A stretch of DNA of 64,000 bases from positions 219,830-283,829 of the forward strand of contig JAJFJA010000059.1 of the NCBI GenBank assembly GCA_021774445.1, given 5' to 3'. Within the stretch, counting starts at the first letter, position 1. Each line of letters begins with the position of its first letter. The stretch comes from Alphaproteobacteria bacterium (GTDB lineage: Bacteria; Pseudomonadota; Alphaproteobacteria; UBA6615). Below, piece by piece: positions 1 to 64,000 of this stretch. The notes beneath the pieces were generated by a model. The model had not been told where the DNA came from. It made no database searches and saw only the letters and a list, made by a program, of their open reading frames with translations. The position numbers and the translations under genes were made by a program.

Positions 1-1052
1 TCCTCGCCGCGCGGCGAGCGTACCGGCGACGGATAACCCGCGTCGCGCACGATCGCCGCAAAGGCTTCGATCGCGTCGTCGCTCGACCGCTCATAGGGTG
101 CGCCCGGCCACGGATTGAACGGGATCAGGTTGATTTTGGCCGGAATACCCTTGATCAGTTGGACCAGCGCCTTCGCGTCCGCCCGGCTGTCATTGACATC
201 CCGCAGCATCACATATTCGAAGGTGATACGCCGCGAGTTCTTGGCGCCGGGATAGGCCCGGCACGCCGCGATCAGTTCCGCCAACGGATATTTCTTGTTC
301 AGCGGCACGATCTGATCGCGCAGCGGGTCGTTGACCGCATGCAGCGATACCGCCAGCTTGACCCCCAGTTCGTCCCCGCAACGCTGCATCAACGGCACCA
401 CGCCGGCGGTGCTCAAAGTGATCCGGCGCTTTGAGATCGCCATGCCGTCGCCATCCATCACGATCTTCAGCGCCGCCGCCACATTGTCGAAGTTATAGAG
501 CGGCTCGCCCATGCCCATCATGACGATGTTGGTGATGCCACGCAGGCCGCGCTCATGGCCCTGCGCCATCAGCGCCGCCCGCGCCAGCAGCACCTGCCCG
601 ACGATTTCTCCCGGACTCAGATTGCGCACCAAGCGTTGCGTTCCGGTATGGCAAAAGCGGCAGGCGAGCGTGCAGCCCACTTGGCTGGAGACGCAGAGCG
701 TCGCCCGTGTCGCCTCCGGGATGAACACCGTCTCGATCTCATGGCCGTCCGCGAGCCGCAGCAGCCATTTTTGTGTCCCGTCGGCGGACACCTCGTGCCG
801 CGACACCGCCGGCAACCGTATTTCGCAGCGCGCCGCAAGAGCGGCCCGCAGCGGCTTGCCGAGGTTGGTCATCGTCGCGAAGTCGTCGACCCCCCAATGG
901 TAGACCCATTGCCAAAGCTGCTGCACCCGAAACGGCGGCTGATCAAGCGTGGTGAGGATCTCGGCGAATCCGTCCCGATTCAGGCCGACCAGGTTGATAA
1001 GCGCCTCACCGGACGCTGCCGGCGGCGCAAATATGCCGGAATTCAAGGACAT
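1..1052 (-). CDS. rlmN: 23S rRNA (adenine(2503)-C2)-methyltransferase RlmN, truncated by window edge
   Basis: Minus-strand translation reads [69 protein letters not shown]..., typical RlmN N-terminus; continues off the left edge. Confidence 0.88.
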
Positions 1053-1130
1053 AGGCGACAAATAGGCCGCCGGGCCAGCCGCGGCAACCGCTAAATGCCA
1101 ATCACCTGGCCCACCTCTGGCGCTAATTGA

Positions 1131-1727
1131 CTAGCGCCCGCAAGCTCGGTTGATGGCGTTGTGCCCGGCGGTCACGCCGCTGAGCGAGTAGTTGTCGGTG
1201 GTGTCGTTGTCACGGCTCGACCGGCCCTTGACGGACATTGTCCGGCCACGCCGCATGGCCTCGACGACTTCGGCGTCGTCCTTGGTCTCATAGGTCCACG
1301 CATTGTTGTCGCGCGTGAACAGCGACCAGGTCTTGTCGCCGATCGTCACTTCGGCCTCGGTGTCGGCTTTGTAGGCGTACCCGACATCGACCTGCACGAC
1401 GTCGAATTCCCGCGCCGCCGGCCGATGCCAGATCAAGAAAAAGATATCGCCGCGCCGGTCCCGTAGCGACGCGTTTTGCGGCGAGGACACCATGTAGCAG
1501 AACCGCTCCTCACCGGAGCCGCTCTCATAGGCCGTCCAATCTCCAAACTGGCCGATTTGTTTCGGTTGCGATTGTTGCGCATGCGCACCCATGCCGAAAA
1601 CGGCAAAGCACAGCGTCAACGCAAGCCTGCATAGCAGGCGTTTCGTCGTCCGACTCGCGATCATGGTGCAGTTAATTAGCTCAGTCGATTGCGATTGCCA
1701 ACCCACACCGAGTCGCAAGATCGTCAT
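1131..1727 (-). CDS. Invasion-associated locus B (IalB) family protein
   Basis: Signal peptide then QIGQFGDWTAYES...FCYMVSSP...FFLIWHRP; IalB-like pattern. Confidence 0.8.
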   Translation of the reverse strand: MTILRLGVGWQSQSTELINCTMIASRTTKRLLCRLALTLCFAVFGMGAHAQQSQPKQIGQFGDWTAYESGSGEERFCYMVSSPQNASLRDRRGDIFFLIWHRPAAREFDVVQVDVGYAYKADTEAEVTIGDKTWSLFTRDNNAWTYETKDDAEVVEAMRRGRTMSVKGRSSRDNDTTDNYSLSGVTAGHNAINRACGR

Positions 1728-1765
1728 TTTCTCACCATTCCGCGCTTACCATGTACCACCGCCGC

Positions 1766-2314
1766 TCAAGCGTTACCTTTTTGTCGCCGTGCCCGACGCA
1801 ATACGGGCTGCCCGTGGTGATGCTCCGTCACGCTTTCCAGCGGCCCGCCCGGCGCCACCGGGGGCGGTGCAAAGCGTCCCAGGTTACGCAGCCGGTCATA
1901 CATCACGATTGCCGCGGCGATGCCCACATTGACGCAGAACTGCGTCGGAATTTTCACCACGTGGTCGCACCGCGCCAACACCTCGGGCGACAAACTGCCG
2001 CGCTCCGGGCCCAAGATGTAGGCCGCCTGCGACGGATGCCGGAAACTCGGCAGTTCGACCGAGTCGTCCAGCAACTCCACCCCCACCAGCGCGCAACCGT
2101 GCGGCAACCGCATCGAGTCCGCGTCATCGAATTCATAGAACGGCAACTGCGCCCACGCCGACGAGGTATCTGATTTGCGGCTCTCGACGACCCGCGGTAC
2201 CGCGTCCACGGTGAACAAAAAGCTGGCGCCGAAGGCATGGGCGGTCCGCATGATCGCCCCCATATTCATCGCCTTGCTGATCCGCTCGACGCCGACACCG
2301 AAATAGCCACGCAT
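1766..2314 (-). CDS. TrmH/SpoU-family RNA methyltransferase
   Basis: MRGYFGVGVERISKAMNMGAIMRTAHAFGA...YILGPERGSLSPEVL...CVNVGIAAAIVMYDRL: SpoU motifs; start trimmed from ORF-track 2530. Confidence 0.85.
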   Translation of the reverse strand: MRGYFGVGVERISKAMNMGAIMRTAHAFGASFLFTVDAVPRVVESRKSDTSSAWAQLPFYEFDDADSMRLPHGCALVGVELLDDSVELPSFRHPSQAAYILGPERGSLSPEVLARCDHVVKIPTQFCVNVGIAAAIVMYDRLRNLGRFAPPPVAPGGPLESVTEHHHGQPVLRRARRQKGNA

Positions 2315-2411
2315 GGCCGGCACATTTGCATGCCCACCGCCACCCCGGCAAGCGTTGCGCTTTTCCCTGTTGTCTCGATGCCGCTCATGCTTCAAAGGCG
2401 TCGCAGCTAGC

Positions 2412-3467
2412 ATGAGACCGACCATGGGCGACGCCCCACCGATCCTCGTTGAAACCACTCGCGGTGACATGGTGGAAAGCCGCCACCGCGGCATCGCCGC
2501 CGTCGTCGATCCGGCCGGTAAAGTCGTCATGTCGTGGGGCGATGTCGATACCCCGGTTTATGCCCGTTCCGCCATCAAGCCGTTGCAAGCCCTGCCGCTC
2601 ATCGAGTCGGGCGCCGCCGAGGCGCTTGGCCTGGGCGCCGAGGAACTCGCCCTGGCCTGCGCCTCCCATGGCGGTGAGTCGAGCCACGTCGCGACGGTCA
2701 CCGCCTGGCTGGCCCGCGCCGGGCTAAGCGTCGCTGACCTCGAATGCGGCGCCCATCCGCCGAGCCATGCCCCATCGGCGGCGGCCTTGTTACGCGCCGG
2801 ATCGGAGCCGACCGCGGTCCACAACAACTGCTCCGGTAAACATACCGGCATGCTGTGCACCGCCCGCCACCTCGGCGAAGAAACCGCCGGCTACGTCCGT
2901 TTTAGTCATCCCGTGCAGCAGCGTATTCTCGGTCTGCTGGAAATGATGTGCGGCGTCGACCTATCGGCGGCCCCCCGCGGCATCGACGGATGTTCCATTC
3001 CCGTCATCGCCATCCCTGTGGGCAATATCGCCCTCGGCATGGCAAAACTCGCCGACCCGGCCGAACTGCCATCCGCCCGCGCCGCCGCCGCCCGGCGCAT
3101 CGTCGGCGCCATGACCACGGCACCGCAGATGGTGGCCGGTACTGGCCGTTTTTGCACGGCGGTCATGCAAGTCACCGGCGGCGATGCCGCCATCAAAAAA
3201 GGAGCGGAGGGGGTCTATTGTGCCGCGCTACCGGGCCTCGGGCTCGGCGTCGCGCTAAAGATCCAAGATGGCGCCACCCGCGCCGCTGAGGTCGCCATGG
3301 CCACCATCCTGACAAAACTTGGCGTCCTCGACGAAACCCGCCGGGCCCAGCTCGCCGACCGCCTGACCGTACCATTGCACAATTGGAACGGTATCCATGT
3401 CGGCGACGTCCGTGCTTCCCCGGCCTTTACGTCGGCCCAAACCCCCATCGCCCGGGCCCGCGACTGA
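2412..3467 (+). CDS. Asparaginase (L-asparaginase II-like)
   Basis: ETTRGDMVESRHRGIAAVVD...YARSAIKPLQALPLIESGAA...HNNCSGKHTGML: AnsA-II family. Confidence 0.87.
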   Translation: MRPTMGDAPPILVETTRGDMVESRHRGIAAVVDPAGKVVMSWGDVDTPVYARSAIKPLQALPLIESGAAEALGLGAEELALACASHGGESSHVATVTAWLARAGLSVADLECGAHPPSHAPSAAALLRAGSEPTAVHNNCSGKHTGMLCTARHLGEETAGYVRFSHPVQQRILGLLEMMCGVDLSAAPRGIDGCSIPVIAIPVGNIALGMAKLADPAELPSARAAAARRIVGAMTTAPQMVAGTGRFCTAVMQVTGGDAAIKKGAEGVYCAALPGLGLGVALKIQDGATRAAEVAMATILTKLGVLDETRRAQLADRLTVPLHNWNGIHVGDVRASPAFTSAQTPIARARD

Positions 3468-3494
3468 CGAGCCCGCGACTGACCAGCCTGCACC

Positions 3495-3728
3495 TTACGC
3501 CTCCCAGAACGGCTTAATCACCTCGTCCTGCGCTTGCTTCCGGGTAATGCCGATATCGCGCAAGGCCCGGTCGTCGAGCCGGCTCAGCGAGCGCCGGCCG
3601 CTGTAACGCTCATACCAATCGTCCAGCATTCGCCACAGCCACCAACCGGAACCAGGCCGCGCCCGTGGTTGGGCCGGCGTCGAGATGCATATATCATGAG
3701 AAGTATTTGTGAAAACGCTACCGGCCAT
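3495..3728 (-). CDS. DUF1127 domain protein
   Basis: LWRMLDDWYERYSGRRSLSRLDDRALRDIGITRKQAQDEVIKPFWEA is a typical DUF1127 C-terminus. Confidence 0.75.
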   Translation of the reverse strand: MAGSVFTNTSHDICISTPAQPRARPGSGWWLWRMLDDWYERYSGRRSLSRLDDRALRDIGITRKQAQDEVIKPFWEA

Positions 3729-3840
3729 CTTTCCCGATCCTTTGATTGATTTGCCAAGGACAGCATGAGAATGGTACGATTCTGCCGTTCGGACAATCGA
3801 TCATTTCTCATGTCAGTCATTAGTTTTATTAGGGAAAGAA

Positions 3841-4749
3841 GTGAGCCGTCGCCTACCGCCGCTTAATGCCTTGCGCGCCTTCGAAGCGGCCGCGCGTCAC
3901 CTGAGCTTCACCCGCGCGGCCGAGGAGCTGAACGTCACCCAGGCCGCCGTCAGTCATCAGGTCAAAGCGCTGGAGCAGCGCCTTGGCATCAAATTTTTCA
4001 CCCGCCGCGGCCGCACCCTGATCTTGACTGCGGAGGCGCAGCGCTATCTGCCGGCCGTGCGCGACGCCTTCGACCGACTCTCGACCGCCACCAACCAGCT
4101 ACTCGCGCCAAACTCGGGGTCGACCCTCACGGTCAGTCTGATTGCCTCCTTCGCGGCCCAATGGTTGGTGCCCCGCATTGCCAGATTTCGCGATCTGCAT
4201 CCGACGATCGATGTGCGTCTCCACGCCGTCGACGAGTTGATCGATTTCTCCCGTGACGACGTCGATGTCGCGATTCGCTACGGCCGTGGCGTTTGGTCGG
4301 GATTGCGCATCGACAAACTGCTCGACGAGAAAATCTTCCCCGTTTGCAGCCCGGCCCTCCTGACCGGCCCGAAAGCGCTGAAGGAACTCGGCGATCTGCG
4401 CCACCACGAACTGCTGCACGAGGGCGGCGTCCGCATCGACTGGCGCACCTGGCTGGCCGCCGCCGGGGTGCCGCAGGTCGACTCCAGTCGCGGCACCGTC
4501 TTCAGTCACGGCTATATGGTCGTGCAAGCCGCGGTCAACGGCCAAGGCGTCGCCATGGCCCGCACCTCATTGGTCAATGCGGAGCTTGCCGACGGCCGCC
4601 TGGTCGTCCCATTCGACATGGCCTTGCCCAGCGAACACGCCCACTACGTCGTCTGTCCGACGGCCACGGCGGAACAGCCCAAGATCGTCGCCTTTCGCGA
4701 CTGGCTGTTCGCCGAAGTGGCGGCTGAAAAGATCGCCGGTTCAGGCTAG
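3841..4749 (+). CDS. LysR-family transcriptional regulator (GcvA-like)
   Basis: RRLPPLNALRAFEAAARHLSFTRAAEELNVTQAAVSHQVKALEQRLGIKFFTRRGR HTH. Confidence 0.92.
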   Translation: MSRRLPPLNALRAFEAAARHLSFTRAAEELNVTQAAVSHQVKALEQRLGIKFFTRRGRTLILTAEAQRYLPAVRDAFDRLSTATNQLLAPNSGSTLTVSLIASFAAQWLVPRIARFRDLHPTIDVRLHAVDELIDFSRDDVDVAIRYGRGVWSGLRIDKLLDEKIFPVCSPALLTGPKALKELGDLRHHELLHEGGVRIDWRTWLAAAGVPQVDSSRGTVFSHGYMVVQAAVNGQGVAMARTSLVNAELADGRLVVPFDMALPSEHAHYVVCPTATAEQPKIVAFRDWLFAEVAAEKIAGSG

Positions 4750-5240
4750 TCGGCGTCACGCAAATAGAAGATCAGATCCAGCGACGGCGGCGCCACCGCG
4801 GTTTGTGACAGCATGTCGTGCACTTGGCCGCGATGATGGGTCTGATGATTGAACAGATGCGCCATCACTTGCACCACGGGCGTCACCTGCTCGGCGCCCG
4901 CCATGTTCGTGTAGTGCAAATCTTGCCCGAGCCGTTCGGCGGAAAGCCCGTCGACAAACGCGGCGATCCGCGCATCTTCCGCTTCTCTGGCGGCCCGCAA
5001 GGCGATCAGGTTGTCATACAGGATTTGATCCAGACTCTTGATCCCCGACGACACCCCCTCCAATCGCCCCAGCCAGGCTCGATCGCCGACCAGAATATGG
5101 TTCAGCGTCCCGTGGATCGATCCGAAGAACGCCGGCCGTCTTGCCGCATAGTCGCTCTCCGGCAACCCCGCGCACGCATCGTACAGCCGTCGGTTCGCCC
5201 AAGCGTTGTACGCCACGAATGTCTGAAAATACGCTTGCAT
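4746..5240 (-). CDS. DinB family protein
   Basis: MQAYFQTFVAYNAWANRRLYDACAGL...SIHGTLNHILVGDRAWLGRLEG...HLFNHQTHHRGQVHDML. Confidence 0.9.
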   Translation of the reverse strand: MQAYFQTFVAYNAWANRRLYDACAGLPESDYAARRPAFFGSIHGTLNHILVGDRAWLGRLEGVSSGIKSLDQILYDNLIALRAAREAEDARIAAFVDGLSAERLGQDLHYTNMAGAEQVTPVVQVMAHLFNHQTHHRGQVHDMLSQTAVAPPSLDLIFYLRDAD

Positions 5241-5250
5241 CTGCTGCCGT

Positions 5251-5880
5251 TCAGTGGCTGAAGCTTGCGTCGGTGCGGTCGCGGATCTCGTCCACACTGA
5301 CCCCGGCGGCCGGTTCCAATAGCCGCATGGCGCCGTCCTCGATCGCCAGCACGGCCAAATCGGTAATGACCAGATCGACCACGCCCTGCCCGGTCAGCGG
5401 CAACGAGCAGCGCTCCACCAGCTTGGCCGAGCCGTCCTTGGCATTGTGCTCCATCAGCACCACGACCCGTTTGACCCCGGCGACCAAATCCATCGCCCCG
5501 CCCATGCCCTTGACCATCTTGCCCGGAATCATCCAGTTGGCCAGATCGCCATTCCCCGCCACCTGCAGCGCGCCCAGGATCGACAAGTCGATATGGCCGC
5601 CGCGGATCATCGCGAAGGATGTCGAGCTGTCGAAATAGACCGATTCCGGCAGTTCGGAAATCGTCTGCTTGCCGGCGTTGATCAGGTCCGCGTCGACCTC
5701 GTTGTCGGCCGGAAACGGTCCCATGCCGAGCATGCCGTTCTCGCTCTGCAGCGTAACGCTGACGCCGTCCGGCAAATAGTTGGCGACCATCGTCGGCATG
5801 CCGATACCCAGATTCACATAGAAGCCATCTTGCAGCTCAGCCGCCGCGCGACGACACATTTCTTCTCTGTTCCACGCCAT
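5251..5880 (-). CDS. scoB: 3-oxoacid CoA-transferase subunit B
   Basis: [38 protein letters not shown]. Confidence 0.9.
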
Positions 5881-5889
5881 GTTCGTCTC

Positions 5890-6585
5890 CTAGTCGCGCA
5901 CCGTGCGGCGCTCGATCCGTTTCTCGTAAGCCGCCCCTTGGATGACCCTTTGCACGAAGATGCCGGGCGTATGGATATGGTCCGGGTCGAGACTGCCGAT
6001 CGGCACCAGTTCCTCTACTTCGGCGATCGTGACCCGACCGGCCGTCGCCATCGGCGGGTTGAAGTTCCGCGCCGTCTTCCGGTACAGCAGATTGCCGTCG
6101 GCGTCGCCCTTCCAGGCCTTGACGATGGCCAGGTCGGCCACCAGGCCGGTTTCCATCACATAGGTCTTGCCGTCGAAGTCCCGGGTCTCTTTGCCCTCCG
6201 CCACCACCGTGCCGACTCCGGTGCGGGTATAGAAAGCCGCGATGCCGGCACCGCCGGCCCGGCAGCGCTCCGCCAGCGTTCCTTGCGGGTTGAATTCCAG
6301 CTCCAGTTCGCCGTCGAGATACTGTCTCTCGAAGGTCGCGTTCTCGCCCACATAGGACGAGATCATTTTCTTGATCTGCCGGGTTTGCAGCAGCAAGCCG
6401 AGGCCGAAATCGTCGATCCCGCAATTGTTGCTGACCACGGTCAGCCCCGTTACGCCGGAATCCCGCAACGCCAGAATGAGGTTCTCCGGAATGCCGCACA
6501 ATCCGAAGCCGCCGGCCATTAGCATGAGATCGTCCCGGAGCAGGCCATCCAGCGCGGCGCTCGCATCCGCATAAACCTTACTCAT
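5890..6585 (-). CDS. scoA: 3-oxoacid CoA-transferase subunit A
   Basis: MAGGFGLCGIPENLILALRDSGVTGLTVVSNNCGIDDFGLG...; directly upstream of scoB. Confidence 0.9.
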   Translation of the reverse strand: MSKVYADASAALDGLLRDDLMLMAGGFGLCGIPENLILALRDSGVTGLTVVSNNCGIDDFGLGLLLQTRQIKKMISSYVGENATFERQYLDGELELEFNPQGTLAERCRAGGAGIAAFYTRTGVGTVVAEGKETRDFDGKTYVMETGLVADLAIVKAWKGDADGNLLYRKTARNFNPPMATAGRVTIAEVEELVPIGSLDPDHIHTPGIFVQRVIQGAAYEKRIERRTVRD

Positions 6586-6737
6586 CCCTGTCGTCCTCCC
6601 AACTGCGCGGCGTCGAACCGCTCCCAGACCGGCTATCTAAGCACACTGCGCGGCCGCCGCCAGCCCGGCGTTAACCGTGGGTCTGCGTTGCGGCATCCCC
6701 GCTTCTCCCGCACGGTCCCCTGATTTAGACTAGTTAC

Positions 6738-7661
6738 ATGCATTTCAAAATGCCGGTTTTCGCCAAGGGTCCGACTTTGGCGCCGGCCGCGCTCGGCGGT
6801 CTGCTCATGATCGCGGCCGCCATGGCCTTTGCCATCATGACCGCTCTCATTCGTCATGTCGGCCAGGAGCTGCCGCCCATCCAGATCGCCTTCCTCCGCA
6901 ACCTGTTTGGCGCGCTGTTCCTCGCCCCGATACTCTTGCGCAGCGGGCGCGGTATTTTCCACACCAACCGCTTGTCAATGCATGGCATGCGCAGCCTCAT
7001 CGGCATCTGTGGCATGTTCTCCTGGTTTACCGCCGTCACTCTTATCCCGTTGGGGCAGGCCGTTGCCCTCAATTTTACGGCACCGCTATTCACCACCGTC
7101 ATTGCCGCGCTGGTCTTGGGCGAAATCGTCCGCGTCCGCCGCTGGAGCGCGACCATTGTCGGCTTCGTCGGCACGCTCATCGTGCTCCGCCCGGGCGTCG
7201 TCCCGATTTCCACCGGCGCCGGCCTCGCCATGATCTCCGCTGTTACCTTGGCCCTGAATCTTATTCTGCTGCGGGTTATGGGCCGCACCGAACGACCGGT
7301 CACCATTGTCGCCTTCATGGCCCTGATCCAAGTGCCTCTATCGGCGATCCCCGCCGCTTTCCTTTGGATCACGCCCAGTTGGCAGGCGGTTGCTCTGACC
7401 GCCGTTATCGGCAGCCTCGGCACCCTCGGGCATCTCGCCTTGTCGCGCGCGCTCACCTTGGCCGACGCCTCGGCGCTCGCCCCCCTCGACTTTATCCGTA
7501 TGCCCTTCATCATACTGATCGGCTATCTCGCCTTTGCCGAGCTACCCGACAAATGGACCATTATCGGTGCCATTATCATCGTCGGCTCGGCCGCGTATAT
7601 CGGCCATCGCGAAGCCAAACTGGCGCGCCGCGTTGCCGCCGCGCCCCGGTCCGCCTCATGA
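6738..7661 (+). CDS. DMT (EamA) family transporter
   Basis: ~10 TM segments, two EamA repeats. Confidence 0.85.
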   Translation: MHFKMPVFAKGPTLAPAALGGLLMIAAAMAFAIMTALIRHVGQELPPIQIAFLRNLFGALFLAPILLRSGRGIFHTNRLSMHGMRSLIGICGMFSWFTAVTLIPLGQAVALNFTAPLFTTVIAALVLGEIVRVRRWSATIVGFVGTLIVLRPGVVPISTGAGLAMISAVTLALNLILLRVMGRTERPVTIVAFMALIQVPLSAIPAAFLWITPSWQAVALTAVIGSLGTLGHLALSRALTLADASALAPLDFIRMPFIILIGYLAFAELPDKWTIIGAIIIVGSAAYIGHREAKLARRVAAAPRSAS

Positions 7662-8593
7662 GCAACCCCTATGCCATCGCGCCCAACAGCGCGCGATCAA
7701 TCGTCTTTGGCGCCCTGTTCATCATCGCCTCGGCGCTCGCTTTCTCGGTCATGCACTCGCTGGTTCGCCATATCGCCGCGGACCTGCACCCCTTCGAGGT
7801 CGCGTTCCTGCGTTTTGCGTTCGGCCTTGCCTTCCTCTTGCCGTGGCTGTCCTACAGCGGTCGCACCGGCCTGCGGACCACCCGCATACGGCTGCATTTC
7901 CTGCGCGCCGGCCTGACGGTCATCTCGACCTTGATGTGGTTCACCGCGATTACTCTGCTGCCCTTGGCCCAGGCCGTCGCCTTGAATTTCACCGCGCCGC
8001 TCTTTGCGACCATCGGCGCCGCCCTGTTTCTTGGCGAGACCGTGCGGGCCCGTCGTTGGATCGCCACTTTGGTCGGCTTCGGCGGCGTCATCGTCATTCT
8101 GCGCCCCGGTGCGGCGGAGACGACTTGGCCCATGCTGCTGCCGGTTGCCGCCGCCGTGACCATGGCGGCGAACGTCATCGTTATGAAAACCCTCACCCGC
8201 ACCGACGCCCCGGCCACGGTGATGTTCTATCAGAACTTCCTGTCCTTACCGGCCTTTGCCTTGGCCGCTTTCTTCTTCTGGCAGACCCCGTCCTGGACCC
8301 TGCTCGGTCTCGCCGCGCTGGTCGGCCTGCTCGGCAACGCCGCCCATTATTGCCTGACCCGTGGCTTCTCCCTCGCCGACGCATCCCTGTTGATGCCGCT
8401 CGATTACGCCCGCCTGCCCTTTTCCGCCGCCGTCGCCTTTTTTGCTTTCGCCGAAGTGCCCGATCTGTGGACTTGGGTCGGCGCCGGGATCATTGCCGCC
8501 TCGGCCCTCTACATCGCCCGCCGCGAGGCCCTGCTTGCCCGCACCCGGGTGCTTGACCACCCCACCATTCCCCTCGGCCCCGCCGGCCCTTGA
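7658..8593 (+). CDS. DMT (EamA) family transporter, tandem paralog of preceding gene
   Basis: MSNPYAIAPNSARSIVFGALFIIASALAFSVMHSLVRHIAADLHPFEVAFLRF; start set at 7658 (ATGA overlap with previous stop). Confidence 0.85.
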   Translation: MSNPYAIAPNSARSIVFGALFIIASALAFSVMHSLVRHIAADLHPFEVAFLRFAFGLAFLLPWLSYSGRTGLRTTRIRLHFLRAGLTVISTLMWFTAITLLPLAQAVALNFTAPLFATIGAALFLGETVRARRWIATLVGFGGVIVILRPGAAETTWPMLLPVAAAVTMAANVIVMKTLTRTDAPATVMFYQNFLSLPAFALAAFFFWQTPSWTLLGLAALVGLLGNAAHYCLTRGFSLADASLLMPLDYARLPFSAAVAFFAFAEVPDLWTWVGAGIIAASALYIARREALLARTRVLDHPTIPLGPAGP

Positions 8594-8654
8594 GGCTCTT
8601 GCCGCCGCCGCGCGCGAACGTGCAATCGGGCCGACCGGCCGCTATAAACCTGTC

Positions 8655-9725
8655 ATGGCCACGTCCATAACCGAACGGCGAGACACCGCGACGGTCGACA
8701 CCGGCGATCTGCTCGGCAACGTCTGGTACTACGCCATGCCAAGCCGCGGCCTCGCGCCCGGCCGCCTGCACGCCAAGACCTTGTTCAACCAGCCGCTGCT
8801 GTTCGGCCGCGCCGCCGATGGCGAACCCTTCGCCCTGCGCGATATCTGCCCGCATCGCGGCATTCCCCTGCGCCACGGCCGTTTCGACGGCCGCGAGATC
8901 GAGTGCTGCTATCATGGCTGGCGCTTCGACCGCCGCGGTACCTGCACCGCCATCCCGTCTTTGACCGAGGGGCAGAGCATCAACTTGTCGCGTATCAAGG
9001 TGCGGCACTATCCCTGTCACGAGGCGGCCGGCAACCTCTGGGTTTTTGCCGGCGACGACCCGTCCATCGCGCCACCGCCACCGGCCTTGCCAGATACCGG
9101 CAACGCCGCCCCGCGCCTGATCACCCGCATGCATTTTCCCTGTCACATCGACCATGCCGTCGTTGGCTTGATGGACCCGGCCCATGGCCCTTTCGTCCAT
9201 CGCTCATGGTGGTGGCGGTCGCGCCAATCGATCCACGCCAAAAGCAAGCGCTTCGGCCCCTCCGAGCTCGGCTTCCGCATGCTGCGCCATGAGCCGTCCC
9301 GCAACTCCAGCGGTTATCGCCTGCTTGGTGGCAAGCCGGCGACCGAGATCACCTTCCGGCTGCCGGGTATTCGCATCGAGCACATCGCTGCCGGCACCAA
9401 CAGCTTTGTCGGCCTGACGGCGGTGACCCCGATCACCGAGTCCGCAACCGAACTGCATCACGTGATGTACTGGAACATGCCGTGGCTCACCGCCATGCGG
9501 CCGGTGCTCAAGCTTTTCGCCCGCGCCTTTATCAACCAGGATCGGCGGATCATCATCCAGCAGCAGGACGGTTTGCGCCACGACCCGTCCCTCATGCTGA
9601 TCAACGATGCCGATGTTCAGGCCAAGTGGTACTACGGCCTCAAACGCGCCTGGGTCCGCGCCTGCGCCGACGCCACGCCATTCGAGAACCCGGTACCGGA
9701 GACCACCCTGCACTGGCGTAGCTAG
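8655..9725 (+). CDS. Rieske [2Fe-2S] aromatic ring-hydroxylating oxygenase alpha-subunit-like
   Basis: NVWYYAMPSR...LRDICPHRGIPLRHGRFDGREIECCYHGWRFD (CxH...CxxH Rieske motif). Confidence 0.88.
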   Translation: MATSITERRDTATVDTGDLLGNVWYYAMPSRGLAPGRLHAKTLFNQPLLFGRAADGEPFALRDICPHRGIPLRHGRFDGREIECCYHGWRFDRRGTCTAIPSLTEGQSINLSRIKVRHYPCHEAAGNLWVFAGDDPSIAPPPPALPDTGNAAPRLITRMHFPCHIDHAVVGLMDPAHGPFVHRSWWWRSRQSIHAKSKRFGPSELGFRMLRHEPSRNSSGYRLLGGKPATEITFRLPGIRIEHIAAGTNSFVGLTAVTPITESATELHHVMYWNMPWLTAMRPVLKLFARAFINQDRRIIIQQQDGLRHDPSLMLINDADVQAKWYYGLKRAWVRACADATPFENPVPETTLHWRS

Positions 9726-9760
9726 CGCCTAAGCCACCCCCAGCGCCGGAGGCAACCGCG

Positions 9761-10525
9761 ATGGACATTGCCAACCAAGCCGCCCTGGTGACCGGCGGCG
9801 CCTCCGGCCTTGGTGCCGCCACCGCCAGGCGCCTGGCCGCGGCCGGCGCCAATGTCGCGATCCTCGACCGCGACGCCGCCCAAGCCAAGCGCATGGCCGG
9901 CGAAATTGACGGTCTGGCCTACGCCTGTGACGTCGCCGACGCCGCCAGCGCCGAACAAGCCGTCGCCCAGGCCGCCGCCGCCCAGGGTCCGGCCCGCATC
10001 CTGGTCAATTGCGCCGGCATCGGGCCGGCCGCCCGCATCGTCGGCCGCGAGGGCCCCATGCCCCTGGCCGATTTCGAGGCGGTGATCCGGATCAACCTCA
10101 TCGGCACCTTCAACCTGCTGCGCCTCGCCGCCGCGGCCATGATCGCCACCGAGCCCCAAGGCCCCGATGGCGAGCGCGGGGTCATCATCAACACCGCCTC
10201 GGTCGCCGCCTATGAAGGCCAAATCGGCCAGGCCGCCTACGCCGCCTCCAAGGGCGGTATCGTCGCCCTGACCATCCAGGCCGCCCGCGAACTCGCCGCC
10301 CGGGGCGTCCGGGTCATGACCATCGCCCCCGGCATCATGGCCACCCCGATGCTGCTGGGCTTGCCCGAGCAAGTTCAGCAAAGCCTCGGCGATTCGGTCC
10401 CCTTCCCCAAACGTCTCGGCCATCCGCAAGAATACGCCGATCTGGTCGTCAGCATCCTCACCAACCCCCTCCTCAACGGCGAAACCATCCGCCTCGACGG
10501 CGCCCTGAGGATGCCGCCGCGTTGA
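9761..10525 (+). CDS. SDR family oxidoreductase (3-hydroxyacyl-CoA dehydrogenase type-2-like)
   Basis: ALVTGGASGLGAATARRLAAAGANVAILDRD; YAASK catalytic motif. Confidence 0.88.
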   Translation: MDIANQAALVTGGASGLGAATARRLAAAGANVAILDRDAAQAKRMAGEIDGLAYACDVADAASAEQAVAQAAAAQGPARILVNCAGIGPAARIVGREGPMPLADFEAVIRINLIGTFNLLRLAAAAMIATEPQGPDGERGVIINTASVAAYEGQIGQAAYAASKGGIVALTIQAARELAARGVRVMTIAPGIMATPMLLGLPEQVQQSLGDSVPFPKRLGHPQEYADLVVSILTNPLLNGETIRLDGALRMPPR

Positions 10526-10816
10526 CGCCGCACGAAAACCGCCGTCGCAAAACGCCCCTCTTACGCGCCAAATGCGGGTACAGCCTTCTACAACCATAGC
10601 GTTTAGGCTTGAAATCGTTGGCAAAAAGGCCCATTTAAGAGAGCAGAGCCGTATTCCGGCTGCTTCTGCGTTTCTCCTGTTCCTGAGGCCTGCGGGCCAA
10701 CATCGCGATCAGGTGATCCCTCGATCCTTTTGGGACATGTCGGCGCCAGACCTTTGCGGAAGCCGTCCCAGCCATCGTCATGAGTGACGACAGCGATGTC
10801 GTGAAAGGGTATTATT

Positions 10817-11056
10817 ATGAGCACGAAGTCCTCGAAAGCAGCGGATGCCTTCTTCAAGAAGCAAGATAAACAAGCGGCCCTGACTGAATACCAGCAGCGG
10901 CGCAAGGCTGAAGACGAAAAGTCGTCGCGGTTGAAGGCCCTGCGCCTGGCCAAGGAAGCCGAGGACCGCGTCGAGGCCGAGGCCGCCGAGGCGGCAAAAG
11001 CCGCCGCCAAGAAGCCTGCCGCGAAGCGCAAGACCGCGGCCAAGGCTAACGCCTAA
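10817..11056 (+). CDS. Small Lys/Ala-rich protein with H1-like basic tail
   Basis: 79 aa, C-terminus AAKAAAKKPAAKRKTAAKANA. Confidence 0.6.
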   Translation: MSTKSSKAADAFFKKQDKQAALTEYQQRRKAEDEKSSRLKALRLAKEAEDRVEAEAAEAAKAAAKKPAAKRKTAAKANA

Positions 11057-11096
11057 CCCACCCAAGGCGGCGCCACCGGAGGACGATGCAAGTAAC

Positions 11097-11300
11097 ATGA
11101 CCAAAGCAAAGGCCCGCCAGCGCGCCAAGGCGAAAGCAGGGCAGAAGGCGAAAAAACGTGAAATCGCCGCCGAACAGCCCGGCCAGGGCATCCCCCCGGG
11201 TCAGTTCGATCCCGGACCGGGATCGATCAAGGCCCCCAAGATGAACGCCAACGCCAAGAACTTCGCTGAGGCCAAACGCGGCGCCGCCCGCTCGCGATAA
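11097..11300 (+). CDS. Small highly basic protein
   Basis: 67 aa, MTKAKARQRAKAKAGQKAKKREIAAEQPGQG...; same strand just downstream of 10817 ORF. Confidence 0.55.
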   Translation: MTKAKARQRAKAKAGQKAKKREIAAEQPGQGIPPGQFDPGPGSIKAPKMNANAKNFAEAKRGAARSR

Positions 11301-11312
11301 CGCGCCGCTCAG

Positions 11313-12557
11313 TTAACCTGCGCCGGCAAGATGCTCAAATTCCGCGAGCGTGAATGCCTCTAAACCACCGACAATGCCGGCGGCTTCTTGGCGTCCCAGC
11401 GGCGCGAGATCGCCTTGATAGAGCGCTTGGAATCGCTCAGAGGCGATGATCGGAATGCCGAGGCGTTTACAGAGTGATTCGAGCCGCGCCACTTCGTTCG
11501 CCGCCGGTCCGGTCACCGTCATGTCTAGCCGCCGTTCGGTCCCGACATTGCCGTACATCACCTTTCCCGCGTGCAAACCGACACCGAAATCGATTGGTGT
11601 CAGGCCCTGTTCTTCACGGGTCTTGTTCCGCAACGCGGCCCTTGCCCGCGACTCCCGCGCCGTCATCAGCGCCGCGTTGCACATAGCCGACGCCGGCCGC
11701 TGCCCGTCTTCGAACGGAAAAATTGCCATCACGGCGTCGCCGATAAACTTCAGCACCTCGCCGCCATGGTCGAGCACTGCCCCGGCGGTGCAGTCGAAAT
11801 AGTCGTTGATAGCGCTGAAATAGGTCTCGATATCCAACTCGGCGGCCAGCGCCGTCGACCCCCGTAGATCGGAATACCACAGCGCGCACTCGATCACCCG
11901 GCCGTCGCCCCGCTCCACCAGCCCGGCCAGCACATTGCCGCCGGAGACTTTGCCGAGATAGACCTCCAGCAAAGCCGCGGCGAGGCTTTGTTCGCTGACC
12001 GTCTTCACGGCGAGGGCAAGCGGCACCGACAAGCCCCGCAGGTCGGCGACTTCTTGATCCGTGAATCCACCATGGCGCTTGGTCGAGAACGACGCCGGCG
12101 TACCTTCGACGCCGGTGGTAAGACCGGCCCACGCGAAATCCCGCCCGCGGCCATAGGATTCAAAAAGGGCGACATAGTCCGTAACGCCCGCCTGAGCGAG
12201 CGTTTCGAATAACGGAAATTTCTTGGCGACGGCCGGGTCATCCAATCTGTGCCGCTCGAACGGAATATGCTCCTTGACGAGGTGAAAGAATGGCGCGTTC
12301 TGGAATGCCGGCGTGCGCGCCATTGCTCGCGGCGCCATTAGACTTCGACAGGTATCAGTTGCCGAATCCCAGGTTAGGTCGAGCGCGCCCAAGACCGGAT
12401 GCAGCAGCAGGCCGCCAACATTGATGCGGTAGATCGGCAACCCGCCTTGCACCAGTTTGCGCCCCAGTTCCGTGACCGTATCGGTGAGCGCGCCGTCGCG
12501 CAGCGCCCGGTCGAGCAACCAATCGCTAATGCCCCGGAACAACGGAGATTGGCTCAT
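11313..12557 (-). CDS. Adenylate/guanylate cyclase (class III) domain protein
   Basis: CALWYSDLRGSTALAAELD...GGEVLKFIGDAVMAIFPFE...GVGLHAGKVMYGNVGTERRLDMTVTGPAANEVARLESL. Confidence 0.9.
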   Translation of the reverse strand: MSQSPLFRGISDWLLDRALRDGALTDTVTELGRKLVQGGLPIYRINVGGLLLHPVLGALDLTWDSATDTCRSLMAPRAMARTPAFQNAPFFHLVKEHIPFERHRLDDPAVAKKFPLFETLAQAGVTDYVALFESYGRGRDFAWAGLTTGVEGTPASFSTKRHGGFTDQEVADLRGLSVPLALAVKTVSEQSLAAALLEVYLGKVSGGNVLAGLVERGDGRVIECALWYSDLRGSTALAAELDIETYFSAINDYFDCTAGAVLDHGGEVLKFIGDAVMAIFPFEDGQRPASAMCNAALMTARESRARAALRNKTREEQGLTPIDFGVGLHAGKVMYGNVGTERRLDMTVTGPAANEVARLESLCKRLGIPIIASERFQALYQGDLAPLGRQEAAGIVGGLEAFTLAEFEHLAGAG

Positions 12558-12603
12558 CCATCCAGCCTCTTAGTTTCGCGACTTGGTCGGAACCGGCGCC
12601 GCA

Positions 12604-12894
12604 CTAACCGGATACCTCGTCCATAAACCGGGCCAGCGCGACATCCCGCTCCGTCACCCCGTCGGCGTCGTGGGTCGTCAGTGTAACCTCCACCCGGTTG
12701 TAGACATTGCACCATTCCGGATGATGGTCCATCTGCTCGGCCCTTATAGCCGCCCGGGTCATAAAGCCGAAGGCCGCGTTGAAGTCCTTGAACCGGAATG
12801 ACTTGGTAATCGCGTCCCGGCCGTCCACGTCGGCCCAGCCGTCAAGTTCGGCAAGCGCGGCTGCCCGCAGCTGTCCGGTGAGTTTCTCCGCCAT
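12604..12894 (-). CDS. phhB: 4a-hydroxytetrahydrobiopterin dehydratase (pterin-4a-carbinolamine dehydratase)
   Basis: [54 protein letters not shown]. Confidence 0.93.
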
Positions 12895-12975
12895 CGCTGC
12901 CTCCGGCCCCAATTCGTCAAGCCGCCAGCCTGGCCCCGCTTGGCCGTTCGATCAAGCCGGAGTATCGTCGCCGCT

Positions 12976-13392
12976 ATGCCGGCGAGCCCACAGTCACGCC
13001 ATACCGCGCCCAGCCTCGAAGACATCGAGAATCTGGCGGCGGACGCGTTCGAGAGCATTCCGGCCGTCCTCGCCCAACATTTGCGCGACGTGGTCATGCA
13101 GATCGTCGATTTCCCCGACCGGGAGACCGAGCGCGAAATGGAGCTCGAAAGCCCCTTCGATTTGCTTGGGCTCTATCGCGGCGTCAACCTTGCCGAAAAA
13201 AGCCTCGGCGCCACCCCGGAGGACCTCGACATGATCTTCCTCTACCGCCGCCCGCTACTCGACCATTGGTGCGAAACCGGCGAGGATCTCTATACTTTGG
13301 TCCGCCATGTCCTGATCCACGAGATCGGCCATCATTTCGGCTTTTCGGATGAAGACATGACCGCCATCGAAGCCGCACCGGCCAAACCTTAG
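12976..13392 (+). CDS. Metallopeptidase family protein (zincin-like)
   Basis: LIHEIGHHFGFSDEDM zinc-binding motif; MPASPQ start. Confidence 0.85.
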   Translation: MPASPQSRHTAPSLEDIENLAADAFESIPAVLAQHLRDVVMQIVDFPDRETEREMELESPFDLLGLYRGVNLAEKSLGATPEDLDMIFLYRRPLLDHWCETGEDLYTLVRHVLIHEIGHHFGFSDEDMTAIEAAPAKP

Positions 13393-13411
13393 CGCCTATT
13401 GGACGTCCGCC

Positions 13412-14086
13412 ATGCAGTTTTTCGAAATCCCCCGGCTGCTAACCCGGGAGCAAGTCGCCAAGGCCCGCACGGCGCTTAGCCAGGCCGAGTTCGTCGACGG
13501 CAGTGCCACCGCCGCCAGCATCGGGCCGCGGGTTAAGCAAAATCTGCAAGTCCGGCCGCAGCCCGAGATTGTCAAAACGGTGCTCGAGGTCATCCAGACC
13601 GCCTTGATGTCCCACGAGGCTTTTACCGGCGCGGTCTTCCCGCGCAAGCTACATCTCAATATCAACCGTTATGAAGACGGCATGCATTACGGTGATCACA
13701 ACGACGCCGCCATTGTCGGCCATGTCGCCACGGCCGTACGCACCGACATTTCCTTCACCATCTTCCTCGCCGATCCGGCCCAATATGACGGCGGCGAGAT
13801 GGTCATTCGCACCCCCACCGGCGATGTCGAGGTCAAGCTCCCCGCCGGCGACGCCATCGTCTATAGCGGCTCCACCGTGCATCGCGTCGAACCGGTCACG
13901 AAGGGCGCCCGCCTCGCGGTTTTCGGTTGGGCCCAGAGCTTCGTCGGCGACCCCACCAAGCGCGAGATCCTCGCCCAACTCCGCCGCACCCGCCGCGCCA
14001 TCATCGAAGACAACCCGAACGCCGGCTATCTCAGCGAACTGGGCAACGCCTACAACAACCTCATGCGCTTGTGGACGGAGAATTAA
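13412..14086 (+). CDS. Fe(II)/2OG-dependent PKHD-type hydroxylase (PiuC/YbiX-like)
   Basis: YEDGMHYGDHNDAAIV...RTDISFTIFLADPAQYDGGEMVIRTPTGDVEVKLPAGDAIVYSGSTVHRVEPV. Confidence 0.92.
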   Translation: MQFFEIPRLLTREQVAKARTALSQAEFVDGSATAASIGPRVKQNLQVRPQPEIVKTVLEVIQTALMSHEAFTGAVFPRKLHLNINRYEDGMHYGDHNDAAIVGHVATAVRTDISFTIFLADPAQYDGGEMVIRTPTGDVEVKLPAGDAIVYSGSTVHRVEPVTKGARLAVFGWAQSFVGDPTKREILAQLRRTRRAIIEDNPNAGYLSELGNAYNNLMRLWTEN

Positions 14087-14214
14087 GGACGTCCTGAAGG
14101 CAAATACCCCAATGCCGGGCGCGGCCCGCTTGATGGCGATGCTCGGTCCGGCGAGAGAACAAACCACATTGTCACCAGAACACCACGCCGACAAAGCACT
14201 CGGGAAGCTGTGCC

Positions 14215-14877
14215 CTAGAGCAACGCCCGCACCCGCTGCCGCAGCACCGGCAGCACGTCGGTTTCGAACCACGGGTTGCGCTTTTGCCAACCGACGGTGC
14301 GCCAACTCGGATGCGGCGTCGGCAGGAACTCGGGCAAATAGCTCTGCCACTTCGCCACGGTTTCGGTCAGGGTCTTCTCGCGTTGCCGGCCGAGGTAGCG
14401 CGCTTGCGCATAGCTCCCCACCAGCAAGGTCAGTTCCAGCTGAGGCAGTCCAGCCAGCACCGGTTCGTGCCATTGCGGCGCGCATTCCGGGCGTGGCGGC
14501 GCATCGCCGTCACGCCCCAAGCGTCCCGGATAGCAAAATCCCATCGGCACGATCGCCACCCGGCCGGCGTCGTAGAAGCTGTCCTTGTCCATCTGCAACC
14601 AGTCGCGCAGCCGATCCCCGGACGCGTCGTCCCACGGGACTCCGCTTTCATGCACTTTCGTCCCCGGCGCCTGACCGATAATCATCAGCCGGGCGGTAGC
14701 CTCGGCCCGCAGCACCGGGCGCGGCCCCAGCGGTAGATTCGCTTCGCAGATCCGGCATTGCCGAATCTCACTCAACAAATCGGCCAGGCCATTTTTCCCC
14801 ACCGTCATGTTCGGCGCATCATCCTGGGCATCTCGCCTCGGTTCGCTGATGATGGACCATCCCGACCGACCAACCAA
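14215..14877 (-). CDS. Uracil-DNA glycosylase family protein
   Basis: CRICEANLPLGPRPVL...LMIIGQAPGTKVHESGVPWDDASGDRLRDWL...PTPHPSWR; likely start is an internal Met (MTVGKNG). Confidence 0.85.
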   Translation of the reverse strand: MVGRSGWSIISEPRRDAQDDAPNMTVGKNGLADLLSEIRQCRICEANLPLGPRPVLRAEATARLMIIGQAPGTKVHESGVPWDDASGDRLRDWLQMDKDSFYDAGRVAIVPMGFCYPGRLGRDGDAPPRPECAPQWHEPVLAGLPQLELTLLVGSYAQARYLGRQREKTLTETVAKWQSYLPEFLPTPHPSWRTVGWQKRNPWFETDVLPVLRQRVRALL

Positions 14878-14891
14878 CGGCGGCCCACCCG

Positions 14892-15371
14892 ATGATCAAA
14901 GTCCTTTTCGTCTGCACCGGCAACATCTGCCGCTCCCCGACCGCCGAGGTCGTCTTGCGTGAACTGGCCAACCGCGCCGGCGCGGAGCCGCCAATTCACG
15001 TCGAATCCGCCGGCACCCACGATTACCACATCGGCGAGCCCGCCGACGGCCGCGCCATCGCCACCGCGGATGACCATGGCTTCGACTTGACCGAGCATCG
15101 CGCAAGGTTGGTCACCATCGCCGATTTTCAAGAATTCGACTATGTCCTCGCTCTCGACCGCGGTCATTTGCGTCTTCTAAACGGCTTGTCTCCGCCCACC
15201 GCATCTGCCCGCATCGAGCTGCTGATGAGCTTTGCCCCCGCGCGGCCTGAGGCTGAGGTACCCGACCCCTATTATGGCGACCGCTCGGATTATGAACTCG
15301 CCATCGAGCTGATCGAAGCCGCTGCCCAGGGCCTGCTGGATACCATTCGCCGACAGCACGGCAGCGGCTGA
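14892..15371 (+). CDS. Low-molecular-weight protein-tyrosine phosphatase
   Basis: VLFVCTGNICRSPTAE...VPDPYYG. Confidence 0.93.
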   Translation: MIKVLFVCTGNICRSPTAEVVLRELANRAGAEPPIHVESAGTHDYHIGEPADGRAIATADDHGFDLTEHRARLVTIADFQEFDYVLALDRGHLRLLNGLSPPTASARIELLMSFAPARPEAEVPDPYYGDRSDYELAIELIEAAAQGLLDTIRRQHGSG

Positions 15372-15392
15372 CCGCCGCCGCGCGACGTCAGC

Positions 15393-16259
15393 ATGCAGGC
15401 CGAACACCGCCAACGCATCGCCACCATCCTTGGCAGCCCGGTCGCTACGGTCAACCGGCTCACCGGCGGCTGCATCGCCGACACCTACCGGATCACCCTG
15501 GCCGACGGCGAAGCCTTGGTCGCCAAGCTCGGGCCAGCCGGCAGCGATTTGGCCCTTGAAGGCTGGATGCTGGACTACCTGGCGCGCCATAGCGAACTAC
15601 CCGTGCCCCGGGTTCTACATCGCGAAGACACCCTCCTTCTGATGACCTACGTCCCGGCCGACGCCACCCTGGACGCCGCCGCCCAGACCCATGCCGCCGA
15701 CCTTCTGGCCCGGCTTCATGCGGTCGCCGCCCCGGCCTATGGTTTCGAGCGCGATACCGTGCTCGGCGGGCTGCGCCAGCCCAACCCGATAAGCCGACAC
15801 TGGCTGCCCTTCTTCGCCGAACAGCGGCTCGCCTATATGGCCGAACAGGCCCACCTTGCCGGCCGCTTGCCCGCCGCCGGCCGGCACCGCGTCGAGGCCC
15901 TCGCCGGCCGTATCGGCGATTGGCTCGACGAGCCCGACCGCCCCGGCCTTGTCCACGGCGATGTCTGGCAGGGTAATATTCTCTGCCACCGCACCGCCAA
16001 CGGCACCCGCGTCGCCGCCTTCCTGGACCCCGCCATTTACTATGCTGACCCGGAAATCGAACTCGCCTACGCGACCTTGTTCGACACCCTCGGCGCGCCG
16101 TTCTTCGATCGCTATCGCGAGCATCGGCCGCTTTCCCCCGGTTTCTTTGAGGTTCGGCGCGACCTCTACAACCTTTTTCCGCTGCTCACTCATGTGCGGC
16201 TGTTCGGCGGCCATTACATCGCCGCGGTCGAGCGCACGCTCACGCGCTTCGGCTGTTAA
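15393..16259 (+). CDS. Fructosamine kinase family protein
   Basis: LTGGCIADTYRITLADGEALVAKLG...GLVHGDVWQGNIL...AFLDPAIYYADPEIELAYATLF. Confidence 0.9.
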   Translation: MQAEHRQRIATILGSPVATVNRLTGGCIADTYRITLADGEALVAKLGPAGSDLALEGWMLDYLARHSELPVPRVLHREDTLLLMTYVPADATLDAAAQTHAADLLARLHAVAAPAYGFERDTVLGGLRQPNPISRHWLPFFAEQRLAYMAEQAHLAGRLPAAGRHRVEALAGRIGDWLDEPDRPGLVHGDVWQGNILCHRTANGTRVAAFLDPAIYYADPEIELAYATLFDTLGAPFFDRYREHRPLSPGFFEVRRDLYNLFPLLTHVRLFGGHYIAAVERTLTRFGC

Positions 16260-16382
16260 GCCGACCAGCAAGAAACGCAGCCCACCCCTGCATTAATCGC
16301 ACTTCGCGCTCTAACCAAACCGTCATACTTCGGTTCTATTGAAAAGCTCTGACGACAACCCTTAGAACGCTGATCCGAGATA

Positions 16383-17330
16383 ATGGCAACCACGACCTCC
16401 CCCGGGCTTATGGGCCCCGCGGCAACCAGCCGCACGACCACCAGCAACGCCTCCGGCATCATTTTCATGGCCTTCGCGATTTCCTTCTTCGCCATGCAAA
16501 ACGGCTTGGTCAAATGGCTGGCTGCCGATTACGGCACCGTCCAGATCGTCTTTTTCCGCCACGCCTTTGCCCTCTTGCCCATTGGGTATTTTCTCTGGCG
16601 CTCCGGCGGCATCAGCTTGCTTCGCAGCAGCCGCAAGCCCGAACATCTGCTCCGCAGCCTCCTCAGCCTGGTTTCCACCGGCTCCATCTTTTACGCCTTC
16701 GGCCAGATGCCCTTAGCCAACGCCACGGCCATCGCTTTTACCGTGCCGATCTTTATCACCGCCCTTAGCGTTCCGTTGCTCGGCGAACAAGTCGGCTGGC
16801 GCCGTTGGGGCGCCGTATTCGTCGGCTTTGCTGGTGTTTTGGTCGTGCTGCGCCCGGGTCCCGACATGCTCGACCCGGCGTCCCTGCTGATCATCGGCGC
16901 CTGCCTCATCATTGCCTACACCATGATCCTCAGCCGCCAGATGAGCCGCACCGAGCACACCGCCACCATCGCCGGTTATGTCACGCTCGTCAGCGTCGCC
17001 GTGACCGGCGCCATCCTGCCCTTCACCTGGATCGCGCCCACCCCGACCGATTGGCTGCTATTCGCCGGCATCGGCCTGCTCGGCGGCCTGGGGTTCCTGC
17101 TGGTCACCCACGCGTATCGGATCAGCCAAGCCGCCGTGGTCGCGCCCTTCGAATATATCCATATTCTCTGGGCCATCACCCTCGGCTACCTGGTGTGGGG
17201 CGAGATACCGGGCACCAACGTCGCCATCGGGGCGCTGATCGTCATCGCCAGCGGACTCTACATCGTTCACCGCGAGACCGTACGCGGCCGGCCGCCTCTC
17301 GCCCGCCGCAAGCTGCATCCCCGCGTCTGA
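16383..17330 (+). CDS. DMT (EamA) family transporter
   Basis: Ten hydrophobic segments, EamA repeats. Confidence 0.85.
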   Translation: MATTTSPGLMGPAATSRTTTSNASGIIFMAFAISFFAMQNGLVKWLAADYGTVQIVFFRHAFALLPIGYFLWRSGGISLLRSSRKPEHLLRSLLSLVSTGSIFYAFGQMPLANATAIAFTVPIFITALSVPLLGEQVGWRRWGAVFVGFAGVLVVLRPGPDMLDPASLLIIGACLIIAYTMILSRQMSRTEHTATIAGYVTLVSVAVTGAILPFTWIAPTPTDWLLFAGIGLLGGLGFLLVTHAYRISQAAVVAPFEYIHILWAITLGYLVWGEIPGTNVAIGALIVIASGLYIVHRETVRGRPPLARRKLHPRV

Positions 17331-17341
17331 CGCACCTCCGG

Positions 17342-17935
17342 CTACGTCGCCGCGGCCGCCTCCCAATCGAAAGCGGGATCGGCCGCGGCGGCATCGCCAC
17401 CGCGTAAGGGATAGCGCACTTCCACCGTGTAATCGGCACCGCTGCGGCCCAGGCTGCTCGACATCAGGGCGAAGCTGACCGCCGCAATCGGGCCACTGGC
17501 CAAACCGCCATGCGCCGCCACGAATTGCTCGATCCGAGCGCCGCGGCCGCGGCGCAGCCGAGCCAGCGTGACATGGGGATGAAATTTCCGCCTTTCCGCC
17601 GGCTCTCCCGCCCGCACCACGGCGCGCTCGATCTTCGCCTGCAGCCGCCGCAGCGCCGGGCAAGGTGCCACCCCTGCCCATAAGGCCCGCGCCCCATTCC
17701 GCGACCCGAACTGCCCGGCACCCTGCAACTGAAAGTTGAAGGCATCCATATCGACGCGGCTCAGCGCCTCGTCGATATCCGCCGCCTTGTCCTCATTCAC
17801 CTCGCCGACGAAACGCAGGGTCAGGTGCATATTTTCCACCGCCAGCCAACGTGCGCCGGCCATCGGCCAAGCCAGGCCCGCCAACCGCTCCCGGACTGCG
17901 GCCGGGAGCTCCAAGGCGACGAACAATCTGATCAC
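17342..17935 (-). CDS. thpR: RNA 2',3'-cyclic phosphodiesterase
   Basis: IRLFVALELPAAVRERLAGL...MHLTLRFVGEV...FHPHVTLARLRR (two HxT motifs); start uncertain (GTG 17935 or TTG 17956). Confidence 0.88.
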   Translation of the reverse strand: MIRLFVALELPAAVRERLAGLAWPMAGARWLAVENMHLTLRFVGEVNEDKAADIDEALSRVDMDAFNFQLQGAGQFGSRNGARALWAGVAPCPALRRLQAKIERAVVRAGEPAERRKFHPHVTLARLRRGRGARIEQFVAAHGGLASGPIAAVSFALMSSSLGRSGADYTVEVRYPLRGGDAAAADPAFDWEAAAAT

Positions 17936-17948
17936 CGCACCCCACCAC

Positions 17949-19067
17949 TCAGACAAACAGCGTCAGCACACCCGTGTAGCCATACAGCCTATTATGCGAG
18001 ATTTCGCCATTGCCGAAAAAGCCGATCAGCGGGATATCGCCGAAGGCATCCCGAATCATCGCCAACTCGACCGCGCCCGGGCCGAACTGATGCGGCCCCC
18101 GGGCGACACAGCTATGGTAGACCGCCGCCTTCGCCCCGTCGCCGAGCCGGCCTTTGAGCTGGCTGAGCATCCGCGCCATGTCCTTCTTGGCGCTTTCCGG
18201 ATCCCGCCGGACGAACATGATCTGGTCACCGGCGACCAGGGTTTCGCCGATCGCCAGCCGCCCGCTCTCCACGTCGATGCCCATCAGGTTGCGCACCATA
18301 TAATCGCCGGTGTCCGAGCCGGTGACCGGCAGCGCCGCATGGACATAGCCGGCGACCCGGCTGAGATCCCGCGCCAGCACCTCGCCGACATCCTCCTTGA
18401 AGACCTCCAGCGCCGGCCGACCGTCCAATTCTGCAACCGCCCGGTCGGCGATCCTGGTCACCTTATGGACACCACTGATCGGCGAGCAACCCTGGGTCAA
18501 CCCGGTCGCCACCTCCACGTCCTGGGCGAACAGCACGCCGGACACGCCGCCGCCGACCGCGACCTCCGCCACTTGAGCCTCACTCTGTCCGGCTGTTAGC
18601 GCACCAACCAGAAAACAACTGGTCGCTTCGGCCAATGCCGAAATGGTCGGGGCGACCGCGCGGTCTTGCGGATCCCCATGCACGATCCCGAAACGCGGCT
18701 GCGTCTTCCCTAGCCAACCCGCCAAACCGACCAGCGTCACCGCCACGTCGGGACCAACGGTTGGCAGCACATGAAACCGGTCCGGCGCGAAGTTGCAGGT
18801 CAACACTGCCAGCGCCGGTTGGTCGAAGAAATCCGCCTCGCCGGCACATATCCCCGGCGCCGCCGCACCGACCCAATGGGGGACCCCGGTGGTCTCGCGC
18901 AGAAAGGTGACGATGCTCGACAAATCGCGCGCCAGCGGCTCGGTGACATAAAGCAGGCCGAGATTGCCGCACACCCCCTTCGGCCCCAGCTCAACACTGC
19001 ATTGTCTTGCCAGACGCGCCCAATCACCGCCCGCCGCGTGGGCCACAAGAAACTCTTCCATCGCCAT
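17949..19067 (-). CDS. FIST domain signal-transduction protein
   Basis: LVGALTAG...GGVSGVLFAQDVEVATGLTQGCSPISGVHKVTR...GFFGNGEISHNRLYGYTGVLTLF. Confidence 0.88.
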   Translation of the reverse strand: MAMEEFLVAHAAGGDWARLARQCSVELGPKGVCGNLGLLYVTEPLARDLSSIVTFLRETTGVPHWVGAAAPGICAGEADFFDQPALAVLTCNFAPDRFHVLPTVGPDVAVTLVGLAGWLGKTQPRFGIVHGDPQDRAVAPTISALAEATSCFLVGALTAGQSEAQVAEVAVGGGVSGVLFAQDVEVATGLTQGCSPISGVHKVTRIADRAVAELDGRPALEVFKEDVGEVLARDLSRVAGYVHAALPVTGSDTGDYMVRNLMGIDVESGRLAIGETLVAGDQIMFVRRDPESAKKDMARMLSQLKGRLGDGAKAAVYHSCVARGPHQFGPGAVELAMIRDAFGDIPLIGFFGNGEISHNRLYGYTGVLTLFV

Positions 19068-19092
19068 GTTGTATCCTGCCGCGGCGCGCGAG

Positions 19093-19776
19093 TCAGCCGG
19101 CGCCGTTTAAGACTTGCAGCACATAGGGCAAAATTCCCTCGACGATCACCGCCACGCCGCGCTCGTTGGGGTGGATGCCATCCGCTTGGTTGAGTGCCGG
19201 CTGCGCCGCGACGCCTTCCAAAAAGAACGGGTAGAGCACCACATCATGCACCTCCGCCAACCGCGGGAACATGTCGTTGAAGGCGTCGCCATAGTCGCGC
19301 CCCAGGTTCGGCGGCGCCAGCATCCCGGTGAGCAACACCTTTGTGTCCGACGCTTTCAGCCGCCCCAGGATATCGTTGAGATTGGCGTAACTGCCGTCGG
19401 GATCGAGACCGCGCAGCCCGTCATTGGCGCCCAGTTCGACAATCACAAGTTCGGGAGCGTCCGCCATGGACCAATCCAGCCGCGCCCGGCCGCCGGCGGT
19501 GGTATCGCCGGAGACGCCGGCATTGATCACCCGTGCCGGCACACCCTGGTCGGCCAGTGCAGCCTCTAACTGGCGCGGGAAACTGGCCTCGTCCGGCAGA
19601 CCGAAACCGGCGGTCAGGCTGTCGCCGAACGCTACGATCGTCGGCCTTTGCTGTGCCTGAGCGGGCATTGCCAGCAGCAGCGCCAACCCGGCGGCAACCG
19701 CAGCCAACGCGTTGAAAACCACGGCAATATGGCCATATCGAGGAGTCCGACCTTCGCTCACTGATCCGGCACCCAT
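19093..19776 (-). CDS. tesA: Arylesterase / acyl-CoA thioesterase I-like SGNH hydrolase
   Basis: TIVAFGDSLTAGFGLPDEASFP...VSGDTTAGGRARLDW...LGANDGLRG...DGIHPNERG; start trimmed from ORF-track 20067. Confidence 0.9.
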   Translation of the reverse strand: MGAGSVSEGRTPRYGHIAVVFNALAAVAAGLALLLAMPAQAQQRPTIVAFGDSLTAGFGLPDEASFPRQLEAALADQGVPARVINAGVSGDTTAGGRARLDWSMADAPELVIVELGANDGLRGLDPDGSYANLNDILGRLKASDTKVLLTGMLAPPNLGRDYGDAFNDMFPRLAEVHDVVLYPFFLEGVAAQPALNQADGIHPNERGVAVIVEGILPYVLQVLNGAG

Positions 19777-20497
19777 GGTCTCACCACAACTTGTGACATC
19801 CGACCCGATGATCGAACTGCACGACGTGCATCTCCATTTGGCCAGTGCCGGCGGCGAGGTCAACATCTTACGTGGGCTCGACCTGTCGGTGTCCCGCGGC
19901 GAAACCATTGGTGTGGTGGGCCCTTCCGGCTCCGGCAAATCGACCATGATGATGATCATCGGTGGCCTCGAGCGGCCATCTTCCGGGACCGTGCGCGTCG
20001 CCGGTCGGGACCTCTCCGGCCTGAGCGAAGACGCCCTGGCGCTGTTTCGCCGCGACAATGTTGGCATCGTTTTTCAGGCTTTCCATCTCGTGCCGACCAT
20101 GACCGCGCTGGAGAATGTCGCCATCCCGCTCGAGCTGGCCGGCCGCCGCGATGCCTTTGCCCGGGCCGAGGCTGGCCTGGCCGCCGTCGGTCTCGCCGAC
20201 CGGCAACAGCACTATCCCAGCCAGCTGTCCGGCGGCGAACAGCAACGGGTGGCACTGGCCCGCGCTTTCGTCACCGAGCCCGACTTGCTGCTGGCGGACG
20301 AACCCACCGGCAATCTGGACGGCGAAACCGGTGCCAAGGTGATCGAGGTCCTGTTCGAGTTACAGCGCCGCCACGGCACCACCTTGGTGCTCATCACCCA
20401 TGACAATGCCATCGCCCAAAGCTGCGATCGCATCGTCCGTATCGCCAGCGGCCGCATCGCCGACTCCGCGCCGCCGGTGGCCGCGGCCGCCCTATGA
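19775..20497 (+). CDS. ABC transporter ATP-binding protein (YbbA-like)
   Basis: Walker A GPSGSGKST, signature LSGGEQQRVALARAF, Walker B LLLADEPTGNLD; alternative start MIELHDVH at 19808. Confidence 0.93.
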   Translation: MVSPQLVTSDPMIELHDVHLHLASAGGEVNILRGLDLSVSRGETIGVVGPSGSGKSTMMMIIGGLERPSSGTVRVAGRDLSGLSEDALALFRRDNVGIVFQAFHLVPTMTALENVAIPLELAGRRDAFARAEAGLAAVGLADRQQHYPSQLSGGEQQRVALARAFVTEPDLLLADEPTGNLDGETGAKVIEVLFELQRRHGTTLVLITHDNAIAQSCDRIVRIASGRIADSAPPVAAAAL

Positions 20498-23064
20498 GCC
20501 CCGCCGTACCGAGCCACGCGTCATGGAGCCGGCAATGGGCCATTGCCGCGCGGCTCGCCCGCCGTGAGTTACGTGGCGGCCTCCACGGCTTCCGCATCCT
20601 GCTCGCCTGCTTGATCCTGGGTGTTGCCGCCATCGCCGGTGTCGGTTCTGTGTCCCAGGCTATTCTGTCCAGCCTGGCCAGCGATGCCCGCGAGATCCTC
20701 GGCGGCGATGTCGCGTTGCGCTTGATCCATCGTCCGGCGACGGCCGAGCAACAAGACCATCTCGCCGCCAGCGGCGATGTGGCCGGCTTTGTTGATCTGC
20801 GCGCTATGGCCCGTGCCAATGCCCCGGGCAATGACCGCCGCGCGTTGGTCGAACTCAAAGCGGTAGACGGTCTTTATCCTCTCTATGGCGAGCTGACCAC
20901 CGAGCCCCAGCTCATCCCCGACGATATCTTCCTGCCGCGCGATGGCCTTTGGGGGGCGGCGGTCGACGCCAACCTGCTCGAACGCCTGGAGTTAAAGCTC
21001 GGCCAGCAGGTCATGATCGGCGAGTTGCCGGTTGAGCTTCGGGCGATCATCGCTCACGAACCGGATCGGGCCAGCGGCGGCGCCATCGGGTTTTCCCTCG
21101 GCCCACGGGTCATGATCTCCAAGGCCGCCTTGCCCGACACCGGCCTGGTCCAGCCCGGCAGCCTGGTCTATTACGTCTACCGCTTGCGCCTGCCCGAAAG
21201 CACCGACCCAGCCATCTGGAGCCGCGAACTTGCGGCAACCTTCCCCGATGCCGGCTGGCGAATTCGCACCATGGACGAAGCCGCGCCGAGCCTGACACAG
21301 CTCATCGGCCGCACCACTTTGTTCCTCACCTTGGTTGGTTTGACGGCTTTGTTGGTCGGCGGCGTCGGCGTTGCCAATGCCGTTCGTGCTTATCTCGAAA
21401 GCAAGACCGGGGTCATCGCCACTTTCAAATGCCTCGGCGCATCCTCTTGGCTGATCTTTCGGGTCTATCTGCTGCAAATCATGGCTTTGACGGCGGTCGG
21501 GGTCGTTGTCGGCGTAATCCTCGGTGCCGCCACCCCACTACTTGCGGGCGGTTTGCTCTCCGACTTCCTCGAAATCAACATTCGCTTCGCGCTATTCCCC
21601 GCGCCACTGCTGCTGGCCGCTGTGTTTGGCGTGCTCACCGCCTTGGCTTTCGCCACTTGGCCACTTGCCAGAGCCGGCGATGTTCCCGCCGCCAGCCTGT
21701 TTCGCAGCACCGTCGCCCCGCTGGCGGCGCGGCCCCGTCCGGCCTATATCGCCGCTGGTTTGGTTGCCGCAGTTCTGCTCGCCGGCCTCGCCATCGTCAC
21801 CGCGCAGGATCGCGGTTTCGCGACTTGGTTCGTCGGCGGCGCCATTGGCGCCCTGCTCACATTTCAGCTTGCCGGCCATGGCATCATGGCCCTGGCCCGC
21901 CGCGTGCCGCGTGTCCGCATCCCCGCCTTGCGCCTCGCGTTGGCCAATTTGCATCGTCCTGGCGCCCCAACCCCGAGTGTTGTTCTATCTCTCGGCCTCG
22001 GGCTTACGGTCTTGGTCGCCGTTGCGCTGATTCAAGCCAATATGAGCCGCCAAATCATGGACGAGTTGCCGGCCGAGGCACCGGCGTTCTTTTTCCTCGA
22101 CATCCAGCCCGACCAGGTCGCCCCGTTCGAGACCCTGGTCGCCACCGTCGACGGCGTCCAGGGATCCCAGCAAGTTCCCATGCTGCGCGGCCGCATTACC
22201 GAGATCAACGGCCGCCGTGCCCGCCCGGAAGATGTCCAGCCCGAGGCCCGCTGGGCCTTGCGCGGCGACCGTGGCGTCACCTGGGCGCGCTTGGCACCGG
22301 ACAATAGCCCGATCGTCGCCGGTGAATGGTGGCCGGCCGACTATGCCGGCCCGCCGTTGGTCAGCTTCGATGCCGAAACCGCCGCCGGCCTCGGTCTCGC
22401 CATCGGCGATCACCTGACCATCAACGTGCTGGGCCGCAATTTGGAGGCCGAGGTTGCCAACCTGCGTGAGATCGAGTGGGGTAGCCTGGCGATCAATTTC
22501 ATGATGATCTTTTCGCCTGGCATCCTCGAGGCCGCACCGCGCATGCATATCGCCACCGTATTCGCCGACGTCGCCTCCGAAGGCCCCCTCGAGCGCGCCG
22601 TTACCGACCGTTTCGCCAATATCAGCGCCATTCGCGTCCGCGATGCTCTGGCCACCGTCAACCGTGTTGTCCAATCCATCGCCTCGGCGGTCCGGTTGAC
22701 CGCGTCTGTGACCTTGTTGGCCGGCACGCTCGTCCTTGCCGGTGCGGTTGCCGCGGGCCATCGCCGCCGTGTCTACGACGCTGTTATCCTCAAGGTGGTC
22801 GGCGCCACGCGTCGCCATTTGTTGACCGCTTTCCTGCTCGAATATGGCTTGCTCGGTATCATCACCGCCGCTATAGCCGGATTATTGGGGTCCGTCGCCG
22901 CCTGGGCCATACTCACCAAGGTTATGGAGATCCCTTGGCAATTCGAGCCCGGCGTCGTCTTCGCCACCGGCATCGGCTGCACCCTGATAACACTGACTTT
23001 TGGATTTGCCGGAACCTGGCGGGCCTTGAGCCACAAAGCAGCCCCATTGTTGCGTAATGAATAA
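20494..23064 (+). CDS. ABC transporter permease (YbbP/FtsX-like)
   Basis: 856 aa membrane protein, FtsX domains; ATGA overlap with ATPase gene. Confidence 0.9.
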   Translation: MSPAVPSHASWSRQWAIAARLARRELRGGLHGFRILLACLILGVAAIAGVGSVSQAILSSLASDAREILGGDVALRLIHRPATAEQQDHLAASGDVAGFVDLRAMARANAPGNDRRALVELKAVDGLYPLYGELTTEPQLIPDDIFLPRDGLWGAAVDANLLERLELKLGQQVMIGELPVELRAIIAHEPDRASGGAIGFSLGPRVMISKAALPDTGLVQPGSLVYYVYRLRLPESTDPAIWSRELAATFPDAGWRIRTMDEAAPSLTQLIGRTTLFLTLVGLTALLVGGVGVANAVRAYLESKTGVIATFKCLGASSWLIFRVYLLQIMALTAVGVVVGVILGAATPLLAGGLLSDFLEINIRFALFPAPLLLAAVFGVLTALAFATWPLARAGDVPAASLFRSTVAPLAARPRPAYIAAGLVAAVLLAGLAIVTAQDRGFATWFVGGAIGALLTFQLAGHGIMALARRVPRVRIPALRLALANLHRPGAPTPSVVLSLGLGLTVLVAVALIQANMSRQIMDELPAEAPAFFFLDIQPDQVAPFETLVATVDGVQGSQQVPMLRGRITEINGRRARPEDVQPEARWALRGDRGVTWARLAPDNSPIVAGEWWPADYAGPPLVSFDAETAAGLGLAIGDHLTINVLGRNLEAEVANLREIEWGSLAINFMMIFSPGILEAAPRMHIATVFADVASEGPLERAVTDRFANISAIRVRDALATVNRVVQSIASAVRLTASVTLLAGTLVLAGAVAAGHRRRVYDAVILKVVGATRRHLLTAFLLEYGLLGIITAAIAGLLGSVAAWAILTKVMEIPWQFEPGVVFATGIGCTLITLTFGFAGTWRALSHKAAPLLRNE

Positions 23065-23854
23065 GGCGGGTTCCTTGGGAGTGAGTTTCGCGATGTTATC
23101 CCCTGCCGCGCTAACGGCCGTGCGCGCAAACCGGCCGATCTTGACGCTAGTGACCCACCTGGCCGGCGGCGGCCTGCTCTTGGCCGCCATCGCCAACGCC
23201 ACCGGCGCCATGCTACCGCTGCCCAGCGGCTATCTGCCGCTAAGTCTCGGACTTTACGGAATTTTGCTGGCCCTGCTGCTTACGGCGGCCGGGACCGCCC
23301 CGCCTTATCACTTCGGCACCGCCAATCGGATCACTCTATTGCGGGCGATCCTCGTCTGCCTGATCGGTGGCGTCGTGATCCAAACCAGCCATACCACAAC
23401 GATCATCTGGCTGACGGTCGCCACCGCTGCGGTCGCCGAGATACTAGACGGCCTGGACGGCTGGGCCGCCCGCCGCAAAGGCCTCAGTTCCGCCTTTGGC
23501 GCCCGCTTCGATGTCGAGACGGATTCGCTTTTTATTCTGCTGCTCGCCGTACTGATCTGGCGTTTCGAGAAGACCGGCGCTTGGATTCTGGTCATCGGCA
23601 TGATGCGGTATGGCTTTTTGCTCGCCGGGCTGTTCCTCGCCGCCTTGCGCCGTCCACTCCCACCGAGCAAACGCCGCCAGAGCATCTGCGTCGCCCAAGC
23701 GGTTCTACTGACCGTCTGCCTAACCCCGCTGGTGACGCCGGCCATGGCCGGGTTCATCGCCGCCGCCGCGCTGGCCGTCCTGACTTGGTCGTTCGCCGTC
23801 GATATCGTTTGGTTGCTGCGCGCCACGCCGGCTGAAGGAGAACCCCAATGTTAG
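23057..23854 (+). CDS. CDP-alcohol phosphatidyltransferase family protein
   Basis: ANRITLLRAILVCLIGG...LDGLDGWAARRKGLSSAFGARFDVETD (DGxxAR...GxxxDxxxD). Confidence 0.85.
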   Translation: MNKAGSLGVSFAMLSPAALTAVRANRPILTLVTHLAGGGLLLAAIANATGAMLPLPSGYLPLSLGLYGILLALLLTAAGTAPPYHFGTANRITLLRAILVCLIGGVVIQTSHTTTIIWLTVATAAVAEILDGLDGWAARRKGLSSAFGARFDVETDSLFILLLAVLIWRFEKTGAWILVIGMMRYGFLLAGLFLAALRRPLPPSKRRQSICVAQAVLLTVCLTPLVTPAMAGFIAAAALAVLTWSFAVDIVWLLRATPAEGEPQC

Positions 23855-24450
23855 CGAATATCGGTCGCCGCTTGCCGCTGCTTTACGGTCTCGCCGCCGC
23901 CGCCTTTGTCACCGCCGCGCCGGCCCACGCCGCACCGGAGGAATACACCATCGATCCGGAGCATTTTTCGATCGGCTTCATGGCCAGCCACGTTGGTTAC
24001 GCCGATGTCCTCGGCATGTTCCTCGAGGCTAACGGCTCCTTCACCTATGACGCCGACGCCGCCACCCTCAGCGACATTCGCATCGAAATCGAGTCCGACA
24101 GCGTCTTTTCCAATCATAAGAAACGCGACCGTCACTTGCGCAGCCCCGATTTCCTCAACGCCCGGGAGTTTCCCAAGATCGTCTTCACCGGGACCGGCGC
24201 CACCAAGACCGGCGAGACCACCGGCATCGTCGAGGGCCAGCTTGAACTGCTCGGCCAAAGCCAGCCGGTGAGCCTGGAAATCACCTTGAACAAGGCGGCG
24301 GTCTATCCCTTCGGTCATGGCAAATACACCCTCGGCATCTCGGCGCGCGCCGGTTTCAAACGCAGCGCTTTCGGCATGACCTATTCTGTCGACGACTTAG
24401 TTGGCGATGATGTCGAATTGATCCTCGAATTTGAGGCAAATCGACAGTGA
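23848..24450 (+). CDS. YceI family periplasmic protein
   Basis: EYTIDPEHFSIGFMASHVGYADVLGMF...HLRSPDFLNAREFPKIVFTGTG. Confidence 0.92.
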   Translation: MLANIGRRLPLLYGLAAAAFVTAAPAHAAPEEYTIDPEHFSIGFMASHVGYADVLGMFLEANGSFTYDADAATLSDIRIEIESDSVFSNHKKRDRHLRSPDFLNAREFPKIVFTGTGATKTGETTGIVEGQLELLGQSQPVSLEITLNKAAVYPFGHGKYTLGISARAGFKRSAFGMTYSVDDLVGDDVELILEFEANRQ

Positions 24451-24594
24451 TTCAGCGGTTTGTCGGGCCGTTCAACAGCGCGTGAAGCGGCGGCAAGGCT
24501 TGATTTACCGCCCATCTGCACCCATATTTGTCCAGGTGCCGGGGTTGGCTCGGCATGACTTGATTAGACTTGTCCGCTAGAGGGTACAGCAACG

Positions 24595-25311
24595 ATGGCG
24601 CTTAACATACCGCGACAGACCCAGAGCCGCGCGGCCATGGCCGTTGGCCAGATTGATGAGGGCCTCCGGGCCCATATGCTCCGCGTCTACAACTACATGA
24701 CGGTCGCCCTGGCTCTGACCGGGATCGTCGCTTATCTGGTGGCGTCAACACCGCTGGCCGACGTGATCTTCGGCTCCGGCTTGGCGATTGTCGTCATGCT
24801 CGCGCCCATCGGCGTGGTTCTGTTCCTCAGCGCCCGCATCCATAAAATGAGTTTCGCCAGCACTCAGACCGCATTCTGGGTCTTCGCGGTGCTGATGGGG
24901 CTATCCCTGGCGTCGGTCTTCCTGGCCTATACCCAGACCAGTATCGCGCGCGTATTTTTCATCACCGCCGCGACTTTCGCCAGCATGAGCGTTTACGGCT
25001 ATACCACGAAGCGGGACTTGACCGGTCTTGGTTCGTTCCTGTTCATGGGTTTGATCGGCATTATTCTCGCCAGCGTCGTCAATATCTTCATTGGCAGCGC
25101 CGTCATGCAGTTCGCCATCTCGGTGATCGGCGTGTTGGTGTTCGTTGGCCTGACCGCCTACGACACCCAGAAGATCAAGGAAATGTATTACGAAGGCGAC
25201 GGTACGGAGGTCGCCGGCAAGAAGGCGATCATGGGCGCCTTGCGCCTCTATCTCGACTTCATCAACCTCTTCTTAATGCTGTTGCACTTGTTCGGCATCG
25301 CCCGCGAGTAG
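24595..25311 (+). CDS. Bax inhibitor-1/YccA family membrane protein
   Basis: LRAHMLRVYNYMTVALALTGIVAYLVAS...YDTQKIKEMY...ALRLYLDFINLFLMLLHLFG. Confidence 0.94.
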   Translation: MALNIPRQTQSRAAMAVGQIDEGLRAHMLRVYNYMTVALALTGIVAYLVASTPLADVIFGSGLAIVVMLAPIGVVLFLSARIHKMSFASTQTAFWVFAVLMGLSLASVFLAYTQTSIARVFFITAATFASMSVYGYTTKRDLTGLGSFLFMGLIGIILASVVNIFIGSAVMQFAISVIGVLVFVGLTAYDTQKIKEMYYEGDGTEVAGKKAIMGALRLYLDFINLFLMLLHLFGIARE

Positions 25312-25334
25312 CCGCGACGGCGCCTTGACAAATC

Positions 25335-25365
25335 AACGCCCGGAAATATTCCGGGCGTTTTTTTT
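25335..25365 (+). terminator. Rho-independent terminator after BI-1 gene
   Basis: AACGCCCGGAA-ATA-TTCCGGGCGTT then T-run: 11-bp perfect stem, 3-nt loop. Confidence 0.93.
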
Positions 25366-25438
25366 GCGCTTTGACATTCGCGGCGCCCGACGCCAGGGTC
25401 GCCGACCACACCAATACCGGCGACCACCAGAGACGGCA

Positions 25439-25858
25439 ATGAAGCGCAACATCCTTGAAGTGACCGTTGGTTGGGGCGATTGCGATCCGGCGGAGATCGT
25501 CTACTACCCCAACTACTACCGCTGGTTCGACGATGCCACTCACGCCCTGTTCCGCAGTGTTGGCCTCGATATCGGCAAGTTATATAAGGAGCACCGCGTC
25601 GTCGGCATGCCGCTGGTCGAAAGCAGCGCCCGCTACGTATCGCCCTCCGCCTTCGGCGACGTGCTGAAGATCGCCAGCGCCGTCAGTTCCTGGCAGCGCA
25701 AGGTGCTGGTGGTCTCTCACACCGTCACCAACAACGGCCGTCTGGCTGTCGAGGGCAGCGAAACCCGCATCTGGGGGATGCGCCACCCCGACGACCCATC
25801 CCGTCTCAAGGCCGGTGAGATTCCCGCCGATATCCGCCGCCGCTTCGAAGCCGCCTAA
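25439..25858 (+). CDS. Acyl-CoA thioesterase (4-hydroxybenzoyl-CoA thioesterase family)
   Basis: VGWGDCDPAEIVYYPNYYRWFDDATHALF hotdog-fold motif. Confidence 0.88.
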   Translation: MKRNILEVTVGWGDCDPAEIVYYPNYYRWFDDATHALFRSVGLDIGKLYKEHRVVGMPLVESSARYVSPSAFGDVLKIASAVSSWQRKVLVVSHTVTNNGRLAVEGSETRIWGMRHPDDPSRLKAGEIPADIRRRFEAA

Positions 25859-25870
25859 GAGCCGACCGCG

Positions 25871-26320
25871 TCAACTGGTAAGCCGGGCCAGCAACCCCAT
25901 CAATTGCGCCCGTTCCGCCGGCGTCAACATCGCGCTCAGCGCGTCGTCCTGCTCCTTGACCAGATCGGTCAGCACGGTCAACGCCTGCGTCCCGGCGTCG
26001 GTGAGGCTCAAAACATGGTAGCGCCGATCTTGCGGCGAGCGTTGCCGGGCGATCCAATCCCGCGCCTCCAATCGATCTAGCAAAGACACCAAGGTCGATT
26101 GATCGGTACCGACGGCCTCCGACAACACCCGCTGGGTAAGCCCCGGATTGTTGCCGATCAGCACCAGCACCGCGAACTGTGTGGGCGTGACCTGACGCTC
26201 TTGCAGATGCCGCGAGAAGGACTGGAACACCAGCAGTTGCGCCCGCCGAAGTTGGTAGCCGAGCAGCCCGGGCAGCATGCCGTAATCGATGGCATCAAGA
26301 TCGGTAATGGTTTCGTTCAT
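25871..26320 (-). CDS. MarR-family transcriptional regulator
   Basis: VTPTQFAVLVLIGNNPGLTQRVLSEAVGTDQSTLVSLLDRLEARDWIARQRSPQDRRYHVLSLT. Confidence 0.93.
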   Translation of the reverse strand: MNETITDLDAIDYGMLPGLLGYQLRRAQLLVFQSFSRHLQERQVTPTQFAVLVLIGNNPGLTQRVLSEAVGTDQSTLVSLLDRLEARDWIARQRSPQDRRYHVLSLTDAGTQALTVLTDLVKEQDDALSAMLTPAERAQLMGLLARLTS

Positions 26321-26468
26321 ACCCTACGCTTTCCCAAGCCTGCGCCCTGGCTTGGGGGCAAGAGCCGACGCCGCACATCCGATAAGCATAATGTCACGGC
26401 GTAACTATTGGGAGAACAAACCATTGCCGACGGCGCACGCGGCCCTAGGGTTAATTGCTAGGCCGTGC

Positions 26469-27326
26469 CTACAAGACCGGCGCCAATATGCGGATATTCT
26501 TGAAGCGCATCTCCCGGCTGCGAACCCGGTCCACCTGATCCGGCCAATCCCACTTATACAGGCCGAAGATCATGTAGCGGCCCTTCTCGTCGTTGAAGGT
26601 CGTAATCGTGTTTTCGCGGGCGAACAGCAGCTCACCATCCTTGTATAGCCGCATGTAGCCGGGATCGGCATAGTCGTGCGACCACTTCACCTCCAGCCGC
26701 CATTGCACGTCGCGGCCAATATCGACTTTGCCGATGTCGATAATCTCGAATTCTTCATAGTCCTGCCAATCGGCCGGCCGATGAACCCGCTTCGACTCGG
26801 CCCGCCGGTTGAACTCGAGCCGGTCGCGATTGAAATAGATCGCCGCGATCGGATTGCGCCAGGTCTCGCCCTGATCAAAATCCGGTATGCCATGCCATTG
26901 CCAGAACAGCTCGCCGATACCATCCGGCTTCCAGCCTTCCGGAATGTAGCTGGTGATCTCGTAAATCAGATCGACCCCGACGCGTGCGTCACCATCGCCA
27001 TCGATGAAATAGGCCTCCGGCAACCGCGAGGCGATCACCATATCGGCCCGCCGCTCGCCCTTATCGACCGAAATCGCCGACACGATCTCGCCGCCCCGAA
27101 CCACCGTATTGTTACTTGTCGTCGGGTCGCCGTTATAATCGAGGCCCAATCGGGTGATCGGCGTCCCGTCCTTGTGACGGCTCAGATCGCCGCTGTCGAA
27201 CAGCACGATCTCGGGGCCGCCCGGCGCCGCCTGAGCGCCGCCTGGCAGCAGGCCGGCAATGCCGATCCCGGGGCCGGCCATGGCGCCCCAAACCAGGACG
27301 GATAGGAGAATATTCCTGCCGTTCAT
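26469..27326 (-). CDS. Secreted heparin-lyase-I-like polysaccharide lyase
   Basis: Signal peptide; ELFWQWHGIPDFDQGETWRNPIAAIYFNRDRLEFNRR...YMRLYKDGELLF...MIFGLYKWDWPDQ; jelly-roll lyase pattern. Confidence 0.65.
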   Translation of the reverse strand: MNGRNILLSVLVWGAMAGPGIGIAGLLPGGAQAAPGGPEIVLFDSGDLSRHKDGTPITRLGLDYNGDPTTSNNTVVRGGEIVSAISVDKGERRADMVIASRLPEAYFIDGDGDARVGVDLIYEITSYIPEGWKPDGIGELFWQWHGIPDFDQGETWRNPIAAIYFNRDRLEFNRRAESKRVHRPADWQDYEEFEIIDIGKVDIGRDVQWRLEVKWSHDYADPGYMRLYKDGELLFARENTITTFNDEKGRYMIFGLYKWDWPDQVDRVRSREMRFKNIRILAPVL

Positions 27327-27533
27327 CGAAGCTCCATTCGTCTTAGTCCCAGCACCGCTTTAGCATAGGCGAGAATCGCCTCGTGCTGAGCCCGCGATAA
27401 AGTAGTGCGTGCTCCGCCCTCGCGCAGTGGTGCACCGGCATTGCCGCCAATATCATGCCTCCGCCGTCGATCGCCGCCACGATGCCCCACAAAAAAAGGG
27501 CCGTAGCGGCGTCGAAACCTGCAAGAGGCGCGA

Positions 27534-29003
27534 ATGTCGCAATCCCTGGCGGACCAGTCCCGGCCCGGCGCCGCACATCCTCGATCGGCCGCACGTCCTC
27601 GATCGAACGCGCTCGCCGCCGCTGGCGCGATCATCCTGGCCGGGCTGATCTTTTCCTGGGTCGCTGTCTACAACGGCTATCCGCTGGTTTTCCACGACAG
27701 TGCCGAATATATCCGCCTAGCGCTGGAATTTTCGACCCGTTGGAACGGCACGCCTTTCTACAGTGTCTTCATGGCCCCGTTCCATGCCACCGTGACCCTC
27801 TGGCCCGTCGTCTTCGCCCAAGGGATCATTATTGCTCATTTGATTTATTTGGTGATCCGCTGTGCCGCCGGCACGGTCGGCCCCGGCCGATTTGCCGTCA
27901 CCATCGTGGCGCTCGCCTTGTTTTCCAGTCTGCCCTGGTTCAGCGGCCAGCTCATGCCGGATCTGTTCACGCCCGTCGTCGTTCTCGGCATGGCCCTGCT
28001 CGGCTTCGCCGCGGCCCGGCTGGCGCGATGGGAGCGCGTCTATCTGTTGCTGCTCACCGCCGGCGCCATCTCGGTCCATCTCACCCACATCCCTCTCGCC
28101 CTTGGCCTGGCTCTGGTCATCCCGGCCCTGCATCTGCTCCTCGCCCGTGCCCGCATGCCGGCCCCGGGGAGTTGGGTCTTGGCCGTAATTCCAGCGGTCT
28201 TGGCAATTGCCGCGGTGCTCGCCCTCAACACCGTCGTTTACGGCCGGACCACCCTGTCACCTTACGGTTCGGTGATGCCGCTCGCCCGCTTTATCGCCGA
28301 TGGCCCGGCACGCACATATCTCCAGACCGCCTGCCCGCAAGCCGGTTACGCCTTGTGCGAAGTTGCCGACGAGTTGCCCGACGATGCCGATGTCTTCCTC
28401 TGGGGCGGCCATGATCTGGCCGCGGTGCAAGCCAACGACGGCAGCGTCATGGACAAGGTCGGCGGCTACCAGGTCGTCCACGAAGAGGCCGGCACGATCA
28501 TTCGCGCGACTCTGCAAGAGCATTTCCTTTGGCAGCTCGGCAGCGCCACGCGCAACGCCTTTCGCCAATTCGGCCGCTTCGCCACCGGCGACGGCCTCGG
28601 TGTCTATGCGGCCAAGCGTACTGTCTTAGGCGCCGAGGGTGCGGCCTATGCGGACCAGGTGCTGCAGCGCTATTTCCCTGGCGACTTCGCCGCCTATGAC
28701 GGCTCGAAGCAGCTTCTGGAAACCCTGCCCATCACCGCTGTCCGGCCGTTTCATTTGGTCGCCGGCCTGCTTGCCGCCGCGGCCGCGATCGCCATCGTCG
28801 GCCGCGCCCTGCGTCGCCGTCAGCCGCTCGAGGTGGCCTTGTTCGCGACGATCCTCCTGGCCTTGGTCGGCAACGCCGTGATCACCGGCAGTCTCGGCGC
28901 CGTCCATGACCGCTACCAGAGCCGGCTGATTTGGCTCGTCATGCTCTACGCTTTGGTGTTCTGGCCCATCCTCCGCCGGCGGCCTCAAGACGCCCCGCCC
29001 TGA
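27534..29003 (+). CDS. Multi-pass membrane protein, possible GT-C glycosyltransferase-like, function unknown
   Basis: 489 aa, many TM helices, FHDSAEYIRLALEF near N-terminus. Confidence 0.65.
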   Translation: MSQSLADQSRPGAAHPRSAARPRSNALAAAGAIILAGLIFSWVAVYNGYPLVFHDSAEYIRLALEFSTRWNGTPFYSVFMAPFHATVTLWPVVFAQGIIIAHLIYLVIRCAAGTVGPGRFAVTIVALALFSSLPWFSGQLMPDLFTPVVVLGMALLGFAAARLARWERVYLLLLTAGAISVHLTHIPLALGLALVIPALHLLLARARMPAPGSWVLAVIPAVLAIAAVLALNTVVYGRTTLSPYGSVMPLARFIADGPARTYLQTACPQAGYALCEVADELPDDADVFLWGGHDLAAVQANDGSVMDKVGGYQVVHEEAGTIIRATLQEHFLWQLGSATRNAFRQFGRFATGDGLGVYAAKRTVLGAEGAAYADQVLQRYFPGDFAAYDGSKQLLETLPITAVRPFHLVAGLLAAAAAIAIVGRALRRRQPLEVALFATILLALVGNAVITGSLGAVHDRYQSRLIWLVMLYALVFWPILRRRPQDAPP

Positions 29004-30298
29004 TCCGACGACCCGCCCTGGCGCAGCGCCGCGCCCCCCGCGAATCGGGCTTTTGGACCCAGCGCCTCGGCGATCCGCAACACCTCGTTCCATTTCGCCA
29101 TGCGTTCCGACCGGCTGAATGAGCCGACTTTGAACTGCGGCACCCCCCAGCCGACGGCAAGATGAGCGATCGTTACATCCTCGGTCTCCCCCGAGCGCGC
29201 CGAGACGATCCCGCCCATACCCACCGCTTGTGCGGCCTCCCAGGCCTGCCTCACCTCCATCAAGGTGCCGCGCTGGTTCGGTTTCAGCAGCACCGTGTTG
29301 GCCAGTCCCCGCGCCGCGGCATCGCGCACCCGGGCGCCATCGCTGACCAGCAGATCGTCACCCACGACCTGCATCCGCGTCCCGCACCGCGCCATCAGCA
29401 GGGCAAACCCCTCTGCATCGTCCTCCGCCAACGGATCTTCCAGCGACAGGATCGGATAGCGGTCGATCCACGCCATCAACAAGCCGACCATTTCGTCGCG
29501 GTCGATCTGCCGGCCCTCCAGCGCCAGCGCATAGCGGCCGTCGGCACCGAACTCCGACGCCGCGATATCGACCGCGATAGCCACCTGCTCCAGCGGCCGA
29601 TATCCCGCCGTCTCGATTGCTTGGCTGAGCGTCTCCAGCGCCTCTTCATTGCTCGCAAAGGCTGGCCAAAACCCACCCTCGTCTGCCACGCCGGCACGGG
29701 CGCCGCGCGCCGCCATCACCGTCCCCGCCACGCGGTAAATCTCCGCCGTCCAAGCCAATGCTTCGGCGAAACTCGCCGCCCCGGGGCAAACCACCATCAG
29801 ATCCTGAATGTCGATCCGCCGCCCGGCGTGGGCGCCGCCGCCGAAGATCTGGATCTCCGGCAGCGGGATCACGCTCGCGTCACCGCCGGCCAGCAAGGCG
29901 TATAGCGGCACGCCTTCATGGGCGGCCGCGGCATGCGCCGCCGCCATCGACACGGCAATGCAGGCATTGGCCCCTAGACGACTTTTGTTCTCCGTACCGT
30001 CGCGCTCGATCAGCAATCGATCCACCGCGTCGGGCGTCAACGCATCGGCGCCGGCCAGCACATCGGCGATGGCATCGTTCACATTCGCCACCGCCTGATT
30101 AACCCCGAACCCGCCAAACGCCGCCCCGCCGTCGCGCAGCTCTAGCGCTTCGTGCCGGCCGGTCGACGCCCCCGCCGGCGCCACCCCACGGCCCATGGCC
30201 CCCGACGCCAGGGTGACCTCGGCTTCCACCGTCGGCCGGCCGCGCGAATCCCACACCTGGCGCCCATACACACCCGTAATCAGGCTGCTCTTGCTCAT
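28985..30298 (-). CDS. Divergent enolase-family protein
   Basis: WDSRGRPTVEAEV...GASTGRHEALELRDG...GTENKSRLGANA...DEGGF...SLEDPL...VGDDLLVSD...LLKPNQRG; but VSARSGETED where enolase has VSHRSGETED. Confidence 0.85.
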   Translation of the reverse strand: MSKSSLITGVYGRQVWDSRGRPTVEAEVTLASGAMGRGVAPAGASTGRHEALELRDGGAAFGGFGVNQAVANVNDAIADVLAGADALTPDAVDRLLIERDGTENKSRLGANACIAVSMAAAHAAAAHEGVPLYALLAGGDASVIPLPEIQIFGGGAHAGRRIDIQDLMVVCPGAASFAEALAWTAEIYRVAGTVMAARGARAGVADEGGFWPAFASNEEALETLSQAIETAGYRPLEQVAIAVDIAASEFGADGRYALALEGRQIDRDEMVGLLMAWIDRYPILSLEDPLAEDDAEGFALLMARCGTRMQVVGDDLLVSDGARVRDAAARGLANTVLLKPNQRGTLMEVRQAWEAAQAVGMGGIVSARSGETEDVTIAHLAVGWGVPQFKVGSFSRSERMAKWNEVLRIAEALGPKARFAGGAALRQGGSSDQGGAS

Positions 30299-31323
30299 CG
30301 GTTGTCCAATGCCTCTCTTAGGGCTGTACTCACGAGCGCCGGTTTTTCCACCGGCGTTGGCAACAATGACCGCGCCACCTGCCGCACCAGATCCCGGTCC
30401 GCCGCTGTGGTCAGATACTCAACCGGCGATTTGCCATCCACCCGGGCCAGCAAGAGCCCTGGCAGCAACCGCGCCGCCCGACGTTCCAGCGCCGCCCGCG
30501 GCTCCCAGTCCACCCAGTCCAGATAACCCGCCAGCAGCCGGTCATAGGCCCCCAGATAAGCGGCCGTCGCCGCCGGCCGGTGCACACATTTCAGCAGCAG
30601 ATGGTTCAGGCAGAAGGCCAGGTCGAAGGCCGGATCGCCGTACCAGGCGCATTCTGCATCGAGCAACACCGGCCCTTCCGGACCCATCAGGATGTTCTTG
30701 GGACTGACATCGCCATGCACCAGCGCCTTGTGAGTGGCCGCTGTCTCCGTCGCCAAGGCCGTCAGGGCCGCAGCCAGGTCCGGGTGCCGCCGCGCCGTCT
30801 CCAGCAGATAGGGTTCCAGGCGGATCGGGTAGAAAATATCGTCGCTATCGAACGCCGCCGCAATATCGTCGCGGCCGGCGGTGCGTCCATGAATCTCCCC
30901 CAGTCGCGATCCCACCGCGGCGGCGAACCCGGCATCGCAATCGCCATCGAGCAGCGCGTCCTTCCACAGCCGGTGGTCGGCCGGCGGCAGATAGGCCATC
31001 GCCAGCACCCCGGCCTCTGGATCATGTCCCAACAAGGCCGGCGCCGCCCCGGCATGGATCTCGCCCACGGTTTGCAGCCACCGCGCTTCATAACGGCTGC
31101 GCGCCACCGGCGCTTCCCACAGCGCCGCTACTTTGAGCCGCGCCCGGGCCCGCTTCACGCAATAGGATTTGCCGCCCCAGTCGACCCGCCAAATATCCGA
31201 GGACACGCCGCCGGTCAGCGGCGTGAACACCGGCGCCGCTCCGGGCACGGCCAAGCCCATACCCTCGAGGGCACGCCGAACCGACGCCGGGCCTGCCGCC
31301 GCGCCATTTTCCGGTTCCGTCAT
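30295..31323 (-). CDS. Aminoglycoside phosphotransferase (APH)-fold small-molecule kinase
   Basis: LTGGVSSDIWRVDWGGKSYCVKRA...ALVHGDVSPKNILMGPEGPVLLDAECAWYGDPAFDLAFCLNHLL; overlaps enolase-like start by ATGA. Confidence 0.85.
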   Translation of the reverse strand: MTEPENGAAAGPASVRRALEGMGLAVPGAAPVFTPLTGGVSSDIWRVDWGGKSYCVKRARARLKVAALWEAPVARSRYEARWLQTVGEIHAGAAPALLGHDPEAGVLAMAYLPPADHRLWKDALLDGDCDAGFAAAVGSRLGEIHGRTAGRDDIAAAFDSDDIFYPIRLEPYLLETARRHPDLAAALTALATETAATHKALVHGDVSPKNILMGPEGPVLLDAECAWYGDPAFDLAFCLNHLLLKCVHRPAATAAYLGAYDRLLAGYLDWVDWEPRAALERRAARLLPGLLLARVDGKSPVEYLTTAADRDLVRQVARSLLPTPVEKPALVSTALREALDNR

Positions 31324-31449
31324 CCCGCCATGTCTTTCACCGGCCGCCATAATCAGTATGTTAGGGCCTCGACGTTCGGCACGCATCATAACCAACAAGC
31401 GACCCCGGTCACGTCGATTAGTCCCAATCCGGCGAGGAGCGTTACAGTC

Positions 31450-32202
31450 ATGAACCAGATCGATCTCACCGGCCGTTGCGCCGCGGTCACCGGCGGGGCC
31501 CAGGGGATTGGCCGCGCCGTGGCGGAGCGTTTCCTGGCCTCCGGCGCCGCCGTCGCCCTGTGGGACCACGACAGCGATTTGGCCGCGCAAACCGCCGAGC
31601 AACTCTCATCCCAAGGCACGGCCATCGCCTTGCCTTGCGACGTCGCCGATCTCGCCACTGTCGAGGCTGCTGCCACCGCCACCGTCGAGCGCCTGGGATG
31701 TATCGATATCCTGATCAACAATGCCGGCATCGCCGGCCCCTCGGCAAAATTATGGGAGTACGATCCCGCCGATTGGCAATCCGTAATCGCGATCGACCTC
31801 ACCGGGGTCTTCAACTGTTGCCGCGCCGTCGTTCCCGGGATGATCGAGCGCAACTACGGCCGCATCGTCAATGTGGCCTCGATCGCCGGCAAGGAAGGCA
31901 ATCCCAACGCCGCGCCCTATAGCGCCGCCAAGGCCGGCGTCATTGCCCTCACCAAATCCCTTGCCAAGGAAGTCGCCCAGCACGACATCGCCGTCAATTG
32001 CATCACCCCCGCCGCCGCCGCCACCCGCATCTTCGATCAGATCTCCCAAGCGCACATCGACTACATGTTGGAACGCATCCCCCGCGGCCGTTTTCTCAAG
32101 GTCGAGGAGGCCGCCGCCATGGTGGCCTGGATGGTGTCGGAGGAAAACGCCTTCACCACCGGCGCCGTCTTCGATCTCAGCGGCGGCCGCGCCACCTATT
32201 GA
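31450..32202 (+). CDS. SDR family oxidoreductase
   Basis: AAVTGGAQGIGRAVAERFLASGAAVALWDHD; YSAAK motif. Confidence 0.9.
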   Translation: MNQIDLTGRCAAVTGGAQGIGRAVAERFLASGAAVALWDHDSDLAAQTAEQLSSQGTAIALPCDVADLATVEAAATATVERLGCIDILINNAGIAGPSAKLWEYDPADWQSVIAIDLTGVFNCCRAVVPGMIERNYGRIVNVASIAGKEGNPNAAPYSAAKAGVIALTKSLAKEVAQHDIAVNCITPAAAATRIFDQISQAHIDYMLERIPRGRFLKVEEAAAMVAWMVSEENAFTTGAVFDLSGGRATY

Positions 32203-32243
32203 GCCGTCCCCGACCCAAAACCCCAATCTCAGGAAAGACGGCA

Positions 32244-33974
32244 ATGACCGCCCGCAAGAAACCCGAAGACCTGCGCAGCTTCCGCTGGTACGGACCCGAC
32301 GACTTAAGGTCATCCACCCACCGCTCCCGTACCAAGCAGATGGGCTACGCCCAGGAGGAGTTTCAGGGCCGGCCGGTGATCGCCATCATCAATACCTGGA
32401 ACGACCTCAACAGCTGTCACACCCACTTCCCCGAGCGCGTCACCGACATCAAGCGCGGCATCACCCAGGCCGGCGGCTTCGCCGTTGAGTTGCCGGCGAT
32501 GTCCCTGGGCGAAGTGCTGATGAAGCCCTCCACCATGCTGTACCGCAACTTCCTGGCTATGGAAGTCGAGGAGTTGCTGCGCAGCAACCCGGTCGACGGC
32601 GTCGTCTTGCTCGCCGGCTGCGATAAGACCACCCCCGGGGTGCTGATGGGGGCCATCAGCATGAATCTGCCGGCGATCTTCGTCCCCGCCGGCCCGATGC
32701 TGCGCGGCAATTGGCGCGGCCAGACCCTTGGCAGCGGCACCGACGTTTGGCGTTATTGGGCCGACCGCCGCGCCGGCAAACTCGACCAGGCCGGCTGGTT
32801 CGAGATCGAGGCGGGCATCGCCCGCTCCGCCGGCACCTGCATGACCATGGGCACCGCGGCCACCATGATGTCCCTGACCGAAGCCCTCGGCCTGAGCCTG
32901 CCCGGCGCCTCGGCGATCCCCGCGGTGGACTCCAACCATCGGCGCATGGCCTCCGCCTCCGGTCGCCGCATCGTCAACTTGGTTTGGCAAGACCGGCGAC
33001 CCACCGATTTCCTCACCCCTGCCGCCTTCGACAATGCCATCACTGTGGACATGGCCGTCGGCGGGTCGACCAACGCCATCATTCATCTGGTCGCCTTGGC
33101 CCGCCGTGCCGGCATTCCCCTCGACCTCGAGCATTTCGACCGCATCTCCAAGACCGTGCCCCTCCTGGCCAATATCCGTCCCTCCGGCGCCTACTTGATG
33201 GAGGATTTCTACTATGCCGGCGGCCTGCCGGCGCTCATGGCCCAACTGCGCGACCATCTCGACCTGTCCGCGCCGACCGTCTCCGGCGCCAGCCTCGGCG
33301 AGAACATCGCCGGCGCCGAGGTTTATAATGACGACGTCATTCGCTCGATCACCAACCCGGTGAAACAGACCGGCGGTACCGCCATCCTCCGCGGCAATCT
33401 CGCCCCCGACGGCTGTGTCATCAAACAAACCGCCGTCGAGGATCACTTGCTGCGCCATCGCGGGCCCGCCGTGGTGTTCGTCAGCATGGCCGACCTCAAG
33501 GCCCGCATCGATGACGACGACTTGCCGGTCACCCCCGACTCCGTATTAGTGCTGCAGAACGCCGGACCGGTCGGCGCCCCCGGCATGCCCGAATGGGGCC
33601 AGCTACCCCTGCCCAAGAAACTGCTCCAGCAAGGCGTGCGCGACATGGTGCGCATTTCCGACGCCCGCATGAGCGGCACCAGTTACGGCGCCTGCGTCCT
33701 CCATGTCTCGCCGGAGGCGGCCATCGGCGGCCCCTTGGCTCTGGTCCGCGACGGCGACATGATCGAGCTGGACATTCCTGGTCGCCGACTTGAGCTGCTT
33801 GTCGACGCCGCCGAGCTGGCGCGACGGCGCGAGGCCTGGCAACAGGCCGCCATGGCCCAGCAACGCGGCTACGCCCGGCTCTATGTGGAGCACGTCAACC
33901 AGGCCCACGAAGGCTGCGATTTCGACTTCCTCGCCGGCGCGCCCGGCAGCACCCCCGAGCCGGTGATCTTCTAG
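32244..33974 (+). CDS. IlvD/Edd-family dehydratase (sugar-acid dehydratase-like, e.g. L-arabinonate dehydratase)
   Basis: AIINTWNDLNSCHTHFPERV...LLAGCDKTTPGVLMGA...CMTMGTAATMMSLTEALG...DARMSGTSYGACVLHVSPEAAIGGPLALV. Confidence 0.88.
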   Translation: MTARKKPEDLRSFRWYGPDDLRSSTHRSRTKQMGYAQEEFQGRPVIAIINTWNDLNSCHTHFPERVTDIKRGITQAGGFAVELPAMSLGEVLMKPSTMLYRNFLAMEVEELLRSNPVDGVVLLAGCDKTTPGVLMGAISMNLPAIFVPAGPMLRGNWRGQTLGSGTDVWRYWADRRAGKLDQAGWFEIEAGIARSAGTCMTMGTAATMMSLTEALGLSLPGASAIPAVDSNHRRMASASGRRIVNLVWQDRRPTDFLTPAAFDNAITVDMAVGGSTNAIIHLVALARRAGIPLDLEHFDRISKTVPLLANIRPSGAYLMEDFYYAGGLPALMAQLRDHLDLSAPTVSGASLGENIAGAEVYNDDVIRSITNPVKQTGGTAILRGNLAPDGCVIKQTAVEDHLLRHRGPAVVFVSMADLKARIDDDDLPVTPDSVLVLQNAGPVGAPGMPEWGQLPLPKKLLQQGVRDMVRISDARMSGTSYGACVLHVSPEAAIGGPLALVRDGDMIELDIPGRRLELLVDAAELARRREAWQQAAMAQQRGYARLYVEHVNQAHEGCDFDFLAGAPGSTPEPVIF

Positions 33975-34021
33975 ACCGGTCCACCGCACTCAGTTCGGTC
34001 GTATCCCGCACCGTCTAGGGG

Positions 34022-35044
34022 TCAACCCTCATACAGGTCCGGCATTTCCATCGGCGATACCGTCGCCACCTGGCCGGTCTCGAGCGACTCCAGGCACGCC
34101 GCGGCGACATTCAGCGAAGCCACGCCGTCCCAGACGCTCGGCCCGGTTGCGCGGCCGTCCCGCAGCGACTGGGTCCAGGCTTGCATCTCCAACACATAAG
34201 CCACGTCGAACCGCTCCAGCCAATCCGGCTCCACCGCCCGGCCCGCTTGGCCGTTGCCGCGCACCATGGGGCTCCCCAGCGATTGCGTTCGCCCCATGCC
34301 GGTATCGCCGGTGATCTCCACCACCACTTCATAACCGTAGCCCGACTCCATATTGGCCACGATGTTGCCGATCGACCCCTTTCTGAACCACAGTTGCAGT
34401 TGCACTAGCCTGGAGCTGTCCGGCATGTCGGGTTGCGACGGTACCGACTGGGCCATCACCTGGCTTATCTCGTCCGCCATCAGCCAGCGCGCCGAGTGAA
34501 TGTCGTGCACCGCCGAATTGACGACTATGCTCGCCTGATCGCGCGGCGGCACCAGCGCGAGGTTGTTATGCATGCCGCGAAAATAGAGCGGTCGGCCAAG
34601 GGCGCCATCGTCCAGGAGTTTCTTCAGCGCCACATGTTGCGGATCGTACTCCCGCATGAACCCAAGCTGCACCAGGCGCCGGCCACCGGACACTTCCGCC
34701 GCCATGACCTCCTGTGTCCCCGCGAGCGTGGTCGCCAGCGGTTTCTCGCACAGCACTGGTTTGCCGGCCGCGATACAGGCCTTCGCCAGCGCCGCATGGG
34801 TCGCGTCCGGCGACGCGATCACCACCGCCTCGACCGTCGGATCGTCGATCAACGCCACGCCGTCATCGAACAGCCGCGCGGTCACGCCACAATCCGCCGC
34901 GATTTCGGCCGCCCGCGCCTGATCCAAATCCATAAGCGCCACCAGCTTCGCGCCAACCGCCTGGCGCGCTAAATTGCGGGCATGGCGCCCCCCCATACCC
35001 CCCACACCGATCACCCCGACCCCGACGTCCCGCCGCTCGCTCAT
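34022..35044 (-). CDS. Gfo/Idh/MocA family oxidoreductase
   Basis: VGVIGVGGMGGRHARNLA...VIASPDATHAALAKACIAAGKPVLCEKPLATT. Confidence 0.93.
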   Translation of the reverse strand: MSERRDVGVGVIGVGGMGGRHARNLARQAVGAKLVALMDLDQARAAEIAADCGVTARLFDDGVALIDDPTVEAVVIASPDATHAALAKACIAAGKPVLCEKPLATTLAGTQEVMAAEVSGGRRLVQLGFMREYDPQHVALKKLLDDGALGRPLYFRGMHNNLALVPPRDQASIVVNSAVHDIHSARWLMADEISQVMAQSVPSQPDMPDSSRLVQLQLWFRKGSIGNIVANMESGYGYEVVVEITGDTGMGRTQSLGSPMVRGNGQAGRAVEPDWLERFDVAYVLEMQAWTQSLRDGRATGPSVWDGVASLNVAAACLESLETGQVATVSPMEMPDLYEG

Positions 35045-35159
35045 TCTTGTAGCTCCATCACGACCATCCGTTTGCCGATCTCGGTCCCGGACTCTGGCAC
35101 CGTTGCGGCCCACCGCCAAGTGCATCGATCGCAGAAACTACTTCGCTGTTCGCCCGCGA

Positions 35160-36758
35160 ATGGCTATGAGAGCATGGACCACACCTAGTCTCGCGCTGTT
35201 ATCGGAGGGCCGCATCGCTGCCCAGCAGACCCAGTCCGGCAAAGTGACGCCCGCCCGTCGGCTGCTGGCCGAGGCCCTGCGCTATGATGAAGCCGCCCAA
35301 GGCCCACCGCCGGCCGCCGCCGAGAGCGTGGCGATGACCCGTGCCCGGGCGGCGCCGGCATCCGGCGACAAAACCCGGTCCCTCGAACAGAAGATTGTCG
35401 TCCGTGCCGAAACCCTCGCCGACGGGCGCCTACGTGACGAGATCGCCCGCATGTGGTCGGCCCTGCGCGCCATCGCCATCGTCGCGGTTGTCATTGCCGC
35501 CATCGTCGGCGCCGCCACGGCCCGCACCGTCATGGCCGGTGCCGCCACCGGCAGCGTCGACGGCACCACCGTCAATTTCTACTGGGCGCTGGCCAGCCTG
35601 CTCGGCCTGCATGTTTTGGCGTTCCTGGTCTGGCTTGGTCTGATCATCGCCATGCCGGGCAGCACCCAGGGCGGCTTGCTGGGCGCCTTGATCTTTTGGC
35701 TATGGCGGCAGTTCGCCGGCCACATCGCCACCGGGCGGGAACGCGCCGCGGCGGCGGCGGCGATGGTCACCGTTTGGGGACAGGGTCGCCCGGGCCGCTG
35801 GTTGATCTCCATGCTCAGTCACGGCATTTGGACCGGTTACCTGGTCGGCGCGTTGTTGATGACCTTCGCCCTGCTCAGCGCCCAGCGTTTCAATTTCGTC
35901 TGGGAGACCACGATTCTCGATGCCGGCGCCTATGTCGCCTTGACCGCCGCGCTCGCCGCCTTGCCGGCACTACTCGGCCTCGCCATGCCGAACCGCGCCG
36001 CGGTCCTCGCCGCCGAATGGCCCGGCCCCGTCGCCGCCGGCAATGAGGGCCTGTGGTCGACTTTGTTGATCGCCGCCATCCTGCTTTATGGCGTCTTGCC
36101 CCGCCTGCTGGCCGTCGTGACCTGCTTTGTCCTGGCCCGCCGGGCCGCGTCCGCCACCCCTCTCGACCTCAGTCGGCCCGGCTTCGCGCGCCTGGTGCCG
36201 CTGCTCTCTCCCACGGTGACAGTCACCAAGATCGTCGACCCTGCCGCGTCCGCTCCGGTCCCCCCGGCGGCCGCGCCGAATCTCCACCAGCCGCCGTCAC
36301 CGCCGACAGCCGGCCCGGTCTATGTGCTGGGTTGGGAGATCGACGCGCCGGAATCCGGTTGGCCACCGGGCACCGGGGCCGAACATCTGCACGATCTCGG
36401 GCTGGTCGATGGCCGCGATGACCTCGCCCGCGCCATCGCCGCGCTCCGCCAAGCGGCGCCGACACCGGCCCGCGTCGTCGTTGTCGTCGCCCTGCCGCAG
36501 ACCCCGGACCACGGCACCACCAAAACCCTGCAGGAACTGCGCGAGGCGAGTAACGACCGGCTCTTCATTCTGTTTAGCGGCGAGGCGACGTTGCGGCGGC
36601 GCATCGGCGCGAGCGACGCCGAAATCCGCATCGCCGACTGGGTCAGCGCCGCTGCGCGCGCCGGCATCTTGCCGGCGCAAATGGTCGCCATCGACTTGGA
36701 TACTCCGGACGCCGCCGCCGCCGCACGTCTGGCGCGCCTCGTCGGCCGGTCCCCATGA
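35160..36758 (+). CDS. DUF2868-type membrane protein
   Basis: Four hydrophobic segments; immediately upstream of and overlapping a DUF3482-type GTPase. Confidence 0.7.
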   Translation: MAMRAWTTPSLALLSEGRIAAQQTQSGKVTPARRLLAEALRYDEAAQGPPPAAAESVAMTRARAAPASGDKTRSLEQKIVVRAETLADGRLRDEIARMWSALRAIAIVAVVIAAIVGAATARTVMAGAATGSVDGTTVNFYWALASLLGLHVLAFLVWLGLIIAMPGSTQGGLLGALIFWLWRQFAGHIATGRERAAAAAAMVTVWGQGRPGRWLISMLSHGIWTGYLVGALLMTFALLSAQRFNFVWETTILDAGAYVALTAALAALPALLGLAMPNRAAVLAAEWPGPVAAGNEGLWSTLLIAAILLYGVLPRLLAVVTCFVLARRAASATPLDLSRPGFARLVPLLSPTVTVTKIVDPAASAPVPPAAAPNLHQPPSPPTAGPVYVLGWEIDAPESGWPPGTGAEHLHDLGLVDGRDDLARAIAALRQAAPTPARVVVVVALPQTPDHGTTKTLQELREASNDRLFILFSGEATLRRRIGASDAEIRIADWVSAAARAGILPAQMVAIDLDTPDAAAAARLARLVGRSP

Positions 36759-38140
36759 ACACGCGGCTCGATATCGCCGTCATCGGCCATACCAATGCCG
36801 GCAAGACCAGTCTCATGCGCACCCTGACCCGGCGCCGCGACTTTGGCGAGGTGTCGGCCCATCCCGCAACCACGCGTCATGTTGAAATGGCCGAGCTGGC
36901 CCTCGGCAGCGAGACCGTATTGCGCCTGTTCGACACCCCCGGCTTCGAGGATTCCAGCGGCCTGCTCGCCCATATCGAAGCGCTCAAGACCGCCCGCGAC
37001 GAAGATTGGATCGAGGCCATCGAGGCTTTCGTCGCCACGCCCGACCTGCAGGCCGGCTTTGCCCAGGAAGCCAAGGCCCTCGGCCAAGTTCTGTCATCGG
37101 CGGTCTTGCTCTATGTCATCGATGCCCGCGACCCCGTTCGCGCCAAACATCGCGATGAGCTGGAACTGCTTGGCCGCTGCGCCCGGCCGGTGCTGCCGGT
37201 GCTCAATTTCGTCGCCCCGGGGCCGGGAAACGAGGTCGGGCACGAGCAAGCCTGGCGGCAGCAGCTCGCCCGCGTCAACATGCATGCGGTCGTTTCATTC
37301 GACACGGTGGTCTACAACCAGGCCGACGAGCTGACCCTGTACGGCAAGATTGCCACTCTGGCCGACCGCTTCGCCCCCATACTGACCCGCTTGATCGACG
37401 AACTGACGGCGGCCCGCGCGGCCCAGCGCCGCGCCTCGGCGGTCATGGTTGCCGAGCTCATCGTCGATATCGCCGCCGCGCGCCGTCCCTACAAGGCCGA
37501 CGACGAGGCGGCCAAGACCGCCGCCGCCGCCGACCTCAAGAACGCCATCCGGCGCCGCGAGCAGCAAGCCGTGACCGCCCTGCTCGAACTCAACCGTTTT
37601 GGCAGTGCGGATTACGCCCCGCCGGAACTCCCCATTGCCGGCGGCGCCTGGCAGGAAGATCTGTTCGATCCGTTGGTGCTCGAGCGCTTTGGCTTCGATG
37701 CCACCAAGGCCCTCGCGGCGGGTGCCACCGCCGGTCTCGCCATCGACTTGATGACCGGCGGCTTGACCCTCGGCGCCGCCGCCCTCACCGGCGCCGCCGT
37801 CGGCTTCGCCATCGATAGCGTCCGCCGCTATGGCGGTCGCCTTGTCGCCCTCGCCACCGGCATGGCCGAAATGACCGTCGACGCGCCCACCTTGAAGCTG
37901 GTCATCGATCGCGAAACCGCCCTCGTTTCCGCCCTGCTTCGTCGTGGCCACGGCGCCCAATCGCCGATCGCCACGGCGCCGTTCGATGGCACCGCCTTGC
38001 AAGAACGTGTCGCCCCCTTGACCCACCAGGCCCGCCGCCACCCCAACTGGTCGAGTCTCGCGGAGAGCCCCCGCACCCCGGCCGCCCGCGCCACCCTGGT
38101 CACCCGGATCGCCGACGCCGTCGAATCCGCGCTATCCTAG
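36755..38140 (+). CDS. GTPase with DUF3482-like C-terminus
   Basis: IAVIGHTNAGKTSLMRTLTRRRDFGEVSAHPATTRHVE...LRLFDTPGFED. Confidence 0.8.
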   Translation: MNTRLDIAVIGHTNAGKTSLMRTLTRRRDFGEVSAHPATTRHVEMAELALGSETVLRLFDTPGFEDSSGLLAHIEALKTARDEDWIEAIEAFVATPDLQAGFAQEAKALGQVLSSAVLLYVIDARDPVRAKHRDELELLGRCARPVLPVLNFVAPGPGNEVGHEQAWRQQLARVNMHAVVSFDTVVYNQADELTLYGKIATLADRFAPILTRLIDELTAARAAQRRASAVMVAELIVDIAAARRPYKADDEAAKTAAAADLKNAIRRREQQAVTALLELNRFGSADYAPPELPIAGGAWQEDLFDPLVLERFGFDATKALAAGATAGLAIDLMTGGLTLGAAALTGAAVGFAIDSVRRYGGRLVALATGMAEMTVDAPTLKLVIDRETALVSALLRRGHGAQSPIATAPFDGTALQERVAPLTHQARRHPNWSSLAESPRTPAARATLVTRIADAVESALS

Positions 38141-38144
38141 CGCC

Positions 38145-38627
38145 ATGACCATCGAGCTAAGAGAATATGCCGCCGCCGACCGACCGCAATTGATCGGCTT
38201 GATCCGCGAGTTGCAGGAATTCGAATCCGACTTGTTCGACCGCCTCAAACCGCCGCAGGAACTTGGCGGCGACTATCTCGACAACATCCTCGCCGAGTGC
38301 GCCCGCCATGACGGCGTGATCCTCGTGGCGGCTCGCGATAACGACTTATTGGGATTCGCGGCCGTGCTCACAGCGGTGACGTCGGCAAAGGACACGGACG
38401 AAATCGACTATACCTACGCTTACGTCAGCGAACTGGTGGTCACCGAAGCCGAACGGGGCGCTGGCTTGGGCACACGATTGCTAGACAAGTGCGAAGAAAT
38501 CGCCCGCGGCCGCGATGTCAAATGGCTGCGGATCTCGGTCCTGGCGGACAATGCGCGCGCCGTGCGAACCTACCAGAAATTCGGCTTTCGGCTACTCCGC
38601 CATCGTATGGAAAAACCTCTCGGCTGA
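38145..38627 (+). CDS. GNAT family N-acetyltransferase
   Basis: VSELVVTEAERGAGLGTRLLDKCEEIARGRDVKWLRISVLADNARAVRTYQKFGF. Confidence 0.92.
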   Translation: MTIELREYAAADRPQLIGLIRELQEFESDLFDRLKPPQELGGDYLDNILAECARHDGVILVAARDNDLLGFAAVLTAVTSAKDTDEIDYTYAYVSELVVTEAERGAGLGTRLLDKCEEIARGRDVKWLRISVLADNARAVRTYQKFGFRLLRHRMEKPLG

Positions 38628-38651
38628 GCCGGGGCGAAAGGGAGAATAACC

Positions 38652-39080
38652 ATGACCGAAACGATTACGGCCAAAGGCAATTGCCTCTGCGGCGCCGTGC
38701 AGTTCACCGCCAAGCATGCCGCCACAAGTCTCGGCGCCTGCCACTGCCACATGTGCCGCAGATGGGCCGGCGGACCTTGGCTGGCGATCGATTGCGGCAC
38801 CGACGTGTCGTTCACCGGCGAGGAGAATATCGCGCTCTTCGATTCCTCTCAGTGGGCCGAGCGCGGCTTCTGCAACAAATGCGGCAGTAACTTGTTCTAC
38901 CGCCTCAAGGGCAATCAGCAGCACATCATGGCCGCCGGCCTGTTCGACGACGACGCGCCTTTCGTCTTCGACCACCAAGTCTTCATCGACGCAAAGCCGA
39001 CCTATTATGAGTTCGCCAACAAGACTGCAGACATGACTGGCGCCGAGGTCTTCGCCAAATACGCCCCGCCGCCGGAGTGA
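38652..39080 (+). CDS. GFA (glutathione-dependent formaldehyde-activating-like) family protein
   Basis: GNCLCGAVQFTAKHAATSLGACHCHMCRRWAGGP...FCNKCGSNLFYRL. Confidence 0.9.
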   Translation: MTETITAKGNCLCGAVQFTAKHAATSLGACHCHMCRRWAGGPWLAIDCGTDVSFTGEENIALFDSSQWAERGFCNKCGSNLFYRLKGNQQHIMAAGLFDDDAPFVFDHQVFIDAKPTYYEFANKTADMTGAEVFAKYAPPPE

Positions 39081-39081
39081 G

Positions 39082-40467
39082 TCAGCCCTCTGGATCGTAA
39101 AGCTCGCTTTGCACCCCTAGGTAGCTGTCCCAGGCGAACCAATAAGCGACATGGCCCGGCACCCGGGCCAGGCGCGTGCCGTCCGGGCCGACCAGTGCGT
39201 CTTCTTCCGCGGTCCACAACCCGCCGGGGCCTTGCAGCCTGTTCTTTTCCCCAGCCGCTTCGAACGTGCGTCCGCCGCGGTCATAGGCCCGTACGGTGCG
39301 CGTCTTGGCGTCGCCCAGCAGCACCACGTCGCGCAGTCCCACGGCATCGTTGATCACCGCCCCGCCCGCGAACGCCTCGACCGGCCACGCCTTCGACGCC
39401 GACGCCTCGCGAATGCCGAAGACATAGTCTTTCTGCTGCAACTGTTCCTCATTCACCCGCGACGGAAACATCAGGTCGGAACTGTCGAAATAGGCCGCGT
39501 AAACCACCCCCGAGCCATAGTCGCGCCGATACCCGGTATCCAGGGACAGGATGCGGGTGGTCGGGTGCGAGTCCCGCCATTCCGCCCAGCTGGTGATCAC
39601 CACCGGGCGGATCTTTAGTTCGATGCCGCTGTCCACCAGCGGTCCCACCACCGGTTCGCCGGTGAACTGGTTCCACAGGCTGTCCGTTTCCCGGTCGAAC
39701 ATCAGTTTGTTGGAACGATACAGCAGGCCCGACGAGCCGAAGTCGAACGGCTTGTCCCGGCCCGCCACCTGGGTCTCGAATAAGATTCCCGAGCCGCACA
39801 AGGTGCAGTAGGCCAGCGCCACCGGCACCCCGCCGATGACCTCGTTGAACATTTCGTGCCAACCCATGATGCGCAGCGGGTAGGCCCGCGCGTCGCCATT
39901 GATCTCGACGCCGAACACCAGGTCGTCGTCCAGCATGTAATCGGCTTCCGCCGCCGCGATCAGCGTCGGGTTGTCCAAGGACGGAATACCGTCCACCACC
40001 ACGCCGCCCCAAGTCACCTCCTCCAGGCGGATTTTCATCTTCGCCGGGTCGGTCCACGCCTCCGCGAAGAAGCGCAGGAAATTCGGGTCGATCCGTTCCA
40101 GCACCGCCAGCTTCAGCGTCGTGAAGCTGGCATGGGGCGTGATCCCCGGGTTGTCCTCCTGCCAGACCATCCAGTCGAACCAACCGAGCGCCTGATGTCC
40201 GGTGAGCTCCTCCAGGGCGACCGAAAGATCCGCCACCGCGTCGGGGCGGTAGCGTAGCGCCAGGATCATCGCCGCCACGGCATCGGGATCGCCGCGCTCG
40301 ACCAAGGCGGCCAGGGCGTCGCTGCGGTCCTGGCTCGACCCGAAGATCAGCGAAACGCTGTCGTCGCCGACGGCCGCGTCGTCCTGGGCCGATGCCTCGC
40401 CCGGGCTTAGCGCGACCCCTGCCATCGCCATCCCGGCCAGCAAACCTAGCTTTAGTCCCTGTACGGC
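39082..40467 (-). CDS. DUF3179 domain-containing secreted protein
   Basis: GVEINGDARAYPLRIMGWHEMFNEVIGGVPVALAYCTLCGSGILFE...FGSSGLLYRSNKLMFDRETDSLWNQFTGEPVVG. Confidence 0.88.
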   Translation of the reverse strand, partial: AVQGLKLGLLAGMAMAGVALSPGEASAQDDAAVGDDSVSLIFGSSQDRSDALAALVERGDPDAVAAMILALRYRPDAVADLSVALEELTGHQALGWFDWMVWQEDNPGITPHASFTTLKLAVLERIDPNFLRFFAEAWTDPAKMKIRLEEVTWGGVVVDGIPSLDNPTLIAAAEADYMLDDDLVFGVEINGDARAYPLRIMGWHEMFNEVIGGVPVALAYCTLCGSGILFETQVAGRDKPFDFGSSGLLYRSNKLMFDRETDSLWNQFTGEPVVGPLVDSGIELKIRPVVITSWAEWRDSHPTTRILSLDTGYRRDYGSGVVYAAYFDSSDLMFPSRVNEEQLQQKDYVFGIREASASKAWPVEAFAGGAVINDAVGLRDVVLLGDAKTRTVRAYDRGGRTFEAAGEKNRLQGPGGLWTAEEDALVGPDGTRLARVPGHVAYWFAWDSYLGVQSELYDPEG

Positions 40468-40679
40468 CATGCTGTCGGCCTCCCACATCAAGAAAATCCG
40501 TTCGCCCAGAAATGCGGTGGCCAACACATCCCATGCAAATCACCTCTTCGTGCCCGAGGCTCGGGCACCCCCTTTGGGCGAACGCGCAACAGAAGCGCAT
40601 GCGAGTGTTGGACGATTGAACCGACTGCTGCCACAATGCGCCACACGACAAATTCAAAAACAAACGGGAGGGACAGTTG

Positions 40680-42674
40680 ATGAAAACCGATAACCGAGAA
40701 TTCTCGAACAAGGGCGAAGCCTTCGAGGCGTCTGACGACACCCCGACGAACCGCTCGACCGAGCCAACTCTTGGCGATGTGATCAACGCCCGTTTTGGCC
40801 GCCGCGATGTGTTGCGCGGCGCGCTGGCGGTGGGGGCGGTCACCGCTGTTGCCGGCCCGGCGGCATTGATCTCACAGGCCGCGAAAGCCGCGACGTCGCG
40901 TTATGTCTTCGACGAAATTTCCCACGGTGCCGACGAGACCCATCACACCGCACCTGGTTATAGCGCCGACGTGCTGATCCGCTGGGGCGATCCGCTGTTG
41001 CCCGGCGCACCGGCCTTTGATCCGATGAACCAAACCGCCGCGGCGCAGGAGCAGCAGTTCGGCTACAACAACGACTATGTCGGCTACGTGCCGCTTCCGT
41101 TCGGCTCGAACAGCGCCGATCACGGTCTGCTCTGCGTCAACCACGAATACACCAACGAAGAGATTATGTTTCCGGGCCTCGGCCGCCAGGACGGCGATGT
41201 CGATTTCGCCGGCATGACGAAGGAGTTGATCGACATCGAAATGGCCGCCCACGGCGGATCCATCGTTGAAATTCGCCGCGACAACGGCAAATGGGCGTAT
41301 GTCAAGGACAGCCCCTTCAACCGCCGCCTTACCATGCTGAGCACTGAGATGGAGCTGACGGGCCCCGCCGCCGGTCACGACCGCCTCAAGACCTCGGCCG
41401 ACCCCAGCGGCACCCGCGTCATCGGTATGATCAACAATTGCGCCGGCGGCATCACCCCGTGGGGTACCTATGTTTCCGGCGAGGAGAATTTCCACGGCTA
41501 CTTCGTCGGCGAGTCTACCGACGCAGCGGAGGAGAGAAACCACGGCCGATATGGTGTCGCCGGTGGTTGGTATGCGTGGGGCCGTTTCCACAAGCGCTTC
41601 GATGTCGCCCAGGAACCCCGCGAGCCCAATCGTTTCGGCTGGGTGGTCGAAACCGATCCGCTCGATCCCAACTCGACCCCGAAGAAGCGCACCGCTCTTG
41701 GCCGCTTCAAGCATGAGGGGGCGGAGAGCCTGGTTAACAAGGACGGCCGCGTCGTCGTTTATCTCGGCGACGACCAGCGTTTCGACTATCTCTATAAGTT
41801 CGTCACCGACGGCCGTTACGACCCCAACGACCGCGCCGCGAACATGGACCTGCTGGACAGCGGCACGTTGTTCGTCGCCAAGTTCAACGACGACGGCACG
41901 GTTGCTTGGATGCCGTTGGTCTTCGGTGCCGGCCCTCTGACGCCGGAGAACGGCTTCAACAGCCAAGCGGAGGTGCTCATCGAAACCCGGTCCGCCGCCG
42001 ACTTGTTGGGCGCGACGCCAATGGATCGTCCCGAAGACGTTCAACCCAACGAGGTCACCAACAAGGTCTATGTCATGTTGACCAATAACAGCCGGCGCGA
42101 ACCGGAGCAGGTCGACGCCGCCAATCCACGGGCGGAGAGTCGCTTCGGTCATATCGTCGAGTTGACACCGCCCGATGACGATCATGGTGCCCTCACTTAT
42201 GATTGGGAGATCCTGGTCCAGTGCGGCGATCCGAGCGTCGCCGAGGTCGGCGCCGTCTGGAACCCGGCGACCACCGAGAACGGCTGGTTCGCCGCACCCG
42301 ACAACGCCGCGGTGGACCATCAGGGTCGGCTATGGATCACCACCGACCAGGGCAGCGGTTGGGGCCGAACAGGCACCGCCGACGGCGTCTGGGCCCTGGA
42401 GACCGAAGGGGAATTGCGCGGCACCGGCAAGATGTTCTTCCGTGTGCCCATCGGCGCCGAAATGTGCGGCCCGCGCTTTACGCCCGACGACACCGCTCTG
42501 TTCGTTGCCGTACAGCACGTAGCGGCAGACGGTACCAAGGACTATGCGGGCTTCGAACGGGCCTCGACCTTCGAGGATCCAGCCACGCGTTGGCCGGATT
42601 TCCAAGACGACATGCCACCACGGCCCTCGCTCTTGGTCATTTTCAAGGACGACGGCGGCATGATCGGCACCTAG
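40680..42674 (+). CDS. PhoX-family phosphatase (DUF839)
   Basis: Tat-like N-terminus RRDVLRGALAVGAVTAVAGPAAL; CVNHEYTNEEIMFPG; GTYVSGEENFHGYF. Confidence 0.88.
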   Translation: MKTDNREFSNKGEAFEASDDTPTNRSTEPTLGDVINARFGRRDVLRGALAVGAVTAVAGPAALISQAAKAATSRYVFDEISHGADETHHTAPGYSADVLIRWGDPLLPGAPAFDPMNQTAAAQEQQFGYNNDYVGYVPLPFGSNSADHGLLCVNHEYTNEEIMFPGLGRQDGDVDFAGMTKELIDIEMAAHGGSIVEIRRDNGKWAYVKDSPFNRRLTMLSTEMELTGPAAGHDRLKTSADPSGTRVIGMINNCAGGITPWGTYVSGEENFHGYFVGESTDAAEERNHGRYGVAGGWYAWGRFHKRFDVAQEPREPNRFGWVVETDPLDPNSTPKKRTALGRFKHEGAESLVNKDGRVVVYLGDDQRFDYLYKFVTDGRYDPNDRAANMDLLDSGTLFVAKFNDDGTVAWMPLVFGAGPLTPENGFNSQAEVLIETRSAADLLGATPMDRPEDVQPNEVTNKVYVMLTNNSRREPEQVDAANPRAESRFGHIVELTPPDDDHGALTYDWEILVQCGDPSVAEVGAVWNPATTENGWFAAPDNAAVDHQGRLWITTDQGSGWGRTGTADGVWALETEGELRGTGKMFFRVPIGAEMCGPRFTPDDTALFVAVQHVAADGTKDYAGFERASTFEDPATRWPDFQDDMPPRPSLLVIFKDDGGMIGT

Positions 42675-42697
42675 CACGATCATCCTTTGCCAATACG

Positions 42698-42738
42698 GGG
42701 CGGTGGGTTGCGTTGAGCGGCCCGCCGCCCTGGTTTTT
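42698..42738 (+). terminator. Probable Rho-independent terminator after phoX-like gene
   Basis: GGGCGGTGGG - 13-nt loop - CCCGCCGCCC (one G-T pair) followed by TGGTTTTT. Confidence 0.6.
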
Positions 42739-42812
42739 CACCACCACCCGCCATAAAAGCGCCACGAACGCGCGCTCTATTGGCATGAAGCAAAAGCAAC
42801 GGGGAGGCGGCT

Positions 42813-43271
42813 ATGATCAAGACATTCATCCTGGCATTTTTGGCGTTGGGACTGGCCTGGCAGCCGGCTAACGCGCAAGACAACGGCCTCATCGTCAAGC
42901 CGAGCAGTTTCGGTGTCGCCGAGACCCTCGACCGCCTCGCGGCACTGTTCGGCGAGCGCGGCATCCGCGTCATCGCCCGCGTCGATCACGCCGGCGCGGC
43001 CAAGACCGTGGATATCGACTTTCCGCCGAGCGAGGTCCTGATCTTCGGCAATCCCAATCTCGGTTCGCCCCTAATGCAAAGCGGCGCCACCATCGGGGTC
43101 GACCTGCCGCTCAAGGTCCTGGCATGGCAGGACGCCGACGGTAAAGTCTGGGTAACCTACAACGATCCCGATTGGCTTCGCGACCGCCACGGCATTACCG
43201 ACCGCGACGAGAATTTCGCCGGCATGGCCAAGGCTTTGGACGGCCTGACGACGGCCGCGACATCGCCCTAG
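42813..43271 (+). CDS. DUF302 domain protein
   Basis: SFGVAETLDRLAALFGERGIRVIARVDHAGAA...PSEVLIFGNPNLGSPLMQ...DLPLKVLAWQDADGKVWVTYNDPDWL. Confidence 0.92.
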   Translation: MIKTFILAFLALGLAWQPANAQDNGLIVKPSSFGVAETLDRLAALFGERGIRVIARVDHAGAAKTVDIDFPPSEVLIFGNPNLGSPLMQSGATIGVDLPLKVLAWQDADGKVWVTYNDPDWLRDRHGITDRDENFAGMAKALDGLTTAATSP

Positions 43272-43361
43272 CGCAGACCGTCCGCCCGGCACCGCCGCCC
43301 GCGGTTGAACACGCCCTCATTGAGACGACCTTGTGCGCACGGCAATCTCGGAGGATCGGCG

Positions 43362-43559
43362 ATGCCATATGTGAATGTCCAAATCACCAAAGGCGCAACC
43401 CGGGACGAAAAGGCCCAATTGGTCGGTGAGATCACCGATACCCTGGTCCGTGTGCTCGCCAAAAAACCGGAACACATCCACATTGTCATCGACGAAGTCG
43501 ACGCGGACAACTGGGGTTTCGCCGGCATGCTGACATCGGACTACCGAAAACGGGAATGA
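43362..43559 (+). CDS. 4-oxalocrotonate tautomerase family protein
   Basis: MPYVNVQITKGATRDEKAQLVGEITDTLVRVLAKKPEHIHIVIDEVDADNWGFAG; Pro after Met. Confidence 0.93.
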   Translation: MPYVNVQITKGATRDEKAQLVGEITDTLVRVLAKKPEHIHIVIDEVDADNWGFAGMLTSDYRKRE

Positions 43560-44176
43560 GGGTTTCCGGCACCGAAATGTATGCCGAAACGGCGGCCGCG
43601 TTGGTCGAGCGCTATGAGCGTGTATCTTTCGCCGATCTCCATCGCGCCTTCCTTCACCTAATTCCAAACACGCCTTGCCGAGTTTTGGACATTGGTTCCG
43701 GTACCGGGCGCGATGCCGCGGCCTTGGCGGAGATGGGGCATAAGGTGATAGCCGCCGAGCCCACCAAAGAGTTGCGTGAGCGGGCGCAGGCCTTGCATCC
43801 GTCGCCGCAAATAGAATGGCTGGACGACAGTCTGCCGGACTTGGCCCAGTTGATCGGGCGCGGCGAGACCTACGATCTCGCCTTGCTCACCGGTGTTTGG
43901 ATGCATCTTGATCCGTCGCAACGTCGGCGGGCGATGCCCAATGTCGCCCGTCTCGTCCGACCGGGCGGGACTTTGCTCCTCACCCTGCGCCATGGCCCCG
44001 TGCCGCCGGGACGGCGCCTGTTCGATGTCTCAGCGGACGAGACCATCGAACTCGCCGACGCGGATGGCCTGCGCCTGACCTTGAAGTTTGAGAATCAGCC
44101 GAGCCTCCTCGGACAGAAAGACGTTCACTGGACTCGCCTGGCCTTCTCAAAAGCGGCAGTCTCCGGCGCGACCTGA
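43556..44176 (+). CDS. Class I SAM-dependent methyltransferase
   Basis: CRVLDIGSGTGRDAAALAEMGHKVIAAEP. Confidence 0.9.
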   Translation: MRVSGTEMYAETAAALVERYERVSFADLHRAFLHLIPNTPCRVLDIGSGTGRDAAALAEMGHKVIAAEPTKELRERAQALHPSPQIEWLDDSLPDLAQLIGRGETYDLALLTGVWMHLDPSQRRRAMPNVARLVRPGGTLLLTLRHGPVPPGRRLFDVSADETIELADADGLRLTLKFENQPSLLGQKDVHWTRLAFSKAAVSGAT

Positions 44177-44218
44177 CCGGAAGGCCCAGTTCGGCTATTC
44201 TGTTCGCAGGGCTGAAGC

Positions 44219-45100
44219 ATGACCGGGAGACCAAGCATGAGCGCGCACATCGACGCCGCTGCCTATCGCCGCAATGGTTTCACCATCGTCCCGAACGTTT
44301 TTACCCGCCAGGAGACGCAGGATCTGCAACGCGAGGTCCTGCGCCTCTGCCGTGGCGAATATGGCGCCGTTCGCGATCTGCAGCCTTGCCCGGACGGTCT
44401 GGCGGACGCCGAGGTCATGCACCGCTACATCGCCTGCCACGTCGTCCATAAGGCACTGCCCCTGACCCGGGAGATGCTCGCCGACCGCCGTCTCGTCGAT
44501 GCGGTCTGCCAGCTTATCGGTCCGAACGTGAAATGCGTGCACTCAGTGCTGTTCCTCAAAGGTCCGGGCGAGCCGGGCAATGCCTGGCACCAGGACGAGA
44601 TGTTCATCCCCACCCGCGACCGCTCACTCACCACCGCTTGGATCGCCATCGACGATGCCGACACCGGCAATGGCTGCCTGCGGTTCCTGCCCGGCTCCCA
44701 TGAGTCCGGTATTCTCTGGCCCATGCACCGCCACAACGACCCCGAACTCGACCGTGCCGAGATTGCCTTCGGCTTTCCCTATGAGGAGGACCAGGCCGAG
44801 GCCATCGAGATCAGCGCCGGCTCGGTCGTGCTGTTCGACGGTTATACTCTGCACAGCTCCTTCCCCAACCGCAGCGCCGACCGCTTTCGCCGCTCCATCC
44901 AATTCGTCTATATGCGCGCCGAATCCCTGCTGCCCTGGGATCAGGTCGGCCGTGGCCCGGTTGGCGACGATTACCGTGACATTATTATGGTCAGCGGCAC
45001 CGACCCCTATGCCTACAAGGGCATCGCCGACCTCGGCCACGCCTATATGCGCAAGGCCGGCCCGACCCCGGCAGACCTCCGCGCCGCCGGCGAGACCTAG
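44219..45100 (+). CDS. Phytanoyl-CoA dioxygenase (PhyH) family protein
   Basis: NAWHQDEMFIPTRDRSLTTAWIAIDDADTGNGCLRFLPGSH...SVVLFDGYTLHSSFPNRSADRFRRSIQFVYM. Confidence 0.9.
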   Translation: MTGRPSMSAHIDAAAYRRNGFTIVPNVFTRQETQDLQREVLRLCRGEYGAVRDLQPCPDGLADAEVMHRYIACHVVHKALPLTREMLADRRLVDAVCQLIGPNVKCVHSVLFLKGPGEPGNAWHQDEMFIPTRDRSLTTAWIAIDDADTGNGCLRFLPGSHESGILWPMHRHNDPELDRAEIAFGFPYEEDQAEAIEISAGSVVLFDGYTLHSSFPNRSADRFRRSIQFVYMRAESLLPWDQVGRGPVGDDYRDIIMVSGTDPYAYKGIADLGHAYMRKAGPTPADLRAAGET

Positions 45101-45181
45101 CGGGTTAAGGCAATATTTACGCCGCCCCGGCCATGCTGGCGGTCCCATACCCACCCAGCCAGCACAAGGGAGAGCACGGCC

Positions 45182-45748
45182 ATGCGCGGTGTGATGAAGA
45201 CGGCACTTGTCATTCTTGCCATTGGTGTCATTTCCGGTTGCGCCGGCCCCCAAGGCGCCACCACGGCAGAGAGGCAGACGGCCGTTCGGCAGATGCGTTC
45301 CGACACGCTGGACCGGCTTTATGAGATCCATCCCATCGCCCGGGAACAAATTCAGCATGCCGAAGGGTACGCGGTCTTCAGCAACATCGGCATCAACCTG
45401 CTGCTGCTCTCGACCGCCAACGGCTACGGCGTCGTCCGCGACAAATCCGGCGGCGAGACCTTCATGCGCATGTGGTCCGGCGGCGTCGGTATCGGCCTCG
45501 GCGCTAAGGACTTCCGCGGCGTATTCGTGTTCACGGAGCGTGAAGCCCTGCAAAAATTCGTCGACAGCGGCTGGGAAGCCAACGCCCAGGCCGACGCCGC
45601 CGCCCGCTCCGGCGACAAGGGCGGCGCTTGGGCCGGCGCTATCGAAATAGCCCCCGGCATCAAGCTCTACCAGATCACCGAAACCGGCCTCGCCCTGCAG
45701 GCCACCATTCAGGGCACCAAATACTGGCAGGACGACGATCTCAGCTAG
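45182..45748 (+). CDS. YSC84/SH3YL1-like lipid-binding lipoprotein
   Basis: Lipobox ISGC; AEGYAVFSNIGINLLLLSTANGYGVVRDKSGGETFMRMWSGGVGIGLGAKDFRGVFVF. Confidence 0.82.
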   Translation: MRGVMKTALVILAIGVISGCAGPQGATTAERQTAVRQMRSDTLDRLYEIHPIAREQIQHAEGYAVFSNIGINLLLLSTANGYGVVRDKSGGETFMRMWSGGVGIGLGAKDFRGVFVFTEREALQKFVDSGWEANAQADAAARSGDKGGAWAGAIEIAPGIKLYQITETGLALQATIQGTKYWQDDDLS

Positions 45749-45954
45749 ACCGCAAGACCGGCGACTGGATTGCGTCGCCACGCTCGCACAGACGGCGTGG
45801 GCGCTCTGAACGCTGCCTAAGCGCTCAACAAGTCGTCTGCGCGAGCATCAGCGAAGCAATCCAGGTTCGACGGCAAACCGGCCGCCACGCCGGCACGGTT
45901 GCTCATCAGGTGGCCCGATAGGCATAGTGGCGCCTCCCAAGACGGAGGTTTCCC

Positions 45955-46869
45955 ATGCCCCGCATCGTTACGATCGGTGCCGCCCAGATGGGCCCGATCG
46001 GCCGCGCCGACAGCCGCGCCCACACCATCGAACGATTGATCGCCCTGCTGCGCCGCGCCCATGCGGCCGGATGCGACCTCGCGGTTTTCCCCGAGGCCGC
46101 CCTATGCAGCTTCTTTCCCCACTGGGACGTCACCGACGCGGGCGAACTCGACGCCTATTTCGAGACCGAGATGCCCAATGCGGCGACTCAGCCCCTGTTC
46201 GACGAGGCCGCGCGTCTCGGCATCGGCTTCGCCCTCGGTTATGCCGAACTCGCCATCGCCGGCGGCCGCAAACGCTACTTCAACACCGCGATCCTGGTCG
46301 GCGGTGACGGCCGTATCATCGGCAAGTTCCGCAAGGTCCACTTGCCCGGCACGGATCAAGTGCATCCCGAGCATCCCTTCCAAAATCTGGAGAAGCGCTA
46401 CTTCGCGGTCGGCGACCTCGGCTTCCCGGTCTGGGACGCCTTCGGCGGCCGCCTCGGCATACTGATCTGCAATGACCGCCGCTGGCCCGAGGCCTTCCGC
46501 CTGCTGAGCCTGCAGGGCGTCGAGCTGATCCTCATCGGCTACAACACCCCGCGCCACCTGCCCCGCCTGCCCGAGGCCGATCATCTGGCCGAGTGGCACA
46601 ATACCCTGTGCCTCCAAGCCGGCGCCTATCAGCACGCCACCTGGGTGGTCGGCGTCGCCAAGGCCGGCCTCGAAGAAAATTGCGACATGATCGGCGGCAG
46701 CGCCATCGTCGCCCCTTCCGGTGAGCTGGCTGCCCAAGCCTACACCCTCGGCGACGAGTTGATCATCGCTGCCTGCGACCTCGACTTCGCCCAGCGCTAC
46801 AAAGCGTCCTGGAATTTCGGCTATAACCGCCGCCCGGAACTATATGGACCGATCGCCGACCGGACCTGA
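45955..46869 (+). CDS. N-carbamoyl-D-amino-acid hydrolase-like nitrilase-superfamily protein
   Basis: Catalytic E/K/C triad: VFPEAAL, GKFRKVHLPG, ILICNDRRWPEA. Confidence 0.85.
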   Translation: MPRIVTIGAAQMGPIGRADSRAHTIERLIALLRRAHAAGCDLAVFPEAALCSFFPHWDVTDAGELDAYFETEMPNAATQPLFDEAARLGIGFALGYAELAIAGGRKRYFNTAILVGGDGRIIGKFRKVHLPGTDQVHPEHPFQNLEKRYFAVGDLGFPVWDAFGGRLGILICNDRRWPEAFRLLSLQGVELILIGYNTPRHLPRLPEADHLAEWHNTLCLQAGAYQHATWVVGVAKAGLEENCDMIGGSAIVAPSGELAAQAYTLGDELIIAACDLDFAQRYKASWNFGYNRRPELYGPIADRT

Positions 46870-46894
46870 TCCTCACGACACAGCGGAGCCGACC

Positions 46895-47707
46895 ATGCGC
46901 GAAGAGATGGAGGTCAATCGCCGCTTCTGGGAAGAAGCCGTCGATGTCCATATGCGGTCCGAGTTCTATGACGTGGACGGCTTCCGCGCCGGCCGCTCCA
47001 CTTTGGGTGCGATCGTAAGATCCGAACTTGGCGACGTGTCAGGCCGGCATGTCCTGCATCTGATGTGCCACTTCGGCATGGACAGTTTGTCACTGGCCCG
47101 GCAGGGCGCGATCGTCACCGGCCTCGACTATTCCGCTGCCGCCATTGCCGCGGCGCGGCAATTGTCCCAGGAAATCGGTGTTCCCGCACGGTTCGTCGAA
47201 GCCAATGTCTATGACGCGCGGACGGCGATCACGGACCGATTCGACTTGGTTTTCACCTCGATCGGGGTGCTGAGTTGGTTGCCCGACCTCGGCGAGTGGG
47301 CCCGCATCATTGCCGATTTTCTCAAACCCGGCGGCCGCTTCTACATCGCCGAAACCCATCCGGCCATCCGCTGGTTCGACGACCGCCCCGAGTCCGCCGA
47401 CGCCCCCTTGACCGCCTTTTATCCCTACCGCGACGACGGCCGCCCGGAATTCTATGACGAGCCGGGCAGCTATACCGACGGCGGCAAAGAGATCGTCAAC
47501 ACCCAGGAATATTCCTGGCGCCACGGCCTCGGCGAAATCGTCACCTCCCTCGCCACCGCTGGGCTACGGATCGACTTCTTGCACGAACATCCCGTGTGTT
47601 ACTGGCAAGCCCTGCCGGCGCTGGTGCAAGACGACGACGGCTATTGGCGCACCGGCCCCAATCACCCCGAGCTGCCGCTGACCTTCTCCCTCAGCGCCCA
47701 TCGTTAG
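46895..47707 (+). CDS. Class I SAM-dependent methyltransferase
   Basis: VLHLMCHFGMDSLSLARQGAIVTGLDYSAAAI. Confidence 0.9.
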   Translation: MREEMEVNRRFWEEAVDVHMRSEFYDVDGFRAGRSTLGAIVRSELGDVSGRHVLHLMCHFGMDSLSLARQGAIVTGLDYSAAAIAAARQLSQEIGVPARFVEANVYDARTAITDRFDLVFTSIGVLSWLPDLGEWARIIADFLKPGGRFYIAETHPAIRWFDDRPESADAPLTAFYPYRDDGRPEFYDEPGSYTDGGKEIVNTQEYSWRHGLGEIVTSLATAGLRIDFLHEHPVCYWQALPALVQDDDGYWRTGPNHPELPLTFSLSAHR

Positions 47708-48630
47708 ACGGCCGCACCAGGCTCGCCCAGCGCTGCGTCGAGGGCGGCAACTTCGGAACCGGCCAGACCTGCGGAGAGATAGAGCGTCATCCCGCGCGCC
47801 GCATCGGGATCGAATGCCGGCGCCAAATCGCCAAGATGAACGATGCGATCCCAATCGCGCGTCCCGTGCAGCATATGCTGCGCGCCGTGTGCCGCAATCT
47901 GCTGCGGCGAATCGCTGGCAATGACCGCGGCACGGGCGGCAAGTTCCACCGGCAGTTCATGACCCAGCCGCGCTTTCGGCCCCAAGGTCGTGACATGCGC
48001 CGTCGGCAGGATCCAATCCGCGGCGATCACCGGCGCTTTCGAATTCGTCGCCAGGATGACCACATCCGCGCCCTCTACGCAGTCTCGGGCGGTCGCGACC
48101 GGCATGACGTTCGCGGCGGCCGCCGCGCTCATCTTGTCGGCGAAGGCCGCCCGGCTCACAGGGTCCCGGCTGAACACCCGAACTGCCTCGAACTGCCGCA
48201 CCGTGGTGGCCGCGAGAACCTGCGTTTCCGCCTGCTTACCGGCGCCGATGACGCCGCAGATACCCGCCGTTCGGGAGGCCAGGACATCAATCGCGATGCC
48301 CCCGAGAGCGCCGGTGCGCAGCTCCCCCAGACGGGACCCGATGGCGATACCTTTCAACCGGCAGTTCTCGCGGTCCCAAACCGCCACGATTTGGTCTTCA
48401 CCCGATCTGTCCGGGCTACTGAAGGTTTCATAGGCGCGAAATCCGGCGAGCGATTGGCTGCCACCGATCGTGAACACGATCTGTCCATTCTCGAACGACA
48501 CATGATGCCGCGCCGGCGACACCGCCTTGCCTTGGGCATCGGCAATCAGATGCTCGCGCACTGCAGGCATAATGCTCCCCATCGGCACTTGCTCGATCTG
48601 CGCGTCGGTCAGCACTTGTGAGATATCCAT
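47704..48630 (-). CDS. Ornithine cyclodeaminase / mu-crystallin family protein
   Basis: GVIGAGKQAETQVLAATTVRQFEAVRVFSRD...DCVEGADVVILATNSKAPVI. Confidence 0.88.
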   Translation of the reverse strand: MDISQVLTDAQIEQVPMGSIMPAVREHLIADAQGKAVSPARHHVSFENGQIVFTIGGSQSLAGFRAYETFSSPDRSGEDQIVAVWDRENCRLKGIAIGSRLGELRTGALGGIAIDVLASRTAGICGVIGAGKQAETQVLAATTVRQFEAVRVFSRDPVSRAAFADKMSAAAAANVMPVATARDCVEGADVVILATNSKAPVIAADWILPTAHVTTLGPKARLGHELPVELAARAAVIASDSPQQIAAHGAQHMLHGTRDWDRIVHLGDLAPAFDPDAARGMTLYLSAGLAGSEVAALDAALGEPGAAV

Positions 48631-48732
48631 CAGTCACTCCCACAGAACCGCATGGCTCCGATTCAACCTCTTTGGTAAAACAGATTACAGCAATCCATCG
48701 TAAGCAGCCCCAGACAACAGACCGAGAGCCAA

Positions 48733-49629
48733 GTGACCGGTTTCACCCCGACCTTCGCCCAACGCGAGACCATGTTCGGCACCGAGAATCGCGCGCCCGA
48801 CGCGGCCTATTGCCTCGCCGGTATCCCCTATGACATCGGCACCACCAATCGCGCCGGCACCCGTGAAGGGCCGGCCGCCGTCCGGCTCGCCAGCCGTATG
48901 GTCGGCGGCAGCTATCCCGATCTACCCGACGACCTGAACCAACTGGACTTTGCCGATATCGGCAACTTCGGCTTGGTGCTCGGCGACATCCCGCAGAGTC
49001 TGGCCTTGATCGAACAACAGGCCGGCCAATTCGATCATCTGATCTCCATCGGCGGCGACCACACCATCAGCCTGCCGCTACTGCGCGCCGCCGCAAAGAA
49101 ACACGGCCCCCTAGGCTTGGTCCATTTCGACGCCCATGTCGACACCTGGCCCGAGAATTACGGTCAGGTCTTCTCCCACGGCTCCAACTTCTATCACGCC
49201 ATCAATGAGGGCATCGTCGACCCCCAACGCATGATCCAGATCGGCATCCGCTGCCGTGTCGCCCCCGCGGTCTGGCAATGGACCCTCGACCAAGGCGTGA
49301 CGATCATCTCGGCGGAAGACGTCCACATGTCGTCGCCGGCGGCCATCGTCGACCGCATTAACACCGTTGTCGGCGCCGGCAAAACTTACTTGACCTTCGA
49401 TATCGACGGCCTCGACCCGGCCTTCGCACCGGGCACTGGCACCCCTGAAATCGGTGGCCTGCACACCTGGCAGGCCCGCGCCATAATGACCCGACTGGCC
49501 GACATCGACTTCGTCGGCATGGATTTGGTCGAGGTGATGCCGTCCCAAGACATCGGCGAAATCACCGCCCTCGCCGGCGCCACCATGATCGCCTTCTACC
49601 TCGGCCTCCAGCGCCGGCGCTTGGTTTGA
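48733..49629 (+). CDS. speB: Agmatinase / ureohydrolase family protein
   Basis: SIGGDHTISLPLL...GLVHFDAHVDTW...LTFDIDGLDPAFAPGTGTPEIGG. Confidence 0.92.
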   Translation: MTGFTPTFAQRETMFGTENRAPDAAYCLAGIPYDIGTTNRAGTREGPAAVRLASRMVGGSYPDLPDDLNQLDFADIGNFGLVLGDIPQSLALIEQQAGQFDHLISIGGDHTISLPLLRAAAKKHGPLGLVHFDAHVDTWPENYGQVFSHGSNFYHAINEGIVDPQRMIQIGIRCRVAPAVWQWTLDQGVTIISAEDVHMSSPAAIVDRINTVVGAGKTYLTFDIDGLDPAFAPGTGTPEIGGLHTWQARAIMTRLADIDFVGMDLVEVMPSQDIGEITALAGATMIAFYLGLQRRRLV

Positions 49630-49652
49630 CCCGGCTGCCGCCAACCTTGCCG

Positions 49653-50300
49653 TTAGGCGCTTCGCAACAGTTTCAATAGCGGCCAAATCTCATCCCACTG
49701 AACAGCCAGTACTGCCTGCGGATCTGGCCATCCATCATCAGCCAGGAACAAGGCCAGATTGAGCAGATCGGGATCTGTGTCGGCGTAGGCTTTGACCAGC
49801 GACCCGTTTGGCTTCTCCCGAACGAAGGCGCACAGATTCAGGATCGCGCAGAAATCGGCCACCACCGCGTTGTTCTTCGGTCCGGCGTATGACGGCCAGT
49901 CTCTGGACAACGACGGCACAGAGCTCGGCAGGCGGTCGACCCCGATCATCAAGGGGTCGCTCGCGAGATAATGGACCGAGCCGACATTGCTCATCGCGAT
50001 GGCCACCGCACAGAGCACGCAAGGCTGCAGCGTCGTATACAGCGTGTAGTCGCGATAGGTGGCAGGCGGCAGTTGCCCGAGCAGATCGATCTCGGCATGA
50101 GCGATGGCATTGCCGGACAGATGTCCCTTCGGCGCATCGTCGTCATGTACCCGGTTACGTCCTTCGGCCACGGCGTCGCCATTTCCGTCGACCAGCACCG
50201 CGCCGACACCCCGGCTACCCAGTGTCGCCGACTCCCAGGCAAGCTCAATCGCGCGGCGCTCGTGTGGCGCCAAGTCCGCCCAAACTTGCCGTGCCCGCAT
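49653..50300 (-). CDS. Nucleoside/cytidine deaminase-like protein
   Basis: AIAHAEIDLLGQL...TLQPCVLCAVAIAMSNVGSVHYLASD. Confidence 0.87.
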   Translation of the reverse strand: MRARQVWADLAPHERRAIELAWESATLGSRGVGAVLVDGNGDAVAEGRNRVHDDDAPKGHLSGNAIAHAEIDLLGQLPPATYRDYTLYTTLQPCVLCAVAIAMSNVGSVHYLASDPLMIGVDRLPSSVPSLSRDWPSYAGPKNNAVVADFCAILNLCAFVREKPNGSLVKAYADTDPDLLNLALFLADDGWPDPQAVLAVQWDEIWPLLKLLRSA

Positions 50301-50539
50301 CGCAGGCTCCCAATAGCTGAACGAAACGAGTTGCCACCATACCCTTGGCTATCGATACAGAATAGATCCAGCGGATAACCGCCCCAGGACAAGCACGGCA
50401 CGCATCGTCACGATGACAAGCAGCGACCCATGATCCGCCGACCGCTCCGCCTGCGCGTCACCGGCGCGTCGAGGTCGGGAACGACGACCCCCGGCCAAGC
50501 TCCTGGCAACGCAGCTGCGCGGCCAAAGCGATAACAGCT

Positions 50540-52792
50540 TTACGGTTGCGAGAAACTACCCTCGGGTCCGGTCGTAACGAACAGATAGGCCCATTCGCCC
50601 CGGAAAGCCGGATCCTCTTGCCGCAACACGCGGATGCGCGCCTGTAGCCAAGCGAGATAGTCGGCCGCCGGCTCGACCGGTGGCCGCAGGCCTTCGTAGA
50701 GCGGCCGCGTTGCCGCCAGAACGACCGCGATGTCTTGCCCGAAAGGCGCCGCCGCGAACATCTCGACGTCGTCCGCTCCGCCCCGGCCGACCACGAACCG
50801 CGCATTGGGTGGCCGCCGGATTTGCCGCATACGTTCGTTGGGCAGGATGTGCTGGACGATGCCCTCCGGGTCATAGAAATCGACATACATGTACGAATCA
50901 TACTCGGCCGCTTTCAGTTGGAAGCTCACTCTCATGCCGTCTTCGAACTGCAGGATATCGGCCTGCGCCTCTTCGCCGACGACCAGCGGGTCGTTTTGCT
51001 GTTCGTCGGACTGCGGCAGGCCGAGACCTTCGACCGCCTCCAGCACGCCGCATTGCGGCGGCGGCAGGATCATCAGACTGCCGCTCACCGGGATCGAGGC
51101 GCCGACTGATTGTTCAAGCAAGCCGACGACAAGGCCTCGTAGCTGAGGAATGGGAATGTGACCGCGGACTTCGAGCCCGCCCGTTTCGGGCACGAATGCG
51201 GCTTGCAGCCGACTGCAGGGGAACCGGGCCAGCGCCGAGCCGATGCCCTCGCGCACCTCGCTTTTCGCCGCGTCGGCCGGCTGCATGAACGATTGGATCG
51301 CGGCCAGGGATTGCTCATCGAGACCCTTGTTGATGTTACCCGCCCAAGCCTGCCGAGCCTCCGTTCTTGCCGCAGCGGCGGCCACGTCCTGCGGACCGAT
51401 GCTGGCGGCAAGAATACCCAATTCGGTCTCGTCGGCGGCGAAGCCGGCGGGGATCAGGCCGGCCACCGAATCGGCTTCCGGCGGTGCCGCGTCGATCCCG
51501 TCTCCGCGTGGCGTGTCGCCGGCAACCACCGGCGCAAATGCCCCGGCGGCCTCCACGCGGGCGGCTTCCGGTGCCTCCGTTTCGACTAAGGTTCCCGTAT
51601 CGGCCACCGCGGCGGCGACCTGCGGCTGCGGCGCGGCCGAACCGACCTCGACACCCGTCGCCGCCGATCCGGACACCAGCGCGGCGCCCCCCTCCGCACT
51701 CGCCAGCACCGTGTCGTCAGGCCGCGCCGCGGCGATGTCCTCACCCACCGTAGAGGCTTCCGTGAGGCTGACCGACGGCGGGCTCGCGCGGCGCGCCGCA
51801 GTCGCCGGGGCTATTGCCGCCGCCACCTCGGTAGCGGGAAGATCACCGGTTTCGACCAGCGGCGGCGCCGCATCCACGGCCGGGACCACTTTCGTCGGTA
51901 CCGCCGCGGCCACGACGGCGGCGCCCACAGCCGCGGTCGCGCCGATACTCTCCCCGCGGCCACCGGCTGGCGCCGTTTCGGCGGTTTCGGGCTGGCTGGT
52001 CACGACCAACTCAACCGCCGCAGTCTTGGGCGCGACGTTGTCGCCTCGGGGCGTATCGCCGCGCACCGCATCGCCGCCGTGTTCCGCCGCCGCCAGCCGT
52101 GTCGTCGCGCGATCTCGCACGCGTTCGTTTGGCCTCACCGGAAGCCCTTGTATGGCGGCCGCAACTTGTGGTTCGTCGTCCGGCACGGTCGCCCTGATGT
52201 CTGGGCTTTGCGGAAGCGCGGCGCCAAGGCGATCGGTTGCCCCCGACACGCCGCCCAGGGAGACGCTCTCCGGTCGCCGCGCGACGACGGTCACCGTCTC
52301 CGTCGCGGTCGGGATTATGCCGGTAACCTCCGCTTCGGCACCGATGATTGGCGCCGCGGCGGGCGAAGCGGCGGCGAGACGTTCGGCCGGCAGGCCGCTC
52401 GCCTCAACGCGCCGCTCCTGGTTCAATGCCACGGCGACGACCGCCGGCGCCGGTGTCGAAGAGAGGGCCTGGCCCTCCGGCCTAAGAGCCGGCGCGACGG
52501 TCGTCTGAGGATCGATTGGCCGGGCGCGTCCTCGCGGGATGGCTTGCACACCCAGACGCTCACCCGTGGCCGTGGCCGTGGCCGCCGTCTCAGTGTCCGC
52601 TTCGCTTTCCTCGGCCCGCCGTGACGGCACGCTGACGGTGGCGACCGAGAAGCTGGACTTGACGGCATCGCTGAACGTGACCGGGTCCGGTGCAATCGTC
52701 TCCACCAGGACCATGGCGGCGAGGATGTGCGCGCCGAACGAGACCATAACAGCCGGCGGCCATGCCAGCGCGGGGCGCCTCGGTCCGGTCAT
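50540..52792 (-). CDS. TonB-like N-terminal TM protein with long Ala/Pro/Val-rich linker and DUF4384-like C-terminus
   Basis: N-term WPPAVMVSFGAHILAAMVLVETIAP; low-complexity linker with GDTPRGD twice; C-term YMYVDFYDPEGIVQHILPNERM...EWAYLFVTTGPEGSF. Confidence 0.65.
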   Translation of the reverse strand: MTGPRRPALAWPPAVMVSFGAHILAAMVLVETIAPDPVTFSDAVKSSFSVATVSVPSRRAEESEADTETAATATATGERLGVQAIPRGRARPIDPQTTVAPALRPEGQALSSTPAPAVVAVALNQERRVEASGLPAERLAAASPAAAPIIGAEAEVTGIIPTATETVTVVARRPESVSLGGVSGATDRLGAALPQSPDIRATVPDDEPQVAAAIQGLPVRPNERVRDRATTRLAAAEHGGDAVRGDTPRGDNVAPKTAAVELVVTSQPETAETAPAGGRGESIGATAAVGAAVVAAAVPTKVVPAVDAAPPLVETGDLPATEVAAAIAPATAARRASPPSVSLTEASTVGEDIAAARPDDTVLASAEGGAALVSGSAATGVEVGSAAPQPQVAAAVADTGTLVETEAPEAARVEAAGAFAPVVAGDTPRGDGIDAAPPEADSVAGLIPAGFAADETELGILAASIGPQDVAAAAARTEARQAWAGNINKGLDEQSLAAIQSFMQPADAAKSEVREGIGSALARFPCSRLQAAFVPETGGLEVRGHIPIPQLRGLVVGLLEQSVGASIPVSGSLMILPPPQCGVLEAVEGLGLPQSDEQQNDPLVVGEEAQADILQFEDGMRVSFQLKAAEYDSYMYVDFYDPEGIVQHILPNERMRQIRRPPNARFVVGRGGADDVEMFAAAPFGQDIAVVLAATRPLYEGLRPPVEPAADYLAWLQARIRVLRQEDPAFRGEWAYLFVTTGPEGSFSQP

Positions 52793-53196
52793 GCGCCGGT
52801 CGGCGTGACCACCAGCACGACATCCGCCGCCGCCAGGCCTTCCAGCGCGGTGGTGAGCCGGAGGAGGTGACGAACTGGGGCGCTGGCATCGGCGTTTATG
52901 CGCACGAACAGGGGCACGCTCCGTTGCCCCGCCAACTGGCGCAGGCGGGCCGCGATCCTGTCTAGGTCGTCCTCGACCCCATCGAGCGCCAAGCGCCCGT
53001 CGCCGGCGATTGAGACGGTCACGCCGCCGGCCGGCAGCGCATCGCCGCTCGTCGTGATCGGCGGCGAAAGCTCAAACGGTGAGGTGGCGTCGAAACGCCC
53101 TATCAGCATGAAGAAGATCAGCAGGAAAAAGACCACGTCGATCAGTGTGATCATGGTCTCGTGTTGCGGACGCGGGGGCTGGCGGCGCAAGCGCAC
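52789..53196 (-). CDS. ExbD/TolR family biopolymer transporter
   Basis: RPQHETMITLIDVVFFLLIFFMLIGRFDA. Confidence 0.9.
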   Translation of the reverse strand: MRLRRQPPRPQHETMITLIDVVFFLLIFFMLIGRFDATSPFELSPPITTSGDALPAGGVTVSIAGDGRLALDGVEDDLDRIAARLRQLAGQRSVPLFVRINADASAPVRHLLRLTTALEGLAAADVVLVVTPTGA

Positions 53197-53636
53197 TATT
53201 GTACCTCCAGCCTCAGTACGCGCACGTCCTGGGCGCCGGCCGATGCCAATGTGGCCATCAGGCTGACGAGGGATTGGGTCGAGGCCGCGCCCGAGGGCAG
53301 CACCAGAACCTTTGTTTCAGGCCGTGTCGCCAGCCGCGCCGACACGATACCGCGGAGCGCGCGGTGATCGACCCGCCGGCCTGACACCGCCGTGCCGCCG
53401 TCGGCACTGAGCCGCACCAGCAGGCTGCTCGCCTGGTCGGCCGGGGCCGCCGCCGAACTTTGAGTCGGCTGCCGCGCACCGGCGTCAGGCCGATCTCCGC
53501 TCTGCACCAGGGGGATCATGTCGAGATCCAGGTAGGTCGAGGTGACCATAAAAAAGATCAACATGATGAGCATTACATCGACCAGGGGTGTCATCGTGAT
53601 GATCAGGCCCACCCGACGCTTGCGGGTCAGTCGCAT
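53196..53636 (-). CDS. ExbD/TolR family biopolymer transporter
   Basis: MRLTRKRRVGLIITMTPLVDVMLIMLIFFMVTSTYLDLDMIPL. Confidence 0.92.
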   Translation of the reverse strand: MRLTRKRRVGLIITMTPLVDVMLIMLIFFMVTSTYLDLDMIPLVQSGDRPDAGARQPTQSSAAAPADQASSLLVRLSADGGTAVSGRRVDHRALRGIVSARLATRPETKVLVLPSGAASTQSLVSLMATLASAGAQDVRVLRLEVQ

Positions 53637-53647
53637 GGACGCTCCTT

Positions 53648-54280
53648 CTAGCCGCTGACGCCGTGATTGGCGGTGTTGAGGCGCGTGACGCAATCCTCCA
53701 TGCTATGGCTTACCCGATCGAGCCGCGCACCGAGCAGATTGGCGGCAATCGCCGCCGGGATCGCCACGATCAGCCCCATCGCCGTCGTCAGCAGGGCCTT
53801 CCAAATGCCCGCCGCCAACACCGCCGCGTTGGCGCTGCCGCCGGCGAGTTCGAGCTGCTGAAAGGAATCGATCATGCCGAGGACGGTGCCGAGTAGGCCC
53901 ATAAGCGGACTGACGACGGCGATCACTTCCAGGGTGCGAAGGTGCCGCCCCAGAGTTTCCAGCCGGGCATTGGCCTGACGCTCGACCTCTTCGCGCAGCA
54001 GGGTGCGATCCCACCGTGCCGCCAGGCCTTCCATGGCCGCCGTCAGCACCTCGTTGACCGGGCTGCGGCCCGTCCGCGCCAGGTTCTTGGCTTCTTCGAC
54101 CTCACCCTGCCGCCAGGCCTCCAGCGCCGCGTCACGATTACGCACGCCGGCCAGACTGCCCCAGAAATGCATGATTTTCAGGAACACCAGGGCCAGCGAA
54201 TAGACCGAGAGGAGGCCGAGAATCACCACGATCGGGCCGCCCCGCTCTACCCAGGAAGAGACGAGTTCAACCATGCTCAA
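53648..54280 (-). CDS. MotA/TolQ/ExbB proton channel family protein
   Basis: LRTLEVIAVVSPLMGLLGTVLGMIDSFQQLELAGGSANAAVLAAGIWKALLTTAMGLIVAIPA. Confidence 0.94.
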   Translation of the reverse strand: MSMVELVSSWVERGGPIVVILGLLSVYSLALVFLKIMHFWGSLAGVRNRDAALEAWRQGEVEEAKNLARTGRSPVNEVLTAAMEGLAARWDRTLLREEVERQANARLETLGRHLRTLEVIAVVSPLMGLLGTVLGMIDSFQQLELAGGSANAAVLAAGIWKALLTTAMGLIVAIPAAIAANLLGARLDRVSHSMEDCVTRLNTANHGVSG

Positions 54281-54301
54281 ACCCTCCGTAACGTCGCGCC
54301 G

Positions 54302-54727
54302 CTATTTGACGAGCGCGGCGCTGGCCTTGGACTGCAGGTCGATCAACCCGAAGCAATCGACGGCGGCGTCTTGGCTGACGTCGCAACGCGCGATCTCGTG
54401 CAACAGGATTTCCCCAATATTTTCGCACGGTGTCTCGGGAATTTCGAAGAGTTTCAAGGTCGTACGCGCGGCTGGCAAGGGCGCCGCATCGACCGTCAGA
54501 AGGCGGTCGATAACGCCCTGCTGATCAAGAATGGCGAGCGACATCTCGAAGCCGCCGAACGTCATCTCGGTCCGGTTGCGAAACAGAAAGAACGTGCGAC
54601 AACCGCCCTCGATGGCCTCGAGTTTGTTGAGTTCAACCACGAGTTGGTTGGTTTGCGCCGCACTCCCACCGGCCCAAAGGGCCATGTTGGTAATAATGGC
54701 AAAGGCGCACCAAGCCGCTCTCCACAT
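54302..54727 (-). CDS. Small secreted protein of the ExbB/ExbD locus, unknown function
   Basis: MWRAAWCAFAIITNMALWAGGSAAQTNQLVVELNKLEAIEGGCRTFFLFRNRTEMTFGGFEMSLAILDQQGVIDRLLTVD; signal peptide, co-oriented with exbB. Confidence 0.65.
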   Translation of the reverse strand: MWRAAWCAFAIITNMALWAGGSAAQTNQLVVELNKLEAIEGGCRTFFLFRNRTEMTFGGFEMSLAILDQQGVIDRLLTVDAAPLPAARTTLKLFEIPETPCENIGEILLHEIARCDVSQDAAVDCFGLIDLQSKASAALVK

Positions 54728-54895
54728 GACCAATCTCCTCCCGAAATCCTCACTGAAACAGCCCAGCTTGCACCCCGGGAGCGCCGCATGCCAACAATTA
54801 CGCCGGGCGCGGGTCTTCCGAGAGTTCGGTACAAACCCCGGCCACAACCGCCAATAGCATCATCGCATGGGATTCCGCAGCCGTCGGCCCGGACC

Positions 54896-55041
54896 ATCAC
54901 GACCCGCCTAACCAACATCGACGTCGTCGGCATGGACTTGGTCGGAGTAATCCCGTCCCACGACATCGGCGAAACCACCGCCCTCGCCGGCGCCACCATG
55001 ATCGCCTTCTACCTCGGCCTCCAGCAGCGGCGTGTTGGGGG
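54896..55041 (+). pseudogene. Agmatinase C-terminal remnant
   Basis: [46 protein letters not shown] matches intact agmatinase C-terminus ([45 protein letters not shown]); 54901-55025 aligns gaplessly to 49488-49612. Confidence 0.88.
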
Positions 55042-55304
55042 AGGTCGATCGGCGCGGGGGTTCTGTCTCGCCGATACCTATCGACGAGTCCAGCCGTACA
55101 GGATATAGTGGATACATCGGACTGGACGCCTATATATGGCCCCATGCCATCGAGCGGAAAAGTCAACGTTATGCCTAGGGAAAACAATCCCCGAGTTGAA
55201 CATGTTCCACAGAGGGTATCCGCTCGCCTGACCGGCTATCCTTCAATGATCGGGATTCTGTCTCAGAGCTCTGTAAATCTCGAGGAGGGGAGCGTTTCGC
55301 GCAA

Positions 55305-57344
55305 ATGCTGGACGCTACGTTCGTACATTTGCCAGGAGTCGGAGCCTTAGGTGAAAAGAAGCTCTGGTCCAGGGGCATTCTTACCTGGGACGATCTTTAT
55401 GAGGAGCGTCGAGAGAGGCTACCCCTGCTCGGTCTAATGGGTAGGGAGCACGTCTTTCCAGATCTTGAGGAAAGCTGGCGGGCCCTCGAACGCAAAAACA
55501 GTGAGTACTTCGCACTTGCACTGCCAAGACCTGAGCATTTCCGAATTGCGCTGAGTTTCCCCGAAGAAACGTTGTTCGTTGACATCGAAACGACCGGGCT
55601 GAGCCACTACTACAACGACATCACCGTGATCGGCTTGGCCCGGCAGGGCGAGTACGTCAGCTTTGTGGCGGGAGATAGCCTTGATGAGGCCAAAGATCTC
55701 ATCCGCAACGCGAAATGTATTGTGACCTTCAATGGGACTCTCTTCGATATTCCATTCCTCAAGAAAGAAATGCCAGACATCCAGTTTCCAGCCGCCCATG
55801 TCGATCTAAGATATCTCACGCGACGACTCGGGTGGCAGGGGGGGCAGAAGAGCGTTGAGGAACAGCTCGGTGTTAGCAGACCCAGCGAGCTGGGTGAGCT
55901 AAGGGGAGGTGACGCTCCTGCACTATGGTACGAATACATCGCTGGGCGATCAGAGGCCCTGGACACGTTGGTCCGCTACAACCAAGCCGATTTGCGCGGC
56001 ATGCAAGAAATCCTCGACAAAGCCGTGAACGCATTGATTGAGACTCAGCGCATCAGTTGGGAATGTCCGCCCGAAGCAAAGTTCGCTCGTGCACCGGCCC
56101 AGCCACCCACGCAACATAAGACCAGGGTCTTACCCACGACTGCCGCCAAGCGGCTAGCTGTCTCTGACCTCCTCGGTGACAGCGCACCACGCCGTGTCGT
56201 TGGGATCGACCTCACTGGTTCAGAGAGTCGGCCAAGCGGCTTCTGCGCGCTGGAAGGTCGCAGTGCATTGACCTCGCTCCTTTCAAAAGACGACGAATTG
56301 CTCGAGGGGGTGAGAAAATTCAGACCACACCTGGTATCCATCGACTCGCCTCTTTCCCTCCCAGTCGGCCGCCAATCGCCCTGGGATGATGACCCTGGAC
56401 GTCACAAGTTTGGGATCATGCGGACCTGCGAGCGGATACTGAAACGAAGGGGGGTCAACGTCTACCCAAGTCTGATACCGAGCATGCAAAAATTGACAGC
56501 GCGCGGAATCCGTCTAGCGGAGAGACTTCGCGCAGAGGGTGTGCCGGTGATCGAGTCATATCCGGGAGCCGCTCAGGACATAATGGGCATCCCGCGCAAG
56601 CAAGCAGGCCTCTGCCACCTAAGGCGAGGGCTCGCGAGGTTTGGTCTAACCGGTGCAATCGCCACTGAGGAGGTGTCTCACGACGAGTTGGACGCGGTCA
56701 CGTGCGCGGTTGTAGGCTTGTTCTTCCTCTCGAGGAGATTTGAGGCCCTTGGGAACGCCGACGAAGGATACCTGATTGTGCCTGATCTAAAGAGGAAGGC
56801 TCCAGGCAGCCATCATGTCATCGGTATCAGCGGTTTGATCGCTGCGGGGAAGACCACCGCCGCACGGTATCTCGATAGTAAGGGATACGCGTATGTGCGA
56901 TATAGCCAGGTCATTGAAGCCGAGGCTACAAAGCGTGGTCTGCCAAGAACACGCGAAATACTGCAGCAACTGGGAAAGGAGATACATAGCACCAAGGGCC
57001 AGAAGTGGCTGCTTGATCAGCTGCTAATGCGTCTTGCCGACCTGCCAGACCGCATCGTCGTAGACGGTATGCGGTTCCCCGAAGATCACGCGAATCTGGT
57101 CGAGCGGTTTGGATCGGAGTTCGTCCATGTCCACATAGAAGCGTCTGACAGTGCTCGACGCAGGCGATACCTGTCTATGGGTTATTCGAATGAGGTGTTT
57201 GAAGAAATATCCGTCCATTCAGTAGAAAGTCAGGCGATCAAGCTCACAAAGTTGGCCCACGTCTTGATTGAGAACAACTCGTCTATGGACGCCCTATATG
57301 CAGCCGTGGACCAAGAACAAGCACTAGCAAATTCTGGGGGATGA
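55305..57344 (+). CDS. Fusion protein: YprB-like RNase H-fold exonuclease + DUF429 + P-loop (d)NMP/dephospho-CoA kinase-like domain
   Basis: FVDIETTGLSHYYNDITVIGL / FNGTLFDIPFL; then VVGIDLTGSESRPSGFCAL...VSIDSPLSLPVGR...SYPGAAQDIMG...HDELDAVTCA; then IGISGLIAAGKTTAARYL...IVVDGMRFPED. Confidence 0.82.
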   Translation: MLDATFVHLPGVGALGEKKLWSRGILTWDDLYEERRERLPLLGLMGREHVFPDLEESWRALERKNSEYFALALPRPEHFRIALSFPEETLFVDIETTGLSHYYNDITVIGLARQGEYVSFVAGDSLDEAKDLIRNAKCIVTFNGTLFDIPFLKKEMPDIQFPAAHVDLRYLTRRLGWQGGQKSVEEQLGVSRPSELGELRGGDAPALWYEYIAGRSEALDTLVRYNQADLRGMQEILDKAVNALIETQRISWECPPEAKFARAPAQPPTQHKTRVLPTTAAKRLAVSDLLGDSAPRRVVGIDLTGSESRPSGFCALEGRSALTSLLSKDDELLEGVRKFRPHLVSIDSPLSLPVGRQSPWDDDPGRHKFGIMRTCERILKRRGVNVYPSLIPSMQKLTARGIRLAERLRAEGVPVIESYPGAAQDIMGIPRKQAGLCHLRRGLARFGLTGAIATEEVSHDELDAVTCAVVGLFFLSRRFEALGNADEGYLIVPDLKRKAPGSHHVIGISGLIAAGKTTAARYLDSKGYAYVRYSQVIEAEATKRGLPRTREILQQLGKEIHSTKGQKWLLDQLLMRLADLPDRIVVDGMRFPEDHANLVERFGSEFVHVHIEASDSARRRRYLSMGYSNEVFEEISVHSVESQAIKLTKLAHVLIENNSSMDALYAAVDQEQALANSGG

Positions 57345-57345
57345 G

Positions 57346-58395
57346 ATGCCAGTAACCGTTGTTGTCGGGGGGCAGTTTGGGTCTGAGGGGAAAGGTAAGG
57401 TTTCCCACTGGTTTACCCGCGAGGAGAAAGCGGCTGCAGCGATCCGTGTGGGCGGAACCAATTCAGGACACACAGTGGTCGACCCCACCGGTAAAAGGAG
57501 AGTGTTCAGACAGCTGCCCACTGGAGCAATTCTCGACGGCGTTAGTTGCGTGTTACCCGCCGGCGCATACATCGACCCTGACACTCTCCTTTCAGAAGTC
57601 GCAATGATCGACCTTCCGAAGGAGCGGCTCTTTATCGATCCCCTCGCAACCCTTATTGGCGACCGTGAACGCGAGGAGGAGCGCAAGTCTAGGCTCAAGC
57701 AGGAGATCGGCTCGACACTCAGTGGCACAGGAGCTGCGGTTGCACGCCGCATTTCCAGGGACGGTTCCGCGCGGCTGGCTAGGGACGACGATCGGCTGGC
57801 GCCCTTTCTACAGCACACAGTCCCATATCTGCGGCAGTTACTCGACCAGAGGCGACGAATCGTGATTGAGGGTACCCAGGGATACGGCTTATCCCTGCTC
57901 CATTCATCCGACTACCCCAGGGCAACGTCAAGGGACACAACCGCAGCAGCATTTGTAGCAGAGGCTGGACTGAGTCCGCTCGATGTTGATCAAGTCATTC
58001 TGGTTCTGCGCGCATTTCCCATAAGAGTTGCGGGCAATTCCGGTCACCTACCTGAGGAGATCGACTGGTCCACACTGGCGCGAGAAAGCGGATACGCCAG
58101 CCTCACCGAGCGGACCAGCGTCACCAACGCAGTGCGGCGGGTGGCACGATTTGATCCAGGCGTTGTTGTAGCGGCCATCCAAGCCAACCAACCCACGGCC
58201 ATTGTGCTGAACCACGTTGACTATTTTGATGCTACATGCGCGCATGAGCAGAAAATCACAAGAATCGCGATGCGTCATATTCGAGGGATCGAACGCCGGA
58301 TTGGACGAGCGTTCGATTACCTCGGTGTTGGGCCAGACCATCTGGTAGCATGCTCAATCGGCGCACCGTCTAAGTGTCTTAGTCTCGCGGTGTGA
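57346..58395 (+). CDS. Short adenylosuccinate synthetase-like protein (archaeal/phage PurZ-like)
   Basis: VVVGGQFGSEGKGKVSHW...RVGGTNSGHTVV...IEGTQGYGLSLL...TSRDTTAAAFVAEAGL; 349 aa. Confidence 0.82.
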   Translation: MPVTVVVGGQFGSEGKGKVSHWFTREEKAAAAIRVGGTNSGHTVVDPTGKRRVFRQLPTGAILDGVSCVLPAGAYIDPDTLLSEVAMIDLPKERLFIDPLATLIGDREREEERKSRLKQEIGSTLSGTGAAVARRISRDGSARLARDDDRLAPFLQHTVPYLRQLLDQRRRIVIEGTQGYGLSLLHSSDYPRATSRDTTAAAFVAEAGLSPLDVDQVILVLRAFPIRVAGNSGHLPEEIDWSTLARESGYASLTERTSVTNAVRRVARFDPGVVVAAIQANQPTAIVLNHVDYFDATCAHEQKITRIAMRHIRGIERRIGRAFDYLGVGPDHLVACSIGAPSKCLSLAV

Positions 58396-58414
58396 ACAAG
58401 ACAGCGACCTCAAG

Positions 58415-59431
58415 ATGCCAAACTTAGAGCAATCGCTCGAACGCGAACGTCTTGCTAAAATTCCCTACGTAACCAACGATGCGCATTCAGATAGACAAGG
58501 CGTACTTCTAAGCAACGATATAAAAGCATATATCGACGAATTCAACCTAATCAATCCGTTTTGCTCTGCCAATCTAAAGCCAGCGGGGTACGAGCTCTCC
58601 GTGGGAAACGAATATGTTCTGGGGGGAGACCATCACTATCTCGATTCCGCTGGTGAGGACCAGGAAATCGCAATTCCGCCATTTCAAGTTGCCTTTATCA
58701 AGACGAAGGAGACACTAAACCTTCCCTCATTCCTCATTGGCCGATGGAATCTTAGGGTCCATTGGGCTTACAAAGGATTATTGTGGGTGGGTGCGGCTCA
58801 AGTTGATCCCGGCTACGTTGGGCACCTCTTCTGCCCACTCTATAATCTTGGCCACCAGGTCGTGTACGTGCGCAGAGAAGAGAGGATTGCCCTTATTGAT
58901 TTTGTCAAGACGACGAAGTTTAAGCCGGGAGAATCACAACAATACGTGAGGCCACCGACAAGGCCGACTCTCTCTTCTTTTGGACTAAAAGACCAGAAGA
59001 GCGCTCTTTTCACCGAGATACGAGGCCTGGTAGACGAGTTTGAGAAGAAGATACAAAAACTAGAAAATCAGGTTCGCCTTTTCGGGTCGTTATCGTTCAC
59101 CACATTAGCAATCCTTGTGGCAGCAGGAGCAGCCATAACTGGCTTTAAGGACGTCCCCGCGAACAGTCTGAACGCAGTCGCAATTGTGCTGGCTGCCTTC
59201 GCACTTGTCGCGTGGTTGCTTGAGTTTCTTAGGAACCATCGCACACGGATGTCGGATCGGTTGGAGAGCAAGATCGATGAGATTCGATCCGAATCCTTCT
59301 TCAGGATTGACAGGACCGAAAATGCTCAAGCGACCGCCATCGAAGCACTCAAGTCGCGATTAGATGAGATATCCGGTGCTGTGGACAAAGCGTCGTTGCA
59401 AAAATCGTCACCACCGCACGATGAGGAATGA
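58415..59431 (+). CDS. dCTP deaminase/dUTPase-fold (DCD-like) protein with C-terminal two-TM module
   Basis: PAGYELSVGNEYVLGG...LPSFLIGRWNL...AAQVDPGYVGHLFCPLYNLGHQV...IALIDFVKTT; C-term LFGSLSFTTLAILVAAGAAITG and NSLNAVAIVLAAFALVAWLLEFL. Confidence 0.75.
   Translation: MPNLEQSLERERLAKIPYVTNDAHSDRQGVLLSNDIKAYIDEFNLINPFCSANLKPAGYELSVGNEYVLGGDHHYLDSAGEDQEIAIPPFQVAFIKTKETLNLPSFLIGRWNLRVHWAYKGLLWVGAAQVDPGYVGHLFCPLYNLGHQVVYVRREERIALIDFVKTTKFKPGESQQYVRPPTRPTLSSFGLKDQKSALFTEIRGLVDEFEKKIQKLENQVRLFGSLSFTTLAILVAAGAAITGFKDVPANSLNAVAIVLAAFALVAWLLEFLRNHRTRMSDRLESKIDEIRSESFFRIDRTENAQATAIEALKSRLDEISGAVDKASLQKSSPPHDEE

Positions 59432-64000: not shown

Follow-up and report, generated by a model that had tools for sequence, protein, structure and literature searches.

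A PurZ-like enzyme encoded beside a nuclease-kinase and a membrane protein with an inactive dCTP-deaminase/dUTPase fold in a patchily distributed operon: a candidate anti-phage signalling system

The window, that is, the whole 64,000-nucleotide stretch of alphaproteobacterial DNA that was analyzed, contains an island in which four genes follow one another on the forward strand in the order A-B-C-E (cf. Table 1). Gene A codes for a DEDDy exonuclease joined to a DUF429 region and an NMP kinase, gene B for a short relative of adenylosuccinate synthetase (PurA), gene C for a membrane protein with a dCTP-deaminase/dUTPase (DCD/dUTPase) fold, and gene E for a protein to which no function could be assigned. 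The GC content of the island is 49-58%, with a GC3 of 0.53-0.61, against 65-72% GC for most of the flanking genes. An earlier note on this DNA, made from the sequence alone, had pointed to an open reading frame in which the motif GGQFGSEGKG carries Ser in place of the catalytic Asp of PurA. This reading frame proved to be real (349 residues, an ATG start, and Ser13), and the opposite strand offered only broken frames and one ORF of 97 residues. What the note missed is that gene B belongs to a conserved multi-gene system.

Table 1. Positions of the genes, domains, and key codons of the island and of other genes mentioned in the text (window coordinates unless a locus number is given).
Feature	Position	Strand	Basis or remark
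Gene A, 679 aa	55305-57344	+	N-terminal helical region, HhH-like (weak)
DEDDy 3'-5' exonuclease domain of A	about 55572-56024	+	Pfam RNase_H_2 7.8e-30
DUF429 RNase-H-like domain of A	about 56202-56726	+	Pfam DUF429 2.8e-3
NMP-kinase-like P-loop domain of A	about 56820-57296	+	Pfam AAA_18 1.1e-7
Gene B, PurZ-like succino-purine-nucleotide synthetase, 349 aa	57346-58395	+	ATG start; Pfam, NCBIfam, and PDB matches, alignment, tree
GGQFGSEGKG motif, residues 8-17 of B	57367-57396	+	
Ser13 codon of B	57382-57384	+	Asp at this position in all PurA compared, Ser in phage PurZ
Gene C, 338 aa	58415-59431	+	Domain, then TM segments, then long C-terminal helix
dCTP-deaminase/dUTPase-fold domain of C, residues 33-164	58511-58906	+	Pfam DCD 8.8e-13
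Pro141 codon of C	58835-58837	+	Aligns with the catalytic Glu of dCTP deaminase (E145 M. jannaschii, E138 E. coli)
Two predicted TM segments of C	about 59072-59128, 59174-59230	+	TM scan
Gene E, 257 aa, no assigned function	59421-60194	+	11 nt overlap with the end of C
tRNA-Thr(CGT), right edge of island	60220-60295	-	
Cytidine/deoxycytidylate-deaminase-like gene	49653-50300	-	dCMP_cyt_deam_1 7.9e-13; 5 kb left of the island, outside the operon
YfbR-like HD genes at other loci	L024:7302-7904; L026:9792-10340; L029:6633-7235; L066:7257-7898; L074:7296-7934		

Database comparisons placed the B protein in the Adenylsucc_synt family (Pfam PF00709, 9e-42), with scores under the cut-offs of both the archaeal-type PurA model PRK04293 (250 bits, cut-off 368) and the NCBIfam PurZ model NF038379 (229.4 bits, cut-off 300). 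The PHROG of phage PurZ was matched at 2e-68, and the top PDB match was PurZ0 of the Gordonia phage Archimedes (7vf6, E 1.5e-48), the other matches including Pyrococcus PurA (2d7u, 1e-46) and the PurZ proteins of PhiVC8 (6fm1, 2.4e-33) and S-2L (7odx, 6.3e-26). Besides lacking Asp13, B is not the sole PF00709 enzyme of its genome: the search for a second canonical purA, which the earlier note had proposed, identified a single further gene, encoding a full-length canonical PurA of 435 residues on contig C76 (581.5 bits). A separate canonical PurA was also retained in 15 of the 16 host genomes of related loci that were tested.

The residues of B were then examined in an alignment comprising 81 sequences of the operon set (the window and one plasmid copy included), 4 kinase-fused plasmid relatives, 10 phage PurZ/PurZ0, 29 IMG/VR sequences, 20 canonical PurA, and 21 short archaeal PurA. 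At the catalytic position (S23 of S-2L PurZ), the operon set has Ser in 79 sequences and Gly in the remaining 2, whereas Asp occupies it in every canonical (20/20) and archaeal (21/21) PurA, which argues against a chance substitution. The Asp-to-Ser change that the earlier note had tentatively ascribed to PurZ is correct, since Ser is found there in 100% of 147 phage PurZ sequences (PMC12884076). Likewise, the position of S-2L T273 in the aspartate loop is Thr in B, in 76 of the 81 operon sequences, and in all 10 phage PurZ, versus Gly in all 20 canonical PurA and Ala or Gly in the archaeal ones; both S23 and T273 are among the residues that are unique to PurZ and contact its substrates (PMC8342488). 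A third position, A50 of S-2L, forms part of the dGMP base pocket (PMC8342488). It is Ala in phage PurZ (10/10) and all PurA, versus Ser in 79/81 of the operon set (Ser40 in B) and in 14 of the 29 IMG/VR sequences. This Ser appears, from the alignment, to be a signature of the operon enzymes themselves and possibly reflects a change of substrate, so the substrate of the system enzymes may not be dGMP. The column of S-2L Q308, where the alignment is uncertain, holds Asp in B and PurA and Gln in only 1 of 10 phage PurZ, and an RV[AG]GxSG loop (77/81 of the operon set versus 1/41 PurA) serves as a supporting motif only.

A 79-taxon maximum-likelihood tree, corresponding to the phylogenetic check that had been suggested, split the Ser-type from the Asp-type enzymes with a support of 100/100 and left B on the Ser side, apart from PurA. 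Neither of the two results that would have spoken against the earlier note, a place inside PurA or the absence of another purA, was thus obtained. Within that side, the operon enzymes and 14 IMG/VR sequences form their own clade (95.2/97), outside both phage PurZ and PurZ0. Taken with the residue pattern, this placement makes the operon enzymes a PurZ-like third branch that belongs to neither phage subgroup. The earlier description of B as PurZ-like therefore holds as far as the Ser-type clade, the residues equivalent to Ser23 and Thr273, and the short length are concerned, all of which B has in common with the enzymes of the Z-genome phages S-2L, PhiVC8, Archimedes, and Wayne; it does not extend to membership in the phage groups, from which B is set apart by its subclade, its base-pocket Ser, and its score under the NCBIfam PurZ cut-off. 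Judging by sequence, we are nearly certain that B is a PurZ-like enzyme and not a PurA. Its activity on dGMP is an inference, and the Ala-to-Ser replacement in the base pocket leaves the exact substrate open.

A scan of 85,488 species genomes yielded 408 related loci, of which the best 80, at 42-60% identity, were examined. The recurring gene order was recognized by gene calling around the loci and then confirmed with profile HMMs. Among these best 80 of the 408 loci, A was present in 72, C in 77, and both in 71, with median spacings of -1 nt between A and B and -4 nt between B and C, while 26 carried a further gene, D, whose product of about 200 residues is a deoxynucleoside kinase (dNK 9.7e-31); D was not found in the window. 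Homologues of E, for which no Pfam or NCBIfam family was matched, lie beside the operon at 17/80 loci (E 5e-46 to 5e-16). The 80 loci span 17 named phyla of bacteria and archaea, two of them archaeal, and include Cyanobacteriota, Pseudomonadota, Bacillota, Bacteroidota, Acidobacteriota, Lokiarchaeota, and Halobacteria. At eight loci no A was present within the stretch read; an HD nucleotidase stood in its place at two of these and at one plasmid locus. That A-B-C constitutes a functional system seems to us hardly in doubt.

Several relatives depart from this arrangement. On replicons of Burkholderia, Rhizobium, Agrobacterium, and Methylobacterium (L025, L026, L027, and L029), an NMP-kinase-like domain is fused to a Ser-type PurZ domain and the gene after it encodes a DUF7002 protein (Pfam E 2e-63 to 4e-70), which may be its effector; at L025, Gabija-resembling TOPRIM and UvrD genes are located some 5 kb away from the fusion. 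In rhizobia and their relatives, genes for HD-domain YfbR-like 5'-deoxynucleotidases, with a weak match to S-2L DatZ, adjoin the PurZ-like genes, and three loci with such a gene are without gene A. A cluster on an R. leguminosarum plasmid (L028:7375-15721; folE, an Asp-type short PurA-like gene, purB, queE, an IMPDH-like gene, a nitrile hydratase-like gene, and queC) was considered as a relative and rejected, as its enzyme keeps the Asp and the cluster has the appearance of a 7-deazapurine one; it is likely a pathway to a 7-deazapurine nucleoside.

The AF2 model of the A protein (pLDDT 89.6) was matched by Foldseek to an AMP-bound adenylate-kinase-related protein of Sulfolobus (3lw7; TM 0.83-0.85 on the target) and to proofreading structures of B-family polymerases. 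The DEDDy residues (D93, E95, D148, Y225, and D229), the acidic residues of DUF429 (D302, D347, E417, D460, and D463), and G515-K516 of the kinase are invariant in 44/44 sequences. In the A proteins of Lachnospiraceae, Bacteroidales, and certain other lineages, an HhH-PHP (PolX-like) module (PHP 1.8e-14) takes the place of the exonuclease, with DUF429 and the kinase kept (L050, L053, L069, L071, L077, and L089). A kinase seems to be required, since among the five loci at which A has no scored kinase domain, three encode a dNK separately and one more encodes an adenylate kinase.

Foldseek likewise related the AF2 model of the C protein (pLDDT 84.3) to dUTPases and dCTP deaminases (E 1e-12 to 1e-8). 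Among NCBIfam models, TIGR02274 (2.5e-17) and SLATT_fungal (9e-4) were matched, both under their curated cut-offs, which makes the SLATT-like character of C weak. In the profile alignment to the dCTP deaminase structures 2hxd (E145A) and 3gf0 (E145Q), the Glu mutated in these two falls on the Pro of C, and this Pro replaces the catalytic Glu in 55/55 C homologues. At least one TM segment is predicted in 79 of 83 sequences of the C family, mostly a single one with a coiled coil; a second subtype, to which the window protein belongs, has two or more. We infer, without ligand data, that C binds a dNTP without deaminating it and reports to the membrane. Two C-type genes per locus occur at L058, L059, L090, and L097 (Bradyrhizobium, Sphingomonas, and Rhodopseudomonas), and L058 and L097 hold one of each subtype (IPLHN, with one TM segment, and CPIYN, with several).

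The system has probably spread horizontally, its carriers being patchily distributed and its composition foreign. No PurZ-type B was found in 24 genomes of the same family, and a close homologue of A was present in 1 of 398 other Pseudomonadota genomes; A was chosen as the query for prevalence because the search of relatives with B returned canonical PurA fragments outside its own locus. The sequence left of the island yielded no attL-like copy of the tRNA-Thr end, and an empty insertion site could not be demonstrated, since the window and its relatives have no common gene order left of hemY. Conjugative plasmids carry some of the related loci, in part with TOPRIM/UvrD (Gabija-like), AbiJ, or RelA/SpoT genes close by; other loci are near restriction-modification genes. 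At a threshold of 1e-10, 131 PADLOC families were matched for 110 neighbours of the loci versus 35 for 110 neighbours of canonical PurA. This excess is suggestive; it was counted by families and not by genes, is modest, and comes without a proper enrichment test.

Viral contigs gave no match in a single-sequence scan, though an alignment-based scan did find PurZ-like relatives. No A, C, or D was found on 14 viral contigs, most of which carry a system-type PurZ. On one IMG/VR phage contig with portal and major head genes (L112:6001-7041), a lone system-type PurZ, 59% identical to B, lies between head genes on the opposite strand, unaccompanied by A, C, or D; a moron, a decoy, and an anti-defence gene are all conceivable.

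No described multi-gene system in PADLOC v2 fits the operon proteins. B and C had no match in it, and A only partial ones (PDC-S44, dCTPase, and DEDDh models); the match to the candidate PDC-S44 covers the DUF429 region (5.3e-11), which in A is fused to the exonuclease and the NMP kinase and adjoins B and C. The SLATT and S-4TM systems resemble C in fusing a nucleotide-binding-fold domain to a short TM module, yet most C proteins have a single TM segment and a coiled coil, and among the partners that recur we saw neither a SMODS nor a CD-NTase gene. KomB of the Kongming system is HAM1-like, its fold being that of a dNTP-cleaning enzyme. In Kongming, dITP made with the help of phage and host kinases activates an effector, a base-modified dNTP thus acting as an immune signal (PMC12948488). 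The likeness of the present operon to Kongming (KomABC) is one of principle: a purine-modifying enzyme and kinase steps lead to a non-canonical dNTP that is bound by a dedicated protein (PMC12948488). The synthetase and the sensor fold (here DCD/dUTPase) are different, however, and instead of NAD depletion the operon offers TM segments, together with a kinase of its own. No homologues of KomA, KomB, or KomC were detected, and no adenosine-deaminase, HAM1, or SIR2 domain was present among the Pfam matches of the operon proteins. We found no description of the A-B-C operon in the literature, a search that did not cover most subscription papers or preprints outside PMC; a survey of PurZ published in NAR in 2026 deals with viral sequences and four archaeal PurZ-like ones (PMC12884076).

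These findings led us to hypothesize that A-B-C is a system of defence or conflict, which we consider probable, and, with about an even chance of being right, a horizontally moved anti-phage system, most likely of the abortive-infection type, that signals with a modified purine deoxynucleotide. Its activity, ligand, and protective effect are all inferred. PurZ of phages converts dGMP, Asp, and ATP into dSMP (N6-succino-2-amino-dAMP), from which host enzymes complete dZTP (PMC8342488). By analogy, the exonuclease of A (DEDDy, or PHP in other lineages) would turn DNA exposed by infection into dNMPs, including dGMP, and could so be both trigger and source of dGMP, although the infection trigger is unknown; in some loci, dNK may also supply dNMP. 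B would then attach Asp at position 6 of dGMP. The resulting N6-succino-2-amino-dAMP may be processed by host PurB to dZMP, the Z nucleotide, and phosphorylation by the kinase of A and by host NDK would take the product to the triphosphate level. Such a succino- or Z-deoxynucleoside triphosphate is not expected in uninfected cells. The deaminase-dead domain of C might bind this odd dNTP, whereupon the TM segments would assemble and damage the membrane. C fits the part of a receptor because it combines a dNTP-binding fold lacking the deaminase Glu with TM segments, and purine dNTPs are within the reach of a dUTPase-like fold, as the DutZ proteins of PurZ0 phages demonstrate (PMC12884076). In our estimate, the odds that C senses a modified purine dNTP as the signal are about even. 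We are less confident that its base is Z or succino-Z, and it is with similar reserve that we propose PurZ chemistry as the source of a 2-aminopurine deoxynucleotide serving bacteria and archaea as an immune messenger, to which a DCD/dUTPase-fold receptor devoid of deaminase activity would respond by opening the membrane.

The same enzyme set would also be compatible with a defence by attack on the nucleotide pool, in which dGMP or dGTP is consumed, or a toxic analogue is made that halts phage DNA synthesis, C acting as a membrane regulator and not as a receptor. Depletion of deoxynucleotides is a known principle of defence, employed by dCTP deaminase and dGTPase systems, and the kinases would favour the triphosphate of an analogue. 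Still, an inactivated DCD/dUTPase fold and TM segments kept in 77/80 loci fit a sensor-effector better, so that we hold such an attack to be unlikely, though it deserves to be kept in mind. Less probable again is that the operon makes Z (2-aminoadenine) nucleotides for DNA as Z-phages do, be it for the genome of a mobile element or for DNA marking. The position of B in the Ser-type PurZ clade would agree with this, as would the HD nucleotidase genes beside some related loci and the kinases and dUTPase-fold or HD nucleotide enzymes held by Z-phage clusters as well (PMC12884076). However, the partners of phage PurZ are DatZ, MazZ, DutZ, DmtZ, or DpoZ, whereas those of B are a nuclease-kinase and a DCD-TM protein, and no DNA polymerase, MazZ, or DatZ recurs in the conserved operon among the best 80 loci. 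Moreover, C has TM segments behind a DCD domain from which the catalytic Glu is missing, and a chromosomal host would need to have its dATP pool emptied.

A role in the biosynthesis of a specialised nucleoside metabolite, without any function in defence, could be invoked on account of the PurA-like gene beside purB, folE, queE, and queC on R. leguminosarum plasmids. That enzyme falls outside the Ser-type clade, though, and no exporter, tailoring, or resistance gene is common to the A-B-C operons, which leaves this explanation with very little weight. Finally, B retains most of the catalytic residues of the PF00709 family to which it belongs and might be taken for a divergent PurA that uses IMP and serves as a housekeeping reserve; given the Ser in place of the catalytic Asp, the Thr at the position of S-2L T273, the separate canonical PurA, and the tight operon with A and C, we find this scarcely credible.

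So far, PurZ chemistry has been treated as a means by which phages alter their own DNA; the handful of relatives known from archaea had no explanation. Here, a separate PurZ clade is encoded in a conserved cellular operon, next to a nuclease-kinase and a membrane-bound nucleotide binder without catalytic function, which suggests that cells, too, produce odd nucleotides of this kind deliberately, probably as an alarm signal. The labels 'adenylosuccinate synthetase' given to genes on plasmids and islands should accordingly be read with caution, as they can mask another activity. If the signalling hypothesis is true, immune signalling by modified dNTPs would have a second family besides Kongming, and the operon would be a possible origin of phage PurZ in cells. 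The system is directly testable; it also provides a candidate for a new messenger and, possibly, a relative of phage PurZ in cells.
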